Below are positions 1 through 64,000 of a stretch of DNA of 64,000 nt, piece by piece. The position numbers and the translations under genes are program-made. This DNA comes from Sphingomonadaceae bacterium (lineage in GTDB: Bacteria; Pseudomonadota; Alphaproteobacteria; Sphingomonadales; Sphingomonadaceae). Every line of letters starts with the position of its first letter. The first letter of the stretch is position 1. The notes under the pieces were generated by a model. The model saw only the letters and a program-made list of their open reading frames with translations. It searched no databases and was not told the DNA's origin. The stretch covers positions 62,001 to 126,000 of the forward strand of contig CANJUF010000004.1 of assembly GCA_947477745.1 (NCBI GenBank). Reading direction: 5' to 3'.

Positions 1-131
1 GCAATTATATCGGTAAGTCGCTAGATGATTACCCGAATCTGCGCGCTTACCTCCAGCGCATCGGTGCGCGCGAAGCCTATCAGCGCGCGATGGCCAAGGC
101 CGAGCCTGGGGTTACGCCAAACCTGACCTAA
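1..131 (+). CDS. Glutathione S-transferase family protein, C-terminal end (partial)
   Basis: Only the last 42 codons lie in the window; the reading frame begins at base 3 and ends in TAA at 129-131. The tail, with YPNLRAYLQRI followed by an acidic/basic helix, reads like the end of the all-helical C-terminal domain of a glutathione S-transferase, which conjugates or reduces substrates with glutathione in the cytoplasm. It converges on ada with a 4-base overlap. The assignment rests on this short tail only; the catalytic N-terminal thioredoxin fold lies outside the window. Confidence 0.6.
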   Translation, partial: NYIGKSLDDYPNLRAYLQRIGAREAYQRAMAKAEPGVTPNLT

Positions 132-1150
132 CGCGCCTCGCGGCGCAGCAGTTCGCGCTTGATGGCCTCGCCATAGGCATAGCCGCCGAGCGAGCCGTCA
201 GCCGCGACGACACGGTGGCACGGTGTCAGCACCGCGACGGGGTTCGCGCCATTGGCCTGCCCGACCGCGCGGCTCGCTCCCGGCTTGCCGAGTATCGCCG
301 CAATCTCGCCGTAGCTGCGCGTCTCGCCCGGCGGGATAGCGCGAAGCTGGTCCCAAACCGCTTCCTGGAACGCCGTGCCCTGCACGTCGAGCGGGAGACT
401 GGCGGTGCGGCCCGGTTGTTCGACCGCCGCGACGACCTGTTCGCATAGCTGCGCAAACTGCGCATCGCCCGCTGCAATCTCGGCGCGCGGGAAACGGGCA
501 GCCAGTTCGTCCGGCCCTTCGCCGAAGGAGAGGCGGCACACGCCCTTGTCCGTGGCGGCGATCAGCATCGTGCCAAGGCTGGTCTCGACCTGTGCCCAGC
601 GGATCACCGCACCGATCCCGCCGTTCTTCCAAACCGAGGGTGTCATTCCAAGCCTTTCCCGATTGTTGTCATAGAAGCGCGAAGGCGCCGAGTAGCCGGC
701 GTCATAGACTGCATCGGTCACCCGTCGGCCTGCGCTGAGCGAATCCGCCGCACGCTCCATTTGCAAGGCGCGCGCATAGGCGGCGGGCGAAAGGCCGGTG
801 GCGCGCTTGAACAGGCGCTGGAAATGGGCTGGTGAATACCCGGCCTCCGCCGCCAGAGCGCCCAGCGCCTGCGGCTGGCAGGTACGCTTAATCGCCTCGA
901 TCGCGGTCAGGACTGCCCGCTCGTCGCGTGAGACATCGTCGGGCGAACAGCGCTTGCAGGCGCGCAGGCCTGCTGCCCGCGCCTCGCCCGGTCCGGCGAA
1001 GAACCGCACATTGGTGCGCGCGGGATGGCGCGCCGCGCAGGATGGGCGGCAATAGATGCCGGTGGACAGCACGCCGGTAACGAAACGCCCGTCAAAGGAG
1101 CGGTCGCGATTTAGCACTGCCTGCCAGCATTGTTCGTCGGTAAGATCCAT
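128..1150 (-). CDS. ada: Bifunctional Ada protein: methylphosphotriester/O6-methylguanine-DNA methyltransferase and transcriptional activator
   Basis: 340 residues with the full Ada architecture. An N-terminal zinc domain carries Cys34, Cys38, Cys65 and Cys68; Cys34 is the expected methylphosphotriester acceptor. An AraC-type helix-turn-helix region spans about residues 80-175. A C-terminal methylguanine methyltransferase domain follows, with the PCHRVV active site (Cys311). The protein removes alkyl groups from DNA irreversibly and, once methylated on the N-terminal Cys, activates its own regulon. It is transcribed alone, away from the atp operon. Length and motifs match full-length Ada; nothing is missing. 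Confidence 0.93.
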   Translation of the reverse strand: MDLTDEQCWQAVLNRDRSFDGRFVTGVLSTGIYCRPSCAARHPARTNVRFFAGPGEARAAGLRACKRCSPDDVSRDERAVLTAIEAIKRTCQPQALGALAAEAGYSPAHFQRLFKRATGLSPAAYARALQMERAADSLSAGRRVTDAVYDAGYSAPSRFYDNNRERLGMTPSVWKNGGIGAVIRWAQVETSLGTMLIAATDKGVCRLSFGEGPDELAARFPRAEIAAGDAQFAQLCEQVVAAVEQPGRTASLPLDVQGTAFQEAVWDQLRAIPPGETRSYGEIAAILGKPGASRAVGQANGANPVAVLTPCHRVVAADGSLGGYAYGEAIKRELLRREAR

Positions 1151-1241
1151 GCGCCTTCCTAACGATTCGCGGGTCGGCCCGCATCCCGCATCTTGCGGTC
1201 AAAATTGTCTGCCTTGCGAGGGTCGGCGGGGACAATCAGGC

Positions 1242-1259
1242 GGTTAGTTTAAGCTAACC
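1242..1259. promoter_or_regulatory. Short inverted repeat in the ada-atpH intergenic region
   Basis: Arms GGTTAG and CTAACC are separated by six bases. It sits about 90 bases upstream of ada on the minus strand and about 120 bases upstream of atpH on the plus strand, so it could be an operator for either or a hairpin in an atp leader transcript. No regulator can be named from the sequence. Confidence 0.35.
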
Positions 1260-1317
1260 TTCCCGCCCGCCTTGCATCGCAGCAGAATCGTCGCTATGCG
1301 CCCCCCGTCTGCGGGCC

Positions 1318-1342
1318 ATCCCGGCTTTGTCCGGGATTTTTT
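1318..1342 (+). terminator. Rho-independent terminator-like hairpin upstream of atpH
   Basis: A perfect 7-base-pair stem (ATCCCGG / CCGGGAT) with a CTTTGT loop is followed directly by a run of six T on the plus strand. It lies 38 bases before the atpH start. No plus-strand gene is visible between the GST tail and this site, so it would terminate either a short leader or small RNA, or part of the atp transcripts. Confidence 0.6.
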
Positions 1343-1380
1343 CGTGCCTCAGCCCACCCGATGTGAAGGACAATACGCGC

Positions 1381-1935
1381 GTGGCTAATCCCGGCGGAAT
1401 CTCGGCCAGTTTGCAAGGTCGCTATGCATCCGCGCTGTTCGATCTGGCGAGCGAGAACGGCCAGGTTTCGGCGGTCGAATCCGATCTCGAAAAGCTGGAT
1501 CAGGCGCTTGTCGAAAGCCCGGAACTGGCCGGACTGATCCGCAATCCGCAGATCAGCCGCGGCGAGGCTGGCACGGCGCTCGAATCCGTGGCCGGCATTC
1601 TTGGGCTGTCGCCAGTGACCCGCAATTTCCTCGGCGTGCTGGCGAGCAATCGCCGTCTGGCGCGTCTGCCCGAAATCGTTCGCGCCTTCGCCACCATCGC
1701 CGCCCATGCGCGCGGCGAAGCGACTGCCGAAGTGTCCACCGCGCATGCATTGGGCCCCGATCAGGTCGAAGCGCTTCGCCAGAAGCTCGAAGCGCGCGAA
1801 GGCCGCAACGTCAAGATCAAGACCAGTGTCGATCCCGATCTGCTCGGCGGACTGGTTGTCACCATCGGTTCAAAGCGTATCGATTCATCGATCCGCACTC
1901 GTCTCAATACCCTCGCCCAAGCGATGAAGGGCTGA
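1381..1935 (+). CDS. atpH: ATP synthase F1 subunit delta
   Basis: First gene of the F1 operon; delta forms the peripheral stalk link between the F1 head and the membrane F0 sector. I place the start at GTG 1381, preceded by GAAGGA about ten bases upstream, giving 184 residues, the usual size for this family. A longer frame from 1327 would run through the terminator-like hairpin and is less likely. The N-terminal [11 protein letters not shown] and C-terminal [15 protein letters not shown] stretches are typical of OSCP/delta. The F0 genes are not in the window, as usual in Alphaproteobacteria. Confidence 0.92.
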
Positions 1936-1968
1936 AGGCCCGTCAAAACGGCTTCGATGAAAGGCTAA

Positions 1969-3501
<1,533 letters not shown>

Positions 3502-3531
3502 GCCTGAGAGAAACACGAAACGGGAGCCGAA

Positions 3532-4401
3532 ATGGCTAGCCTCAAGGAACTCAAGGGCCGTATCAACTCGGTCAAGTCGACCCAGAAGATCACCAAGGCC
3601 AAGCAGATGGTCGCGGCTGCAAAGCTGCGCCGCGCGCAGGCTGCTGCCGAAGCAGGGCGGCCTTATGCCCTGCGCCTCGCCAAGGTCATGGCGAGCCTCG
3701 CCGGCAAAGTGAGCGGCGAAGGCGCCCCCAGGCTGCTCGCCGGAACCGGTAGCAGCGAAAGGCACCTGCTGGTCGTGGTCAACACCGACAAGGGCCTGTG
3801 CGGCGGTCTCAACGCCAACGTCGTCAAGGAAGCCAAGGCCAAGGCGCGTGAGCTGATTGCTGCGGGCAAGAAGGTGGATTTCTACCTCGTCGGCAGGAAG
3901 GGGCGCGCACCGCTGCGCCGCGAATTCGGCGATGCCGTCTCCAAGCAATTCGACACCAGCGAAGTGCGTACGCCCGGCTTCACCGAAGCCGAAGCCATCG
4001 CCGATGAGCTGATCGCTCTGTTTGGCGAAGGCCGGTTCGATGTCGCGCATCTGATCTACCCGGTGTTCAAGTCTGCCCTGGCGCAGGAACCGGTGGTGAA
4101 CCAGCTGATTCCCGTTCCCGCTCCCGAGGTCGCCGACACCAGCACCTCAGCGGTCGAATACGAGCCCGACGAAGAAGAAATCCTCACCGAGTTGCTGCCG
4201 CGCTACATCAAGACCCAGCTGTTCGGCGCGCTGCTCGAACGCGAAGCCTCCGAACAGGGCGCCTCGATGACCGCGATGGACAATGCCACGCGCAACGCAG
4301 GCGAACTGATCGACAAGCTGACCATCCAGTATAACCGCAGCCGCCAGGCCGCGATCACCACCGAACTGATCGAGATTATCGCAGGCGCCGAAGCGCTTTA
4401 G
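3532..4401 (+). CDS. atpG: ATP synthase F1 subunit gamma
   Basis: 289 residues. The N-terminal [20 protein letters not shown] and C-terminal [20 protein letters not shown] helices form the coiled-coil shaft that rotates inside the alpha/beta hexamer. The DKGLCGGLN signature is present near residue 86. It lies between atpA and atpD as in other alphaproteobacterial F1 operons. The start has a GGGAG ribosome binding site six bases upstream. Confidence 0.97.
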
Positions 4402-5952
<1,551 letters not shown>

Positions 5953-5956
5953 GGCA

Positions 5957-6214
5957 ATGGCCCTGCACTTCGAACTCGTAACCCCCGCCCGGCTGGTCCG
6001 CTCCGAGGACGTCCACATGGTCGTCGTGCCCGGCGGCGAAGGTGACTTCGGCGTGCTCGAAGGCCATGCCCCGGTAATGTCGACGATCCGCGACGGCGCG
6101 CTGCTGGTCTACAAGACCGAAGGCGGCAGCCCTGAGGAAATCCGCATCCAGGGCGGCTTTGCCGAAGTCGGCGACAACGGCCTGACCGTGCTCGCCGAAC
6201 ACGTCGAGGGCTGA
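5957..6214 (+). CDS. atpC: ATP synthase F1 subunit epsilon, short form
   Basis: 85 residues from ATG 5957, four bases after the atpD stop. The sequence covers the N-terminal beta-sandwich ([40 protein letters not shown]) and stops there. The C-terminal two-helix domain of the usual 130-residue epsilon, which inhibits ATP hydrolysis, is absent. From memory, short epsilon subunits occur in sphingomonads, so this is probably natural rather than a truncation. Confidence 0.92.
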
Positions 6215-6451
6215 TCCCTCGCGGCTAGCTCTACCGCCAGCCCTTCCAGGGCCGCACTGTAACGGCGGAGCCCACACAGCCAGCATCTTCACCGTCCAAT
6301 CACGGAGTTTTCGCCGCGCGCGGTGGTTTCCGCTGCGTTAGGTTTCTGTGTCCCAAATTAGGAAGTTATCAAAGTTTCAACCCTAATGTCCTGTCCAGAC
6401 CCTGCTGCAAAGCACGCCTTTCGCCGGGGATAACAACGGGACGATGACAAG

Positions 6452-6863
6452 ATGAGTGCATTCGGACGTCGCAACGGAATGGGTGGTGGACCGGGCCAGC
6501 GTCCTGCCTTCGGCGTCGCACGCCCGATGGGCCGCGCAGGCGAGGGCTCTTCCTCGGCGCCTGCCGATCAAGGCGCGCAGCCGGTTCCCTCGCATGCCCC
6601 GGTGCCCGGCGGCGACCAGTTTCCGCCGCTGCCCTCGTCCGATGGCGGCGACAGCATGGCCAGCAGCCCCACCGCCTTGCGCGAAGACCGCCGCCGAGGC
6701 ACAGGCTGTGGAAGCGATGTTGGAGAGCGGTGTCGTCTCCTTCTGGAACTGCGTCGATGCGGTGCGCCGCGATGCCAGCCTCACGTCGCTGGGCGAAGAA
6801 ATCCTGGCGGAATGCGAAAGCTGGATGCGCCAGAATTTCGCCCTCGCGCTCGAAGAGCAGTAA
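6452..6863 (+). pseudogene. Unknown protein with proline/glycine-rich N-terminus, interrupted by a frameshift
   Basis: Two overlapping frames each look coding over half the locus. From ATG 6452 the frame reads MSAFGRRNGMGGG, then a disordered Pro/Gly/Ser region including GGDQFPPLP, up to about 6685. From about 6687 the coding signal moves to the next frame and gives an acidic helical tail (AEAQAVEAMLESGVV to FALALEEQ) ending at 6863. One extra base around 6683-6690 explains both halves; joined they would give about 137 residues. The N-terminus resembles what I recall of sphingomonad CpaF N-termini, but no ATPase follows. Function unknown. Confidence 0.5.
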
Positions 6864-6871
6864 GCGCGGCT

Positions 6872-7075
6872 TCAGTCCCCGCCGCTTGCCTTCAACGCCA
6901 GCGCGAGCAGCACGATCCCGACGAGCAGTGCGAAGAAGAACAGGCCCGTCCAAGGCACCCAGCCGACCCGGTCGAGATCGGTGCGCCGCAGCCTCCTGCG
7001 CTCGGCGACCCAGGCAATCGCCGCCACGGCGACAGCCGCCATTCCCGCCAGGCTCAATTGTCCACCCATCGCCAT
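6872..7075 (-). CDS. Small two-helix membrane protein, unknown function
   Basis: 67 residues with a hydrophobic stretch at about 8-24, a basic middle (ERRRLRRTDLDR), and a second hydrophobic stretch at about 40-63. The layout fits two transmembrane helices joined by a positively charged loop. It converges on the frameshifted gene and is divergent from the DMT transporter, 44 bases away. I do not recognise a family. The charge pattern and codon use suggest a real gene. Confidence 0.55.
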   Translation of the reverse strand: MAMGGQLSLAGMAAVAVAAIAWVAERRRLRRTDLDRVGWVPWTGLFFFALLVGIVLLALALKASGGD

Positions 7076-7119
7076 GGACCGACCTTTGCCATTGCCGCAG
7101 CGATGCGTAAAGCTGCCGC

Positions 7120-8025
7120 GTGCAGAGAGTTGAACGCCCGTTTCTCGCTATCCTGATCCGCATCGCCGCGACCATGTGCGTGGCGTCGCTGATGGCGCTG
7201 GTGAAACTTGCCAGCGCGCGGGGCATCGCGCTTCCCGAGCTGCTGTTCTGGCGCCAGGCGCTGACGATCCCGGTGATGCTGGCGATTCTGGCGGCAACGG
7301 GTCAGATGCACCGACTGCGCACTTCGCGGCCCAAAAGCCACGCCTTGCGCGCTACGTTCAGCTGCCTTGGCATGACATCGGTGTTCGGCGCGACAATCCT
7401 GCTCACGCTTCCGCAGGCGAGTGTGCTGTCTTTTACCAGCCCGTTCTTCGCGGTTCTATTCACGGCGCTGATAATGCGCGAGCACGTCGGTGCATGGCGC
7501 TGGTCGGCGGTGCTGGTCGGATTTGCGGGCGTTCTGCTGATCGCGCAGCCCGGCGGCGAGCACCTCAATCCGCTGGGTGCGGCAGCCGGGCTGGTAGCCG
7601 CAGTTGTCGTCGTCATCATCAGCCACCAGGTCAAGGACCTCGCGCGGACCGACGATCCGATCGCCTGCGTTTTCTATCTGGCGCTGTTCGCCTCGCTTTA
7701 TCTGGCAGTGCTGATGCCATTCTTCGCCCGCTCGCACACGCGCGAGGAATGGCTGCTGCTGGCGGCGATCGGCACCACCGGAATGCTCGGACAGTATCTG
7801 ATGACGGTCTCGCTGATGTACGGGGCGATCGCCACTGTGCTAATCATGGATTACGCGCTGCTGCTGTGGACGACTTTGCTCAGCGTGCTGATCTGGAACC
7901 AGTGGCCGCATCCCGCGACCTGGTATGGCGCGCCGCTTATCATTCTGGCGGGCCTCATCATAACCTGGCGCGCGCACAGGCTGTCGCGTGAAGCCTTGCC
8001 GGTCTCTTCGAACGAGCTTGACTGA
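7120..8025 (+). CDS. DMT-superfamily (EamA) transporter
   Basis: 301 residues with about ten hydrophobic segments in two repeated halves, typical of EamA permeases of the drug/metabolite transporter superfamily. Examples are the segments around residues 9-28, 100-120, 157-172 and 248-265. Members export metabolites, amino acids or drugs across the inner membrane; the substrate cannot be read from sequence. The start is GTG 7120, leaving a 44-base gap to the divergent small membrane protein. It stands alone. Confidence 0.85.
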   Translation: MQRVERPFLAILIRIAATMCVASLMALVKLASARGIALPELLFWRQALTIPVMLAILAATGQMHRLRTSRPKSHALRATFSCLGMTSVFGATILLTLPQASVLSFTSPFFAVLFTALIMREHVGAWRWSAVLVGFAGVLLIAQPGGEHLNPLGAAAGLVAAVVVVIISHQVKDLARTDDPIACVFYLALFASLYLAVLMPFFARSHTREEWLLLAAIGTTGMLGQYLMTVSLMYGAIATVLIMDYALLLWTTLLSVLIWNQWPHPATWYGAPLIILAGLIITWRAHRLSREALPVSSNELD

Positions 8026-8067
8026 CCTCGCTCGTCCGGAACCACCGCAGTCGCTGCGCGTTTCCTG

Positions 8068-8091
8068 CCTGTCCCCGCTTACGGGGTCAGG
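8068..8091 (+). terminator. Hairpin after the DMT transporter gene
   Basis: Stem CCTG-T-CCCCG / CGGGG-T-CAGG with a CTTA loop, followed by only three T. It could end the transporter transcript or fold in the leader of the entericidin-like gene that starts 18 bases later. Confidence 0.4.
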
Positions 8092-8108
8092 TTTCAAGGA
8101 TTGATGCA

Positions 8109-8237
8109 ATGATCAGGAAATTCGTAATCGCCCTGTCGCTCGGCGACATGGCACTTGGCACTGCAGCCTGCAACACCGTGCGCGGCGCGGGCGACGATCT
8201 CGAATCGGCGGCAAATACAGTCGACAAGGAAATGTAA
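8109..8237 (+). CDS. Entericidin A/B family lipoprotein
   Basis: 42-residue protein. A basic start (MIRKF) and hydrophobic segment lead to a lipobox ending in Cys21, then NTVRGAGDDLESAANTV, the characteristic body of entericidin-like peptides. Expected to be a lipid-anchored cell-envelope peptide; in enterics this family forms a toxin/antidote pair, but single copies are common in Alphaproteobacteria and their role is unclear. Only one copy is visible. The start is set by the signal peptide. Confidence 0.8.
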   Translation: MIRKFVIALSLGDMALGTAACNTVRGAGDDLESAANTVDKEM

Positions 8238-8244
8238 CGATCAT

Positions 8245-8276
8245 CGCGCCCGGTCCTGTTCAAGGATCGGAGCGCG
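8245..8276. terminator. Hairpin between convergent genes
   Basis: CCGGTCCT pairs with AGGATCGG (one G-T) around a 5-base loop, flanked by CGCGC/GCGCG. It lies between the entericidin-like gene and the convergent CMD gene, where a bidirectional terminator would be expected. No clear U-tract on either strand. Confidence 0.4.
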
Positions 8277-8278
8277 GA

Positions 8279-8638
8279 TTATCCAGCCATTTCGGTCTCG
8301 ACCTCACTGAGCGCGGTTTCCATCACGGTGGCTTTAGGAAACCCTTGATACATGGCGAAATGCAGCACGAACTCGCGCATCTCGGCCATTGTCACAAGAC
8401 CGCTTTTCACTGCCGCGCGGGCGTAGGTCTTGACCGGGACCGGCGCTCCGGTCGCGACCACACAGGCAAGGGTGATCCACAGCCGTGATCGCTTGTCGAG
8501 ACCGGGCCTGCTCCACACTTCGCCGAACACGAAGTCGCGCGCGGCATCGGCCATTGGCGTGGTGCTGAAGCTAGGCAATTGCACGCTCGCAATTTCGCGC
8601 GCGAGTTCCATACCGATTTCGGTGCGGCTTTCAGTCAT
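8279..8638 (-). CDS. Carboxymuconolactone decarboxylase (CMD) family protein
   Basis: 119 residues, all-helical, with the CMD core RSRLWITLACVVATG and the downstream YARAAVKSGLVTMAEMREFVLHFAMYQG region. This resembles gamma-carboxymuconolactone decarboxylases; the AhpD-type CxxC redox pair is absent, so peroxidase-linked activity is unlikely. GGAGAG stands seven bases before ATG. It follows gcvPB on the same strand after 30 bases but starts its own unit or is the last gene of the gcv transcript. Confidence 0.8.
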   Translation of the reverse strand: MTESRTEIGMELAREIASVQLPSFSTTPMADAARDFVFGEVWSRPGLDKRSRLWITLACVVATGAPVPVKTYARAAVKSGLVTMAEMREFVLHFAMYQGFPKATVMETALSEVETEMAG

Positions 8639-8668
8639 GCTTTGCTCTCCCTCAATATACAGCCAAGC

Positions 8669-10237
8669 CTAACCGGGATCGCGCTGCCACACCAGAACGG
8701 GCTTGCGTGCAGCGAGCGTTTCGTCGAGCCGGCGGCGCGGGGCGAGCACCGGCGCGGCGTGGAGCGTCTCGTCGCCGTCGAGCGCGCGCTTCGCGACATG
8801 GCGGAGCGAGGTAATGAACCGGTCCAGTCCCGCCTTGCTCTCGGTCTCAGTCGGCTCGACCAGCATCGCGCCTTTCACTACCAAGGGAAAGTATACGGTC
8901 ATCGGGTGGAAACCCTCGTCGATCAGGCCCTTGGCGACATCGAGCGTGCCGAAACCCTCGGGCAGGTTCGAATCGCTGAAAAGTGCCTCGTGCATGCACG
9001 GACCGGCTGAGCCGAACGGCGCGATGAGCAGGTCGTCGCAGCTTCGCAGTACATAGTTGGCGTTGAGCACGGCGTCCTCGGCCACCTGCTGCAGCCCGTC
9101 GGCGCCGTGGCTGAGGATATAGGTAAGCGCACGGGTGAACATGCCCATCTGGCCGTGGAACGCCGTCATACGCCCGAAAGCCAGGGTGTGACAGAAGGCC
9201 TCTGCATTACTTTCTTCGACCAGATGCGCCTCGCCGTCACCGGTGCGAACGGTAAACGGCAGCGGAGCGAACGGCCGCAGCGCCTCGGACAGCACCACCG
9301 GACCAGACCCGGGCCCGCCGCCGCCGTGCGGGGTCGAAAAGGTCTTGTGCAGGTTGATGTGCATGGCGTCGATGCCGAGATCGCCGGGCCGTACCTTGCC
9401 GACGATCGCGTTGAAATTTGCTCCGTCGCAATAGACATAGCCGCCCGCCGCGTGGACTGCGTCCGATATCGCCTTCATGTCGGGCTCGAACAGGCCGCAG
9501 GTGTTGGGGTTGGTGATCATCACCCCCGCGACATGCGGGCCAAGTTTCTCCTTCAGCGCGGCCAGATCGACGCGGCCCGAGGCGGTCGCCGGGATCGATT
9601 CGACCCTGTAGCCGGCGAACGCCGCGGTAGCCGGATTAGTGCCGTGCGCACTTTCAGGCACGAGTATGACATCGCGCGCCTCGCCCGCATGGTCATGCGC
9701 GGCGCGGATGCACAGCAGGCCGCACAATTCGCCGTGCGCTCCTGCCTTGGGCGACATGGCAACGGCGGCCATGCCGGTCAGCGAGATCAGCCACTCGGCC
9801 AGTTCATCCATCGCTTCGAACGCACCGCGCACGGTCGATGGCGGCTGAAGCGGATGGACATCGGCAAAGCCGGGCATCCGGGCGACCTTCTCGTTGAGGC
9901 GCGGGTTGTGCTTCATCGTGCACGAACCGAGCGGAAACGGGCCAAGATCGATGCCGTAGTTCTGCCGGGACAACCGCGAATAGTGTCGCACCGTCTCGGG
10001 TTCGGTCAGGCCCGGCAGATCCGGGGCGGACTTGCGCAGGAACGGCCCGAGAGCAGCCACTGGCTGGCCCTCCGGCTCGTCCATATCGACCCCGCATTTG
10101 TCGATAGCGCCGATTTCGAAGCTCAATGGCTCCTCGAACATCAGCCCGCGGTCGCCACTTGACGTGAAGACGCCCTCGCCGGACGTCCCGGCGTCACCCA
10201 TGCTGGGCTGCCAGCCCGAAGGATTGAGCGCGCTCAT
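8669..10237 (-). CDS. gcvPB: Glycine dehydrogenase (decarboxylating) subunit 2
   Basis: 522 residues. The pyridoxal-phosphate lysine is Lys298 in NLHKTFSTPHGGGGPGSGPV. This is the catalytic half of the two-subunit P-protein, which decarboxylates glycine and passes the methylamine to the lipoyl arm of GcvH. Its ATG overlaps the gcvPA stop by four bases, implying translational coupling and equal amounts of the two subunits. Last gene of the gcv operon. Intact. Confidence 0.97.
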   Translation of the reverse strand: MSALNPSGWQPSMGDAGTSGEGVFTSSGDRGLMFEEPLSFEIGAIDKCGVDMDEPEGQPVAALGPFLRKSAPDLPGLTEPETVRHYSRLSRQNYGIDLGPFPLGSCTMKHNPRLNEKVARMPGFADVHPLQPPSTVRGAFEAMDELAEWLISLTGMAAVAMSPKAGAHGELCGLLCIRAAHDHAGEARDVILVPESAHGTNPATAAFAGYRVESIPATASGRVDLAALKEKLGPHVAGVMITNPNTCGLFEPDMKAISDAVHAAGGYVYCDGANFNAIVGKVRPGDLGIDAMHINLHKTFSTPHGGGGPGSGPVVLSEALRPFAPLPFTVRTGDGEAHLVEESNAEAFCHTLAFGRMTAFHGQMGMFTRALTYILSHGADGLQQVAEDAVLNANYVLRSCDDLLIAPFGSAGPCMHEALFSDSNLPEGFGTLDVAKGLIDEGFHPMTVYFPLVVKGAMLVEPTETESKAGLDRFITSLRHVAKRALDGDETLHAAPVLAPRRRLDETLAARKPVLVWQRDPG

Positions 10238-11592
10238 GCCAGCACCTGTGTGAGTTCGTCGGCCAGGGCTTCGATATCAGCCTCCTCGGTCAATTCGCTT
10301 GCAGTGACCAGCACGGCGTTTCGCAGGCCATCAACACCGGGGTAGAGGCGTTCGAGCGGCACCCCGCCTAGCACGCCGCGCTCCGCCAGTTCTTCGATGA
10401 CTTCGCCGCCCGGCCGAGGCAGCATGATCGTCACCTCGTTGAAGAATGCCTCGTTGAGGCAGGTGACGCCGGGGACCTTTGCCAGGCGCGCCGCAGTGGC
10501 CTGCGCCTTGGCATGATTGATGCGCGCGAGCCGCGCCAGTCCTTCACCGCCAAGCAATGTCATGTGGATCGAGAATGCCAGCGCACAAAGCCCTGAATTT
10601 GTGCAGATGTTGCTCGTCGCCTTTTCGCGGCGGATATGCTGTTCGCGGGTCGAGAGTGTCAGCACGAAACCGCGTTTTCCCGCTGCATCCACAGTTTGTC
10701 CACAGAGTCTTCCCGGCATCTGCCGCACGAATTTTTCGCGGCAACCGAACAGGCCAAGGTAGGGCCCGCCAAATTGCAGCCCGACACCGAGCGACTGCCC
10801 TTCGCCCACGACAATATCCGCGCCAAGGTTGCCGGGCGCCTCGATCAGGCCGAGCGCGACCGGTTCGGTCACCACCGCGATCAGCAGCGCGCCCTTGGCC
10901 TGAGCCGCCTCGGCGATCCTTGCCAGATCTGGAATGCGGCCCAGAATATCGGGATACTGAACTACGACGCAGGCAGTCTGCTCGTCGATCTGCGCAAACA
11001 ATTCGTCCTCGCCCGGCGATGCGGAAAGCTCGGGCGTGCTGGCGGCGATCTTGTCGCCGGTAAAACGCGCCATGGTATTTGCTACCGCGACGTAGTGCGG
11101 ATGCAGACCGCTGGAGAGCAGCGCGCGCCCGCGCCGGGTGATCCGGGTCGCCATGGCGATCGCTTCCCAGCAGGCAGTCGAGCCGTCATACATCGAGGCA
11201 TTGGCGATCTCGGTTCCCAGTAGGCGCGCGACCTGCGTCTGGAACTCGAACAGAACTTGAAGCGTGCCTTGTGCGATTTCAGGCTGATAGGGCGTGTAGG
11301 CGGTGAGGAACTCGCCGCGCTGGATCAGGTGATCGACGGTAGCGGGAATGTGGTGGCGATAGGCCCCCGCCCCCAGGAAAAAAGGCGCGTCACCCGCCGC
11401 GAGGTTCCTGACCGCCAGGCCGCGCATGTGCCGCTCGACCGCCATTTCGCTGGCGTGGAGCGGCAGGCCCTCGATCGGGCCGTCAAGCAGCAGCCCATCC
11501 GGAACATCGCAGAACAGCTCGTTGACCGAGCCCGCGCCGATCACGCCGAGCATCTCGGTGCGGTCGGCAGCCGTGAGGGGGAGGTAACGCAT
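10234..11592 (-). CDS. gcvPA: Glycine dehydrogenase (decarboxylating) subunit 1
   Basis: 452 residues, the usual size. It begins MRYLPLT and contains the AGAYRHHIPATVDHL and FEFQTQVARLLGTEIAN motifs of the N-terminal half of P-protein. It lacks the PLP lysine, which is on GcvPB. It forms an alpha2beta2 glycine decarboxylase with GcvPB. It starts five bases after gcvH and overlaps gcvPB by four. Confidence 0.96.
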   Translation of the reverse strand: MRYLPLTAADRTEMLGVIGAGSVNELFCDVPDGLLLDGPIEGLPLHASEMAVERHMRGLAVRNLAAGDAPFFLGAGAYRHHIPATVDHLIQRGEFLTAYTPYQPEIAQGTLQVLFEFQTQVARLLGTEIANASMYDGSTACWEAIAMATRITRRGRALLSSGLHPHYVAVANTMARFTGDKIAASTPELSASPGEDELFAQIDEQTACVVVQYPDILGRIPDLARIAEAAQAKGALLIAVVTEPVALGLIEAPGNLGADIVVGEGQSLGVGLQFGGPYLGLFGCREKFVRQMPGRLCGQTVDAAGKRGFVLTLSTREQHIRREKATSNICTNSGLCALAFSIHMTLLGGEGLARLARINHAKAQATAARLAKVPGVTCLNEAFFNEVTIMLPRPGGEVIEELAERGVLGGVPLERLYPGVDGLRNAVLVTASELTEEADIEALADELTQVLA

Positions 11593-11597
11593 TTGGC

Positions 11598-11969
11598 TTA
11601 CAGCTCCGCGACGTAGGCCGAATAGGCGGCCTCATCCATCAGGCCGTCCAGTTCGCCGGGGTCGGACAGCGTCAGCTTGAACAGCCACCCTGACCCGCCG
11701 GCATCGCTGTTGACCGTTTCCGGCGCATCGCCGAGCGCCTCGTTGACCTCTACCACCTCGCCCGAAACCGGGGTGTAAACGTCCGAAGCGGCCTTGACCG
11801 AGTCCACCACGGAGACCGAGGCGCCCTTGGTTATCGAGCTGCCCAGCTCGGGCAATTCGACGAAGGTGATGTCGCCAAGCTGGCTCTGCGCATAGTCGGT
11901 AATGCCAACGGTCCCGACCTGGCCTGAAATCTCGATCCATTCGTGATCCTTGGTGAAATAGCGGCTCAT
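11598..11969 (-). CDS. gcvH: Glycine cleavage system H protein
   Basis: 123 residues. Lys59 in [12 protein letters not shown] is the lipoylation site. It shuttles the aminomethyl group from GcvP to GcvT. The ATG at 11969 overlaps the gcvT stop (ATGA). A longer open frame in this area, reaching 12962, merely runs out of gcvH into antisense of gcvT and is not a protein. Confidence 0.97.
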
Positions 11970-13117
11970 GGACGGTCTCCTTTGCGGTGATAGCGGTGCG
12001 GGACGAAGGGTAGGGATACGACGCGCGCGGGCAGCATCTTGCCGCGCATTTCGATTGCAAGTTCGGTTCCGGGCACGGCCTGCGCCGCATCGACATAAGC
12101 CATGGCGATTGGATGCTGCAGGCTTGGCGAGAAGCCGCCCGAGGTCACCATGCCGATTGCCTCGTCGCCTGCCATGACCACCGCATGTTCGCGCGCGGCC
12201 ATCCGCCCTTCGAGCGCCAAGCCGACCCGCAGGCGCGGCGGACCACTGGCCAGCTCTGCGAGAATGCGTTCGGCCCCGGGGAATCCGCCTTCGGCGCGCC
12301 GCCGCTTGTTGATCGCAAACGCCAGGTCCGCCTCGATTGGCGTGGTCTCCGGGGAAAGATCGTGCCCGTAGAGTGGAAGTCCGGCTTCGAGCCGCAGCGA
12401 ATCGCGCGCGCCAAGGCCGATGGGCTTCACCTCGTTCTGCGCGCAGAGCAGTTCGGCGATCCGCGCGGCGTCGTCCGCGGGGATGGAAATTTCGAACCCG
12501 TCCTCGCCAGTATAGCCAGAGCGGCTGATCCATGCCTCGACGCCATCGATCTTGAAAGTGCCGCCTTTCATGAAGGTGAGTTCGCCTAGAGAGGTTTCGC
12601 CCATCGCCAGCCTGTCCAACGCCGCGAAGGCTTCCGGTCCCTGCAGGGCCAGCAGGGCGCTGTCCTCTAGATGATTGAGCGTCACCTCGTCGGGCAGATG
12701 CTCGCGCAAATGAGCGATGTCGTCCCACTTGGTCGCGCCGTTGACGACGAGGTAGAACCCCGAATCCCAGCGCGTGACCATGAGATCGTCGAGCACGCCT
12801 CCGTCTTCGTCGAGCAGCAGCGAATAGCGCGGCGCATATCGTTGCAGCGTCGAAAGATCTATCGGCAGGACCGCTTCGAGCGATGGCTCGACCGTTTCGC
12901 CTGACAGGTAAAGCTGGCCCATGTGGCTGACATCGAACAGTCCCGCATGCTCGCGCGTCCACAGGTGCTCGGCGATGATGCCTTCATACTGGACTGGCAT
13001 CATGTAACCGGCGAATTCGACCATTCGCGCGCCGCGCGCCCGATGCCAGCCATCGAGCGGCAAGGTCATCGGAGCCAGTTCGGCCGCTTCATCGGATTCT
13101 GGTTCGATTTCATTCAA
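11966..13117 (-). CDS. gcvT: Glycine cleavage system aminomethyltransferase (T protein)
   Basis: GcvT transfers the one-carbon unit to tetrahydrofolate, releasing ammonia. Visible family motifs are [38 protein letters not shown] and [21 protein letters not shown] place the start at TTG 13117 (383 residues) because GGCGGAG sits seven bases upstream and the first in-frame alternatives lack a ribosome binding site; GTG 13147 would abut the riboswitch. First gene of gcvT-gcvH-gcvPA-gcvPB. The start is uncertain by up to about 30 codons. Confidence 0.93.
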
Positions 13118-13153
13118 GGCACAGCTCCGCCGTCCGCGACACACCAACAGGTG

Positions 13154-13362
13154 CCCCCTCTGTCACGGAAGCCTGAGAGCTTTCCCCCGCTTTTGCCCGT
13201 ACAGGCTGGCGGAGTTACACCTTCGGCGGCCCGGCGGAACCGGACACTTTCCAGAGTATCGCTATCGGCCTTTGCGGTCCGTTTGCCTGAGAGATTCCGG
13301 GGCGGTTGCTCCTTCGGCGCCCTGCCCGATCCAGTCGAATCGATCAGGAGCTCTCCCGCATT
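13154..13362 (-). ncRNA. Tandem glycine riboswitch in the gcvT leader
   Basis: On the minus strand two glycine-aptamer signatures follow each other. The first has GGGAGAG, then GCCGAAGGAGCAA, then AATCTCTCAGGCAAA. The second has CTCTGGAAAG, then GCCGAAGGTGTAA, then AGCTCTCAGGC closing near the ACAGAGGGG tail. These conserved blocks are the hallmark of the cooperative two-aptamer glycine riboswitch, which turns on glycine cleavage genes when glycine is abundant. It ends about 37 bases before the proposed gcvT start. The fixed order and position before gcvT make the call strong. Confidence 0.95.
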
Positions 13363-13407
13363 GCCAGCGATTGCACGTAGAATGGTGGCGCTGGCCTGCA
13401 GAGTCAA

Positions 13408-14124
13408 TCAGGCTGGCGCGCGCGCAGGCGCATAGTCACCGGTTCGCTTCGCCGCGTAGCGCATAGCGTCGTATTCGAGCGTGAACTTGCCGGCAGGCCG
13501 TTCATGCGCCAGCGCAAGGATCGTTTCGGCAAGATCGGAGGTGCGGATTGCCCGAAAACGGCGCGCCTTGCCGTGAAGCAGCAGGTTCATCACCGGCCCG
13601 AACAGCACCGCGAGCCGTTCCAGCGGACGGGATTGTCGGCGTTTGCCCAGAAGCAGGCTCGGTTGCAGAATATCGAGCCGCTCGAAACCCAGCTTGCGCA
13701 GCTGCGCCTCGGTCTCGCCCTTGGTGCGCAGGTAAAAGTTGGTCGAGGCCGCATCCGCGCCGACCGAACTGACCATGATCATGTGACCAATCCCGGCCGC
13801 ACGCGCCGCGCGGGCACTGGCGATGACCAGATCGTGATCGACCGCACGGAATGCCTCGCGGTCGCCGCCGACGGCCTTCATCGTCGTGCCAAGCGAACAG
13901 ACGAACACGTTTGCGTTGCTCGCCGCGATGGCCTCGTTCCAGCCTTCGGTCGGAGCGAGCAGCACTTCCATGCGCGCATCCGGCGGTAACGGCACTTCGC
14001 GCCGCGACACCGCGACCAGGCGAATGTCGCCGCGCCCAACGCAGGCCTCGATCAGCGAAGCGCCGACAAGGCCGGTCGCGCCGACAAGGCATATGCGCCT
14101 GACGCCCGATCCGCGCCGCGCCAT
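13408..14124 (-). CDS. NAD(P)-binding Rossmann-fold protein (NmrA/HTATIP2-like)
   Basis: 238 residues. The N-terminal CLVGATGLVGASLIEA is a GxxGxxG dinucleotide-binding loop. VSSVGADAASTNFYLRTKGETE holds the atypical-SDR Tyr-xxx-Lys pair. This is the layout of atypical short-chain dehydrogenases such as HTATIP2/NmrA-like proteins; the substrate is unknown. It starts ten bases after the dGTPase gene and is probably cotranscribed with it. Confidence 0.8.
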   Translation of the reverse strand: MARRGSGVRRICLVGATGLVGASLIEACVGRGDIRLVAVSRREVPLPPDARMEVLLAPTEGWNEAIAASNANVFVCSLGTTMKAVGGDREAFRAVDHDLVIASARAARAAGIGHMIMVSSVGADAASTNFYLRTKGETEAQLRKLGFERLDILQPSLLLGKRRQSRPLERLAVLFGPVMNLLLHGKARRFRAIRTSDLAETILALAHERPAGKFTLEYDAMRYAAKRTGDYAPARAPA

Positions 14125-14133
14125 CAGGCCGTC

Positions 14134-15294
14134 TCACACATTGCGCAGATCCTCGACCGTGCGACCGAAGATCTCGCCATGGCGCGACAGGGCGAAGCGG
14201 TCGGTCATGCCGGCGATATAGTCGGCGATATGCCGGCTGCGATCGGGCTCCTGGCGCGGCATCATGTCGAGCCACTCCTCGTCCATCAACACAGGTTCCT
14301 GCGAGTAGGCGGCATAGAGTTCGGCGACCACGCGCCGCGCCTTGCGCGCGGTTTCGGCCTGCTCGGGGTGGTAATAAAGCTTCTCGTACATGTAGCGCTT
14401 GAATTCGCGCTCGGCGGCCTGCAGCTTACCCGAGAAGGCGGCGGTGGCCTGACCGGCAGAGCGCACTTCGGCGACGTCTTGAAGGTCAACAGCCCGGCGC
14501 TGTGTCTCGCCGATCAGGTCGTTCACCATCATGCCGATCTGCGAGCGGATCAGCTCGGCCAGCTTGCGACTCTGCGGCGCATCGGGAAAACGCTGCTCGA
14601 CCGCATGCCAGCGCTCGGCGACGAAGGGATGATCGAGCAGTTCGGCAAGATCGAGAAAGCCCGCGCGCAGGCCATCGTCGATATCGTGATTATCGTAAGC
14701 GATGTCGTCGCTGAGCGAAGCGACCTGCGCCTCCAGTGATGGCCAAGTTGCAAGTTCGAGCGGGTACGCCGCGTCGAGCTGCGCCAGCGCCCAGTTCGGC
14801 GACGTGACAGGACCGTTGTGCTTCGCCAGCCCTTCGAGCGATTCCCAGGTGAGGTTGAGGCCATCATGCTCGCAATAAGGCGATTCGAGCCGCATCAGGG
14901 TGCGCAGCGTCTGCGCGTTGTGATCGAACCCGCCAGCCTTGGTCAGCGCTGCGTCAAGCGCGTCCTCGCCGGCATGGCCGAACGGGCCGTGGCCGATGTC
15001 GTGCGCGAGCGCCAGCGTCTCGGTCAGGTCCTCGTTTAGGCCGAGCGCCCGGGCAATCACGCGGGCAATCTGAGCCACTTCAAGGCTATGAGTGAGCCGC
15101 ACCCGGTAATGGTCGCCATCGGGCGCGACGAAGACCTGCGTCTTGTAGCGCAGCCGCCTGAAGGCGATCGAATGGATGATCCGGTCACGGTCACGCTGGA
15201 ACGCGTCGCGAGGCCCGCGCGCAATTGCGCTCTCAATGGGAAATTCGCGGCCGCGCGAGCGCTCCGGAAACGAGGCGTAGGCAGCGTGAGCCAA
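14134..15294 (-). CDS. Deoxyguanosinetriphosphate triphosphohydrolase-like protein
   Basis: 386 residues from TTG 15294, which directly follows the racemase stop and has AGGA six bases upstream; longer frames overlap the racemase by up to 86 bases. The HD-domain metal site is visible as RLTHSLEVAQIAR, then LALAHDIGHGPFGHAGEDAL and, later, SLSDDIAYDNHDIDDG. The family hydrolyses dNTPs to nucleoside and triphosphate and helps control nucleotide pools. This is the type-2 dGTPase subgroup common in Alphaproteobacteria. Confidence 0.9.
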   Translation of the reverse strand: MAHAAYASFPERSRGREFPIESAIARGPRDAFQRDRDRIIHSIAFRRLRYKTQVFVAPDGDHYRVRLTHSLEVAQIARVIARALGLNEDLTETLALAHDIGHGPFGHAGEDALDAALTKAGGFDHNAQTLRTLMRLESPYCEHDGLNLTWESLEGLAKHNGPVTSPNWALAQLDAAYPLELATWPSLEAQVASLSDDIAYDNHDIDDGLRAGFLDLAELLDHPFVAERWHAVEQRFPDAPQSRKLAELIRSQIGMMVNDLIGETQRRAVDLQDVAEVRSAGQATAAFSGKLQAAEREFKRYMYEKLYYHPEQAETARKARRVVAELYAAYSQEPVLMDEEWLDMMPRQEPDRSRHIADYIAGMTDRFALSRHGEIFGRTVEDLRNV

Positions 15295-15295
15295 G

Positions 15296-15991
15296 TCAGT
15301 CCTGCCCAACAATCCAGTCAACGGCGGCATCGGCATGAATGCGCGTGCAATCGTAGATCGGCAGGACATTGGCATCGACATCGACGATCATTTCCAGCTC
15401 AGTGCAGCCCAGCACGATCGCTTCGGCGCCTTCCTGTTCGAGCACGGTTATGATGGTCTTGAGCTCGCGCTCGGACTGACGGGTTGCCTTGCCGGACAGT
15501 AGCTCGTTGTAAATGATCCGGTCGAGCGTCTCGACGCGCTTCATGTCAGGCGGCAGAAGTTCGATATCGCGCGAGACGAGCTTCTGGCGGTAAAAGCTTT
15601 CAAGCATGACGTTGCGCGTGCCCAGCAGCGCCGCGCGCTTGACCCCGCCTTCGACCATGCGGTCGGCCACACATTCTGCGATGTGCAGGACGGGCACCGA
15701 CACCGCCGCAGCGACCGTATCGTAAACCTTGTGCATCGAATTGGCGCCGATCAGAATTGCGGTAGCGCCCGCCTGTTCGAGCCTGCCGGCGCTGCCGGAC
15801 AGCACCTCGCCTGCGCGCGCCCAGTCCTGCGCGCTCGACAGGCCGCGCAGCGGCGCAAAATCGAGGCTCTCGATCAGCATCGGCGCGCTTGAATCCATCC
15901 CGGCGCGCGCCTGGACGCCCCGGTTGATCTGATCGTAATAGGTCCGCGTCGAATACCAGCTCAGGCCGCCGATGAGGCCAATCTTGCGCAC
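15296..15991 (-). CDS. Aspartate/glutamate racemase family protein
   Basis: 231 residues. It begins MRKIGLIGGLSWYST, typical of the family. The two catalytic positions are GANSMHK (Ser85) and LGCTE (Cys196). Most racemases have Cys at both; the E. coli YgeA-type broad-specificity enzyme has Thr at the first. Ser here suggests a one-base, YgeA-like enzyme with a directional preference. It precedes the dGTPase gene by one base. Confidence 0.85.
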   Translation of the reverse strand: MRKIGLIGGLSWYSTRTYYDQINRGVQARAGMDSSAPMLIESLDFAPLRGLSSAQDWARAGEVLSGSAGRLEQAGATAILIGANSMHKVYDTVAAAVSVPVLHIAECVADRMVEGGVKRAALLGTRNVMLESFYRQKLVSRDIELLPPDMKRVETLDRIIYNELLSGKATRQSERELKTIITVLEQEGAEAIVLGCTELEMIVDVDANVLPIYDCTRIHADAAVDWIVGQD

Positions 15992-16077
15992 CGGACCAGT
16001 TCCTTTCGTGGGGTTGAGAAGTTGTTCGCCACCTAACCGCTGCGCGCATCGCCGTCCAGACGGCAGGCTGCTTCGCC

Positions 16078-17505
16078 TTAGTGTTGCAACGCCTTGACCA
16101 CGTCCTCGACCATTTTCTTGGCGTCGGCGAGCAGCATCATCGTCTGGTCCATGTAGAACACCTCGTTGTCGACCCCGGCATAGCCGACGCCCGACATCGA
16201 ACGCTTGATGAAGAAAATGGTCTTGGCCTTCTCGACGTCGAAAACCGGCATGCCATAAATCGGCGATGAGCGGTCGGTCTTGGCGGCGGGATTGACCACG
16301 TCGTTTGCGCCGATCACGAAGGCAACGTCGGTCTGCGCGAACTCACCGTTGATATCTTCCAGCTCGAACACCTCGTCGTAAGGCACATTGGCCTCCGCAA
16401 GCAGCACGTTCATGTGGCCGGGCATGCGACCCGCGACCGGATGGATCGCGTACTTGACGGTCACGCCCCCGGCCTTGAGCAGGTCTGCCATCTCGCGCAG
16501 CACGTGCTGCGCCTGGGCGACGGCCATGCCGTAGCCGGGGATGATGATGACCTGCTGCGCTTCCTTCATGATCCAGGCCGCGTCCTCGGCCGAGCCGCGC
16601 TTCCACGGTCGGTCGATCCGCTCACCCTCCGCGCCCGAACCGCTTTCCGCGCCAAAGCCGCCCGCGATCACCGACACGAAGCTGCGGTTCATCGCCCGGC
16701 ACATGATATACGAGAGGATCGCGCCCGATGCGCCGACCAGCGCACCGGTGACGATCATCGCGGTGTTGTGCAGCGTAAAGCCCATCGCCGCTGCCGCCCA
16801 GCCCGAGTAGCTGTTGAGCATCGACACGACCACCGGCATGTCCGCGCCGCCGATGGGGATGATCAGCAGGAAGCCGACCGTGAAGGCGAGCGCCGCCGCC
16901 GTCCAGAACATCCAGCCCTCGCCCGCTCCCGCTTGCGGCGCGAGCGCATAGAGCGCGGTGATGACGAGGATGGCGACGATCGCGCCAAGGTTGATCACAT
17001 GCCGCCCGGGCAGCAGGATCGGCGCACCCGACATGTTGCCGTTGAGCTTGGCGAAGGCGATGATCGAGCCGGAAAAGGTGATCGCGCCGATGGCCGCGCC
17101 GAGCATCATCTCGACCCGGCTGACGGCGAGAATATTGCCCGCCGCGTCGACAATGCCGAATGCTCCCGGATCGAGGAAAGCTGCGCAGGCCACCAGCACG
17201 GCTGCAAGCCCGACGAGGCTGTGGAAGGCGGCGACAAGCTGCGGCATCGCGGTCATCGCGATCTTGCGGGCGATGACGAAACCGATCACGCCGCCCAGAG
17301 CGATGGCACCGAGGATCTCCGGCAGGCTGGCGATCTCGTGCGTCACCAGCGTCGTCACCACCGCGATCAGCATGCCCGCCATGCCAAAGCGGTTGCCCCG
17401 GCGCGAGGTGGTGGGGTGCGAAAGACCTCGCAGCGCTAGGATAAAGAAGATGCCCGCAATCAGATAGGCCATGGCGACCCAGGGACTGGCCGCGTGTGCG
17501 TTCAC
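16078..17505 (-). CDS. pntB: NAD(P) transhydrogenase subunit beta
   Basis: 475 residues from GTG 17505, which overlaps the stop of the small alpha subunit (GTGA). Roughly the first 265 residues hold membrane helices; the remaining part is the NADP-binding domain III, with PGYGMAVAQAQH, GRMPGHMNVLLAEANVPYDE and GANDVVNPAAK. The complex couples hydride transfer between NADH and NADP to proton movement. Domain III is complete, but the NAD-binding partner (alpha-1) is not in this locus. Confidence 0.95.
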   Translation of the reverse strand: MNAHAASPWVAMAYLIAGIFFILALRGLSHPTTSRRGNRFGMAGMLIAVVTTLVTHEIASLPEILGAIALGGVIGFVIARKIAMTAMPQLVAAFHSLVGLAAVLVACAAFLDPGAFGIVDAAGNILAVSRVEMMLGAAIGAITFSGSIIAFAKLNGNMSGAPILLPGRHVINLGAIVAILVITALYALAPQAGAGEGWMFWTAAALAFTVGFLLIIPIGGADMPVVVSMLNSYSGWAAAAMGFTLHNTAMIVTGALVGASGAILSYIMCRAMNRSFVSVIAGGFGAESGSGAEGERIDRPWKRGSAEDAAWIMKEAQQVIIIPGYGMAVAQAQHVLREMADLLKAGGVTVKYAIHPVAGRMPGHMNVLLAEANVPYDEVFELEDINGEFAQTDVAFVIGANDVVNPAAKTDRSSPIYGMPVFDVEKAKTIFFIKRSMSGVGYAGVDNEVFYMDQTMMLLADAKKMVEDVVKALQH

Positions 17506-17807
17506 CTTGGCTCGCCTTTGCTCGCTGGCTTGTCCTTGCGCCTGAACATCGCCAGCATTCGCGCAGTGACAGCGAAACCGCCGAAGATGTTGATGCTGGC
17601 CAGCACAATCCCTGCAAGGCCCAGCCACTTCGCGCCCGGAGCGCCCGATGCCGCCGCAGCGATCAGCGCGCCGACAATGATCACCGACGAAATCGCATTG
17701 GTCACCGCCATCAGCGGCGTATGCAGCGCCGGCGTCACCGACCAGACGACGTAATAGCCCACGAAGCAGGCCAGCACGAAGATCGAGAGGATCGAGACGA
17801 AATCCAT
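17502..17807 (-). CDS. pntAB: NAD(P) transhydrogenase small membrane subunit alpha-2
   Basis: 101 residues with three hydrophobic helices (about 4-22, 33-54 and 63-82) and a basic tail, matching the separate PntAb membrane subunit of three-gene alphaproteobacterial transhydrogenases. It supplies part of the proton channel with PntB. Its ATG overlaps the stop of a 28-codon open frame (TGATG), and its own stop overlaps the pntB start. Confidence 0.93.
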   Translation of the reverse strand: MDFVSILSIFVLACFVGYYVVWSVTPALHTPLMAVTNAISSVIIVGALIAAAASGAPGAKWLGLAGIVLASINIFGGFAVTARMLAMFRRKDKPASKGEPR

Positions 17808-17893
17808 CAGGCGGCCAGCACGCTTTCAATCACGAGACGAGCCTGCTCCGGCGCGCGCGCCCTGAAGACCGCGATCCAGGGGGTGTTTTGCAT
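17807..17893 (-). CDS. 28-codon open frame at the position of pntA-1; remnant or spurious
   Basis: An ATG preceded by TGAGGG opens a 28-codon frame (MQNTPWIAVFRARAPEQ to VIESVLAA) whose stop overlaps the pntA-2 start (TGATG). In the three-gene transhydrogenase operon this is where the roughly 370-residue NAD-binding alpha-1 subunit is expected. The peptide does not resemble that subunit in any part I recall. It may be a deletion remnant or a coupling peptide; function unknown. Confidence 0.35.
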   Translation of the reverse strand: MQNTPWIAVFRARAPEQARLVIESVLAA

Positions 17894-17900
17894 CCCTCAA

Positions 17901-18026
17901 TCAGGACGAAATAATCACCACGACCGCTGCCGCCACCAGGAACGAGCCGATCGTTCCCCACTTGATCAGGCTGGTGAAGCCTCCGTAGGTTTCCTTGGCA
18001 TTATCCGTGTTGTTTTCCGAAGCCAT
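17901..18026 (-). CDS. aa3-type cytochrome c oxidase subunit IV (small)
   Basis: 41 residues: a polar N-terminus beginning MASENNTDNAKETYGGF and one transmembrane helix (about 22-41) ending VVVIISS. This is the alphaproteobacterial bacterial-type subunit IV pattern, a single-span accessory of the aa3 oxidase. It is commonly annotated upstream of transhydrogenase genes in sphingomonads. It reads toward pntAB. Confidence 0.8.
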   Translation of the reverse strand: MASENNTDNAKETYGGFTSLIKWGTIGSFLVAAAVVVIISS

Positions 18027-18183
18027 TTGCCCAACTCCTGCTTTTCATTCGAATCCTGTAGGCAAACCGTAGCTTCGGCCTTGCCGCCGCTCAAGCCAAT
18101 AACCCGGCAAGACAGGCTTAATCGCGTCTTTACCCACTGTCTCTATGGTCGGCATTCAATTGCATGGGGCCAAGGCACACCGG

Positions 18184-19560
18184 ATGACGGGCACGCAACA
18201 GCGACTGCTGATGCTCATCGACGACGAACCGGCGCAATGTCGTCTGATCTCCGCGCTTGCCGCGCGGGATGGCTGGCGCACGATCATTGCCGGCGACGCC
18301 GAGACTGCCATCGCCACTCTGGGCACCCGCCAGGGCATGCAGCTTGACGCCATTATCCTCGATCACTGGGTGCCGGGCGACGATGCCTGCTCGCTGATTT
18401 CCGATCTCAAGGCGCGCCGCCCTGCATTGCCGCTGCTGATGCTGACCACCAGCGCCTCGCCGCTGCTGGCGGTGGAAGCGATGCGCGCGGGGGCGACCGA
18501 TTACCTGATCAAGCCGGTTTCGCCCGACCGGCTGATGCAGGCGCTGCGTGTGGCGACTACGCGCGAAGCCCCGGGCGACGAGCTTGCCCCGCTCACCGAA
18601 AAGATGCCCTCGCCCGCCGATTTCGACGCAATGGTCGGCGCCTCGCCGCAATTCCGCAAGGCCCTTGCGGTCGCGGCAAAGGCGGCGCGCGGTCATGGCG
18701 GCGTCCTGATCGAAGGCGAAAGCGGCACCGGCAAGGAAATGCTTGTGCGGGCTGTCCATGCCGCTTCAGCCCGCGCCAAGGCTCCGCTAAGGATCATCAA
18801 TATCGCCGGAACTCCGATCAGCTCGATCGAATCGGTGCTGTTCGGCCACGAGAAGGGCGCGTTTCCCGGCGCCTTCGAGCAGCAGATCGGCGCCCTGCAG
18901 CACTGCGATGGCGGCACCCTTTCGCTCGACGAGATCGACCGGCTGCCCGAAGCCGTTCAGGAGCGCCTGCTCGAATCGATCCTGCGCAGCGATGTGCGCC
19001 CGATCGGTGCACGGCACAGTTTTCGCATCGATGTGCGCCTTATAGCGCAGAGCAACCAGCCGCTGAGCGAACTCGTCGAAGCCGGACAGTTCCTTCCCGA
19101 ACTGGCGGCGGCGCTGTCACCGGTCTCGATCGTGTTGCCGCCTCTACGCGAGCGGCCCGGCGACATCTCTGCCCTGAGCCGTCATTTCCTGGGCCGGATC
19201 GGCGAACAGCCGGGCCTGCGCGAACTTGGGATCACTGACGGCGCGCTGTCGCTGCTCGCCGCATACGACTGGCCAGGGAACGTTCGCCAGCTGCAAGCAG
19301 TGCTGTTCCGCGCTGCCGTGTTCTGCGAAGGCGACGCGCTCACCGCGTCCGATTTTCCGCAGCTGCTCGACATGATCGGCACCGAGAATCCGACGCTGCT
19401 TTCGACTCCGGTACAGGAAAACACCGGCGTGATGCTCTATACCGCCGATGGCAAACCGCAACGCACTGGTCTATGCGACCATCGAGCAGATCAGCAGAAC
19501 CGGGCCATTCGGGGTGAGTCCAGTGCTCGACCAATCCAAGGTTCACCCCCCGGTCGATAG
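18184..19560 (+). CDS. Sigma54-dependent response regulator, C-terminus replaced (chimeric)
   Basis: NtrC-type protein with a receiver domain (phospho-acceptor Asp60, switch Lys110) and an AAA+ domain with Walker A GESGTGKE at 178-185 and GGTLSLDEI. The loop that contacts sigma54 reads GAFPGA instead of GAFTGA. After MLYTADG (to about 19452) the expected linker and Fis-type DNA-binding helices are missing; about 36 unrelated residues follow to the stop at 19560. The start is taken at ATG 18184 with AAGG nine bases upstream; ATG 18145 is possible. As it stands the product would lack a DNA-binding domain. Confidence 0.75.
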   Translation: MTGTQQRLLMLIDDEPAQCRLISALAARDGWRTIIAGDAETAIATLGTRQGMQLDAIILDHWVPGDDACSLISDLKARRPALPLLMLTTSASPLLAVEAMRAGATDYLIKPVSPDRLMQALRVATTREAPGDELAPLTEKMPSPADFDAMVGASPQFRKALAVAAKAARGHGGVLIEGESGTGKEMLVRAVHAASARAKAPLRIINIAGTPISSIESVLFGHEKGAFPGAFEQQIGALQHCDGGTLSLDEIDRLPEAVQERLLESILRSDVRPIGARHSFRIDVRLIAQSNQPLSELVEAGQFLPELAAALSPVSIVLPPLRERPGDISALSRHFLGRIGEQPGLRELGITDGALSLLAAYDWPGNVRQLQAVLFRAAVFCEGDALTASDFPQLLDMIGTENPTLLSTPVQENTGVMLYTADGKPQRTGLCDHRADQQNRAIRGESSARPIQGSPPGR

Positions 19561-20005
19561 GAAAGGGACGTTCACGCTATCCTACCAATACAGCTCAGTT
19601 GCAGAGAAAAGCTGGCCCGTCGATTCCTTCGATCTCGATACTGCGCAGCTGCGGGCCGCAACGGACATGGCTGGCGAATTTGTCCTGTCATCCGCGAACA
19701 TGGTTCCGACCGGGATTGTCAATGCGCGGGCCGGAACAATATTTGCCACCGGTTCTCTTACCGCAATGCCTGGCACAGACACTTATGCGTCATGTTCAAA
19801 ATCAACTTACGCAGCGGATAAATCCAGTTTCAGCGCAAGCGCCATTGGAAAGCAGACGGTCTGTTTCAAGACTGCAACTGGCAAATTAGGTGCTTTGTAT
19901 CTGACGTCGACGAACAAATATCCATCAGGTCAGACAATCCAGAATGGCACAACGTACATAGATTACAGGCTGCAATTCACCTTCGGTTACCACGTATGGA
20001 AATAG
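19453..20005 (+). pseudogene. C-terminal part of an unrecognised protein fused behind the regulator
   Basis: Shifted one frame relative to the regulator, an open frame runs through the junction and on for about 180 residues, from NALVYATIEQISRTGPFG to RLQFTFGYHVWK. It is Ser/Thr/Ala-rich, has two Cys, and is clearly lower in GC than its surroundings. An ATG at 19448 lies upstream but has no ribosome binding site and sits in the regulator sequence. I read it as the 3' part of a different gene joined by deletion, transfer or misassembly; the family is not recognised. Confidence 0.5.
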
Positions 20006-20054
20006 CGCGCTCCCAATCAGCGATCTCGGCAGAATAGATCGATCCGCATCGGAT

Positions 20055-21134
20055 TCAGGCTTCTTCCTTCTCCACGAAGGCGAAGGTGTTGAGATAGGTT
20101 AGGAACGGCGCGCTGACGCCCTGCGCCACCAGATAGTCGCTTGCGAACGGCGGGCTGGGCATTTCGTGCAAGGGATCGCGCCGCACCTGCTCGGGAAAAT
20201 CGTGTTCGGCGATCGCGGCGCGGCCGACCAGAACGAAGTCAGCGCCCTCGTCGAGCGCCCTCTGCGCCGAAGCCCCGGTGCGGATCTGGCCCGCGACGCC
20301 AAGCCGCGTTTGGCCGCAGTCCAGCCCGGCGAACAATTGCGTCAATGTCTTGCCCTTGAACGGCTCGTCATTGGCCTCCTTGAAACAATCCCACAGTGAC
20401 ATGTCGATATAGTCGAGATTGCCTTCGGCCATGAGTTGTCCGACCAGTTCGACCATCTCGTCGGTGCGAAGCTGCATCATCTCGGGTGACAGCCGCAGGC
20501 CAAGGTTGAATTGCTTTCCGCAGCGTGCGCGAATGCCGTTGATCGCCTCGCGGATCGGGCTGGCACGGTTGTCGAGCGAACCGCCGAAGCGGTCGTCGCG
20601 GCGGTTGAGTTCGGGGCTGAGGAACTGGCACAGGATGTACGAGTGCGCTCCGTGCATCTCGATGCCGTCGAAGCCGGCGCGCTGGGACCGCTGTGCACAA
20701 GCGATGAACGCCTCGATCATCTGTTCCACTTCTTCAGTGGTCATGGCGCGGCCGCCGGTCGGCTCGTCATCGGACGGGCCGATGATCACGCGGCCAGGAA
20801 TGGCGCGCAGCCCGGCGTGGTAAAGTTGTGCGATAGCGAGGCAGTCCTGCGCCTTGATGTCGGCCGCGACCTGCGACAGTGCACCTTCGAAACGGTCCTC
20901 GTCGAAGCCAAGCTGTCCCTCGAAGCCCTTGCCGCCGGGTTGGACATAGCCCGCCGCGGTCATCACCGCGCCAAAGCCGCCCTTGGCGCGCATCACCAGC
21001 CAGTCATGCTCGTCCTGCGAAAACAGGCCGTCAGCATGGCTCTGCTGGTTAGTGAGTGGGGCCAGCATGAAGCGATTTTTCATGGTGTGGCCGCTGGCGA
21101 AGGTGAGCGGTGAGAACAGATCGGTCATGGCCAT
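20055..21134 (-). CDS. NADH:flavin oxidoreductase (old yellow enzyme family)
   Basis: 359 residues, TIM-barrel FMN enzyme. Visible features are FMLAPLTNQQS near the N-terminus, QLYHAGLRA, GFDGIEMHGAHSYILCQFLSPELNRRDDRFGG (the substrate His and FMN-binding region) and VGRAAIAEHDFP. Members reduce activated C=C bonds; the precise substrate is unknown. ATG 21128 is an alternative start two codons in. Monocistronic on the minus strand. Confidence 0.9.
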   Translation of the reverse strand: MAMTDLFSPLTFASGHTMKNRFMLAPLTNQQSHADGLFSQDEHDWLVMRAKGGFGAVMTAAGYVQPGGKGFEGQLGFDEDRFEGALSQVAADIKAQDCLAIAQLYHAGLRAIPGRVIIGPSDDEPTGGRAMTTEEVEQMIEAFIACAQRSQRAGFDGIEMHGAHSYILCQFLSPELNRRDDRFGGSLDNRASPIREAINGIRARCGKQFNLGLRLSPEMMQLRTDEMVELVGQLMAEGNLDYIDMSLWDCFKEANDEPFKGKTLTQLFAGLDCGQTRLGVAGQIRTGASAQRALDEGADFVLVGRAAIAEHDFPEQVRRDPLHEMPSPPFASDYLVAQGVSAPFLTYLNTFAFVEKEEA

Positions 21135-21169
21135 GGCGGATGCGGCGAGCTTAGCCGAAAATCAAGCGA

Positions 21170-23394
<2,225 letters not shown>

Positions 23395-23412
23395 TCAATC
23401 CCCCATTACGAC

Positions 23413-23421
23413 TTATCCACA
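23413..23421 (+). promoter_or_regulatory. Perfect DnaA box upstream of ccrM
   Basis: TTATCCACA, identical to the consensus DnaA box, lies 22 bases before the ccrM ATG and next to the GANTC palindrome. The position suggests DnaA could act on ccrM transcription; chance occurrence of a 9-mer is the alternative. Confidence 0.6.
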
Positions 23422-23425
23422 GGGT

Positions 23426-23588
23426 GAGTCCTCGCGGACTCGCCGTCAAGCCGAGACGTGACAGCAAGCCTAGGCGAACATGGTTAACGCGGCGTCACCA
23501 CCGGCGGAACACAACGAGTCCGCCACCATATGAAGCGGTACGGATTCCCGGCAGGACTCAACATCTAGTGGTGTTGCAGGCAGGACTC
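23426..23588. promoter_or_regulatory. GANTC cluster in the ccrM promoter region
   Basis: Six GANTC sites begin at 23426, 23437, 23516, 23543, 23555 and 23584. The first two form a palindrome, GAGTCC-TCGC-GGACTC (23426-23441). The sites at 23555 and 23584 lie in a 10-base direct repeat, GGCAGGACTC. In Caulobacter, ccrM is repressed by methylation of GANTC sites in its own promoter and GcrA uses methylated GANTC; the density here suggests the same feedback. The rest of the 272-base ccrM-sulfotransferase spacer shows no gene. Confidence 0.75.
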
Positions 23589-23603
23589 CCCCTGCATTTT
23601 TTT
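23580..23603 (+). terminator. Hairpin plus T-run upstream of the sulfotransferase gene
   Basis: GCAGG / CCTGC around a 6-base loop is followed by A and seven T on the plus strand. Just upstream another small stem (CAACA / TGTTG) occurs. No plus-strand gene precedes it within 160 bases, so it could end a small RNA or antisense leader arising near the ccrM promoter. Confidence 0.45.
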
Positions 23604-23663
23604 GTCGCGGCGCGGTCAGCCTTGGCTTAGTTTGCCACTAAGCAGTTTAGTCAGGGGATTATC

Positions 23664-24362
23664 ATGGCAATCAAGGTCATCGGCGCGGGTCTGGGACGGA
23701 CCGGTACGCTCTCGCTCAAGTTGGCGCTGGAGCATCTTGGCTTCGGACCATGCTATCACATGATCGAGATCATGAGCGCGGCGCGCGAGCGGCTGCCTCA
23801 ATGGATTCAGGTAGTTCGCGGCAATCCTGACTGGGACGCGATATTCGATGGCTTCCAGTCCTCGGTCGACTACCCGACCTGCTATTTCTGGCGCGAACAG
23901 GCGGCGCATTATCCCGAAGCCAAGGTAATCCTTTCAACGCGCGATGCTGAAGGCTGGTTCACATCGGTCAACAAGACCATAATGTCGCCCGGCAGTGTCG
24001 AATCCATGCGCGCCGGGCCATTCGCCGAATTCATGAATGGAACGGTTCTCAAGGATTTCGGCGACAAGATTCACGACCGCGAATTCATGGTCGACTATTT
24101 CCGCAAGTGGGAAGCATCGGTGATCGCCGAATGTCCGGCAGAGCGGCTGCTCGTCCATCGCTCCGCCGACGGTTGGGAACCACTTTGCGCATTTCTCGGC
24201 GTGCCGGTGCCGGACGAACCCTATCCGCGCGTCAATTCGAGCGAGGATATGCTGGGGCGAAACAACAATGTTGCCGAGCGCTTGACGGCTACGCCCGAGC
24301 AGTCAGAAACCTTTGCGCGCGATTATATCGAGGCAATGCGCGACAAGGCGTTTGGCGGTTAG
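23664..24362 (+). CDS. Sulfotransferase family protein (P-loop)
   Basis: 232 residues. The N-terminal VIGAGLGRTGTLSLKLALEHLG is the PAPS-binding P-loop of the bacterial sulfotransferase-like family, and VILSTRDAEGWFTSV carries the second conserved Arg region. Members transfer sulfuryl groups, but many are uncharacterised and the acceptor is unknown. GGGG lies six bases before ATG. It converges on the SDR gene with a four-base overlap and lies between ccrM and rnhB. Confidence 0.85.
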   Translation: MAIKVIGAGLGRTGTLSLKLALEHLGFGPCYHMIEIMSAARERLPQWIQVVRGNPDWDAIFDGFQSSVDYPTCYFWREQAAHYPEAKVILSTRDAEGWFTSVNKTIMSPGSVESMRAGPFAEFMNGTVLKDFGDKIHDREFMVDYFRKWEASVIAECPAERLLVHRSADGWEPLCAFLGVPVPDEPYPRVNSSEDMLGRNNNVAERLTATPEQSETFARDYIEAMRDKAFGG

Positions 24363-25270
24363 GCAGGCGCGAGACCGGGATCGACGCCGGTCAGGTCCAC
24401 AGATACGTCCCACAGCCTTCGCGCGAGCAGCGGATCGCGCGACTTGGCGGTGCGGCTGGCTGGCCCGGACGGTCCGGCTGATTCCCCCAGCCGGGTAGGT
24501 CCGAAATACTGTCCCGACGCCGCCGCCGGATCGGTCGCGGCCTGCAATGTCGGCCAGGCGCCCTGCGCTGCAGAATTGAAAATCCTACCAAGCAGCGGCG
24601 TTACTGCGCGGAATGTCAGCGAATGCTGCGCCAGGTTAGTCGCGGCGACACCGGGATGGCAGCCAAACGCGGCGATTGGAATATTGGCGGCGCGGAACCG
24701 GCGATCCAGTTCAACCAGATGGAGTAGATTGGCGAGCTTGCTGTCCATATAACGTTTGAAACGGTTGTAGCGCTTACGCGCGTCGAGATCGTCCCAGTCC
24801 AGGTTTCCCAATCGGTGCGCGGTGCTCGACGTGACGACAATCCGCGCGTCGGCGCTCTCCGCGAGCTTGCGCCAAAGCAGGCCAGTGAGCGCGAAATGCC
24901 CCAGGTGATTGACCCCGAATTGCAGTTCGTGACCCTGCGCCGTCCGCATCAGCTGGTTGAAACAGATCCCGGCATTGTTGATGAGGACATCGAGGCGCCG
25001 TTCGGCCTGCGCTTGCGCCGCGGCTGCCTTGACGCTTTCGAGATCGGCGAGGTCGAGCGGCAGAAACGCCAGGTCGGCATTTGGCATTTCCGCGCGAATA
25101 AACGCCATTGCAGCATCAGCCTTATCGGCATTTCGACAGGCCAGGATCACGCGGGCATGCCTGCGGGCGAGCACCCGCGCAGTCTCGAAGCCCAGGCCGG
25201 TGTTGGCGCCGGTAATCAGGAAGCACTTGCCCGACTGATCGGGCACCTGTGCATCCGTAAAACCTCTCAC
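24359..25270 (-). CDS. Short-chain dehydrogenase/reductase (retinol dehydrogenase-like)
   Basis: 303 residues from GTG 25270 overlapping the rnhB stop (GTGA). FLITGANTGLGFETAR is the NADP-binding glycine loop, INNAG the structural motif, and RYMDSKLAN the Tyr-xxx-Lys catalytic pair. The layout matches the WWOX/retinol-dehydrogenase-like group; the substrate is unknown. It is translationally coupled to rnhB, an unusual partner. Confidence 0.9.
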   Translation of the reverse strand: MRGFTDAQVPDQSGKCFLITGANTGLGFETARVLARRHARVILACRNADKADAAMAFIRAEMPNADLAFLPLDLADLESVKAAAAQAQAERRLDVLINNAGICFNQLMRTAQGHELQFGVNHLGHFALTGLLWRKLAESADARIVVTSSTAHRLGNLDWDDLDARKRYNRFKRYMDSKLANLLHLVELDRRFRAANIPIAAFGCHPGVAATNLAQHSLTFRAVTPLLGRIFNSAAQGAWPTLQAATDPAAASGQYFGPTRLGESAGPSGPASRTAKSRDPLLARRLWDVSVDLTGVDPGLAPA

Positions 25271-25902
25271 AGCGTCAGTTCCCACTGTGCAACCGGCGCG
25301 AAGCTGCGCCGGTGATGCGGTGTCGGACCGTGTTGGTGCAGGGCCTCCAGATGCGCCCGGGTGCCGTAACCCATGTTGCTGTCCCAACCATAATGCGGAT
25401 GCTCGCGCGCCAGTACGCGCATCATCCTGTCGCGATGCTCCTTGGCCACGATCGAGGCCGCCGAAATGCACGGTTCGAGGCCGTCGCCGCCGACGATGGT
25501 TCGCGCAGGCCAGCGCCAGTCGGCACAGCGGCCATGCGGCGTCATGTTGCCGTCGATCAGGACCTCGCGCACCTCGGCCTGCTCGCCGCACAGCGCCGCG
25601 ACCGCGCGGGTCATCGCCAGCATGGTCGCGTTGAGTATGTTGATCGCGTCGATCTCGGCGACACTGGCCATGCCCACGGCCCAGCGGCAATCGCGTAGGA
25701 TGGCCGCTTCCAGCACGGCGCGGCGCGGCCCCGACAGCTTTTTCGAATCGTCGAGGCCTTGCGGAAGCCTGTCGCACAGGACCACAGCAGCGGCGACGAC
25801 CGGGCCGGCAAGCGGACCCCTGCCCGCTTCGTCGACCCCGATGGTCACGGCGCTGCCACTTGTTGAGGCACTTTCCCGCCGATAATGTGTTACTGTCACC
25901 AT
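25267..25902 (-). CDS. rnhB: Ribonuclease HII
   Basis: Up to 211 residues. IGVDEAGRGPLAGPVVAAAV carries the catalytic Asp24-Glu25; KKLSGPRRAVLEAAI, DGNMTPHGR and SIVAKEHRDRMM follow. It cuts RNA at ribonucleotides embedded in DNA. ATG 25902 overlaps the start codon of the divergent sugar dehydrogenase; a later GTG at 25848 would leave more promoter room and give 193 residues. In many relatives rnhB is next to ccrM; here two genes intervene. Confidence 0.94.
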   Translation of the reverse strand: MVTVTHYRRESASTSGSAVTIGVDEAGRGPLAGPVVAAAVVLCDRLPQGLDDSKKLSGPRRAVLEAAILRDCRWAVGMASVAEIDAINILNATMLAMTRAVAALCGEQAEVREVLIDGNMTPHGRCADWRWPARTIVGGDGLEPCISAASIVAKEHRDRMMRVLAREHPHYGWDSNMGYGTRAHLEALHQHGPTPHHRRSFAPVAQWELTL

Positions 25903-27058
25903 GATGAAACGACCGCTTTCCGCCGTGTTTTCGCTGCTCGCCGTGGCGACCGCAAGTTGTTCCGCCCCGGCAACCGGGGATAATCGCAGCCCCGCCGTGT
26001 CCGATGCGGCAAATCAACCTTTCCAGACCGAGGAACAGGCGAGCTTCGACGAGCCATGGGCGATCGCCTTCGATCAAGGAACCGGCACGCTGTTCGTCAC
26101 CGAAAGGAAAGGTGCGATCAGGTTCCGCGAGCCCGGCGGCAGACTGGGAAGCGTGACCGGCGTGCCCAAAGTGGACTACGGCGGCCAAGGCGGGCTTGGC
26201 GATTTCATTTTCGCGCCGGGCCAGGTTTCGAGCGTGCTGGACCGCCGCACCGTCTATCTGAGCTGGGTCGAGGCGGGCAGCGGCGATACCCGCGGCGCTG
26301 TGGTCGGGCGCGCCGACATGGTGTGCGAGGCGCAATCGTCCTGCGATCTGCGCGATCTCAAAGTGATCTGGCGGCAGCAGCCGAAGGTGAGCGGGCGCGG
26401 CCATTTTTCGCATCGCCTTGTCTTCTCGCCCGATGGCAGATACCTGTTCATTGCCTCGGGCGAACGCCAGAAAATGCAGCCCGCGCAGGATCCCGCCAGC
26501 GATCTTGGCAAGATCATCCGGATTCCGGTCGATTCCACCGGTAATCCATCAGGACCTGCGGAGCGTTATACCTTGGGCCACCGCAACATTCTTGGCCTGC
26601 GCTTCGATCCGCAGGGCCGATTGTGGGAACTCGAGCACGGACCGCGCGGCGGCGACGAACTCAATCTGGTCCAGCCGGGCGCGAACTATGGCTGGCCGCT
26701 CGTCTCCAACGGCTCGCACTACGACGGTACGCCGATACCCGATCACAGCCCCGACGACGGGTTCGCCGCTCCGGCCATAAGCTGGAACCCGGTGATCGCA
26801 CCGGGCGACATGATCTTCTACACCGGCGATCTGTTCCCGCAGTGGAAAGGCAATGTGCTGATCGCCGCCATGTTGCCGGCCGGAATCGTCCGCCTCGGGA
26901 TCGATGGCACGGCTGCGCGCGAATTAGGCCGCTATCCCACGCAGCACCGCATCCGCTCGATCGCGCAGGCGCCCGATGGCTCGATCTGGGTGGTCGAGGA
27001 CGGCAAAGGTCTTTCTGCGAGCCGCCTGCTCCGCCTCACCCCGGCTGGCGGCGAATAG
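25901..27058 (+). CDS. PQQ-dependent aldose sugar dehydrogenase-like lipoprotein
   Basis: 385 residues. A signal sequence ends in a lipobox with Cys20 (ATASC). The mature protein has the soluble glucose-dehydrogenase-like beta-propeller motifs FDEPWAIAFD, GGQGGLGDFIF, HFSHRLVFSPDGRYLF, GHRNILGLRFDPQGRLWELEHGPRGGDE and NYGWP. It would oxidise aldoses in the periplasm using PQQ. ATG 25904 is an equally good start. Its start codon overlaps that of rnhB on the other strand. Confidence 0.9.
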   Translation: MMKRPLSAVFSLLAVATASCSAPATGDNRSPAVSDAANQPFQTEEQASFDEPWAIAFDQGTGTLFVTERKGAIRFREPGGRLGSVTGVPKVDYGGQGGLGDFIFAPGQVSSVLDRRTVYLSWVEAGSGDTRGAVVGRADMVCEAQSSCDLRDLKVIWRQQPKVSGRGHFSHRLVFSPDGRYLFIASGERQKMQPAQDPASDLGKIIRIPVDSTGNPSGPAERYTLGHRNILGLRFDPQGRLWELEHGPRGGDELNLVQPGANYGWPLVSNGSHYDGTPIPDHSPDDGFAAPAISWNPVIAPGDMIFYTGDLFPQWKGNVLIAAMLPAGIVRLGIDGTAARELGRYPTQHRIRSIAQAPDGSIWVVEDGKGLSASRLLRLTPAGGE

Positions 27059-27098
27059 GCTCGACAAGCCCGGCAGCGCCCCTTATCGGCGCGCGGCT

Positions 27099-27614
27099 AT
27101 GTCCGAAGCTAAGATCATCCCGCTCGACAGCGTCGATCCCGCACTCGTCGAAGACCTGCTCGATCAGGCATTCGAGCCGGGCCGGCACAAGCGCACGGCT
27201 TACCGGATTCGTGAGGGCATGGACTGGCTTCCTGCGCTCAGCTTCGCTGCGCTCGACGAAAACGACATGCTGGCAGGCACGATCCAGTGCTGGCCGGTGG
27301 CGCTGACCGATCCCAAGGGGCGGCGCTTCCCGATGATCATGGTCGGCCCGGTCGCCGTGCTGCCGCAGCTTCAGGGCGAGGGATACGGCAAGGCGCTGGT
27401 TTCGGCGAGCCTCGGCGGGATCGAGCCCGAAGCACCGCTGCCGCAAGTGATGATCGGCGACGAAGACTATTACGGACGGTTCTGGGGTTTCACCGCCGAG
27501 CATACCGGCGATTGGACCCTGCCCGGCCCCTATGACCCCGCGCGGCTGCTCGTGCGCTGCGACAATCCGGCAATCCTCCCCCGTGCCGGTTCGCTGGGCC
27601 CTTGGCTTGGCTAG
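27099..27614 (+). CDS. GNAT-family N-acetyltransferase
   Basis: 171 residues from ATG 27099. The acetyl-CoA pyrophosphate-binding motif is in VGPVAVLPQLQGEGYGKALV, and MIGDEDYYGRFWGFTAE is the conserved later block of this GNAT subgroup (YhbS-like). Substrate unknown. It begins a run of plus-strand genes through the CCA-adding enzyme and protease, probably one operon. Confidence 0.88.
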   Translation: MSEAKIIPLDSVDPALVEDLLDQAFEPGRHKRTAYRIREGMDWLPALSFAALDENDMLAGTIQCWPVALTDPKGRRFPMIMVGPVAVLPQLQGEGYGKALVSASLGGIEPEAPLPQVMIGDEDYYGRFWGFTAEHTGDWTLPGPYDPARLLVRCDNPAILPRAGSLGPWLG

Positions 27615-27637
27615 ACCCTTCTGGCATCGCATGTCCG

Positions 27638-28180
27638 ATGCCCTATGATCCGCCCCCCGAACTTGCCGCACTATCACTTGCCGAGATCGCAGCGCTGGTT
27701 GAATCGCGCAAGCTTCCCCCGCTGGACAAGTGGTCACCTGCCGAGCAGGGCCTCTCGCACATGCGCATCGCTGCCGATGGGCGCTGGTTTCACGAGGGCA
27801 GCGAAATCAAGCGGCCTGCGATGGTGCGCGCCTTCGCCTCGCTCATCACGCGCGATGGCGATGGGCAGCATTGGCTGGTCACTCCGCACCAGAAGCTCTG
27901 GATCGAGGTCGAGGATGCGGCTTTCATCGCCACCGATGTCCGGCAGGACGGAGATGGACTGGCGTTTCGGCTCAACACCGACGATCTGGTGATAGCCGGG
28001 CCGGACCATCCGATCACGGCACGCGGATCGGTGGAAGAACCCGCGATCTATCTGGGGGTCAGGCATGGCGCCGAAGCGCGGCTCAATCGCAGCACCTGGG
28101 GCCAGCTTGCCGAAATCGCCCTGGATGGAGACCGGCCAGAGGTCAGGAGCGGCGGCATGACGTTCCCGCTGCTGCCATGA
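27638..28180 (+). CDS. DUF1285 family protein
   Basis: 180 residues from ATG 27638. Conserved features are LPPLDKWSPAEQG, MRIAADGRWFHEGSEIKRPAMVR and DGQHWLVTPHQKLWIEVEDAAF, which match DUF1285, a two-domain uncharacterised family common in Proteobacteria. Its stop overlaps the Nudix start (ATGA). Function unknown. Confidence 0.85.
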   Translation: MPYDPPPELAALSLAEIAALVESRKLPPLDKWSPAEQGLSHMRIAADGRWFHEGSEIKRPAMVRAFASLITRDGDGQHWLVTPHQKLWIEVEDAAFIATDVRQDGDGLAFRLNTDDLVIAGPDHPITARGSVEEPAIYLGVRHGAEARLNRSTWGQLAEIALDGDRPEVRSGGMTFPLLP

Positions 28181-28773
28181 GCGGCCCGCTGTTCGAGCGC
28201 GTGCAGCGCAAGCTCGAACTGGGCCATGCCGCCACGCCGCCCGACCTTTGGCTCGATCCCCGCATCGATTCGATCGAGACCTTTACCCCGGCGTCGGTGC
28301 TTGTCGGCATCACCGAGCGCGAGGAGCCAGGCTTCATCCTGCTGCACCGGCCGTCGAACATGCGCGCCCATCCGGGGCAGGTGGCCTTTCCAGGCGGCAA
28401 GCGCGATCCCGGCGAGGATGCGGTCGAGGCCGCGCTGCGCGAGGCGCATGAGGAACTGGGCATCCCCCCCAATGCGGTTCGCGTCATCGGCACCAGCGAT
28501 ACCTATCGCACCGGCTCGGGCTTCGAGATCACGCCGGTTGTTGGCATCCTGCCGCCTGACCTCGAGATCCAGCCCAACCCGGCAGAAGTGGCGCAATGGT
28601 TTGAAGCGCCAGCCGGCTTTGTCCTCGATCCGGCCAATCAGACGGTAGTTACGATGGAATTCGGCGGCAAGGCGCACAGCTTCATCGAGATCATGTGGCG
28701 CGAGCACCGCATCTGGGGTGTGACCGGCGCGATCTGCCACAACCTTGCCCGCAGGCTCGACTGGCATGGCTGA
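28177..28773 (+). CDS. Nudix hydrolase, CoA pyrophosphohydrolase-like
   Basis: 198 residues. The Nudix box is GGKRDPGEDAVEAALREAHEELGI, with the NudL/CoAse-type HPGQVAFPGG just before it and ILLHRPSNMRAHPG upstream. It likely splits CoA or its derivatives. Start and stop overlap the neighbouring genes by four and eight bases. Confidence 0.9.
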   Translation: MSGPLFERVQRKLELGHAATPPDLWLDPRIDSIETFTPASVLVGITEREEPGFILLHRPSNMRAHPGQVAFPGGKRDPGEDAVEAALREAHEELGIPPNAVRVIGTSDTYRTGSGFEITPVVGILPPDLEIQPNPAEVAQWFEAPAGFVLDPANQTVVTMEFGGKAHSFIEIMWREHRIWGVTGAICHNLARRLDWHG

Positions 28774-29932
28774 GCACTTGCCCTATGCGCCGTGGCTGCA
28801 GCGCGCCGATCTTGCCGCGCTGGTCGCCGCGCTCGGGCCGGGCAATGCCCGCTATGTCGGCGGCGCGGTGCGCGACACTCTGCTCGGCCTCCAGGTGAAA
28901 GACATCGATGTGGCGACGCCGCTGTTGCCCGACGAGGTGATGAGGCGGCTGCGCACGGTCGGCCTGCGCATCGTTCCCACCGGGATCGAACACGGCACCG
29001 TAACCGCGATCCTGCCCGAGGGACCTGTCGAGATCACCACCCTGCGCCGCGATGTCAGCACCGACGGCAGGCGCGCGACGGTGGCCTTCAGCAATGACTG
29101 GCGCGAGGATGCGGCGCGGCGCGATTTCACCATCAATGCGCTTTATGTCGATCCATCGAGCCGAGAAATCGCTGATTTCTTCGGCGGACTTGATGATCTG
29201 AAGGCGCGGCGGGTGCGCTTCATCGGCGATCCCCGCGAGCGGATCCGGGAAGATCATCTGCGCGTTTTGCGCTACTTCAGGTTTCAGGCGCGGTTCGGCT
29301 CACAACCTGCTGACGAAAAATCGGAAAATGCGTGCCGCGAGCTTGCTGCGACGCTCAAGGGCCTGTCGCGCGAGCGCATCGGCATGGAGACAATGAACCT
29401 GCTCGCCCTGCCCGATCCCGCGCCGACCATTGCCCGCATGGCCGAGCTCGGCGTGTTGGCGGTGATCCTGCCTGAAGCTTCGTCCCATGCGCTGGCGGCC
29501 TTGTTGGCAAAGGAGCGCGCTCAAGGCCATGCGCCCGATGCGCTGCGCCGCCTTGCCGCGCTGCTGCCCGCTGATCCGGCGCTTGCTGCGCAAGTCGCAT
29601 CGCGCTTCCGCCTCTCCGGCGCGCAGAAAAAGCGGCTCGTCACGGCAGCGGGCCGAAGCGACCATCCCGGCGATCCGCGCGCGCTTGCCTATCGGCTTGG
29701 CCGCGATCAGGCGCTCGACCGGCTGCTGATTGCAGGCGCGGATACCAGCGCGCTGGAAGGTTGGGACATACCGCAATTGCCGCTCAAAGGCGGCGAAGTG
29801 GTCGCGCGCGGAATCACGGTCGGACCCGAGGTCACGCGCATTCTGCAGGCGGTCGAGGCGCGCTGGATCGAAGAGCAATTTCCCGAACGCGCCCGCGTCG
29901 AGCAGATCCTCGCCGATGAACTGGCGCGGTGA
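28766..29932 (+). CDS. cca: CCA tRNA nucleotidyltransferase / poly(A) polymerase family
   Basis: 388 residues from ATG 28766. GGAVRD (32-37) and the metal-binding DID (46-48) define the class II nucleotidyltransferase head; RRDFTINALYVD and RVRFIGDPRERIREDHLRVLRYFRF follow. It adds or repairs the CCA end of tRNAs. The two tRNA-Glu genes in this window already encode CCA, so repair would be the main role there. Overlaps the Nudix gene by eight bases. Confidence 0.92.
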   Translation: MAEHLPYAPWLQRADLAALVAALGPGNARYVGGAVRDTLLGLQVKDIDVATPLLPDEVMRRLRTVGLRIVPTGIEHGTVTAILPEGPVEITTLRRDVSTDGRRATVAFSNDWREDAARRDFTINALYVDPSSREIADFFGGLDDLKARRVRFIGDPRERIREDHLRVLRYFRFQARFGSQPADEKSENACRELAATLKGLSRERIGMETMNLLALPDPAPTIARMAELGVLAVILPEASSHALAALLAKERAQGHAPDALRRLAALLPADPALAAQVASRFRLSGAQKKRLVTAAGRSDHPGDPRALAYRLGRDQALDRLLIAGADTSALEGWDIPQLPLKGGEVVARGITVGPEVTRILQAVEARWIEEQFPERARVEQILADELAR

Positions 29933-29965
29933 AGCCGGTCAGCGCCCGGCAAGGTGGCGAATGGT

Positions 29966-30625
29966 ATGACTGACGCCATGGACATTTCCGGCCTGCTCGA
30001 TTTCCTGCGCAGCCAGCCACTGCTTACGCTGGCCTGCGCTGCAATCTTCGTGACCGTAGCCGGCGGCATGCTTCGCGGAATGTCGCCGCTGTTGGGCCAC
30101 CTACTGCAAGGTGCGGGCAATCTTGGCCTGGTCGCGGCGCTGCTGCTTACCATCGCGCAAGTCGCACGGTTGACGACGCCATCCGACCTGGCGCTGCCGC
30201 AACTCGGCATGCCCGCACAAAGCGTCGCGGGCGGCGAAACTCGCATTCCGATGGGCCGCGACGGGCATTTCTGGCTGACCGCGAGCATCAACGGCACGCC
30301 TGCGCGGTTCCTCGTCGATACAGGTGCAACGCTGACCGCGATCTCCGACCAGACCGCGCTCGATGCGCGCATCCCGCAAAAATCGCTGCGCCAGACAGTC
30401 AACATGCGCACTGCCAACGGCGCGATCCGTGCCGAGCTGGCCACGATCGGCGAACTGCGTCTGGGCAACATCGTCGCGCGCGATCTTGACGCCGTTGTCG
30501 CGCCGGGGCTTGGCGAGACCAACGTGATCGGCATGAACCTGCTGTCGCGGCTCAAGGGCTGGCGAGTCGAGGACAACGTGCTCATCCTCGTTCCGAACAA
30601 CCCGCAGCAAAGGATTCAAAACTAG
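29966..30625 (+). CDS. Membrane-anchored retropepsin-like aspartic protease
   Basis: 219 residues from ATG 29966. Two N-terminal hydrophobic stretches (about 19-35 and 50-66) precede a single aspartic protease domain with [13 protein letters not shown] (catalytic Asp118) and the paired hydrophobic-Gly segment [13 protein letters not shown]. This is the clan AA, TIGR02281-like family; it should act as a dimer on the periplasmic side. Substrates unknown. Converges on parC with a four-base overlap. Confidence 0.85.
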
Positions 30626-32919
30626 AATCTATTATCCTTCGGGAAACCCGTCGGCGGCAGCCTGCCCGCCCCGCCGCGCGCGACGCGCCACATCAGCAAG
30701 TCAGTCTCGGTCCGGGTGCGCCCGGTCTCGCCGCCCATGATCCAGCTCAAACCATCAGCAAGCCTGAGCGTCGTCGCATCCGACAAGCCGCCATCGCGGT
30801 AGCGCTGTAGCGTGACGCCCTGCCCTTTTGACATTTCGGGCATCTCGGACAGCGCGAAGACCACAAGCTTGCGGTTGTCGCCGATCACTGCGACCTGATC
30901 GTGCTCGGGCGCAACTTCGCGCACGACCCGCAAGGTCACGCCCGGCTTGCAGGTCATCACTGCCCTGCCCTTGCGCGTCTCGGCGACAAGCTCGTCGGCA
31001 GTCGCGACAAAGCCCTTGCCCGCGCTCGATGCCAGCAGCAGCTTCGCGCCAGGCCGGAACACGAAAACCGTGACGATCTGCGCCTCGGTCTCGATGTCGA
31101 GCATGGTGCGCAGCGGCTCGCCGAATCCGCGCGCAGAGGGCAGCTTGTCTGCGCCCAGCGTGTAGAACCGCCCGTTATCGCAGGCGATCAACAGCTTGTC
31201 GGTGGTCTGCGCGTGCAGCGCGAAGGCTGGCCCATCGCCGTCTTTGAACTTGAAATCGCGGTCGAGGGGCTCGTGCCCGCTTGCACCCCTGATCCAGCCC
31301 TTTGCCGACAGGATGACCGTCATCGGCGCCTTCTCGATCATCGCATCCATGCTGAATTCGACCGTGGCGGCAGCCTCGGCAATCGTCGTGCGGCGGCGGC
31401 CGAGCACGGTATCCTCGGCATAGTCCTTGCGTAGCGCGGCCAGGTCGCGCTTGAGCCGCGTGCGCTGCCGCGCCGGGCTGTCGAGCAGCTTTTCGAGCTC
31501 GTCCTTTTCGGCGAGCAGGTCTTCGCGCTCCTGGCGCAGTTCCATTTCCTCGAGCTTGCGCAAGCTGCGCAGCCGCATGTTGAGGATCGCCTCGGCCTGC
31601 CGGTCGGTGAGGCCGAACTCGGCCATCATCACGGGCTTGGGCTCGTCCTCGGTACGGATGATCTCGATGATCCGGTCGAGGTTGAGGTAGGCGATGATAT
31701 AGCCTTCAACCAGCTCAAGCCGCGCCGCAATCTTCTCCAGCCGGTGCTGCGCGCGGCGCTTGAGCACGTCGATCTGCGCCGCGATCCAGTGCGTGAGCAG
31801 CTCCTTCAGGCCCATCACCATCGGCGTGTGGCTGGCATCGAGCACGTTCAGGTTGAGCGAGAAACGGCTCTCGAGGTCGGTCAGCCGATAGAGGCTTTCC
31901 TTGAGCAGTTCGGGATCGACATTGCGGCTTTTGGGAACAAGCACGATGCGGAGCATCTCATCGCTCTCGTCGCGCACGTCCTCCAGGATTGGCAGCTTGC
32001 GGTCGCCGATCAGTGCGGCGATCTGCTCGATCAGCTTGGCCTTGGGCAGCATGTAGGGGATTTCGGATATGACGAGCTGCCATTGGCCGCCGCCGAGCTT
32101 CTCGATACCCGTTTCTTCCCAGGTCCATTTGTCCTTCGCGCCCTCGCGCCCGGTCGAGAACCGGCCGCGCATTCGGAAGGAACCCCTGCCGCTCTCATAA
32201 GCGGCCGAGATCGCTGCCGCGCTGTCCACAACCAGACCTCCGGTCGCGAAATCCGGCCCCCGGAATATCTGCATCAGTTCGCCGTGTTCGGTATGGGGAT
32301 TGTCGATCAACAGCAAGGCGGCGTCGAGCACTTCGGCGACATTGTGGCTGGGGATCGAGGTCGCCATGCCCACCGCGATGCCGCTGGAGCCATTGGCGAG
32401 CAGGTTGGGAAACAGGCCGGGGAAGATCTCGGGCTCTTCTTCCTCGCCGTTGTAGGTCGGGTGGAAGGTGACAGTGCCTTCGTCGAGCCCGGCCATGAGC
32501 TGGACTGCCGTCTTGGTGAGGCGCGCCTCGGTATAGCGGTAGGCGGCGGCGTTATCTCCGTCGATATTGCCGAAATTGCCCTGCCCCTCGACCAGCGGAT
32601 AGCGCAGCGAAAAATCCTGCGCGAGGCGCACCATGGCGTCATAGACCGACTGGTCGCCGTGTGGGTGATACTTGCCGATGACGTCGCCGACGACCCGGGC
32701 CGACTTCTTGAAGGCGTCGGTGGGATTGAGCTTCAGTTGCCGCATCGCCCACAGCAGGCGGCGGTGCACCGGTTTCAGGCCGTCACGCAGATCGGGCAGC
32801 GAGCGGGCGGTGATCGTCGACAGCGCATAGACAAGATAGCGCTCTGACAGCGCGGCATCGAACGGGGCATCGACGATGGCGTCGAACGGATCGGGATCTT
32901 CGGTAGTGGTGGTGGGCAT
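30622..32919 (-). CDS. parC: DNA topoisomerase IV subunit A
   Basis: 765 residues from ATG 32919. The catalytic Tyr129 lies in YRYTEARL; the QRDR reads [10 protein letters not shown], with Gln at the position equivalent to E. coli Ser80, which I recall as common in alphaproteobacterial ParC. The C-terminal part has the beta-pinwheel pattern. With ParE it decatenates daughter chromosomes. Single gene; parE is not in the window. Confidence 0.96.
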
Positions 32920-33025
32920 GGCCAACTGCCCCTAGCAACGCGGCGAGCGGTGAGGAACGGGGGAACAAAGGTTTTCCGCCGTTGGTTGGGGGAAGCATCC
33001 AGACATTCTTTCACGGAGCCTACCC

Positions 33026-33565
33026 ATGACCCAGCGCGTACTTATCATCGCCACGAACGGTTTTGAGCAATCGGAACTGCTTGACCCCCGCAAGGCCCTG
33101 GAGGACGCAGGCTTCGAGACGGTTCTAGCCAGTCCCGAAGAGGGCGAGATCAAGGGCTGGAAGGACAAGGATTGGGGCGACACTGTGAAAGTGGACATGG
33201 CCGTCGGCGATGTCGTGCCTGACGAATACGACGCCCTGCTGCTCCCCGGCGGGCAGATGAACCCCGATATTCTGCGGATGGACGAGACCGTGATCGCGCT
33301 CGTCAGCGAAATTTTCCGCGCAGGCAAGCCGGTTGCGGCGATCTGTCATGGTCCGTGGTTGCTGGCCGAAGCCGATCTGGTGCGCAATCGCACCGTGACG
33401 AGTTGGCCGTCGATCCGGACCGATCTCCGCAACGCCGGCGCCGAAGTTGTCGATCAGGAGGTGGTGATTGACGGCAATCTCATCACAACCCGCAAGCCCG
33501 ATGATATTCCGGCGTTTTCAGATGCATTGATCGCGGCGCTTCAGGAGCAGAGCGAGACGGTCTGA
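33026..33565 (+). CDS. DJ-1/PfpI family (type 1 glutamine amidotransferase-like) protein
   Basis: 179 residues. The nucleophile elbow AAICHGPWLLAEADL and VLIIATNGFEQSELLDPRKALEDAGF are typical of the PfpI/YhbO-like group, which includes general stress proteins with deglycase or chaperone claims. GGAG lies seven bases before the ATG. Converges on the ferredoxin gene. Confidence 0.92.
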   Translation: MTQRVLIIATNGFEQSELLDPRKALEDAGFETVLASPEEGEIKGWKDKDWGDTVKVDMAVGDVVPDEYDALLLPGGQMNPDILRMDETVIALVSEIFRAGKPVAAICHGPWLLAEADLVRNRTVTSWPSIRTDLRNAGAEVVDQEVVIDGNLITTRKPDDIPAFSDALIAALQEQSETV

Positions 33566-33567
33566 CG

Positions 33568-33900
33568 TCAGCCGATCTGCATATCGTGCCAGAGGCCGGG
33601 CATGTGGACCTCGATACCATCGAGGTCTTCGGTGAGGTCGATCTGGCATGATAAACGGCTGCGGGCCGATACGCCTGCGGCGAGGTCGAGCATGTCCTCC
33701 TCGTCCTCGCTGGCGGGTTTGAGCTTGGCAAACCATTCATTGGCAATGACGACATGGCAGGTAGAACAAGCCATCTGTCCTTCGCAGGTGCCTTCCAGCG
33801 GCATTCCCGCTGCCTGACCCAAGGCCAGCAGATTGGTGCCGGGCACGGCCTCGACGTGCTTCTGTTCCCCGTCGGCGGTGACAAAGCAGACCTTGATCAC
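33568..33900 (-). CDS. [2Fe-2S] ferredoxin, adrenodoxin/Fdx type
   Basis: 110 residues. The cluster ligands are in EGTCEGQMACSTCHV (Cys39, Cys45, Cys48) plus the later LSCQIDL Cys. The spacing matches the Isc-type ferredoxin that supplies electrons for Fe-S assembly. Its ATG overlaps the stop of the upstream cysteine desulfurase, linking it to sulfur mobilisation. Confidence 0.95.
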   Translation of the reverse strand: MIKVCFVTADGEQKHVEAVPGTNLLALGQAAGMPLEGTCEGQMACSTCHVVIANEWFAKLKPASEDEEDMLDLAAGVSARSRLSCQIDLTEDLDGIEVHMPGLWHDMQIG

Positions 33901-34994
33901 AGTAATACTCCCTGCGCCGCAGCAGCGGCTTCCAAGCGTGCGCAGGCATCCTCCAGCTCCGGAAGCGTCGTATACCGACCAAATCCTAAACGAACAGAGC
34001 TTTTCGCCGCGCGTTCGTCGAGTCCGATTGCTGACAGGACGTGGCTGGGCCTGCCTGATCCGCTGGCGCAGGCCGAGCCAGCCGAGAAGGCGATATCTCG
34101 CAGGTCCGACATCAGCCTTGCAACGTCGAGGCCCCCATGTTCCTTGGCGCGCCGCACGTTGAGATTGCCGTGCCAGCGCTGGGTGGCCGAGCCATTGAGT
34201 GTCCAGCCCGAGAGGATGTCCAGCGCGCGCCGCGAGAGCATTTCAACGTGGGCGGCGTCCGCCACCATCCGCTCGAGCGCCAGCGCGGCCGCAGCGCCAA
34301 AGCCCGCGCACAGCGCCGGACTAAGCGTGCCTGATCGCAGGCCCTGCTCCTGCCCGCCGCCGTGGATAATCGGCGCGATTTCGACGCCGTCGCGGATCCA
34401 CAGCGCTCCGATTCCCTTTGGGCCGTAAAGCTTGTGGGCGCTGAGCGCTATCAGGTCTGCCCCGGCAGGCGGCGCGAGCTTGCCGCCGCCCTGCACCGCA
34501 TCGCACAGGAACAGCGCGCCTGCTGCGCGTGAAGCCTGAGCAAGTGTGTCGACCGGCTGCACCGTTCCGATCTCGTTGTTGACCTGCATTACGGCAACAA
34601 GCTGTGTCCCGGCAGGAATGCGCGCATCCTCCGGCACCAAGCCGTCGCTGCCACAGGGCAGCATGCGGCAGGCTCCGCCATGCGCACGCACCGAATCGAG
34701 CACGGCAGCATGTTCGATCGGCGACACCGCGAAAGTCTTCGCGTTCGAGCCGAAAATGGCGAGGTTCAGCGCTTCAGTCGCCGATCCGGTGAACACCACG
34801 CGGCCGCCCGGCGGCAGCAGTCTGGCGACCTGCTCGCGCGCGACCCCGACCGCCGCCGCAGCGCCGCGGCCGGGCCGGTGCGGGCTATGCGGATTAGCGA
34901 ACCCAATGCCTTCCGGCCCTTCAAGCCAAGGCAGCATGGCCGCGCGTGCTTCGGGAGCCAGCGGCGTAGTCGCCTGATAGTCGAGATAGATCAT
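33897..34994 (-). CDS. Cysteine desulfurase (second of two)
   Basis: 365 residues from ATG 34994. PLP lysine Lys188 in SAHKLYGPKG; active Cys309 in SAGSACASGSGRPSHVL. IscS/NifS-type enzyme releasing persulfide sulfur from cysteine. The start overlaps the stop of the first desulfurase and the stop overlaps the ferredoxin start. Two full-length, catalytically complete paralogues in tandem is typical of some sphingomonads. Confidence 0.94.
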   Translation of the reverse strand: MIYLDYQATTPLAPEARAAMLPWLEGPEGIGFANPHSPHRPGRGAAAAVGVAREQVARLLPPGGRVVFTGSATEALNLAIFGSNAKTFAVSPIEHAAVLDSVRAHGGACRMLPCGSDGLVPEDARIPAGTQLVAVMQVNNEIGTVQPVDTLAQASRAAGALFLCDAVQGGGKLAPPAGADLIALSAHKLYGPKGIGALWIRDGVEIAPIIHGGGQEQGLRSGTLSPALCAGFGAAAALALERMVADAAHVEMLSRRALDILSGWTLNGSATQRWHGNLNVRRAKEHGGLDVARLMSDLRDIAFSAGSACASGSGRPSHVLSAIGLDERAAKSSVRLGFGRYTTLPELEDACARLEAAAAAQGVLL

Positions 34995-36067
34995 GCCGCT
35001 TGCCGGCTTGACGAGATCGCCCGCCATGCCGCGATGAAACGGCGAATGTCGGCCTCGCTGGTTTCGCGCCCGATGGATACACGGATCACTTCGCTCGCTG
35101 CCTTGTCGTCCATGCCCATCGCCTTGAGGACATGGCTCGGCCTGAGCGAGCCGGAGGAACATGCGCTGCCCGCCGAAACCGCGATCCCTTCGCTGTCGAA
35201 GCGGATAAGCTGCACCGCCGATGCTATGCCTGGCATCCGGTACGAGCCGATGGTGGCGATCCGCTCGGCCTTTTCGGCGACGACCTCGCCGCCCGCCTCG
35301 ACAATGCCCTGTTCCAGCAGCAGCCGCAGCCGCGCGGCGCTTTCCAGCCAGGCGTTGCCCGCCTCTAGCGCGGCGGCCATGCCAAGCACGCCGGGCAAGT
35401 TCTCGGTCCCGGCGCGGTAGCCGCGCTCCTGGCCTCCGCTCGGCCTCAGCAGCGCCCAATCGCGCACCAGCAGCGCGCCGACGCCAATCGGTCCGCCGAA
35501 CTTGTGTGCGGCAATCGCGATGAAATCTGCATAGGGCAGGCCAAGCTTGCCCGCGCCTTGCGCGCAATCGGCCAGCAGCAGGCCGCCCGCTTCGCGTACC
35601 GCCATGCCAATCCGGCGCAAGGGCTGCATGACGCCGGTTTCGCTGTTGACCTGCTGAACTGCGACAAGACCCTTGCGAGCAACAGCTTCGACATCGACGC
35701 GGCCTTGCGCGCTCACTGCGATGCGCCGCACATCTTCGGCGCAGCGGAGCACTGCATCGTGCTCGATCGACGATACGGCCGCAAGTGGCTGAACCGATTG
35801 TGAAATCGCCAGCGCCAGCGCCTCGCTCGCGCCCGAAGTAAAGATGACTTGTCCTTGCCACCCCAGCGCCGCCGCGATCCGCAAGCGCGCCTGTTCAAGC
35901 GCGGCGCGCGCGGCCCTGCCCTGCTGGTGCGGGCTCGACGGATTGGCCCACATTGCGATCCCGGCCTGCATCGCCTCGATCGCAGCAGGATGCATCGGCG
36001 CGGTCGCGGCGTGATCAAGATACAGTCTTTGCAAGGATCGGTGCTCTAAAGTTGTTTTCAATTCCAC
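34991..36067 (-). CDS. Cysteine desulfurase (first of two)
   Basis: Up to 358 residues. PLP lysine Lys189 in AAHKFGGPIG, active Cys303 in SAGSACSSGSLRPSHVL. The open frame begins at GTG 36067, but the conserved protein starts only at LYLDHAATAPM, so TTG 36034 is a plausible true start. First gene of the desulfurase-desulfurase-ferredoxin operon. Divergent from the alpha/beta hydrolase gene. Confidence 0.9.
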   Translation of the reverse strand: MELKTTLEHRSLQRLYLDHAATAPMHPAAIEAMQAGIAMWANPSSPHQQGRAARAALEQARLRIAAALGWQGQVIFTSGASEALALAISQSVQPLAAVSSIEHDAVLRCAEDVRRIAVSAQGRVDVEAVARKGLVAVQQVNSETGVMQPLRRIGMAVREAGGLLLADCAQGAGKLGLPYADFIAIAAHKFGGPIGVGALLVRDWALLRPSGGQERGYRAGTENLPGVLGMAAALEAGNAWLESAARLRLLLEQGIVEAGGEVVAEKAERIATIGSYRMPGIASAVQLIRFDSEGIAVSAGSACSSGSLRPSHVLKAMGMDDKAASEVIRVSIGRETSEADIRRFIAAWRAISSSRQAA

Positions 36068-36112
36068 TGTGTCTATATAGCGCTCACCCTTCCATTGACA
36101 CGCTTCGACCGG

Positions 36113-36132
36113 AAAAAAGCGCGATATCGCGC
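36113..36132 (-). terminator. GC palindrome with T-run (minus strand) in a divergent promoter region
   Basis: A perfect 14-base palindrome GCGCGATATCGCGC (36119-36132) is followed on the minus strand by six T, the look of an intrinsic terminator. It lies about 50 bases upstream of the first cysteine desulfurase and 40 bases before the divergent hydrolase, so it may attenuate minus-strand leaders or be an operator. A TATATA at 36074-36079 may be the -10 of the desulfurase operon. Confidence 0.4.
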
Positions 36133-36171
36133 GCCGGTTGAGACGTAGAATCAGATATTTCGGATAAACAC

Positions 36172-36828
36172 ATGCCAGCAGTTATCTTCCCCGGACCCGA
36201 AGGACGCCTCGAGGGACGTTTCCAGCCCGGACCGCGCGCCCGCGCGCCCGTCGCGATGATCCTCCATCCCCACCCCCAGGCCGGCGGGACGATGAACGAC
36301 CGGATCACCCAGCACCTCTACAAGACCTTTTCCGATCGCGGCTTCGCCACGCTGCGCTTCAACTTTCGCGGAGTCGGCCGCAGCCAGGGCAGTTTCGACA
36401 ACGGTATTGGCGAGCTTTCGGACGCTGCCGCCGCGCTCGATTGGGTGCAGTCGATCCACGCCGAGGCCTCGACCACATGGATCGCTGGATACAGTTTCGG
36501 CGCGCTGATCGGCATGCAATTGCTGATGCGCCGCCCGGAAATCCGCGGTTTCATCTCGGTCGCACCGCCCGCCAACATGTATGATTTCAGCTTCCTTGCG
36601 CCTTGCCCTGCCTCGGGCATCATCGTGCAGGGCAATGCCGATACGGTAGTGACTCCTGGCGCGGTTCAAAAGCTGGTCGACAAGCTGCGCACTCAGAAGC
36701 ACATTACCATTCACCACGACGAAATCCCGCGCGCCAATCACTTCTTCGAAAACGAAATGCCGGACCTGATGCGCTCGGTGGACAATTACCTCGACATGCG
36801 GCTCTCGCCCGACTGCCCGATTAAATAG
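36172..36828 (+). CDS. Alpha/beta hydrolase
   Basis: 218 residues. LHPHPQAGGTMNDRI holds the oxyanion region, FNFRGVGRSQGSF the second conserved block, and AGYSFGALIG the nucleophile elbow (Ser108); the catalytic His is in ANHFF. This YfhR/CocE-like small hydrolase is often found beside cysteine desulfurase and Suf genes in Alphaproteobacteria. Substrate unknown. Confidence 0.88.
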   Translation: MPAVIFPGPEGRLEGRFQPGPRARAPVAMILHPHPQAGGTMNDRITQHLYKTFSDRGFATLRFNFRGVGRSQGSFDNGIGELSDAAAALDWVQSIHAEASTTWIAGYSFGALIGMQLLMRRPEIRGFISVAPPANMYDFSFLAPCPASGIIVQGNADTVVTPGAVQKLVDKLRTQKHITIHHDEIPRANHFFENEMPDLMRSVDNYLDMRLSPDCPIK

Positions 36829-36831
36829 CGG

Positions 36832-37035
36832 CTAACGCTCGGGTGTAGCTGTTGCGAGCGTTTGGCCGCTCTGGTCGGGCACCGCCCAAAGCGCGACATT
36901 GACCGCGATCACGGCTGCAAGCACCAGCATCAGCAGCGCCTGACGCCCGGCGCGGCGCTTGCGCCATAGCCAAACGGCTCCGCCCAGCAGCGCGAATGCG
37001 GTAAGCACCATCAACGAAAGTACGGTTGAAGCCAT
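36832..37035 (-). CDS. Small two-helix membrane protein, unknown function
   Basis: 67 residues from ATG 37035. A hydrophobic helix (about 4-22), a basic loop WRKRRAGRQ, and a second helix (about 34-50) ending in a polar tail. Two-span layout similar in size to the product at 6872-7075, but the sequences do not look related. It is divergent from the DUF885 gene with 79 bases between them. No family recognised. Confidence 0.55.
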   Translation of the reverse strand: MASTVLSLMVLTAFALLGGAVWLWRKRRAGRQALLMLVLAAVIAVNVALWAVPDQSGQTLATATPER

Positions 37036-37114
37036 AGTAGACTTGGCTGGCAAACCTGCCACGGTCCGTCAATCCCGGTTTGACTTCGCCAGTGCCGCTA
37101 AGCAAAACCCTGCG

Positions 37115-38974
37115 ATGATCTTCCCTCCTATCGATCGCCGCAACATGCTTGGCCTGATCGGCGCGGGCGGCGCTTCGCTGCTGTTGCCTGGCTGCGCGAA
37201 AACCGCGGCTAGCGGCATTCCGACCACCGCGCCGATGGCCGCCGCCGATCTGCTCGATGCCATCGCCTGGCGCGCACTCGAGCTCTCGCCCGAAGGCGCG
37301 ACCGAGCTCGCGCTCGACACCGGAGAGCACGCCAATCTGCGCCATCGTCTGTCGGACAAGTCGCCCGAAGGCATGGCGCGGCTGGCAGACCTGCTCAAAA
37401 GCGACCTTGCGCTCGTGCGCTCGGTTGACCGGTCCGCGCTCGATCCGACGATGCAGACCAACCTCGCCGTGGTCGAGACTGCCTATGCCACCGCGCTGGA
37501 AGGTCTCGCCTTGTCCTATGGCGAAGTTGCTGTGGGCGGTTGGCGCAATACGCCTTACGTCGTGATCCAGAACGTCGGCGCCTATCTCGATACGCCCCGT
37601 TTTCTCGATGGCAGCCATCCGGTCCAGTCCGCAGACGATGCCGAAGCCTATTGCGACCGGCTTTCGCAGATGCCGGCTCAACTCGACTCCGAGCTTGAGC
37701 GGATCGCGGCGGCCGAGGCTGCCGGGCTGATCCCGCCCGATTTCCTGCTCGCGCGCACTATCGACCAGATGCAGCACTCGATCGCCGATCTCGCTCAGAA
37801 CGGCGGTTCGCTCGTCTCATCGCTTGAGAGGCGCACTGCGACCATTCCGGGCGACTGGAAGGCGCGGGCCGCGGGCATCGTCAACGGCAGCGTCCTTCCC
37901 GCGCTCAAGCGCCAGCTTGCCGTCTTGCAGCGCCAGTTGCCGCTGGCCAGTTCCGCGCCGGGCATGGGCAGCCGCCCGCATGGGCCGCAGTGGTATGCCT
38001 GGGCGCTCAAGGCAGCTACCACCACCAGCCTCACGCCCGAAGAGGTGCATGCGCGCGGGCTGGAGGAGCTTGCCGCGATCCAGGCGCGCATGGATCCGAT
38101 CCTGCGCGGCCTTGGCTATACCAAGGGCTCTACTGGTGAGCGCATGGCGGCGCTGGCGAAAGACCCGCGCTACCGATTTCCCGACAACGACGAGGGCCGC
38201 GCGCAGATCATCGCGCTCATTCAGGAGCGTCTGAACTGGATCAAGGCGCAAATGTCGCGCGCCTTCAGCCGTCTGGCTCCCGGCAATGTCGAGGTGCGCC
38301 GCCTGCCGCTTGCCGAGGAGCTTGGCGCCCCGGTTGCTTATGGCGGCGCCGGATCGCTCGACGGGTCGATCCCGGGCAGGATCTGGATCAACCTGCACAC
38401 CACCGATCTGCACCGGAAGTACGATTTGCCCACGCTCGTTCATCACGAGGGCATTCCGGGCCATGTCTGGCAGGGCGAATATACCCGCTCGATGCCGCTG
38501 ATCCGCTCGATGCTGGCGTTCAACCCCTATAGCGAAGGCTGGGCGCTCTACGCCGAGCAAATGGCCGACGAACTGGGCGCTTACGACGCATTCCCCGAAG
38601 GTCGCCTGGGTTATCTCCAGAACCAGGCGTGGCGTGCGGCGCGTATGGTGCTCGACACCGGCCTGCACGCAAAGGGCTGGTCGCGCGAACAGGCCGATCA
38701 CTGGTTCCGAAGCGAAATCGGCCTTTCGCCAACCGAAACCGCCAACGAGATCGATCGCTATTGCTCCTGGCCCGGCCAGGCCTGCGGCTACAAGGTCGGG
38801 CACAGTGAAATCGTACGCCTGCGCGAACAGGCGCGCGTCGCGCTGGGCGAAAAGTTCGATCAGCGCGTGTTCAATCAGGCCGTGATCGACGGCGGCAACG
38901 TGCCGCTCAACGTGCTGGCGCAGATTGTCGGACGCTATGTCGCCAGCGCAAGCGCGCGCGAGGCGGCAGCCTAG
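37115..38974 (+). CDS. DUF885 family lipoprotein, predicted metallopeptidase
   Basis: 619 residues. A twin-arginine-like RRNMLGLIGAGG signal and a lipobox ending LLPGC place it on the envelope. The HHEGIPGH motif at residues 443-450 is the zinc site conserved in DUF885 proteins, with further conserved YSEGWALYAEQMADELG. Likely a periplasmic peptidase; substrates unknown. Full length. Confidence 0.9.
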   Translation: MIFPPIDRRNMLGLIGAGGASLLLPGCAKTAASGIPTTAPMAAADLLDAIAWRALELSPEGATELALDTGEHANLRHRLSDKSPEGMARLADLLKSDLALVRSVDRSALDPTMQTNLAVVETAYATALEGLALSYGEVAVGGWRNTPYVVIQNVGAYLDTPRFLDGSHPVQSADDAEAYCDRLSQMPAQLDSELERIAAAEAAGLIPPDFLLARTIDQMQHSIADLAQNGGSLVSSLERRTATIPGDWKARAAGIVNGSVLPALKRQLAVLQRQLPLASSAPGMGSRPHGPQWYAWALKAATTTSLTPEEVHARGLEELAAIQARMDPILRGLGYTKGSTGERMAALAKDPRYRFPDNDEGRAQIIALIQERLNWIKAQMSRAFSRLAPGNVEVRRLPLAEELGAPVAYGGAGSLDGSIPGRIWINLHTTDLHRKYDLPTLVHHEGIPGHVWQGEYTRSMPLIRSMLAFNPYSEGWALYAEQMADELGAYDAFPEGRLGYLQNQAWRAARMVLDTGLHAKGWSREQADHWFRSEIGLSPTETANEIDRYCSWPGQACGYKVGHSEIVRLREQARVALGEKFDQRVFNQAVIDGGNVPLNVLAQIVGRYVASASAREAAA

Positions 38975-39327
38975 CTCTTGCCGAACAGACCCTTGGCTAT
39001 GCCAAGCACATCGTCGAGCGGATTGCCGTCGCCGTCGCGGTCGAGCATTCCGGCTATCCCGGCAAGCGCCGGATTGTCCTTGATCATGCCGTTAAGCTTT
39101 TCCAGCCCGGCTTCGCCGCCAAGCTGATCGGCAATCTGGCCAAGCGTACCCGCATCGATCCCGGTCTTTGCGGCGGCTCCGGCAATCGTGTCGCCCGGCT
39201 CGGCATGGCTTTGACCCAGCGCGGCCACGGCCTTTTCGGCAAGTTCCGGCGGCAACCCGAATTTTGCAGCGATGGCGCCGACGTCCGAGCCACCAAGTTG
39301 TCCGAGAATTCCGTCAAGCAAGCCCAC
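38971..39327 (-). CDS. DUF937/YidB-like small protein
   Basis: 118 residues, Gly/Leu/Ala-rich. It begins MGLLDGILGQLGG, continues with helical GLPPELAEKAVAALG, and ends NPLDDVLGIAKGLFGKS, the loose repeat pattern of DUF937-type proteins. The DRDGDGNPLDD segment looks like a calcium-binding loop. Function unknown. Converges on the DUF885 gene by four bases. Confidence 0.65.
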   Translation of the reverse strand: MGLLDGILGQLGGSDVGAIAAKFGLPPELAEKAVAALGQSHAEPGDTIAGAAAKTGIDAGTLGQIADQLGGEAGLEKLNGMIKDNPALAGIAGMLDRDGDGNPLDDVLGIAKGLFGKS

Positions 39328-39390
39328 GTCCGTTCCCTCCGCGTTTGCGCGACGCGATAATGCACGGGCAGAGTGTCAGGACAAGGACAA

Positions 39391-41010
39391 TCAGGCTGCG
39401 GCTGCAGGTGCTGCCCTGCGAACACCTTCGTCGACATGATCCTCGAACTGCGCGAAGTTCTCGATGAACTGGCGCACCAGGCTCTGCGCGGTACGGTCGT
39501 ATTCCGCCGGATCGGCCCAGGCGGCGCGCTGATCGAGCAGGGCGCTGTCGACGCCAGGCACCGCCACCGGAACCTCGAAGCCGAAGTTTGGATCCTCGCG
39601 GAACTGCACTTCGTTGAGGCTGCCGTCGAGCGCAGCGTTGAGCAGCGCGCGGGTCGCCTTGATCGGCATGCGCTTGATGCCCTCCTGCGTCGCCTTGCCG
39701 CCGAACCATCCGGTGTTCACCAGCCAGCACTTGACCTGGCCCTTGGCGATGCGCTCCTTGAGCAGATTGCCGTAGACGCTCGGGTGGCGGGGCATGAAGG
39801 GCGCGCCGAAGCAGGTCGAGAAGGTCGCTTCCGGTTCGGTCACGCCGATTTCGGTGCCGGCGACGCGCGCGGTGTAACCCGAAAGGAAGTGATACATCGC
39901 CTGATCGGCAGTCAGCCGCGCGATCGGGGGCAGCACTCCGTAAGCGTCAGCGGTCAGCATGATGATGTTGGCGGGCACCGGCCCCATGTTCTCGGCCGAA
40001 GCATTGGGGATGAAGTCGATCGGGTAGGAGCCGCGCGAATTCTCCGCCAACGAGGCATCGTCGAAATCAAGCTCGCGGGTAACCGGGTCGATCACCACGT
40101 TTTCGAGCACAGTGCCGAACCGCCGCGTGGTCGCGTAGATTTCGGGCTCGGCTTCTTCGGAAAGGCGGATCATCTTGGCGTAGCAACCGCCTTCGAAATT
40201 GAACACGGCGGTATCGGACCAGCCATGCTCATCGTCGCCGATCAGGGTGCGGCTCGCATCGGCCGAAAGCGTGGTCTTGCCGGTGCCGGACAGGCCGAAG
40301 AACACTGCGGTCCTGCCATCGGGACCGACATTGGCCGAGCAATGCATCGGCATGACGCCGTTTTCAGGCAGCAGGAAGTTGAGGATGCCGAACACGCTCT
40401 TCTTCATCTCGCCAGCATAGGCGGTGCCGCCGATCAGGATCAGCTTCTCGGTGAAGTTGACCGCGATGATCGTATCGCCGCGAGAACCGTGGCGGGACGG
40501 ATCGGCCTTGAAGCTGGGCAGGTCGATGATCGTATATTCGGGCGCAAACCCACCAAGCTCGGCGGCAGTCGGCCGCACCAGCAGCGTGTGGATGAAAAGG
40601 TTGTGCCACGCCAGCTCGTTGATCACGCGCACGTTGACGCGGTGTTCGGGCTGCGAGCCGCCGAACAGGTCGGCTACGTAAAGCTTGTCCTTCGCGGCCA
40701 GCGCGGCAAAGAAATCCGCCTTGAGCGCGGCGAAATGCTCGGGGCTCATCGCCGCGTTGGTCTTGCCCCACCACACGGTGTTCTCAGTCGCATCATCGCG
40801 GACGATGAACTTGTCCTTGGCCGACCGACCGGTATGCTTGCCGGTCTTGACCACAAGGGGTCCGTCCTTGGCGAGCAGACCCTCGCCATTGCGCACGGCA
40901 TGTTCGACGAGCGGGGCAGTGCCCAGATTCGCATGGATGGTCGCGTTCGTCTCGATGCCCTGGCGATCGAGGGGGTAGCTCAGGGTGGCGCTGGTCAAAT
41001 TGCTCTCCAT
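39391..41010 (-). CDS. pckA: Phosphoenolpyruvate carboxykinase (ATP)
   Basis: 539 residues. The kinase P-loop [10 protein letters not shown] is at 239-248, and the metal/substrate residues appear in [14 protein letters not shown] and MPMHCSAN. It makes PEP from oxaloacetate in gluconeogenesis. It is divergent from chvI; this pckA-chvI-chvG-hprK order is conserved across Alphaproteobacteria, and ChvI often regulates pckA. A strong hairpin abuts its start codon. Confidence 0.97.
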
Positions 41011-41013
41011 CGT

Positions 41014-41043
41014 GTGCGGGCCCGTGAAGCCGGCAGCCCGCAC
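41014..41043 (-). promoter_or_regulatory. Hairpin adjoining the pckA start codon
   Basis: GTGCGGGC (41014-41021) and GCCCGCAC (41036-41043) form an 8-base-pair stem with a 14-base loop, three bases upstream of the pckA ATG. No free ribosome binding site is visible, so the stem may limit translation or be an operator half-site pair. Confidence 0.45.
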
Positions 41044-41192
41044 GTATAATCCACAAGAGTTTTCAGAATCGTGCCGCGCATAGTCGAGCCGCGCTGGATC
41101 GTCAATTTGCTGGTCCAACCTCGTCCCGTGAGCGGCAATGTGCCCAACGCCGCGTTGTCAGCGTGGGTTCCAGCGGCTAGGATTATTCCGAC

Positions 41193-41954
41193 ATGACGGG
41201 CGTTTCTCCAGGAATGGTCGAAAACGGCGATGCCCTGCCGGATCGCCGCCGCACCATCGCGTTGGTCGATGACGACCGCAACATCCTCACGACCCTGTCG
41301 ATCCTGCTGCAATCCGAAGGCTTTGCCACGCGTGTCTATTCCGACGGACACACCGCACTTGGCGCGCTGCTCGAAAATCCCCCCGACTTGGCGATCTTCG
41401 ACATCAAGATGCCGCGCATGAGCGGGCTGGAACTGCTCGAAAGGTTTCGCGACCGATCGAGCGTGCCCGTCATATTCCTGACCTCGCGCGACGAAGAGCC
41501 CGACGAGGCGCTAGGCTTGGCGCTTGGCGCAGACGACTATATCACGAAACCGTTCAGCCAGCGGCTGCTGGTCGCGCGGATTAGGGCGATCCTGCGCCGC
41601 AGCGAACTGGTCCAGACCGCGCTGCCCGAATCCGGCCACGACGACCTGCCCGAACCGATCGTGCGCGGCCGGCTGCGCATGGACCCTGCCCGCCACGAAG
41701 TGACATGGGGCGGTGATCCGGTTTCGCTGACGGTAACCGAATTCCTGATTCTCGAAGCGCTCGCCCTGCGCCCCGGCCTCGTCAAGAGCCGCAACCAGCT
41801 GATGGACGCGGCTCACAGCGAAGACGTGTTCGTCGATGATCGCACTATCGACAGCCACATCAAGCGCCTGCGCCGCAAGTTCCGCGCCGTCGATTCCGGC
41901 TTTGCGGCCATCGATACGCTTTATGGCGCCGGTTATTCGTTCACGGATGACTGA
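41193..41954 (+). CDS. chvI: Two-component response regulator ChvI
   Basis: 253 residues. Receiver domain with acidic pocket LVDDDRN, phospho-acceptor Asp70 in [12 protein letters not shown] and switch Lys in ITKPF; then an OmpR-type winged helix with [16 protein letters not shown]. In rhizobia ChvG-ChvI senses acid or envelope stress and controls central metabolism. Its stop overlaps chvG by eight bases. Confidence 0.93.
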
Positions 41955-43509
41955 GCACCGGCCCCATTTGACCGGTCCGGGAAGCAAGTGGCCGTGGCGC
42001 ACATCGCTGACCGCGCGCATCCTTGCGGTCAACATCATCGCCTTGGCCCTGCTCGCGGGAAGCCTGTTCTACATCGACAGTTACCGCAAGGAGCTGCTTG
42101 CCGAACGCTTCATCCTCGCCACTGCCGAGGCGCAGATCGCGGCGGAGGGGCTTGCCGAGAACCGCCCGGAGGACGTGCGGGAAAAGCTGGTGCGGATCGG
42201 CGCGGGGCAGGATCTGCGGCTGCGGCTTTACGATGCCAAGGGCAAGCTCGTTGCCGACAGCTTCGAACTTGGCGAGCCGAGCTTCCGGTTTGTCGATCCC
42301 AAGAGCGAATCCTGGCTTCAGGACGCTGCGCGGGTGCTCGACCGGGGAATGGATTTCCTGCTCGGGACCGCGCCCATCCCCGCCTATGTGGATCCCGAGG
42401 AAACCGGGGCGGATCATTGGCCCGAAATCGCCGAAGCCGCCGCAAGCGATGCCACGGTAATCGTCCAGCGGCGTGCGCCCGACAGCACGCCGGTAATCAA
42501 CGCGGCGACCCCGATCAGCGACAAAGGCGCGGTGCTGATGACCACGCGCAATGCCCGCGACATCACCCAGAACGTGCGCGATGCGCGCCAGACACTTGCC
42601 ATCATCGTCGGCGCGGCGCTGGCCATCTCGATCCTGCTTTCGCTGTTCCTCGCTCGCACCATCGCGCAGCCGCTGCGCACGCTGGTACGCGCCGCGGTGC
42701 GCGTGCGATCGGGACGCGACCGTCAGGTCGAGGTTCCCCGCCTGCCTGACCGGCGCGACGAGATCGGCATGCTGGCCCGCGCCATCTCGGACATGACTGC
42801 CGCGCTGCGCCAGCGGATCGACGCGGTCGAAACCTTTGCTGCCGATGTTTCGCACGAATTGAAGAACCCGCTGACCTCGCTGCGCAGCGCGATCGAGACA
42901 CTGCCGCGCGTCGACGATTCCGAACTGCGCACGCAGCTTCTCGACATCGCGCGACAGGACGTGCGCCGGGTGGACCGGCTCGTCACTGAAATCGCCGAGG
43001 CGAGCCGGATCGATGCCGAACTCAGCCGCACCGATTTCGAGCGGGTCGATCTGCCGCGCCTGCTGCGCGCGCTGGTTGCCGAACGTGACAATCGCGGCGT
43101 CAACGGCTCGGGAGGCGTGCCGATAACCTGCAGCGGCGAAAACCTCTTCGCGGCAGGCGATGCGTCGCGGCTTGAGCGGGTTTTCCACAACCTTATCGAC
43201 AACGCCGTGTCCTTTTCTCCGCCCGGCGCGCCGATCGAAATCGAAATTTCTGGTCGCGCTGAAACTGTCGAGGTCGCAGTGTCCGATCACGGCCCCGGCA
43301 TTCCCGATGCGGCGCGCGAACGGGTGTTCGAACGGTTTCACTCGGTGCGCCCCGCAGGTGAGGCATTCGGCCAGCACAGCGGCCTTGGCCTTGCCATCGC
43401 CCGCACAATTGTCGAGGCGCACTTCGGCACGCTTGACGCATCCCGGCGCGAGGACGGCGAAACTGGCGCGCGGCTGGTCGTCTCGCTTCCGGCATGGAGA
43501 GACGAGTGA
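41947..43509 (+). CDS. chvG: Sensor histidine kinase ChvG
   Basis: 520 residues from ATG 41947. Two membrane helices (about 24-43 and 216-236) bracket a periplasmic sensor domain, followed by HAMP, the H-box [13 protein letters not shown] (His303), and an ATPase domain with N-box LIDNAVSF and G-box [16 protein letters not shown]. Partner kinase of ChvI. It ends in TGATG, coupling it to hprK. Confidence 0.93.
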
Positions 43510-43931
43510 TGCAGCCGTATCAAGCAACCGTCATCGCGATTTCCGGCCGCGCCGTGCTGATCGAGGGGGACCCGGGCAGCGGCAAGTCCAGCCTCGCTCT
43601 GGCGCTCATCGATCGCGGCGCGCAGCTGATCGGCGACGACGGCGTGATGCTGGCGGTGCGGCAGGGTCAGCTTTACGCCTCGCCGCATCCCAACACGCGC
43701 GGGTTGATTGAAGTGCGCAATTTGGGGATCGTTACCATGCCGATTTGCGAGGAGGCGCGGGCCGCGCTCGTCCTCAAGCTCGACAAGCAGGCCCCCCCAT
43801 TCATCGAATCTGCCGAACAGACTGAGCGGCTGGGCATCCCCCTGCCGCTGGTAGCGCTTTGGCCAGACAGTCCGGTGCTGGCGATCAGGGCAGAGTTGGC
43901 GCTGACGACCTATGGCCTGGCTGAACCCTGA
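43509..43931 (+). CDS. hprK: HPr kinase/phosphorylase, short alphaproteobacterial form
   Basis: 140 residues from ATG 43509 inside TGATG of the chvG stop. Only the catalytic C-terminal domain is present, with the Walker A loop EGDPGSGKSSLALAL (about 19-33), HPr-binding LIGDDGV and the capture region near NTRGLIEVRNLGIV. Firmicute HprK is about 310 residues; the short form is normal here. It phosphorylates HPr on a serine. Confidence 0.92.
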   Translation: MQPYQATVIAISGRAVLIEGDPGSGKSSLALALIDRGAQLIGDDGVMLAVRQGQLYASPHPNTRGLIEVRNLGIVTMPICEEARAALVLKLDKQAPPFIESAEQTERLGIPLPLVALWPDSPVLAIRAELALTTYGLAEP

Positions 43932-43999
43932 GTGCCACGCGGGGACAAGCCTCACGCCGGCCTTCCCTTTGCCCGGATGCGGGAGCATGTCTTGCCGCG

Positions 44000-44935
44000 A
44001 TGAGTGACGAGTCGGACAAGGCTGCACAAAACGCGGGCAAGCGCCGCCTGCTGCTGGTCACGGGATTGCTGGGTGCCGGCAAGACCACCGCGCTAAAGGT
44101 GCTCGAAGACCTGGGCTGGGAGACGATCGACAATTTCCCGATCCGGTTGCTCGATCGCCTGATCGATACGCCTGAAAGCGAGCCTGGCCAGCCCGCGCCG
44201 CTGGCGATTGGCTTCGATTGCCGCACGCGCGGCTTCGATCCGCGTTCGATCATTACCCAGGTCAAGGCGCTGAGCCAGCGTCCCGATCTCGAGCTGACGA
44301 CGCTGTTCCTCGATTGCCGGGGCAGCGAACTCGAGCGCCGCTATAACGAGACGCGCCGCCGCCACCCCCTTGCCGCAGACATTCCCGCTTCGTCCGGGAT
44401 CGCCGCCGAGCGCGAACTGCTCGAGCCGCTGCGGCGCTGGGCCGACCTGTTGATCGATACCTCGGACTATTCGGCCAACGAGCTCCAGCAGGTGATGCGC
44501 GAACGCTTTGCGCCCGACGAGGGCCAGGAGCTGACCCTGACGCTGTCGAGTTTCGGCTTTGCGCGCGGCATGCCGCCGGTCGCGGATTTGGTGTTCGACA
44601 TGCGCTTTCTTGAAAATCCGCACTGGGTGCCGGGCCTGCGCGAACAGACCGGGCTCGATCCGGCGGTGGGTGAATATATCCGGCGCGATCCGGCCTTCGC
44701 CGAGGCTTTCGAACGTATCAGCGCGCTGATCGCGTTCCTGCTCCCGCGCTACCGCGCGCAAGGTAAGGCCTATGTCCATGTCGCGTTCGGCTGCACGGGA
44801 GGGCGGCACCGCTCGGTGTTTATGGCCGAGCTTGTAGCATCGGCCTTGCGCGAGCAGGGATTTTCGCCCACATTGTTGCACCGCAACCTGGGCTCGCGGG
44901 CTGCCGACCTTCTCGAAGGCAGGCATGCACCATGA
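44000..44935 (+). CDS. rapZ: RNase adapter protein RapZ
   Basis: 311 residues. Walker A GLLGAGKTT at 22-30; DNFPIRLLDRLI and the C-terminal VHVAFGCTGGRHRSVFMAE are diagnostic. In E. coli RapZ steers a small RNA to RNase E to control amino-sugar synthesis; in Alphaproteobacteria its role in this cluster is less clear. Start ATG 44000, 68 bases after hprK. Confidence 0.93.
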   Translation: MSDESDKAAQNAGKRRLLLVTGLLGAGKTTALKVLEDLGWETIDNFPIRLLDRLIDTPESEPGQPAPLAIGFDCRTRGFDPRSIITQVKALSQRPDLELTTLFLDCRGSELERRYNETRRRHPLAADIPASSGIAAERELLEPLRRWADLLIDTSDYSANELQQVMRERFAPDEGQELTLTLSSFGFARGMPPVADLVFDMRFLENPHWVPGLREQTGLDPAVGEYIRRDPAFAEAFERISALIAFLLPRYRAQGKAYVHVAFGCTGGRHRSVFMAELVASALREQGFSPTLLHRNLGSRAADLLEGRHAP

Positions 44936-44990
44936 CAAGGAATAACAATCCCGGGGCGATGTCGCAGGTTTTTCGGAGCGTAATTCCCGC

Positions 44991-45395
44991 ATGATCGGAA
45001 TGGTGCTGGTTACCCACGGCAAGCTTGCCGATGAATTCGTCAACGCGATGGAGCATGTTGTCGGTCACCAGGAAGCGGTGGCGACGGTCTGCATCGGCCC
45101 GAGCGACGACATGGATCGGCGGCGCAAGGAGATCGCCAAGGCAATCGCGGCCGTCGATAGCGGCTCGGGAGCGATCATTCTCACCGACCTGTTCGGCGGG
45201 ACGCCTTCGAACCTCGCGATTTCACTCATGCGTGCCGGCGAGGTCGAGGTTATCGCCGGTATCAACCTGCCGATGCTGATACGTCTGGCCAAGGCGCGCA
45301 ATTGCATGGGCGTGCTCGATGCGGCCAAAGCTGCGCGCGACGCGGGCCGCAACTACATTACCGTCGCTTCGGAATATCTGGGACAGGACGCATGA
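44991..45395 (+). CDS. PTS system mannose-type EIIA protein
   Basis: 134 residues. His9 in MVLVTHGKLADEF is the phosphorylation site; TDLFGGTPSNLA is the second conserved loop. In alphaproteobacteria this truncated EIIA-Man sits in a regulatory, non-sugar PTS and interacts with ChvG-type or other kinases. Its stop overlaps HPr by four bases. Confidence 0.94.
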   Translation: MIGMVLVTHGKLADEFVNAMEHVVGHQEAVATVCIGPSDDMDRRRKEIAKAIAAVDSGSGAIILTDLFGGTPSNLAISLMRAGEVEVIAGINLPMLIRLAKARNCMGVLDAAKAARDAGRNYITVASEYLGQDA

Positions 45396-45670
45396 CCGCG
45401 CACTGCGCGCGGGTGCGAATCGTCAACGAACGCGGTCTTCACGCGCGCGCCAGCGCAAAATTCGTCAACCTCGTGACCGCGCAATACGATCACCTCGCGA
45501 TCACGGTGAGCAAGGACAACGCCGAGGCCTCGGGCGGGTCGATCCTCGGCCTGATGATGCTGGGCGCAGCGCGCGGTGACGAAATCGAGATACGGGTCGA
45601 TGGACAAGGTGCCGAGGCGGCTCTCGATGATCTTGCCGGTCTGGTGCGCGGCGGCTTCGGCGAGTCCTGA
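45392..45670 (+). CDS. ptsH: Phosphocarrier protein HPr
   Basis: 92 residues. Phospho-acceptor His17 in ERGLHARASAKF; the HprK-targeted serine site is Ser50 in ASGGSILGLMML, the equivalent of Ser46. It receives phosphate from EI and passes it to EIIA. EI itself is not in the window. Start ATG 45392 overlaps the EIIA stop. Confidence 0.95.
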   Translation: MTAHCARVRIVNERGLHARASAKFVNLVTAQYDHLAITVSKDNAEASGGSILGLMMLGAARGDEIEIRVDGQGAEAALDDLAGLVRGGFGES

Positions 45671-45692
45671 AGTATTAAGCTGGGAGCATCGC

Positions 45693-46370
45693 ATGCAGAA
45701 TTTCCTGAAGCGCCATCTCGCCGCCGGGCTTGCTGCCGCAGTCGCGGTGGCGACGCCGCTTATCGCGCAGCAGGCCATGGAGAAGCCGGGCGCGCGCGAT
45801 GCGTCGCGCGTGACAGCGGGCACTTACGCGGCAGATCCGTATCATACGATGGTCGGATGGCGGGTAGATCACATGGGGATAACCCCTTATTTCGGCCAGT
45901 TCGGCGACGTGACCGGCACTCTTCAGCTTGATCCCAAGAACCTCGCCGCGACCAAGGTCGATATCACCATTCCGGTCGGCAAGGTCACGACGGCGAGCGC
46001 GGGGCTAACCGCCCACTTGCTCAAGCCGGCGCAGAAGCCCGGCGAGGCTCCCGACTTTTTCGGACCCTCGCCAGCGGACGCGCGTTTCGTTTCCACTGCA
46101 GTGGTGCCCGGCAAGCGCGGCAAGCGCGGCAAGCGCGGCAAGGCGCGGCTGACCGGCAATCTCACGCTCAATGGCATAACCCGCCCAGTTACCCTCGACG
46201 TCTCGTTTCATGGTGCGGGTAAAATGCCGCCGATGATGGGCGGCAGTGAACAGGTGGGCTTCACCGCGACTGGCACGATCAAGCGCAGTGAGTTCAACGT
46301 GTTGATGGGCATTCCGCTGGTCTCGGACGAGGTTCAGCTCGATATCGTCGCTGGCTTCGCGAAGACTTAG
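45693..46370 (+). CDS. YceI-family periplasmic protein
   Basis: 225 residues from ATG 45693. A signal peptide ends near ATPLIAQQA; the lipocalin-like YceI fold follows with ADPYHTMVGWRVDHMGITPYFGQFGDVTG and LTGNLTLNGITRPVTLDV. YceI proteins bind isoprenoids or similar lipids. Between the two halves the sequence KRGKRGKRGK arises from a 9-base tandem repeat, adding a basic patch. Confidence 0.9.
   Translation: MQNFLKRHLAAGLAAAVAVATPLIAQQAMEKPGARDASRVTAGTYAADPYHTMVGWRVDHMGITPYFGQFGDVTGTLQLDPKNLAATKVDITIPVGKVTTASAGLTAHLLKPAQKPGEAPDFFGPSPADARFVSTAVVPGKRGKRGKRGKARLTGNLTLNGITRPVTLDVSFHGAGKMPPMMGGSEQVGFTATGTIKRSEFNVLMGIPLVSDEVQLDIVAGFAKT
46110..46142 (+). repeat. 9-base tandem repeat inside the YceI gene
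   Basis: GGCAAGCGC occurs three times in a row from 46110, followed by a partial fourth copy, encoding Gly-Lys-Arg repeats. The unit is in frame, so copy changes would alter length without breaking the gene. Confidence 0.85.
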
Positions 46371-46387
46371 GGATCCAGGTTGACCGG

Positions 46388-47533
46388 TTAGCGCATCAGC
46401 GCGAAGCAGGCCCTCACTTCACGCGCGAAGATTGCGGGCTGTTCCCAGGCGGCGAAATGCCCGCCTTTCTCCGCCTCGTTCCAGTAGACGATGTTGGTGA
46501 GCACCCGGCTCGCCCAGTCGCGCGGCGTGTAAGAGATCTCGCGCGGAAAAATGCTCGCGCCCGCCGGAACTGAGACGGTGAGGTCCGAATTGGCGATGGT
46601 GCCGCTCGCTTCCCAATAGAGCCGCGCCGAAGAACCGCCGCTCGCGGTCAGCCAGTAAAGCGCGATGTTGTCGAGCGTGCGGTCGATGCAGATCGCCTGT
46701 TCCGGATTGCCGCCATGGTCGGTCCAGCGCCACAGTTTTTCGTAGATCCACGCCGCCTGCGCGACGGGCGAATCGACCAGCGCATAACCGATGGTTTGCG
46801 GACGGCTTTTCTGCACATGCATGTAGCCGGCATCTTCAGCCTTGTAGGCCTGGTCGAGCGCGCGCATCCGGTCGTAGTCAGCGCTGCTTTCGTCGCGATC
46901 ACCGGGGCGCGGACGGTACATCGGGCGGTTAGTGTGAATGCCGACCAGCCCATTCGGTGCGAAACAGCCGATCAACGTCGTGATCACCGAGCCCCAGTCT
47001 CCGCCCTGCGCCGCCCAATGCCCGCCATAGCCAAGCCGCCGTATGAGTTCGGCCCAGGCGTGCGCGATCCGGTCTGCCTTCCAGCCCGCCTTGTCGGGCT
47101 TTCCGGAAAATCCGTATCCCGGCAGCGACGGCGCGACGACATGGAACGCGTCCTCCGCCCTGCCACCGTACGCAGTCGGGTTGGTTAGCATCGGGATCAC
47201 GTCGAGGAATTCGGCGATCGATCCGGGCCAGCCGTGCGTGATGACCAAAGGCAAAGCATGCTCGTGCGGCGAGCGGGCGTGGAGGAAATGGATGTCGAGC
47301 CCGTCGATCTCGGTAACGCACGGGCTGAGCGCGTTGATCCGCGCTTCGCAGGCCCGCCAGTCGTAATGCCCGGCCCAATGATCCATCAGGCCGCGCATCG
47401 CTGCGAGCGGCGGGCCCTGCGACCAGTCCTCCACCGTCTCACGCTCCTGCCAGCGCGTTGCCGCGATGCGGGCGCGCAGCATGTCAAGTTCAGCCTCCGG
47501 TATGGCAATCGGCGCGCGCCGGATTTCGCTCAC
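46388..47533 (-). CDS. Epoxide hydrolase (EHN-domain alpha/beta hydrolase)
   Basis: 381 residues from GTG 47533 overlapping the CMD gene stop (GTGA). An N-terminal EHN domain (about 5-110) leads to the hydrolase core with oxyanion THGWPGS and nucleophile Asp179 in GGDWGSV. Microsomal-type epoxide hydrolases open epoxides by a covalent ester intermediate. Coupled to the CMD protein, suggesting a shared catabolic step. Confidence 0.92.
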   Translation of the reverse strand: MSEIRRAPIAIPEAELDMLRARIAATRWQERETVEDWSQGPPLAAMRGLMDHWAGHYDWRACEARINALSPCVTEIDGLDIHFLHARSPHEHALPLVITHGWPGSIAEFLDVIPMLTNPTAYGGRAEDAFHVVAPSLPGYGFSGKPDKAGWKADRIAHAWAELIRRLGYGGHWAAQGGDWGSVITTLIGCFAPNGLVGIHTNRPMYRPRPGDRDESSADYDRMRALDQAYKAEDAGYMHVQKSRPQTIGYALVDSPVAQAAWIYEKLWRWTDHGGNPEQAICIDRTLDNIALYWLTASGGSSARLYWEASGTIANSDLTVSVPAGASIFPREISYTPRDWASRVLTNIVYWNEAEKGGHFAAWEQPAIFAREVRACFALMR

Positions 47534-48135
47534 TCGGCGGCTTCCGCCTGTACTGGATCCGGGTGCAGTTCGTCCCACCTTTTACCGATCTGCGCCGGAT
47601 CATAGCCGATCACCGGCGGCGCATCGCCCAGGATGTCGAGCGTGTGCATGAAACGGTGAATGCCGATCATGCCGCCGCAGGTCGTTCCCAGCTCGATGAT
47701 TTCGGCGGTTGTGAAATGCGCGGCGAGCCGGCGGTACATGTCATCGTCGATGCTCCAGTGGTCGGTGGCGAGCCGGTCGAGGAATTCGAGCGCAAGCTTC
47801 TCGCGTTCGGTAACGCCTTCGATCATCGCCGGACTGGCGAGGCAAGCCGCGTCCTCGTCAGTCACCCCGCCCGCCTTGCGCGAACGCATGCACGGCCCGC
47901 AGCCGCCAAGCTGCGCGCTGCGAATGCGCAGGAATTCAAGCAATCTTCCGCCAAGCAGATGCGTGGGATAATTGGGATGACGGTCACCGTCGTCGGGCAC
48001 CTTGTCATGCCAGGCATAAGCGGTGATCTGGCCGGGCAGGACATTGGTGGTTGCCCCGCTTGCCTGCCCCTCGATCAGCCGCTGGCGTTCGGCTTCGGGC
48101 AGCTCGTCCCACGGAATGGGCGCAACACGCGGCAT
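47530..48135 (-). CDS. Carboxymuconolactone decarboxylase family protein
   Basis: 201 residues. It carries a CxxC pair (GGCGPCMRSRKAGG), unlike the CMD protein at 8279-8638, so an AhpD-like redox role is possible. Downstream LATDHWSIDDDMYRRLAAHF and IIELGTTCGGMIG fit the family. The stop overlaps the epoxide hydrolase start. Confidence 0.88.
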   Translation of the reverse strand: MPRVAPIPWDELPEAERQRLIEGQASGATTNVLPGQITAYAWHDKVPDDGDRHPNYPTHLLGGRLLEFLRIRSAQLGGCGPCMRSRKAGGVTDEDAACLASPAMIEGVTEREKLALEFLDRLATDHWSIDDDMYRRLAAHFTTAEIIELGTTCGGMIGIHRFMHTLDILGDAPPVIGYDPAQIGKRWDELHPDPVQAEAAE

Positions 48136-48189
48136 GGCATTCTCCCAGAATCGACCGGCTGTGCAGCCCCGGCGCGGTTATCATGCCTC

Positions 48190-48218
48190 TTTACATCGTC
48201 TTGTCCAATCCCCATAGG
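48190..48218 (+). promoter_or_regulatory. Possible promoter for leuA leader
   Basis: TTTACA (48190-48195) and CATAGG (48213-48218) are 17 bases apart, immediately before the leader peptide ATG. The -10 is weak against consensus, so this is only a candidate. Confidence 0.3.
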
Positions 48219-48225
48219 CTGGCCC

Positions 48226-48276
48226 ATGTCATTCCGGCTGGACCTAACCCTGCGACTTACCCGCCCCTGGGCGTGA
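48226..48276 (+). CDS. Leucine-rich leader peptide upstream of leuA
   Basis: A 16-residue frame, MSFRLDLTLRLTRPWA, starts at ATG 48226 with AGGCTGG seven bases upstream and ends at TGA 48276, 88 bases before leuA. Four of its residues are Leu, coded CTG, CTA, CTG and CTT; CTA is rare in high-GC genomes. This is the pattern of an amino-acid biosynthesis leader peptide where ribosome stalling at Leu codons senses leucyl-tRNA. Not recognised as a named gene. Confidence 0.7.
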   Translation: MSFRLDLTLRLTRPWA

Positions 48277-48316
48277 TGCGGCGTGTCGTTCCCTTGCGGC
48301 GCGCACCGCTCAGGGG
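48264..48316 (+). promoter_or_regulatory. Putative leu attenuator: mutually exclusive RNA pairings
   Basis: CCCCTG (48264-48269), inside the leader peptide codons, can pair with CAGGGG (48311-48316). The same AGGG (48312-48315) can pair with CCCT (48291-48294), and GCGG (48296-48299) with CCGC (48306-48309), forming a compact hairpin. The two folds exclude each other, as in attenuators. There is no T-run after the hairpin, so Rho- or translation-level control is more likely than simple termination. Confidence 0.5.
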
Positions 48317-48364
48317 ACTGGACAACCCGACCTTCGCAGCAAACCAAGCCGAGAATTAAATGTC

Positions 48365-50038
48365 ATGACCATGCTCAAAAACCCTTCGGTCAAGTACCGA
48401 CCCTTCCCGCAGGTCGATCTGCCTGATCGCCAGTGGCCCAGCCGCACCATCACAGCACCGCCGCGCTGGCTTTCGACCGACCTGCGCGACGGCAATCAGG
48501 CCCTGATCGATCCGATGGGCGCGGAAAAGAAGAACCGTTTCTTCGACCTGCTGGTCAAGCTGGGAATCAAGGAGATCGAGGTCGGCTTTCCCGCCGCTGG
48601 CGCGACCGAGTTCGATTTCATCCGCGGCCTAGTCGAATCGGGCCGTATTCCGGACGATGTCGCGATCCAGGGCCTCACCCAATCGCGGCAGGACCTGATC
48701 GAGACCTCGTTCGAGGCGCTGGCCGGCGCGAAGAGCGCGATCGTCCACCTTTACAACGCGGTCTCGCCGCTATGGCGTCAAGTCGTGTTCGGCATGGAAA
48801 AGCCAGAGATTCGCGGCATTGCCGAAGCCGGCGCGAAAGTGTTGCGCGACCAGGCAGCGAATTATCCGCAAACCCGGTGGCACTTCGAATATTCGCCCGA
48901 GACCTTCTCGACTGCCGAGCTCGATTTCTCGATCGAGTGCTGCGAGGCGGTGATGGCGATCCTTCAGCCTACCCCCGACAACCCGATCATCCTCAACCTG
49001 CCCGCAACGGTCGAGGCGGCGACTCCCAACATCTACGCCGACCAGATCGAGTATTTCTGCCGTAACCTGCCGAACCGTGAAAGCGCAGTGATTTCGCTTC
49101 ACACGCACAACGACCGGGGCACCGGCGTCGCGGCGGCCGAGCTGGGCCTGATGGCGGGTGCGGACCGCATCGAAGGCTGCCTGTTCGGCAACGGCGAGCG
49201 CACCGGCAACTGCTGCCTCGTTACCGTCGCACTCAATATGTACACGCAGGGCATCGATCCCGGCCTCGATTTCTCCGACATCGACGAGGTCATCAAGACA
49301 GTCGAGTACTGCAATCAGCTACCCGTTCCCGAACGTCACCCTTATGGCGGCGAACTGGTGTTCACCGCCTTTTCGGGCAGCCACCAAGACGCAATCAAGA
49401 AGGGCTTCGCCGCGCAGGAGCAGCGCAATGACGAGCTTTGGGCGGTGCCTTACCTTCCGATCGATCCGGCCGACCTTGGCCGCACGTACGAAGCGGTGAT
49501 CCGGGTCAATTCGCAAAGCGGCAAGGGCGGCTTTGCCTGGGTTATCGAGCAGGACCAGGGCCTCAAGCTGCCCAAGCGGATGCAGGCCCACTTCTCGCGA
49601 CATGTGCAGCAGCTTGCCGACGATCTCGGCCGCGAGCTGCAGGCGGATGACATCTGGCAGGTGTTCCAGCGGGTCTACCGGCTAGAAGGCGAACAGCGCT
49701 TTCAGCTCGTCGAATACGAGGAAAAGCGCGCACCCGATCGCGCCCGTATCTTCGCCGGCAAGATCAGCGTCGACGGCAAGGAACAATCGGTTTCGGGACG
49801 CGGCAACGGCCTGATTTCGGCTATCCTTGCAGCGCTCGACGAAAGCTTCGGGGTCAAGCTCGACGTGCGCGACTATACCGAGCATGCGCTGGCGACCGGC
49901 TCCGACGCCAAGGCGGCAGCCTATGTCGAATGCACGAGGCCTGACGGTTCAGTGGTCTGGGGCGTGGGCATCCATCCCGACGTGGCGACCGCCAGCGTGC
50001 GCGCCGTGCTCAGCGCGGCCAATGCGCTGGACGGCTGA
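48365..50038 (+). CDS. leuA: 2-Isopropylmalate synthase
   Basis: 557 residues. The catalytic region starts with STDLRDGNQALIDPMG (metal Asp42); a long regulatory C-terminal half follows, including the PDRARIFAGKISVDGKEQSV region, as in the long LeuA type. It condenses acetyl-CoA and 2-oxoisovalerate, the first committed leucine step. Start at ATG 48365; an overlapping mini-frame ATG-TCA-TGA begins at 48360. Probably regulated by the leucine leader upstream. Confidence 0.95.
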   Translation: MTMLKNPSVKYRPFPQVDLPDRQWPSRTITAPPRWLSTDLRDGNQALIDPMGAEKKNRFFDLLVKLGIKEIEVGFPAAGATEFDFIRGLVESGRIPDDVAIQGLTQSRQDLIETSFEALAGAKSAIVHLYNAVSPLWRQVVFGMEKPEIRGIAEAGAKVLRDQAANYPQTRWHFEYSPETFSTAELDFSIECCEAVMAILQPTPDNPIILNLPATVEAATPNIYADQIEYFCRNLPNRESAVISLHTHNDRGTGVAAAELGLMAGADRIEGCLFGNGERTGNCCLVTVALNMYTQGIDPGLDFSDIDEVIKTVEYCNQLPVPERHPYGGELVFTAFSGSHQDAIKKGFAAQEQRNDELWAVPYLPIDPADLGRTYEAVIRVNSQSGKGGFAWVIEQDQGLKLPKRMQAHFSRHVQQLADDLGRELQADDIWQVFQRVYRLEGEQRFQLVEYEEKRAPDRARIFAGKISVDGKEQSVSGRGNGLISAILAALDESFGVKLDVRDYTEHALATGSDAKAAAYVECTRPDGSVVWGVGIHPDVATASVRAVLSAANALDG

Positions 50039-50598
50039 GCGACTGCTACCAGCGCCTCGCTGAACGGATCGCCCGGCAAGTCGGTCGCGCCCCACAGCGC
50101 ATCGGCCATGGCGTCGAGCTCGGAGAAATCGACCGCTCCTCCGCAGGGATCGCGGCGATTGAGCAGCAACCGCTTGCCGAGCGTCGCCAGCAGGCGTCGC
50201 CGAAGCGCGCCCTGAAGCAGCGCAAGCCGCATCAGCGCATCCTCGCCCGCTGACTGCGCATAACTGCCGCATCGCGCGCTCCAGTCGCGCTCGATCTGGC
50301 CGACTCGCTCCATCACCACGGCGTTATAGTGGCGATGCGGCCCGCGGTGCAGCGGCAGGGCGGTCGCCAGCGCGCTCTCTTCGCGCGCGGGCAACAGCAT
50401 GCCGTTGATGCGGAAATCGTCGAAGCCGACGCGCCGCCGGTCGAGTCCGTCGATCATGCAGCGCAAGGGGCGGCTGGTCATGATCTGGAACGGCAGCAGG
50501 TGGTGGCGCTGCATCTGCGGGTCATAGCCGGGGCGATCCGAGCGATTGACCGACCGGAACGGGATCCGGGGACGCAGAAGCTTAGCGCCGCGCCTCAT
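49921..50598 (-). CDS. AHH-domain protein (predicted HNH-like nuclease fold)
   Basis: 225 residues. QRHHLLPFQI, GFDDFRINGMLLPA and LPLHRGPHRHYNAVV are the signature blocks of the AHH superfamily, predicted nucleases often used as toxins. Here a single-domain intracellular protein without signal. Its start overlaps the upstream gene by four bases. The last ~38 residues are read antisense to the end of leuA and look unlike a conserved tail, so the true C-terminus may differ. Confidence 0.7.
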   Translation of the reverse strand: MRRGAKLLRPRIPFRSVNRSDRPGYDPQMQRHHLLPFQIMTSRPLRCMIDGLDRRRVGFDDFRINGMLLPAREESALATALPLHRGPHRHYNAVVMERVGQIERDWSARCGSYAQSAGEDALMRLALLQGALRRRLLATLGKRLLLNRRDPCGGAVDFSELDAMADALWGATDLPGDPFSEALVAVAQPSSALAALSTARTLAVATSGWMPTPQTTEPSGLVHST

Positions 50599-51338
50599 CC
50601 GTCGCGCTCGACCGTGACCAGCTTGCCGAAGTCTCCTGGCACGACGCGTAGCCGCTCACCGTCCAGACCCTCGAATTCGATCTCGCGGCGAAACGGCCCA
50701 TTGGCAACGACATAGTCGATGAAACGGACCGCGAGCTTGGCGGTGTCGGCCGCGCTTTCACCCTCGCGCCGCCCGACCAGCAGCTCCTGTCCGGAAAAGA
50801 AGGCCAGACCCTCGCTGCGCACGCCCTCGCTCGAATGCTCAAGTGCGGTGAGACCAAGCGCCGGGAACGGCCCGCCCGACAGCCAGCCAAGCGCTACGCG
50901 CGAGAAATACTGGGGCTCCATCCAGCTTTGCGCGGGATGCCAGCAGACCGCCTCGACCGCGAGCGGCAGGGCAATATGCCCGGCAAGCCCGAGCATGGCC
51001 TGAACCACCGGGATCATCGCGTGGCCGCCGGAAAGGTGATGGCCGGGCAGAAGCGTGATCGCATCGAGGCCCTCGGCGATATCGCCGGGCGAAAGGCCGA
51101 AGCGGTGACTGCAGGGCGGCGGCGGAAGCGCTGTTGCGGGCGCCAGCCCGACGAGGTCGAAGGTCAGCCCGGATACGAGCAGTTCGAGCAGTCCCTCGCG
51201 GTCGTCGGGCGGACGGTAACTGACGTGGGCGGCTGCGCCGGCAATCTCCGACGCTTCGAGCAGGCGCGCGATCTCGTCCGCCGAAGGGCGCTTGCCCTTC
51301 GCGAACAACAGAGACAAATCGGCCTGGCTTGCGTCCAT
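50595..51338 (-). CDS. Uncharacterised protein (DUF4261-like layout)
   Basis: 247 residues. Conserved-looking blocks include GHAMIPVVQAMLGLAGHIALPLAVEAVCWHPAQSWM and GLAFFSGQELLVGRREG; the shape recalls DUF4261 but I am not certain. No signal peptide or membrane helix. Coupled by ATGA to the AHH-domain gene, so the two may function together. Function unknown. Confidence 0.6.
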   Translation of the reverse strand: MDASQADLSLLFAKGKRPSADEIARLLEASEIAGAAAHVSYRPPDDREGLLELLVSGLTFDLVGLAPATALPPPPCSHRFGLSPGDIAEGLDAITLLPGHHLSGGHAMIPVVQAMLGLAGHIALPLAVEAVCWHPAQSWMEPQYFSRVALGWLSGGPFPALGLTALEHSSEGVRSEGLAFFSGQELLVGRREGESAADTAKLAVRFIDYVVANGPFRREIEFEGLDGERLRVVPGDFGKLVTVERDG

Positions 51339-51430
51339 GCCTGCTTATGTTCCCCTTATGAAAGACGGCCAAACGCGGCCCATAATCAAGGTCCGTTGCA
51401 GGCAGCGCGCACGCGCATCAAGTGCACGGC

Positions 51431-51442
51431 GTGCAATTGCAC
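51431..51442. promoter_or_regulatory. 12-base palindrome in an intergenic region
   Basis: GTGCAATTGCAC is a perfect palindrome about 90 bases upstream of the gene ending at 50595 and just after the flavodoxin-like gene. It may be an operator; its regulator is unknown. Confidence 0.3.
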
Positions 51443-51463
51443 CCACTTTGGACCAGTAATCTC

Positions 51464-51958
51464 CTAATAAATTCCCAACTCCAATCCCGTGCAAAGCGCG
51501 GCTCCAAGGTCCCGGCAGGCGCAAAGTGCCGTATTGTATACATTTTTCGGCGCGAGGATCGCCTCGGGCGTCTGTGCGGCCAAATTGACGATCAGCGGGT
51601 CGGCAACGCGCTTCAGCCGCCAGCCTTTAACGATCCTGTCGATCTGCGCCTGAGCGCCGGCGCCATCCGATCCGGCGGCGATCGCGGTTGCGTAGGCGCG
51701 GCCCTCGATCCGGCCGAGCAGCGGATAATAGCACCGGTCGAACATCTCCTTCATCATGCCCGACATCGAGGCGAGATTTTCCGGACAGACGAACAGGTAT
51801 GCCCCGGCATCGAGCAGGTCCTGCGGAATAACGTCTGCGGCTGCGATAAGCCGCGCGCCGTCACCCCCGCCTTCCTTCGCGGCGGCCGCCATCGCCTGCG
51901 CCGCTCCGGTCCTGCTGTGCCAGATGATCGCCAGCGTGATCGTGCCTCTCCCATGCAA
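51464..51958 (-). CDS. Flavodoxin family / NAD(P)H-dependent FMN reductase-like protein
   Basis: 164 residues. IIWHSRTGAAQAMAAA is the FMN-phosphate loop, and LFVCPENLASMSGMMKEMFDRCYYPL is the family segment around the flavin ring, as in WrbA/flavodoxin-like reductases. Substrate unknown. It is divergent from recJ, with an inverted repeat in the space between. Confidence 0.8.
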   Translation of the reverse strand: MHGRGTITLAIIWHSRTGAAQAMAAAAKEGGGDGARLIAAADVIPQDLLDAGAYLFVCPENLASMSGMMKEMFDRCYYPLLGRIEGRAYATAIAAGSDGAGAQAQIDRIVKGWRLKRVADPLIVNLAAQTPEAILAPKNVYNTALCACRDLGAALCTGLELGIY

Positions 51959-52012
51959 GATATCAGCGACCAGCCCCCCGCGCGCATGTTGATATCTTCG
52001 TTCTCGATTAGG

Positions 52013-52037
52013 AATTTACACGAGCCATGTGTAAATT
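52013..52037. promoter_or_regulatory. Perfect 9-base inverted repeat between flavodoxin-like gene and recJ
   Basis: AATTTACAC and GTGTAAATT are separated by seven bases. The AT-rich operator-like dyad lies 55 bases upstream of the flavodoxin-like gene and 12 bases before recJ ATG. It has the form of a MarR/HxlR/TetR-type binding site; no such regulator is encoded nearby. Confidence 0.55.
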
Positions 52038-52048
52038 AACATATTGCA

Positions 52049-53836
52049 ATGACGACAGGTGCAGCATCCACGGCATGGGTTGAACAATCGCTTGGCGGCA
52101 CCACGTGGCGCTGGCGCGGCGGAAACATGGCGCTCGATGGATCGCCGCTCGGCCTTGAAAACGACCTGGTCGCCCAGTTGCTGCTCGCCCGAGGAATCGC
52201 GCCAGACGATCTCGATGCGCACCGCACCCCCTCGCTGCGCAATTTCCTGCCTGACCCTTCCGAGTTCCGCGACATGGACGCAGCCGCCGAACGGCTGGCA
52301 CAGGCGATCCTGATCGGCGAGACGATCACGGTCTACGGAGATTATGACGTCGACGGCGCGACCAGCGCCGCGTTGCTGCTGCGCTTGATCGAGATGCTTG
52401 GCCACAAGGCGGGGTACTATATCCCCGACCGGCTGCTCGAAGGCTACGGCCCCTCGGGCGAAGCGCTGGTCCGGCTTGGCCGCGAAGGCTCGAGCCTTGT
52501 CGTCACGGTCGATTGCGGCGCGATGGCGCACGAGGCGCTTACCATGGCGCGCGATGCGGGCGTCGATGTCGTGGTGGTCGATCACCACAAGTGTTCGCCC
52601 GAGCTGCCGCCAGCCGCTGCCCTCGTTAATCCCAACCGGCTCGACGAAGGCGAGATTGCCGCCGGGCACGGCCATCTCGCCGCAGTCGGGGTCGCGTTCC
52701 TGCTCGCCGTGGCCACGGTGCGCACGCTGCGACTGCGCGGCTTCTTCGAAGGCCGCAAGGAGCCCGATCTGTTCGCGTTGCTCGATCTCGTCGCCTTGGG
52801 CACCGTTGCCGACGTTGCCGCGCTCAAGGGCCTCAACCGGGCGATGGTGGCTCAGGGCCTCAAGGTCATGGCCCGGCGAGAGAACATCGGCATGGCCGCG
52901 CTGATCGACGTGAGCCGGCTGAGCCGCGCGCCCAGTTGCAGCGATCTCGGCTTCGCGCTCGGTCCGCGCATCAATGCGGGAGGCCGGGTCGGCGAATCGA
53001 CGCTCGGCGTGCGCCTCCTGACCACGCATGACCCCGATGAGGCGCGGGCCATCGCGCAGCAACTCTCGCAGCTCAACGAGGAACGCCGCGCCATCGAGGC
53101 AGAGGTGCAGGAATCCGCCGAAGCGCAGATCGCGGGCCAGCACAACCGCGCGGTCATGGTGCTCGCTGGGCGCGGCTGGCACCCCGGCATCATCGGCATC
53201 GTCGCCGGGCGGATCAAGGAGAAGACCGGCAAGCCGGCGATCGTCATCGCGCTCGACGACGGCGGCTCCGGCATGGCCAAGGGATCGGGCCGCTCTATTG
53301 CCGGGGTCGATCTCGGCGCTGCGATCATCGCCGCGCGCGAACATGGCCTGCTGGTTGCAGGCGGCGGGCATGCCATGGCCGCTGGCCTCACCATCGAGCA
53401 TGCACGGGTCGATGCGCTGGGAGAATGGCTCGATGAACGGCTCGGCCGCGATGTGGCCGCAGCGAGCGCCAGCAAGGCGCTGCTGCTCGATCTCGCGCTG
53501 GCGCCCCGCGGCCTGACACCCGACCTTGTCGAGACGCTGGAGCAGGCAGGCCCCTATGGCATGGGCTGGCCGGGGCCGCGCGTCGCGGTCGGGCCGGTGC
53601 GCGCGCTCAAGGCGGACATTGTCGGCAAGGATCACGTCCGCCTGATCGTCGCCGGAGCGGACGGCGCGCGCTTCAAGGCGATCGCTTTCCGTGCCGCCGA
53701 AAGCGATATGGGGCAGACGCTGCTTCACGGCGCGCGCGATCGCTGGCTGTGGCTGGCCGGCCGCGCCAAGATCGATGACTGGGGCAGCGTGCCTTCGGCC
53801 GAGCTGCACATCGAGGACGCGGCCTGGGCGCGCTGA
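52049..53836 (+). CDS. recJ: Single-stranded-DNA-specific exonuclease RecJ
   Basis: 595 residues. DYDVDGAT (98-105) and VVVDHHKCSPELP are the DHH-family metal motifs; GPRINAGGRVGESTLG and VVDGGSGMAKGSGRSI-like DHHA1 blocks follow. It degrades ssDNA 5'-3' in recombination and mismatch repair. ATG 52049 has no strong ribosome binding site and lies 12 bases after the inverted repeat, so the repeat could also affect its translation. Confidence 0.95.
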   Translation: MTTGAASTAWVEQSLGGTTWRWRGGNMALDGSPLGLENDLVAQLLLARGIAPDDLDAHRTPSLRNFLPDPSEFRDMDAAAERLAQAILIGETITVYGDYDVDGATSAALLLRLIEMLGHKAGYYIPDRLLEGYGPSGEALVRLGREGSSLVVTVDCGAMAHEALTMARDAGVDVVVVDHHKCSPELPPAAALVNPNRLDEGEIAAGHGHLAAVGVAFLLAVATVRTLRLRGFFEGRKEPDLFALLDLVALGTVADVAALKGLNRAMVAQGLKVMARRENIGMAALIDVSRLSRAPSCSDLGFALGPRINAGGRVGESTLGVRLLTTHDPDEARAIAQQLSQLNEERRAIEAEVQESAEAQIAGQHNRAVMVLAGRGWHPGIIGIVAGRIKEKTGKPAIVIALDDGGSGMAKGSGRSIAGVDLGAAIIAAREHGLLVAGGGHAMAAGLTIEHARVDALGEWLDERLGRDVAAASASKALLLDLALAPRGLTPDLVETLEQAGPYGMGWPGPRVAVGPVRALKADIVGKDHVRLIVAGADGARFKAIAFRAAESDMGQTLLHGARDRWLWLAGRAKIDDWGSVPSAELHIEDAAWAR

Positions 53837-53915
53837 TTGCCGGGTCCGCGCGCGGGACTTGACCGTTCGGCGCGCGCCTTCTAAGTGCGCCCCCTGCCTT
53901 CGCCAATAGTGGCAT

Positions 53916-53990
53916 GGCCCCTTCGTCTAGCGGTTAGGACGCGGCCCTTTCACGGCTGAAACACGGGTTCGATTCCCGTAGGGGTCACCA
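53916..53990 (+). tRNA. tRNA-Glu (anticodon TTC)
   Basis: 75 bases including an encoded CCA. Acceptor GGCCCCT pairs with AGGGGTC; the anticodon stem CGGCC/GGCTG encloses the loop CTTTCAC with anticodon TTC; the T arm ACGGGTTCGATTCCCGT is canonical. Confidence 0.97.
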
Positions 53991-54016
53991 GGCTTGGCTG
54001 GCATGCATGGCTTTAT

Positions 54017-54091
54017 GGCCCCTTCGTCTAGCGGTTAGGACGCGGCCCTCTCACGGCTGAAACACGGGTTCGATTCCCGTAGGGGTCACCA
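54017..54091 (+). tRNA. tRNA-Glu (anticodon CTC)
   Basis: A second copy 26 bases downstream, also with CCA. It matches the first except for one base in the anticodon loop: CTCTCAC gives anticodon CTC instead of TTC. It should read only GAG codons. Confidence 0.96.
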
Positions 54092-54095
54092 GTCT

Positions 54096-54977
54096 TCATC
54101 CAGCATCCTCGGGCCAAATAACCGGGCAGTCCGGATGGTCGAGCGCGTCGCCTTCCTGCAATTGCGCATGATGAGCCTTGGGCGGCACGCCCTTGCGCGC
54201 GTGAAAGCGCGCGTCATCGCCGCAATAGCGCACCGAAATCGCGCGGCGGCGCGTTGCCGAAGAGGTATTTCCGCCCGCGCCGTGGATTGTGCGGGCATGG
54301 TGGACGGTCACGTCTCCCGGCTCCATGTCGAAGCTCACCACCTCGCTGCTGCGCTCGCTCTTGTGGAAATCCGGCACAGCCTCGCCCTCGGTGCCCGGCA
54401 TGAGCAGGTCGGAGGTGAAGAAGTTGGGGCGATACTTCTTCTTCCACAGCTGACTGCCCGGAATGAACCGCAATGCGCCGGTCTCGGCTCGCACCGGGTC
54501 GAGCGGCACCCAGGTCGTGCAGACCTGATGGCCTTCGACGTGGAAGTACGACATGTCCTGATGGAACGCAGTCTTTTCAAGAGCTCCGGGTTCCTTCACC
54601 AGCACGCTGTCCTCGTAGAGATTGAGCTTTTGCGCCTTGAGCAGCGCGGCGACCAGCCCCGGCAGCGGCGAGGCTTGCGCGAAAGCGGCAAAATCGGCGC
54701 TGCCCTTCCAGTGATCGAGCCCGCTGTAGAAGCGGCCGCGCCGCTCCCCCGCATCGAGCATGACAGCGGCGCCTGCCTGCTGCGCGACGCTGGCGCCGAA
54801 TTCGGTGTAGTCGAGACACTCGGGAGAAGCGAGCCAGCCATCAACCGCAGCCCGCATCCGCTCGATCCAGTCGCGAGAGATGACCTGCCGCAGGCAGACA
54901 AAACCCTCTCGCCAGAAGGTCTCAATCTCGTCCTGCGTCACTTGACGGTTGGAAATTTCTGCTCTCGCCAAGCTCAT
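54096..54977 (-). CDS. Phytanoyl-CoA dioxygenase (PhyH) family protein
   Basis: 293 residues. The iron site is FHQDMSYF (His139, Asp141) with distal His232 in IHGAGGNTSS; an Arg near residue 245 would bind 2-oxoglutarate. Fe(II)/2OG oxygenases of this family hydroxylate diverse substrates. It is coupled by ATGA to the P-loop gene and converges on the tRNA pair. Confidence 0.9.
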   Translation of the reverse strand: MSLARAEISNRQVTQDEIETFWREGFVCLRQVISRDWIERMRAAVDGWLASPECLDYTEFGASVAQQAGAAVMLDAGERRGRFYSGLDHWKGSADFAAFAQASPLPGLVAALLKAQKLNLYEDSVLVKEPGALEKTAFHQDMSYFHVEGHQVCTTWVPLDPVRAETGALRFIPGSQLWKKKYRPNFFTSDLLMPGTEGEAVPDFHKSERSSEVVSFDMEPGDVTVHHARTIHGAGGNTSSATRRRAISVRYCGDDARFHARKGVPPKAHHAQLQEGDALDHPDCPVIWPEDAG

Positions 54978-55612
54978 CCCTCCGCAAGGGCAATTTGCCT
55001 GTAAGGCAGGCCATTGCCATTTTTTCCGCCGCGCAAAAGCCAGTTGCCCAGGCTGGCATCACTGGCAACTTTGTACCAGATGCCCATCACGCGGCGATAG
55101 AGAGCGGGCCCGTGGCCGCCCATGATTATCTGGTCCTTGTGCTGAATGGTAGTGATGTCCGTATCGTCGACCTCGGCCATCCGTGCGCCCCATCGGCTGC
55201 GCAAGACCAGAAAATCTGGATATAGTGTTGCCACAGCCCGCTGCGGGTACGGCGCACAGAATGGGCCCGCAAAGAACGCCTCGAACGAGCCGCGTATTGC
55301 TTCATCGGTGAAGTCGCTCATCGCGTTAGGCTGTATATCGTTCAGCAGGTGCAGGAGCAGGTCCATGTGATAGACCGCGTGCCGCGGCTTTGGCTCGATC
55401 CGCGCGAATGCCTCCTCGTCCACATAGTGAAGCCACATGCGGCCGCGCAATTTTTCCTCGGTCGGAACAAATTGCCCCATCACCTTGGGAGGGAGAGAAC
55501 TTTGAAAATCGCGATCGAACGGCGGAGGGAACAGGCGGATTCCCTTTCTGGAGGAAAGCTGGAGCGCGGTCGTCTTTCCCGACGCCGGATAACCCGCGAC
55601 GACAAAGAGCAT
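54974..55612 (-). CDS. P-loop NTPase (small-kinase-like), unknown substrate
   Basis: 212 residues from ATG 55612. The N-terminal MLFVVAGYPASGKTTALQ is a Walker A loop (GYPASGKT 7-14). No clear kinase family signature further on. It lies between the thioesterase and the PhyH oxygenase, four bases after the former, so a shared pathway is likely. Start chosen because the P-loop begins at residue 1. Confidence 0.75.
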   Translation of the reverse strand: MLFVVAGYPASGKTTALQLSSRKGIRLFPPPFDRDFQSSLPPKVMGQFVPTEEKLRGRMWLHYVDEEAFARIEPKPRHAVYHMDLLLHLLNDIQPNAMSDFTDEAIRGSFEAFFAGPFCAPYPQRAVATLYPDFLVLRSRWGARMAEVDDTDITTIQHKDQIIMGGHGPALYRRVMGIWYKVASDASLGNWLLRGGKNGNGLPYRQIALAEG

Positions 55613-55616
55613 CGGT

Positions 55617-56396
55617 TCAGCCTTCCTTTTGCGCCATGTGCGGCACGCGCTGGTCGATGAAGATCGATTGCATCGCGGTGGCGAACATGCCCTCGGCATC
55701 GCCTAGCCGGGTGCGGCTGTAGCCCGAGCCCTGCCCCGAAGTCTCGCCTTCGGCATCGATCAGGATCCAGTCGCCGCGCGGCAGGCGGCTCATGCATACG
55801 GTGATGTCCATATTGGCGAGCGTGTTTTCCATGATCGGCAGCACCGGCGCGGTGCCGTTGCCGAAATCGCCGAGGATCGCGGCGAGCGACAGCGGCTCTA
55901 GCGGCTCTCCCTCGACGATGTCGGACAGGAACCGGATCCAGATTGCGCCCGGGCCGGGCTGCGAGCGATCGAGCGAGATCTGGCGTTCCTCGAACCACTT
56001 GAGATTGTCGTAATGGTCCTGCTCGGTCCAGTAGCGCCGCGTGAGCGGAGTCGATTGCTCGCCGGTATCCGAAATGCGCGCGCGCACCGCAGTGGCGCGC
56101 ACCCACAGTTTGTCTTCGGCAAAGAACTCGGCATCGACCACCTGCATGCGCCGCCCGTCGCGCAGCATGCGAATCCGGGGGACCAGCGGCACGAGCGGGA
56201 CCGCGCCCAGGATGTCTATGCTGATCCGGGTGGTGAGCATCGGCTCTTGCGTCGGAACCTTGGCGAGGACGTGCCCCGACAAGCCCGCCAGCGCGAGGCC
56301 GACCTGAGACGTGCCGTTCCACGGGCTCACGCCGATGCCGGTTGGCACGTAGGCATCGCCTTCGCGCCGGTAGAATGCGATTCGCTCGCTTGCCAT
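55617..56396 (-). CDS. Acyl-CoA thioesterase-like (hot-dog fold)
   Basis: 259 residues from ATG 56396 (AGGA five bases upstream). The sequence resembles the double hot-dog TesB-like or 4HBT_3 thioesterase families, with SPWNGTSQVGLALAGLSGHVL, RISIDILGAVPLVP and MENTLANMDITVCMSRLPRGDWILID, a TesB-like C-terminal pattern. Likely hydrolyses acyl-CoA. First of a three-gene minus-strand unit. Confidence 0.8.
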   Translation of the reverse strand: MASERIAFYRREGDAYVPTGIGVSPWNGTSQVGLALAGLSGHVLAKVPTQEPMLTTRISIDILGAVPLVPLVPRIRMLRDGRRMQVVDAEFFAEDKLWVRATAVRARISDTGEQSTPLTRRYWTEQDHYDNLKWFEERQISLDRSQPGPGAIWIRFLSDIVEGEPLEPLSLAAILGDFGNGTAPVLPIMENTLANMDITVCMSRLPRGDWILIDAEGETSGQGSGYSRTRLGDAEGMFATAMQSIFIDQRVPHMAQKEG

Positions 56397-56423
56397 GGTC
56401 ATCCTGTTGCTGCCCGAAGGTGC

Positions 56424-56571
56424 GACTCACCCTGTCAGGATTCTCCTTAAGGTCAATCGGCTGCCGCGCACGTCTGGCCTTGCGGACATCACGCCGAGGT
56501 TCAGTGCATCGGTAATTCGACGAGGCGTGGTGTTGAGACGACGTTAACATGTTTCGCAGTGTCTGGTTAAC
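56424..56571. promoter_or_regulatory. GANTC and TTAAC elements upstream of sciP
   Basis: Two GANTC sites (56424-56428 and 56439-56443) and two GTTAAC half-sites (56543-56548 and 56566-56571, 23 bases apart) lie between the thioesterase gene and sciP. GTTAAC contains the TTAA half of a CtrA box, though the spacing is not the full TTAA-N7-TTAA. The combination fits CtrA and CcrM/GcrA control of sciP. Confidence 0.45.
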
Positions 56572-56643
56572 CGGTCGGGACCACTTTCGAACCATGGGCA
56601 GCTCGGGGGGCGTTGTTGAACTCTCAGTGTAGTGAGAACCGAA

Positions 56644-56943
56644 ATGCTCGAATTTGAAAGAACCCGGCCCAATGCGGTGACTGGCCCGCTCGGCGAGAAA
56701 ATGACCCGCGCTGATCTTCCCCCTCGCGACACGATGCGGTGGATCGCACGGCGCAAGGCGGAGGTGGTGGCGGCCGTCAATGGCGGCTTGCTGTCGATCT
56801 CGGAGGCTTGCGATCGCTATGACCTGACGCTGGAGGAGTTTGCCTCCTGGCAGCGCGCAGTCGAACGCGAGGGGCTACCCGGCCTTCGCGTCAGCAGGGC
56901 GCAGTTCCACCGCGATCATGCCAACCGCAAGGTTCGGCATTAA
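56644..56943 (+). CDS. sciP: CtrA inhibitor SciP
   Basis: 99 residues from ATG 56644. GPLGEKMTRADLPPRDTMRWIARRKAEVVAAV followed by LSISEACDRYDLTLEEFASW is the DUF1153/SciP helix-turn-helix. In Caulobacter SciP binds CtrA and blocks CtrA activation in G1. The open frame extends four codons upstream to GTG 56632, but ATG is more typical. Stands alone. Confidence 0.92.
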   Translation: MLEFERTRPNAVTGPLGEKMTRADLPPRDTMRWIARRKAEVVAAVNGGLLSISEACDRYDLTLEEFASWQRAVEREGLPGLRVSRAQFHRDHANRKVRH

Positions 56944-57098
56944 TCCGGCGCGCAAGGTCCGGGGGAGGCTTTCCTGGTGCCTCCCCCTGATCGGCCCCGA
57001 CCTCCTTGCCCGTTGCAGCCCTGCGCCCGCATGGTAGTGTGGCTGGTCCGCATTGCCTCGCTAGGGGTTTTCAGGCGCGGGCGGAAAAGGGGTTCTGG

Positions 57099-57506
57099 AT
57101 GAAATATGGTGTGTTTGCGGCCGCTGGCGCGGTCCTCCTGCTTGCCGGTTGCGGCAGTGCGAATGAAGCCGACAAGACCGGCGATGCCGCGACCGAGGCT
57201 GCCGCTCCTGCCGAGGCTCCTGCCGCCGCCGAGGCGGCTGCTCCTGCCGGACCTGCCGTGGCTGGTGCGAAGCCCACCAAGGAATTCATGATCGGCAAGT
57301 GGGGCCAGGACGGCGATTGCACGCTGGCGATCGACTTCAAGGCCGATGGCACCACCGATGGCCCGTTCGGCAATTGGGCGCTCGAAGACGGCGTCCTGAC
57401 GATGGCCGATGCGCCGCAGAAGGTTCACCTCACCATCGTCGACGACAAGACGATCGATTCGCGGCTCGACGGCAAGGGCGAGCCCAAGAAGATGACCCGC
57501 TGCTGA
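57099..57506 (+). CDS. Small lipoprotein with Ala/Pro-rich linker
   Basis: 135 residues. A signal ending LLLAGC (lipobox, Cys19) is followed by about 50 residues rich in Ala, Pro and Glu, then a compact globular domain (FMIGKWGQDGDCTLAIDFKADG) that resembles small envelope lipoproteins. ATG 57099 follows GGGG. Function unknown. Confidence 0.8.
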   Translation: MKYGVFAAAGAVLLLAGCGSANEADKTGDAATEAAAPAEAPAAAEAAAPAGPAVAGAKPTKEFMIGKWGQDGDCTLAIDFKADGTTDGPFGNWALEDGVLTMADAPQKVHLTIVDDKTIDSRLDGKGEPKKMTRC

Positions 57507-57521
57507 CTTACGACAGCTTCA

Positions 57522-60500
57522 TCAATGAAAATCGCGTGACCTGGGGATGATCCTGACGCCGCGCGGATGACGCTGGACGAAGCCGCATTCGCGGTTTCCC
57601 GGCGGCGGCGGCTCCCAGGCTTCGGCCTTGCCGCCGCCGCTTCCCGGCAAGGGCGAATTGACATGATCGGCGCGCGCCAGCGGTGCGCTCAGCAGGTCGT
57701 CCGACAGCAGACCGAGCTGCGCAGTGGCATCGTGAAGATGCGCGGCGATGACGTGGATCACCTCGTCGTCGTATTCGACGCGGCCCCGGATCTCGAGCAG
57801 CCGCGCCCCCATCACCGTGCGGCGGTGCTTCTCCATCATGTCGGGCCACACGACAATGTTGGCGACCCCGGTCTCGTCCTCGACGGTGATGAAGCACACG
57901 CCCTTGGCGCTGCCGGGCCGCTGGCGGATCAGCACCACGCCCGCGACATGGACCATCGAGCGGAACTTGCGGGCCCGCAGGTCTGAAGCGCGCACGAAAC
58001 CACGCTCGGCAAGGCTGGCGCGCAGGAAAGCCACGGGATGCGCCTTCAGCGACAGACGCTGGGTCTGGTAATCGGCGACGACTTCCTCGCTGAGCGGCAT
58101 CATGGGAAGCCGGGTGGCATGGCGCTCCGTTCCTTCGTCGCGCGCATCTGCGGCGGCGAACAGCGGCAGGTCGGGCGCGGCGATCAGGCTGCGCGCCTCC
58201 CACAGCGCCTGGCGGCGCGGGAGCCCTATTGAGGAAAACGCATCGGCGCTGGCCAGCCGCTCGATCATGGCGGGCGAGAGCCCGGCGCGCTGCTTCAGCG
58301 CGGCCAGATCGGCGAAGGCCCCGCCCTGCTCGCGCGCGGCAACCAGCTTTGCCGCCGCCGCTTCGGGAAAGCCGTCGATCTGCCGAAGGCCGAGGCGCAG
58401 GGCTATCCGCGAGTCCCTGCGGAGGCAGGGACTTAGCGCTTCAACGCATCCCGTCTGCGACACGAGATCCCTGCCTTCGCAGGGATTCGCCCCCTCCAGC
58501 GTACAATCCCACACGGAATGGTTTACATCCACAGGCAACACCGGCACGCCATGCTCGCGGGCGTCGCGCACGATCTGCGCGGGCGCATAGAAGCCCATCG
58601 GCTGTGAATTGAGCAAGCCGCAGGCGAAGGCAGCAGGGAAATGGCACTTCAGCCAGCTAGACACATATACCAGGTGGGCAAAGCTCGCCGCGTGGCTTTC
58701 GGGAAAGCCGTATTCGCCGAAACCCTTGATCTGGTTGAAGCAGCGCTCGGCAAAATCGGGATCATAGCCGCGCGCGATCATCCGTCCGACCATCATGTCC
58801 TGCAGTTCATCGACCATGCCGCGCGAACGGAACGTCGCCATCGCCTTGCGCAGCCGGTTGGCCTCGGCGCCGGAGAATTTCGCCGCGTCGAGCGCGATCT
58901 TCATCGCCTGCTCCTGGAAGATCGGCACGCCCAACGTGCGCCCCAGGATGCTCGACAATTCGTCGGGTGGGCCATGCTCGGGCGCGGGCGCGGGAATCTC
59001 CACCGGTTCGGCCCCGCGCCGCCGCTTGAGATAGGGATGCACCATGTCGCCCTGGATCGGGCCGGGCCGCACGATCGCCACCTGGATGACAAGGTCGTAG
59101 AACTCGCGCGGCCGCAGGCGCGGCAGCATGTTCATCTGCGCGCGGCTCTCCACCTGGAACACGCCCAGCGAATCGCCCTTGCGCAGCATCGCATAGGTCT
59201 CCGGGTCTTCGCGCGGCACGGTAGCGAGCGTGAGATCGCGGGCATGGTGCGCGCCCAGAAGATCGAGGCATTTCCTGATGCAGGTGAGCATGCCAAGTGC
59301 GAGAATATCGATCTTGAGGATGCCCAGCGCATCGATGTCGTCCTTGTCCCACTCGATAAAGCTGCGTTCCGGCATGGCGCCGTTGCCGATCGGCACGGTC
59401 TCGACCAGTGGTCCTTCGGTGAGGATGAAGCCGCCGACATGCTGCGAGAGATGACGCGGCATACCGATCATTTGTGCGGTCAGTTTGAGAACCCGCGTCA
59501 GGTGCGGGTCGGACAGGTCCATGCCGGTTTCGGCGGCATGTTTCTCGCTCACTTCGTTGCCGTGGCTACCCCACACTGTGCGTGCCAGTGCGCCGGTCAC
59601 GTCTTCGCTGAGGCCCATCGCCTTGCCCACTTCGCGGATCGCCATCCGCGGGCGGTAGTGGATCACGGTGGCGCACAGCCCCGCGCGCTGGCGGCCGTAC
59701 TTGGCATAGATGTACTGGATCACCTCCTCGCGCCGCTCGTGCTCGAAATCGACGTCGATGTCGGGCGGCTCGTTGCGGTCCTCGGAGATGAAACGATCGA
59801 ACAGCAAGGCATGCCGGGCTGGATCGACCGCGGTGATGCCAAGGCAATAGCACACCGCCGAATTGGCCGCAGAGCCCCTGCCCTGGCACAGGATCGGCGG
59901 ATCCTGCGCGCGGGCGAAATCGACGATGTCCTTGATGGTGAGGAAATAGCGGGCGAGCCTGAGCTTTTCGATCAGCACCAGTTCGCGGTGAAGCACGTCG
60001 CGCACGGTGTCGGGCAAACCTTCGGGATAGCGCCATTGCGCTCCCTGCCAGGTCAGCACCTCGAGCTGCTGCTGCGGCGTGCGGCTCTCGGGATAGCTTT
60101 CCTGCGGATACTCGTATTGCAGCTCGTCGAGGCTGAACCTGCAGGCATCGGCCACCGCGCGCGCCGCCGACAGGGCATGCGGCCAGGGCGCGAACAGCCG
60201 CGCCATTTCCTGAGGTGACTTCAGATGCCGCTCGGCATTGGCTTCGAGCAGCAGACCGGCGGAGGCCACGGTGGTCTTGTGGCGGATCGCGGTCATGACG
60301 TCCTGCAGCGGGCGGCGTTCGGGCGCGTGGTAAAGCACGTCGTTGGTGGCATGGATCGACATGCCGTTTTGCCGCGCCATGGCGTCAAGCGCCTCGATCC
60401 GGGCGATGTCGTCGCCGCGATAGAGATAAGAGGCGGCGATGTGCTTGAGGGTGGGAAGCCGGGCTGCGAGGTGGGGGAGGATGGTTTCGAGGTGGGCGCT

Positions 60501-61154
60501 CAGCACTCTCCCCTCCCGCTTGCGGGAGGGGTCGGGGGTGGGCTTGGCAAGCAATGGCACGCCTCGCCCACCCCGCTGCGACTGCGCGTCCGGTTGCTCG
60601 GACGCGAGTCTCGCTGCCCCTCCCGCACGCGGGAGGGGAATCACGTTGTCCTCTACGACAATGGTGAATTCCGCTGCCAGATCGCGCGGGGGAACGAGGA
60701 TCAGCTGCAAACCTTCGGAATGCTGCGCGAGCATCGCCAGCGAAATCTCGCATATACCCTTGTCCTGCCATTCGCCGCCCGGCCGCTGCATCCGCCCTGC
60801 CGAGATCAGCCGGCAAAGGCGGCCATAGGCCGCGCGGTCGATGGGATAGGCAAGGAACACCAGCCCCTCGATGGTTTCGATCCGGCAACCGATCACCGGC
60901 CGCAGTTTCAGGGTCTTCGCCTCGGTGTGCAGGCGCACCACCCCCGCCATCGAATTGGCGTCGGCAATCCCCAGCGCATCGTAGCCCAGCGCCCGCGCGG
61001 TCAAGGCCAGATCGACCGCGTCGGACGCGCCGCGCAGGAAAGTGAAGCAGCTCGCCAGCCCGAGCTCGACGAACGGCGCGCGCGGCGGCGCACCGATCGT
61101 ATCGGGGTCTATGTCGATCCGGCGCTTGTCGGGCGTGAGCGGCGCTTCCGGCAC
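57522..61154 (-). CDS. dnaE2: Error-prone DNA polymerase DnaE2 (with two in-frame repeat insertions)
   Basis: 1210 residues from GTG 61154, with GGAGG a few bases upstream and just after the UdgX stop. The PHP domain begins FVELGLASCFTFLRGAS; the polymerase active site includes PPDIDVDFEHERREEVIQYIY. DnaE2 copies damaged DNA in SOS mutagenesis. About 85 residues are extra relative to normal: a 56-residue block at about 60498-60665 and a 29-residue block at about 58404-58490, both made of palindromic repeats. Usual partners ImuA/ImuB are absent here. Confidence 0.93.
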   Translation of the reverse strand: MPEAPLTPDKRRIDIDPDTIGAPPRAPFVELGLASCFTFLRGASDAVDLALTARALGYDALGIADANSMAGVVRLHTEAKTLKLRPVIGCRIETIEGLVFLAYPIDRAAYGRLCRLISAGRMQRPGGEWQDKGICEISLAMLAQHSEGLQLILVPPRDLAAEFTIVVEDNVIPLPRAGGAARLASEQPDAQSQRGGRGVPLLAKPTPDPSRKREGRVLSAHLETILPHLAARLPTLKHIAASYLYRGDDIARIEALDAMARQNGMSIHATNDVLYHAPERRPLQDVMTAIRHKTTVASAGLLLEANAERHLKSPQEMARLFAPWPHALSAARAVADACRFSLDELQYEYPQESYPESRTPQQQLEVLTWQGAQWRYPEGLPDTVRDVLHRELVLIEKLRLARYFLTIKDIVDFARAQDPPILCQGRGSAANSAVCYCLGITAVDPARHALLFDRFISEDRNEPPDIDVDFEHERREEVIQYIYAKYGRQRAGLCATVIHYRPRMAIREVGKAMGLSEDVTGALARTVWGSHGNEVSEKHAAETGMDLSDPHLTRVLKLTAQMIGMPRHLSQHVGGFILTEGPLVETVPIGNGAMPERSFIEWDKDDIDALGILKIDILALGMLTCIRKCLDLLGAHHARDLTLATVPREDPETYAMLRKGDSLGVFQVESRAQMNMLPRLRPREFYDLVIQVAIVRPGPIQGDMVHPYLKRRRGAEPVEIPAPAPEHGPPDELSSILGRTLGVPIFQEQAMKIALDAAKFSGAEANRLRKAMATFRSRGMVDELQDMMVGRMIARGYDPDFAERCFNQIKGFGEYGFPESHAASFAHLVYVSSWLKCHFPAAFACGLLNSQPMGFYAPAQIVRDAREHGVPVLPVDVNHSVWDCTLEGANPCEGRDLVSQTGCVEALSPCLRRDSRIALRLGLRQIDGFPEAAAAKLVAAREQGGAFADLAALKQRAGLSPAMIERLASADAFSSIGLPRRQALWEARSLIAAPDLPLFAAADARDEGTERHATRLPMMPLSEEVVADYQTQRLSLKAHPVAFLRASLAERGFVRASDLRARKFRSMVHVAGVVLIRQRPGSAKGVCFITVEDETGVANIVVWPDMMEKHRRTVMGARLLEIRGRVEYDDEVIHVIAAHLHDATAQLGLLSDDLLSAPLARADHVNSPLPGSGGGKAEAWEPPPPGNRECGFVQRHPRGVRIIPRSRDFH
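58404..58490. repeat. Palindromic repeat element inside dnaE2 (family B, 87 bases)
   Basis: Two hairpins with the same core lie 33 bases apart: AGTCCCTGC/GCAGGGACT (58412-58433) and ATCCCTGC/GCAGGGAT (58467-58486). In the dnaE2 frame the 87 bases add 29 residues between TLEG and ALRLGLRQIDG, which are normally close. The frame stays open, so the insertion is in register. No T-run. Confidence 0.8.
60498..60665. repeat. Palindromic repeat element inside dnaE2 (family A, 168 bases)
   Basis: A 22-base palindrome, CCCCTCCCGC-NN-GCGGGAGGGG, occurs twice (60510-60531 and 60617-60638). Between them GGGGTGGGC (60535-60543) pairs with GCCCACCCC (60566-60574) and GCGTCC with GGACGC. The 168 bases add 56 codons to dnaE2 between AEF and AHLETILP. 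The palindrome is a recurring intergenic repeat in sphingomonads as I recall; here it is inside a gene. Confidence 0.8.
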
Positions 61155-61155
61155 G

Positions 61156-62622
61156 TCATCCCTCCAGCTCCGCGAGCCGCTCCGCCACTGCGGCCAGATC
61201 GGCGTCGAACAGGCGTTCCTGCATCTCGCGCGCCTCGCCATCGAGCCGCAGCAGATAGGACGGATGCGCGGTCACCCACAGTTCGCTGCCATCGTCGAGC
61301 CGGTGCGGCTGGCCGCGCGCCTTCGAGATGCTGACCGTCTTGCCCAGCATGCCGCGCGCCGCGCTTGCGCCCATGGCCAGCACCAGCCGGGGCTTCACCG
61401 CGGCGCGTTCGCTTTCCAGCCACCAGCGGCAAGTGTCGATCTCCTTGGCGGCGGGCGACTGGTGCAGCCGCCGCTTGCCGCGCCCTTGAACTACTTTGGG
61501 CACGAACTTGAAATGCTTGACCGCGTTGGTGACATAGGCCCGGTCACGCGCGATCCCGGCGCGTTCGAGATGCACGTCGAGCAAATGCCCCGCCGGACCG
61601 ACGAACGGCCGTCCGGACAGGTCTTCCTGATCGCCCGGCTGCTCGCCGACGATCATCAGGGCGGCATGAAGCGGACCCTCGCCGGGCACCGCGCGATTGT
61701 CGAGCAGGCCGATCGGGCAGCGGCGGCAGCCGTCAATCGCCGCCGCAACTTCTTCCAGCGTACCGGGCCGTTCGCCATCCTCCATGCCGCCGCGCTCCAC
61801 CATGCTCGCCTCGCGGGCCTGCGCACCCGCAACCAGTTGCGGGATCAGCGCGGCCTCGGGCATGTTCTTCCAGTATTTCCGGGGCATTTCCTTGAGCATC
61901 GCGCCGATCTTCAAACGCGCCGGATTGAAGATCGATGCATAGTAGGTGCGCCACAGATCTTCGGCAGGATCGCCCGTCGGCGCATCCTCGCGCCGGGCCG
62001 GCGGGCCTTCGGCAAGGCTCTCACCGTCCCAGTGCAGCGAGCCTTGGGGGGTGAGGATCGACCATTTCATGTTGGCGAAACGCCGCACGAAAAACGCCGC
62101 GTTGGCGCGCAGAATGTGATGCTCCGGCTCGAACCAGGCGACGTAATGCTCGCCCGCCTGACCATCCTCGCCCGTATATTCGACGCGGCGGAAGCGCACG
62201 AAGGCATGCATCTTGTGGCTGTCGCGCCGCACAGTGCGGTCAAGCTCTTCAAGGCGGCGCACATCCGGATCGGCGCGGTCCTCGAGCAGTCGGGACTGCG
62301 ATTGCAGCCGCCACAGCAGCCGGTACAGCAGCGCGAACCGCCCGGGATCGCGGTGCAGCGCCGCATTTTGCGCCAGCTTGAGGAACGCCCGGCTGGCCCT
62401 TACCGGGCGTGGCTGGGCGCCGGGCACCGGCAAGCGCTTTTCACGCCGTCCGAATTCACCCGCGCCGAACAGATCGCCGGTCGCGCCCGGCTCGATCCAG
62501 ACCACGCGGTCTGGCGGCACGTCGCACTGGACCAGCGCCCGCGCCCGCTCACGCCAGAAATCGAAGTCGTCTGGCGCAGGCAGGTGCACGGCATAGAAGC
62601 TGCGCGGGGCAATATCCTGCAT
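61156..62622 (-). CDS. DUF4130 (TIGR03915)-UdgX fusion, uracil-DNA-binding protein
   Basis: 488 residues from ATG 62622 (GTG 62631 possible). The N-terminal ~270 residues form the TIGR03915/DUF4130 domain that pairs with the radical SAM protein upstream. The C-terminal half is a UdgX-type uracil-DNA glycosylase fold: CRRCPIG, GEQPGDQEDLSGRPFVGPAG and the linker-loop KRRLHQSP whose His (about 387) is the crosslinking residue in UdgX; canonical is KRRIH. UdgX binds uracil in DNA covalently. Ends one base before dnaE2. Confidence 0.9.
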   Translation of the reverse strand: MQDIAPRSFYAVHLPAPDDFDFWRERARALVQCDVPPDRVVWIEPGATGDLFGAGEFGRREKRLPVPGAQPRPVRASRAFLKLAQNAALHRDPGRFALLYRLLWRLQSQSRLLEDRADPDVRRLEELDRTVRRDSHKMHAFVRFRRVEYTGEDGQAGEHYVAWFEPEHHILRANAAFFVRRFANMKWSILTPQGSLHWDGESLAEGPPARREDAPTGDPAEDLWRTYYASIFNPARLKIGAMLKEMPRKYWKNMPEAALIPQLVAGAQAREASMVERGGMEDGERPGTLEEVAAAIDGCRRCPIGLLDNRAVPGEGPLHAALMIVGEQPGDQEDLSGRPFVGPAGHLLDVHLERAGIARDRAYVTNAVKHFKFVPKVVQGRGKRRLHQSPAAKEIDTCRWWLESERAAVKPRLVLAMGASAARGMLGKTVSISKARGQPHRLDDGSELWVTAHPSYLLRLDGEAREMQERLFDADLAAVAERLAELEG

Positions 62623-62652
62623 CGCGGTCACGCCGCGATGCCCTGCCGGCCA

Positions 62653-63129
62653 TCAGTCGCGTTCGTCACCCGGCGTTTCCTCGGCGGCGCGCGCCAGTTC
62701 CCTGGGCTTGCGCTTCTCGAACACCTGCGCGAGTTCTTCCTCTTCCGCGCTGGTCAGCCCTTCGGTGGCGGCCGGAAACATCTCCTCCTCCTCCTCGTCG
62801 ATGTGATGCGTGTAGCGGTGCTTCAATTCCCCGTATTTGGCTTCCCATTCGGCATCTTCGACATCGAGATCGACCAGTTCGCCCAGCAAATCGTCGACTT
62901 CCTTGTGTTCGGAGACCGAGTGGCGCGCATCTTCGCGCAGGTCCGGCTTGCCCAGCATCGTCGCATAAAGCGATTCCTCCTCGGCAGCGGCATGCGCCTG
63001 CAATTCCTGGCGCAATTCCTCGAAAAGCTCGCCGCGCTCCTGCTTGTTAGCGGACAACACCTTGTCCATCAGCTTGCGCTGGCGATCGTGATCATTCTTG
63101 AGGTCGGCGAAAATCCTGGCGTCGGCCAT
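62653..63129 (-). CDS. Hemerythrin HHE domain protein
   Basis: 158 residues from ATG 63129, with AGGAG eight bases upstream. Helices contain LKNDHDRQRKLMDKV, LQAHAAAEEESLYATML, VSEHKEVDDLLGEL and YTHHIDEEEEEMFPAA, the His/Glu ligands of a diiron hemerythrin fold. It could sense or store oxygen, NO or iron. It sits between the radical SAM and UdgX genes. Confidence 0.9.
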   Translation of the reverse strand: MADARIFADLKNDHDRQRKLMDKVLSANKQERGELFEELRQELQAHAAAEEESLYATMLGKPDLREDARHSVSEHKEVDDLLGELVDLDVEDAEWEAKYGELKHRYTHHIDEEEEEMFPAATEGLTSAEEEELAQVFEKRKPRELARAAEETPGDERD

Positions 63130-63198
63130 TGTCATTACTCCTGGTTGCATCGCATCCCTAACCCGCCGCAGCACCGCAGGGTTGCGCGAGACAACGCA

Positions 63199-64000
63199 TC
63201 AGCCAAACAATTCGAGCTGCTCGCGCCTAGGCACGACCAGGCTTTTGAGATCGGCCCGGTCGGTCAGCATGGTAGGCCGCCAGTCGGCCGTGACGATGAA
63301 CGGGCGGATCTTCACCAGCGAAACCGTCAGCCGGGCAATGTCATCGAGCCGCAGGGTGCGGTGACGACGCGCCAGCAGGATGTTCTTCACCGCCCGCGTG
63401 CCCAGCCCCGGCACGCGCAGCAGCATCTCGCGCGGGGCGCGGTTGAGATCGACCGGGAAGCTCTCCCGGAACTTGAGCGCCCAGGCGAGCTTGGGGTCCA
63501 TGTCGAGCGGAAGCATGCCGTCCGCCCCGGCCGCCTGCTGCACTTCGTCCGCCGAGAAACCGTAAAACCGCATCAGCCAATCCGACTGATACAGCCGGTG
63601 CTCGCGCATCAGCGGCGGGCGCTTGAGCGGCAACACCGCGCTGGCGTCGGGGATCGGGCTGAACGCCGAATAATAGACCCGGCGCAGGCCGAACCGGCCG
63701 TAAAGCGTGCTGGCCTTGCCGATGATCTGATTATCGCTGGCACTGTCCGCGCCGACGATCATCTGCGTCGACTGGCCCGCAGGTGCAAAGCCCGGGGCAT
63801 GGCGAAACCGCTTCTTCGCGTCCTTCGCCTCGGCAATCGCAAGCTTCATGCCGCCCATCGCGCCTTCGATGGTGCCGGCATTCTTGTCGGGGGCGAGCCG
63901 GGCCAGTCCCGCTTCGGTCGGCAGTTCGACGTTGATCGAAATGCGGTCGGCATAAAGGCCGGCGCGGTGGATGATTTCGGGATCCGCCTCGGGGATGGTC
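63199..64000 (-). CDS. Putative DNA modification/repair radical SAM protein (TIGR03916), C-terminal part
   Basis: The frame is open to the window edge. GLYADRISINVELPTEAG leads into MIVGADSASDNQIIGKAS and YYSAFSPIPDA, typical of the TIGR03916 family, with a helix-hairpin-helix motif RVPGLGTRAVKNILLARRHR at the end. The radical SAM CxxxCxxC cluster should lie upstream outside the window. It partners the DUF4130 protein. Confidence 0.88.
   Translation of the reverse strand, partial: TIPEADPEIIHRAGLYADRISINVELPTEAGLARLAPDKNAGTIEGAMGGMKLAIAEAKDAKKRFRHAPGFAPAGQSTQMIVGADSASDNQIIGKASTLYGRFGLRRVYYSAFSPIPDASAVLPLKRPPLMREHRLYQSDWLMRFYGFSADEVQQAAGADGMLPLDMDPKLAWALKFRESFPVDLNRAPREMLLRVPGLGTRAVKNILLARRHRTLRLDDIARLTVSLVKIRPFIVTADWRPTMLTDRADLKSLVVPRREQLELFG

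Follow-up and report, generated by a model that had tools for sequence, protein, structure and literature searches.

Palindromic repeats in frame at two loops of the error-prone polymerase DnaE2 in a sphingomonad-like genome

Within the 64,000-nucleotide stretch of DNA analysed here (the window), the gene for the error-prone DNA polymerase DnaE2 carries a palindromic block that recurs across its genome. The block is very probably a dispersed palindromic element resembling REPINs or BIMEs (the latter are paired REPs), which acts in the manner of Rickettsia palindromic elements (RPEs) and is tolerated in β-hairpin loops of DnaE2. The gene reads through the block in frame, as the earlier note on this DNA had described, and the product is an otherwise normal DnaE2 (NCBIfam NF004225, 1365 bits against a cut-off of 939). 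Next to it in the window lie a gene of the UdgX family and a radical SAM gene. The element (site 1) and a further insert in the same gene (site 2) are located in Table 1.

Table 1. Features of dnaE2 and its two palindromic inserts (window positions)
Feature	Position	Strand	Remarks
dnaE2 (error-prone DNA polymerase), host of both inserts	57522..61241	minus	1239 aa
Palindromic element, 129 bp (site 1)	60510..60638		in frame, exactly 43 codons, DnaE2 residues 202-244 (read on minus strand)
Terminal inverted repeat, unit A	60510..60531	+	22 bases, 10-bp arms, TT centre
GGGGTGGGC motif, unit A	60535..60543	+	pairs with 60566-60574
GCCCACCCC motif, unit B	60566..60574	+	pairs with 60535-60543
Inner hairpin, unit B	about 60585..60606		sequence differs among copies, pairing largely retained
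Terminal inverted repeat, unit B	60617..60638	+	22 bases, 10-bp arms, AC centre
Second in-frame palindromic insert (site 2)	58409..58490		about residues 918-945; two REP-like hairpins, inverted orientation

Both terminal repeats of the element are copies of CCCCTCCCGCNNGCGGGAGGGG, which has two matches in the window at up to three mismatches, against 0.03 expected. The earlier note had called them perfect 22-base palindromes; they lie where it placed them, but their 2-nt centres are non-palindromic and only the arms are perfect. The further inverted repeats that it saw between them are present as the pair 60535–60548 and 60561–60574 and as the inner hairpin of unit B. In a covariation count, this hairpin has 53 double-changed cells compared with 22.1 in shuffles (18 of 20 extracted B units, omitting one duplicate and L042, with L041 trimmed by one base). 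The DNA from 60500 to 60650 folds at −60.5 kcal/mol (z −8.5 against shuffles). Units A and B form paired inverted REP hairpins with a spacer, as in REPINs, and the whole is a stem–loop palindrome within the size range of RPEs (roughly 100–150 bp).

The element begins at a codon boundary of dnaE2 and stays open in frame throughout. It is shorter than the 168 bases and about 56 extra residues first proposed for it, and its net gain over the loops of relatives, about 29–35 residues, is smaller than its 43 codons. The stretch from VPPRDL to ASY comprises 90 aa in this DnaE2 and mostly 55–61 aa in relatives without a visible insert. No clean empty dnaE2 site was found in any very close relative, and the sister species L131 has another insert, so the boundaries of the element were taken from the repeat. 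The insert is presumably translated; tryptic peptides predicted from the insert-bearing DnaE2 include DLAAEFTIVVEDNVIPLPR and GVPLLAKPTPDPSR.

We identified 22 palindromes of the site-1 family in the 3.03-Mb genome and none in the reversed control, and a blastn search of the same genome with a 150-nt element query returned 57 pieces. The palindrome and blastn searches, with gene calling, define 25 loci, of which three are within genes, one overlaps the 3′ end of a gene and 21 are outside called genes. The three in-gene copies lie in frame inside ileS, dnaE2 and uup. Among the 21 copies outside called genes, 12 are 2–13 nt from a called stop codon, and the 19 loci with called genes on both sides include 9 convergent and 10 co-directional pairs and no divergent ones. 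Taken together, these loci show the dispersal between genes and in frame within genes that characterizes RPEs, a likeness of behaviour that the earlier note had anticipated. Unit-A copies are more common in genomes that have the family in DnaE2 (median of 14.5 versus 0; n = 14 versus 74, p 0.001). Searches of six loci against Rfam at E values up to 1 gave three weak matches, all far under the gathering score and none covering the element. Phage records contained no match, and 12 plasmid records did, the best being a Sphingopyxis indica plasmid (77% over 88% of the query) and most others short.

The second palindromic insert was missing from the earlier note. Its unit consists of ATCCCTGC, 4 nt and GCAGGGAT (an 8-bp stem), and the second unit is inverted; stem, loop and pairing are those of CGTC REPs. 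A terminal CGTC tag (or TGTC or CCTC) is absent, and the four bases outside the 8-bp stem are GCGA. At up to one mismatch, the exact stem ATCCCTGC..GCAGGGAT occurs in the genome only at its own place in dnaE2. We nevertheless rejected the reading of this insert as unrepeated sequence and take it to be a diverged REP family, because the 96-nt region yields 31 genomic pieces by blastn at E values up to 1 (its own included), among them pairs at C1:48570, C11:37169 and C7:33862.

Inserts recur at these two loops among relatives, events of a familiar sort that are unusually dense here. Inserts of at least 15 aa at the two loops occur in 43 of 88 DnaE2 genes (28 at site 1, 29 at site 2 and 14 at both), a set that includes partial genes with a contig or locus end or a frame break (among them L061, L131, L154, L157, L158 and L159). 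An inverted-repeat score of at least 13 is reached by 43 of the 58 two-loop inserts and by none of 1100 control fragments. The segment of our own site-1 insert, as cut from the alignment, scores only 10, which 65 of the 1100 controls also reach, and the whole loop scores 20; in seven of the 43 genes with inserts, none of these scores 10 or more. When compared by blastn, 57 insert segments fall into 13 components, with 28, 15, 3 and 2 members and nine singles. The two-loop count excludes an N-terminal insert of L060 (score 10), and 18 of 77 DnaE2 inserts that lie in the variable C-terminal linker were set aside as native, two of which (in our own gene, L046, and in L113) reach a score of 10.

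The site-1 family itself, with labels set by eye, occupies this site in only 14 of the 86 DnaE2 scored in related species, so the block is not conserved; the nucleotide family at site 1 was judged by eye in 20 of 88 DnaE2, with L133 and L154 omitted from the state counts. At least eight changes are required on a tree of the DnaE2 core, a quick build with 18 of 85 inner branches open on which such counts are blind to gain versus loss. The sites are differently filled in sister species: L131 carries a different palindromic family at site 1. The cores of these dnaE2 genes remain under purifying selection (dN/dS 0.041–0.12 in 15 pairs, with a carrier present in 11 of the 15).

Exact inverted repeats of at least 13 nt occur in 2 of 70 genes for the control paralogue DnaE1, compared with 34 of 88 for DnaE2; these counts are lower bounds, since the exact screen misses our own dnaE2, whose two repeats differ in the centre. 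DnaE1 has a single insert of 28–31 aa at one position in 26 of 70 genes, which we read as a clade feature, and 5 of 27 DnaE1 inserts reach a score of 10. Among the 30 best-scoring IleS matches, a choice that biases the set against inserts, six have inserts of at least 15 aa, one of which scores at least 10. Our own IleS element is outside these six because native loops are long in other species and its 62 aa, against a commonest loop length of 51 aa, are a net gain of only about 11 residues. The essential IleS thus has the same pattern at one loop, which points to tolerance. In one comparison, between our ileS and the near-empty site of G012 (85–88% identity), no target-site duplication, a mark by which MITEs are recognized, was seen, and about 9–12 nt of native loop are absent.

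Other origins of the block have to be weighed. It is scarcely conceivable that it reflects no more than normal sequence divergence or the gradual lengthening of a native loop, its palindromes being chance products of GC-rich coding DNA. Throughout the clade the site-1 loop does vary, and it is about 25–30 residues longer than in more distant aligned DnaE2, but the repetition of the same sequence elsewhere in the genome contradicts this account, as does the failure of every control fragment to attain the score of most inserts. Insertion, which the earlier note had preferred to divergence, is supported by the dispersed copies and the absence of the block from most relatives; neither of the two findings that the note had named as refuting it, a block shared by most sphingomonad DnaE2 or a palindrome confined to this gene, was borne out. 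Arrival of the block by recombination from a dnaE2 already bearing it, with no insertion event here, is very unlikely: other species do have the same family at the same codon position, but the nearest relatives of both flanks are non-carriers of the site-1 family, and our copy is B–A whereas the other printed copies read A–A or are degenerate, or (in L093) have a different, longer left unit. As for the agent of insertion, a Y1 tyrosine transposase recognizing the hairpins and moving the element in trans, as for a REPIN driven by a RAYT, is an unlikely explanation. The inverted hairpin pair is that of REPINs (PMC3116915, in the part available to us) and the strong DNA fold agrees with it, yet no Y1 transposase (PF01797) candidate was found in our genome, a 98.69% complete draft, and matches occur in 19 of 61 genomes. 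Across 37 genomes, Y1 genes show no association with unit-A copies (present in 4 of 12 genomes with at least five copies and 8 of 25 with fewer), and no GTAG tag was seen by eye beside the hairpins in the printed site-1-family copies.

A separate question is whether the inserts alter the activity of DnaE2 and are retained by selection as a means of tuning SOS mutagenesis, an idea to which we give an equally low probability. DnaE2 is affected far more often than DnaE1, the same two loops have inserts in nearly half of the species, and a related idea was raised in the Discussion of PMC3733652 (as far as that text was available), which speculates on altered activity of REP-tagged repair genes. 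Against this, sister species differ in insert family, the DnaE2 of L122 and L126 hold copies that seem decayed and their genomes (G210 and G207) have no exact unit A, and the essential IleS shows the same pattern. In a weak structure model (pTM 0.38, mean pLDDT 53.7), used for local features only, the inserts also have low pLDDT and no predicted secondary structure. A near-neutral effect on DnaE2 seems to us the better expectation.

We favour the REPIN- or BIME-like element tolerated in loops, and propose the following course of events. The element would be non-autonomous and made of two inverted units, each a hairpin plus GGGGTGGGC; of these, B is longer than A and holds an inner hairpin. It would spread by transposition-like copying, through some enzyme or process; no Y1 transposase was found in this genome. 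Most copies here are extragenic, and many sit within a few bases of a stop codon; a copy that occasionally lands inside a gene would persist only where it keeps the reading frame, brings in no stop codon and falls in a loop able to take additional residues. The two DnaE2 loops, turns between β-strands, would act as traps for such insertions, which unrelated palindromic families would enter independently and in which they would then decay, with the polymerase still under purifying selection.

If this is correct, the DnaE2 enzymes of this bacterial group amount to a natural experiment in insertion tolerance, in which two defined loops have taken up in-frame insertions many times independently. 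The spread of palindromic repeats that have no evident transposase would become testable, as would the question of whether repeats in frame ride along neutrally or modify SOS mutagenesis. Annotators would also have to treat variable blocks like PLPLAGG...PDPSRKREG and SRRGAEA...LCASAPLREP as derived from repeats. A bolder and quite improbable extension is that the two loops are preferred landing sites for many unrelated palindromic families across alphaproteobacteria, since the elements would spread, with no transposase of their own, through copying where DNA is single-stranded or stalled, the setting in which this SOS polymerase works, so that repair machinery and parasites shape each other.

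Palindromic repeats in DnaE2 have been known since 2013; the additions here are the element family and the two-loop pattern, and to that extent the novelty claimed in the earlier note stands. In the portion of Di Nocera 2013 (PMC3733652) available to us, palindromic repeats are reported within DnaE2 and within tRNA synthetases of Erythrobacter litoralis and Sphingopyxis alaskensis, and CGTC-tagged REPs are described as palindromic pairs that adjoin gene 3′ ends and lie in frame in DnaE2, tRNA synthetases and repair genes, in families classed as unassociated with transposase genes. Our second insert is like these (8-bp stem, 4-nt loop), whereas the first, with arms of 10 bp around a 2-nt centre and neither a CGTC nor a GTAG tag, is not. 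That text puts the recB repeats at about one site in two Xanthomonas, and the repeats of other shared genes at different sites; unlike the latter, the repeats here recur at two loops of one enzyme. Additional file 3 of that paper, a list of REP-tagged genes, may already contain some cases. In the largely open-access literature searched, taken without supplementary files, we found no description of the GGGGTGGGC element or of recurrent two-loop insertion in DnaE2.

Among other known systems, the Caulobacter CcrM-associated intergenic repeats (CIR; spelled CerM in PMC2229807) are similar as alphaproteobacterial repeats of about 110 bp with two arms and a linker, but GANTC, which is conserved in them, was counted by eye in just 3 of 20 B units of our family. 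REPINs are inverted pairs of hairpin units that fold into one large hairpin or clover (PMC3116915, in part). The element described here likewise joins two inverted hairpin units into one larger structure and, as with REPINs and BIMEs, is dispersed and mostly extragenic; it differs in having a long unit B whose inner hairpin covaries and in a genome in which no RAYT or Y1 gene was found. RPEs (Ogata et al. 2000, as described in the available part of PMC2229807) are stem–loops of about 105–146 bp found in intergenic regions and in frame in conserved genes. Our element shares their stem–loop form, size range and combination of intergenic and in-frame placement, a likeness in behaviour, and is distinguished from them by being GC-rich, built of two REP-like units and resident in a sphingomonad-like genome.

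The loop of DnaE2 that we call site 1 holds an in-frame palindromic element, for which the earlier note had described two perfect 22-base palindromes in a 168-base block of about 56 extra residues. Both copies lie where it put them and the block is open in frame, but only the 10-bp arms are perfect, around a non-palindromic 2-nt centre, and the outermost bases of the repeat pair span 129 bp, starting at a codon boundary and encoding 43 residues (PLPRAGGAARLASEQPDAQSQRGGRGVPLLAKPTPDPSRKREG). With up to three mismatches, this repeat occurs twice in the window (0.03 expected). As single-stranded DNA, 60500-60650 folds at -60.5 kcal/mol, 8.5 s.d. below shuffles (n = 200), with the end repeats paired together and two inner arms completing a clover. 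The gene lies in a DNA-repair neighbourhood; its minus-strand neighbours are a fused TIGR03915-UdgX gene (61156-62631) and a TIGR03916-like radical SAM gene (63199-63999; 301 bits against a cut-off of 343.5, the gene being cut by the window's end).

Coordinates of dnaE2, its inserts and the other copies in or over genes (G000, the window's own genome; C1 and C2, its contigs; L numbers, gene loci examined)
Feature	Position	Strand	Description
dnaE2	61241 to 57522	minus	1239 aa; NCBIfam NF004225 error-prone DNA polymerase
Inverted repeats CCCCTCCCGC-NN-GCGGGAGGGG	60510-60531 and 60617-60638		In dnaE2 (site 1)
Second insert, site 2	58409-58490		In frame in dnaE2, residues ~918-945; REP-like inverted pair
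ileS copy	L002 1501-1623 = G000:C2:35947-36069		In frame in isoleucyl-tRNA synthetase gene, ~41 codons
uup copy, short	L034 1503-1589 = G000:C1:152431-152517		In frame in Uup-like ABC-F ATPase gene, near C-terminal part
Gene-end copy	L168 1450-1538		Over 3' end of substrate-binding-protein-like gene

The earlier note's insertion reading needs the palindrome to recur in the genome (3,026,428 bases, 63 contigs, 98.69% complete), and it does: we found 22 of this type and none in the reversed control, and a 150-nt element query returned 57 blastn pieces. The family is built of unit A, a hairpin followed by 3 bases (5 in some copies) and GGGGTGG, and unit B, which has an extra hairpin flanked by GCTGCGACT and AGTCTCGC. 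Units form inverted A-A or A-B pairs, and some are single or have a hairpin in common. Among 18 distinct B units (20 extracted), the inner hairpin varies in sequence and its pairing tends to persist. Scored on a structure written from those same sequences, the whole B unit has 53 double-changed cells compared with 22.1 in shuffles, and 86.4% of cells are paired (80.1% for the inner helix alone), whereas shuffles reach 74.0% and slid versions 40-57%.

The balance of copies within and between genes, which the earlier note proposed to count, falls largely outside genes. Palindrome and blastn searches gave 25 loci, gene-called by a codon-usage score for which the window served as training set: 3 copies lie within genes (ileS, dnaE2 and uup), 1 over a gene's 3' end and 21 outside called genes, four of these (L161-L164) having one flank partly uncalled. 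A called stop codon is 2-13 nt away for 12 of the 21, and the 19 copies with genes on both sides are convergent (9) or co-directional (10), never divergent. The ileS host scores 796 bits with TIGR00392 (cut-off 621.4), which confirms it; the top match of the uup host, NF050005, scores 514.6, under the cut-off of 900, in a frame that begins at the locus edge. The gene-end copy supplies a PLPLAEGVWGG...PPPASGRREK tail.

In an alignment of 88 DnaE2 genes of the close clade, including the window's own, the block is not conserved, and it is a non-fixed part of the enzyme. By labels set by eye, the window's family occupies site 1 in 14 of 86 scored genes (L093 and L123 being diverged variants); under blastn clustering L123 leaves the family and L127 and L128, with a different end hairpin, join. 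Carriers fall in far-apart clades of the DnaE2 core tree (insert sites removed), which requires at least 8 changes, gain or loss, for the family at site 1 and at least 17 for any insert there. The sister species (L131, starred branch; 88% identity across 611 columns) also has a palindromic insert at site 1, one unrelated to the window's, and the nearest relative of either flank of the window's insert is not a carrier of the family.

Such inserts are recurrent. Counting at least 15 internal residues relative to the majority alignment, we found 77 in 50 of the 88 genes, at core columns 192 (site 1), 871 (site 2) and 1134 (C-terminal linker), with one further insert near the N terminus. Sites 1 and 2 hold 58 inserts in 43 genes (site 1, 28 genes, including one insert at column 188; site 2, 29; both, 14). 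Inverted-repeat scores reach 10 in 50 of the 58, compared with 65 of 1100 control fragments taken within these genes (nt 900-2400), and 13 in 43 compared with none; 36 of the 43 genes have at least one insert scoring 10 or more. The window's site-1 insert scores only 10 when just the alignment-cut segment is taken, and 20 when the loop is scored whole. By blastn, 57 insert segments form 13 components (28, 15, 3, 2 and nine single), of which the largest is an SRRGAEA...LCASAPLREP family and the second is the window's family, each at both sites; several peptides look nested by eye (for example, L053 and L059). The window's site-2 insert comprises two inverted hairpins (stems of 8-9 bp, 4-nt loops) with diverged relatives in its genome. 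Outside sphingomonads, large palindromic site-2 segments (at least 60 residues, score at least 15) occur in Caulobacteraceae (L300, L347) and Reyranella (L308) among 80 DnaE2 of named genomes.

The DnaE2 genes look alive, with core dN/dS of 0.041-0.12 (15 pairs, 11 with a carrier). Both sites are predicted to be beta hairpin turns: a model of residues 47-1239, weak overall (mean pLDDT 53.7), leaves both inserts without secondary structure (block pLDDT 31-48), each flanked by two beta strands in better-scored stretches. Site 1 lies just beyond the Pfam PHP match (64-182) and site 2 within the HHH_6 match (898-1012).

DnaE2 is struck far more often than DnaE1. Exact inverted repeats of at least 13 nt within 220 nt occur in 34 of 88 DnaE2, 2 of 70 DnaE1 (30 best matches and 40 picked from genomes of the DnaE2 set) and 5 of 30 IleS genes. 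Of 27 DnaE1 inserts, 5 score 10 or more and 26 are one insert at a single column. This near-constant insert (28-31 residues, core column 318; 26 of 70 genes, L231-L270) characterizes one part of the genus. DnaE2 is not alone in being hit, because one loop of the essential enzyme IleS has the window's family in frame in the window's genome and also, as judged by eye, in L170 and L183, in a reading frame that differs from that used in DnaE2; in L171, L175 and L198 this loop holds other blocks. The compared stretch is 62 aa in the window's genome and 39-51 aa in other species, a smaller net gain because the native loop there is already long. In three near-complete related genomes (G012, G010 and G018; 98, 99 and 92%), the DnaE2 query found only DnaE1-strength matches, and DnaE2 may be absent.

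Exact unit A is present in 86 of 194 genus-group genomes, with 19 copies in the window's. Counting the DnaE2 copy itself, genomes with the family in DnaE2 have a median of 14.5 copies compared with 0 in others (ranks, p 0.001), and at least one copy is present in 11 of 14 compared with 31 of 74. Exact unit A is missing from three carriers (G207, G210 and G214), whose DnaE2 copy looks decayed (G207, G210) or is a variant (G214). This distribution fits copying bursts followed by decay. A Y1 (RAYT-type) transposase would be the obvious candidate for moving the element, and searches for it (PF01797) gave no match in the window's genome, a 98.69% complete draft in which a gene could be missed; of 61 genomes searched, 19 had matches, and across 37 genomes compared, Y1 was not associated with unit-A copies. 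At ileS, comparison with G012 (85-88% identity) revealed no target duplication, and ~9-12 nt of the native loop are missing.

The element resembles REPINs (paired inverted REP hairpins), as PMC3116915 describes them, in its paired-hairpin build; unlike there, no Y1 gene was found in the window's genome and, by eye, no GTAG tag beside the hairpins. The earlier note supposed that such an element in a sphingomonad mutasome polymerase would be new, but REP-tagged DnaE2 and tRNA synthetases are already on record in PMC3733652, which weighs loop tolerance against altered mutagenesis for such genes. What this analysis adds is the element family, including a unit B that covaries, and the gathering of unrelated families by two loops of one enzyme in 43 of 88 (about half) related species examined.
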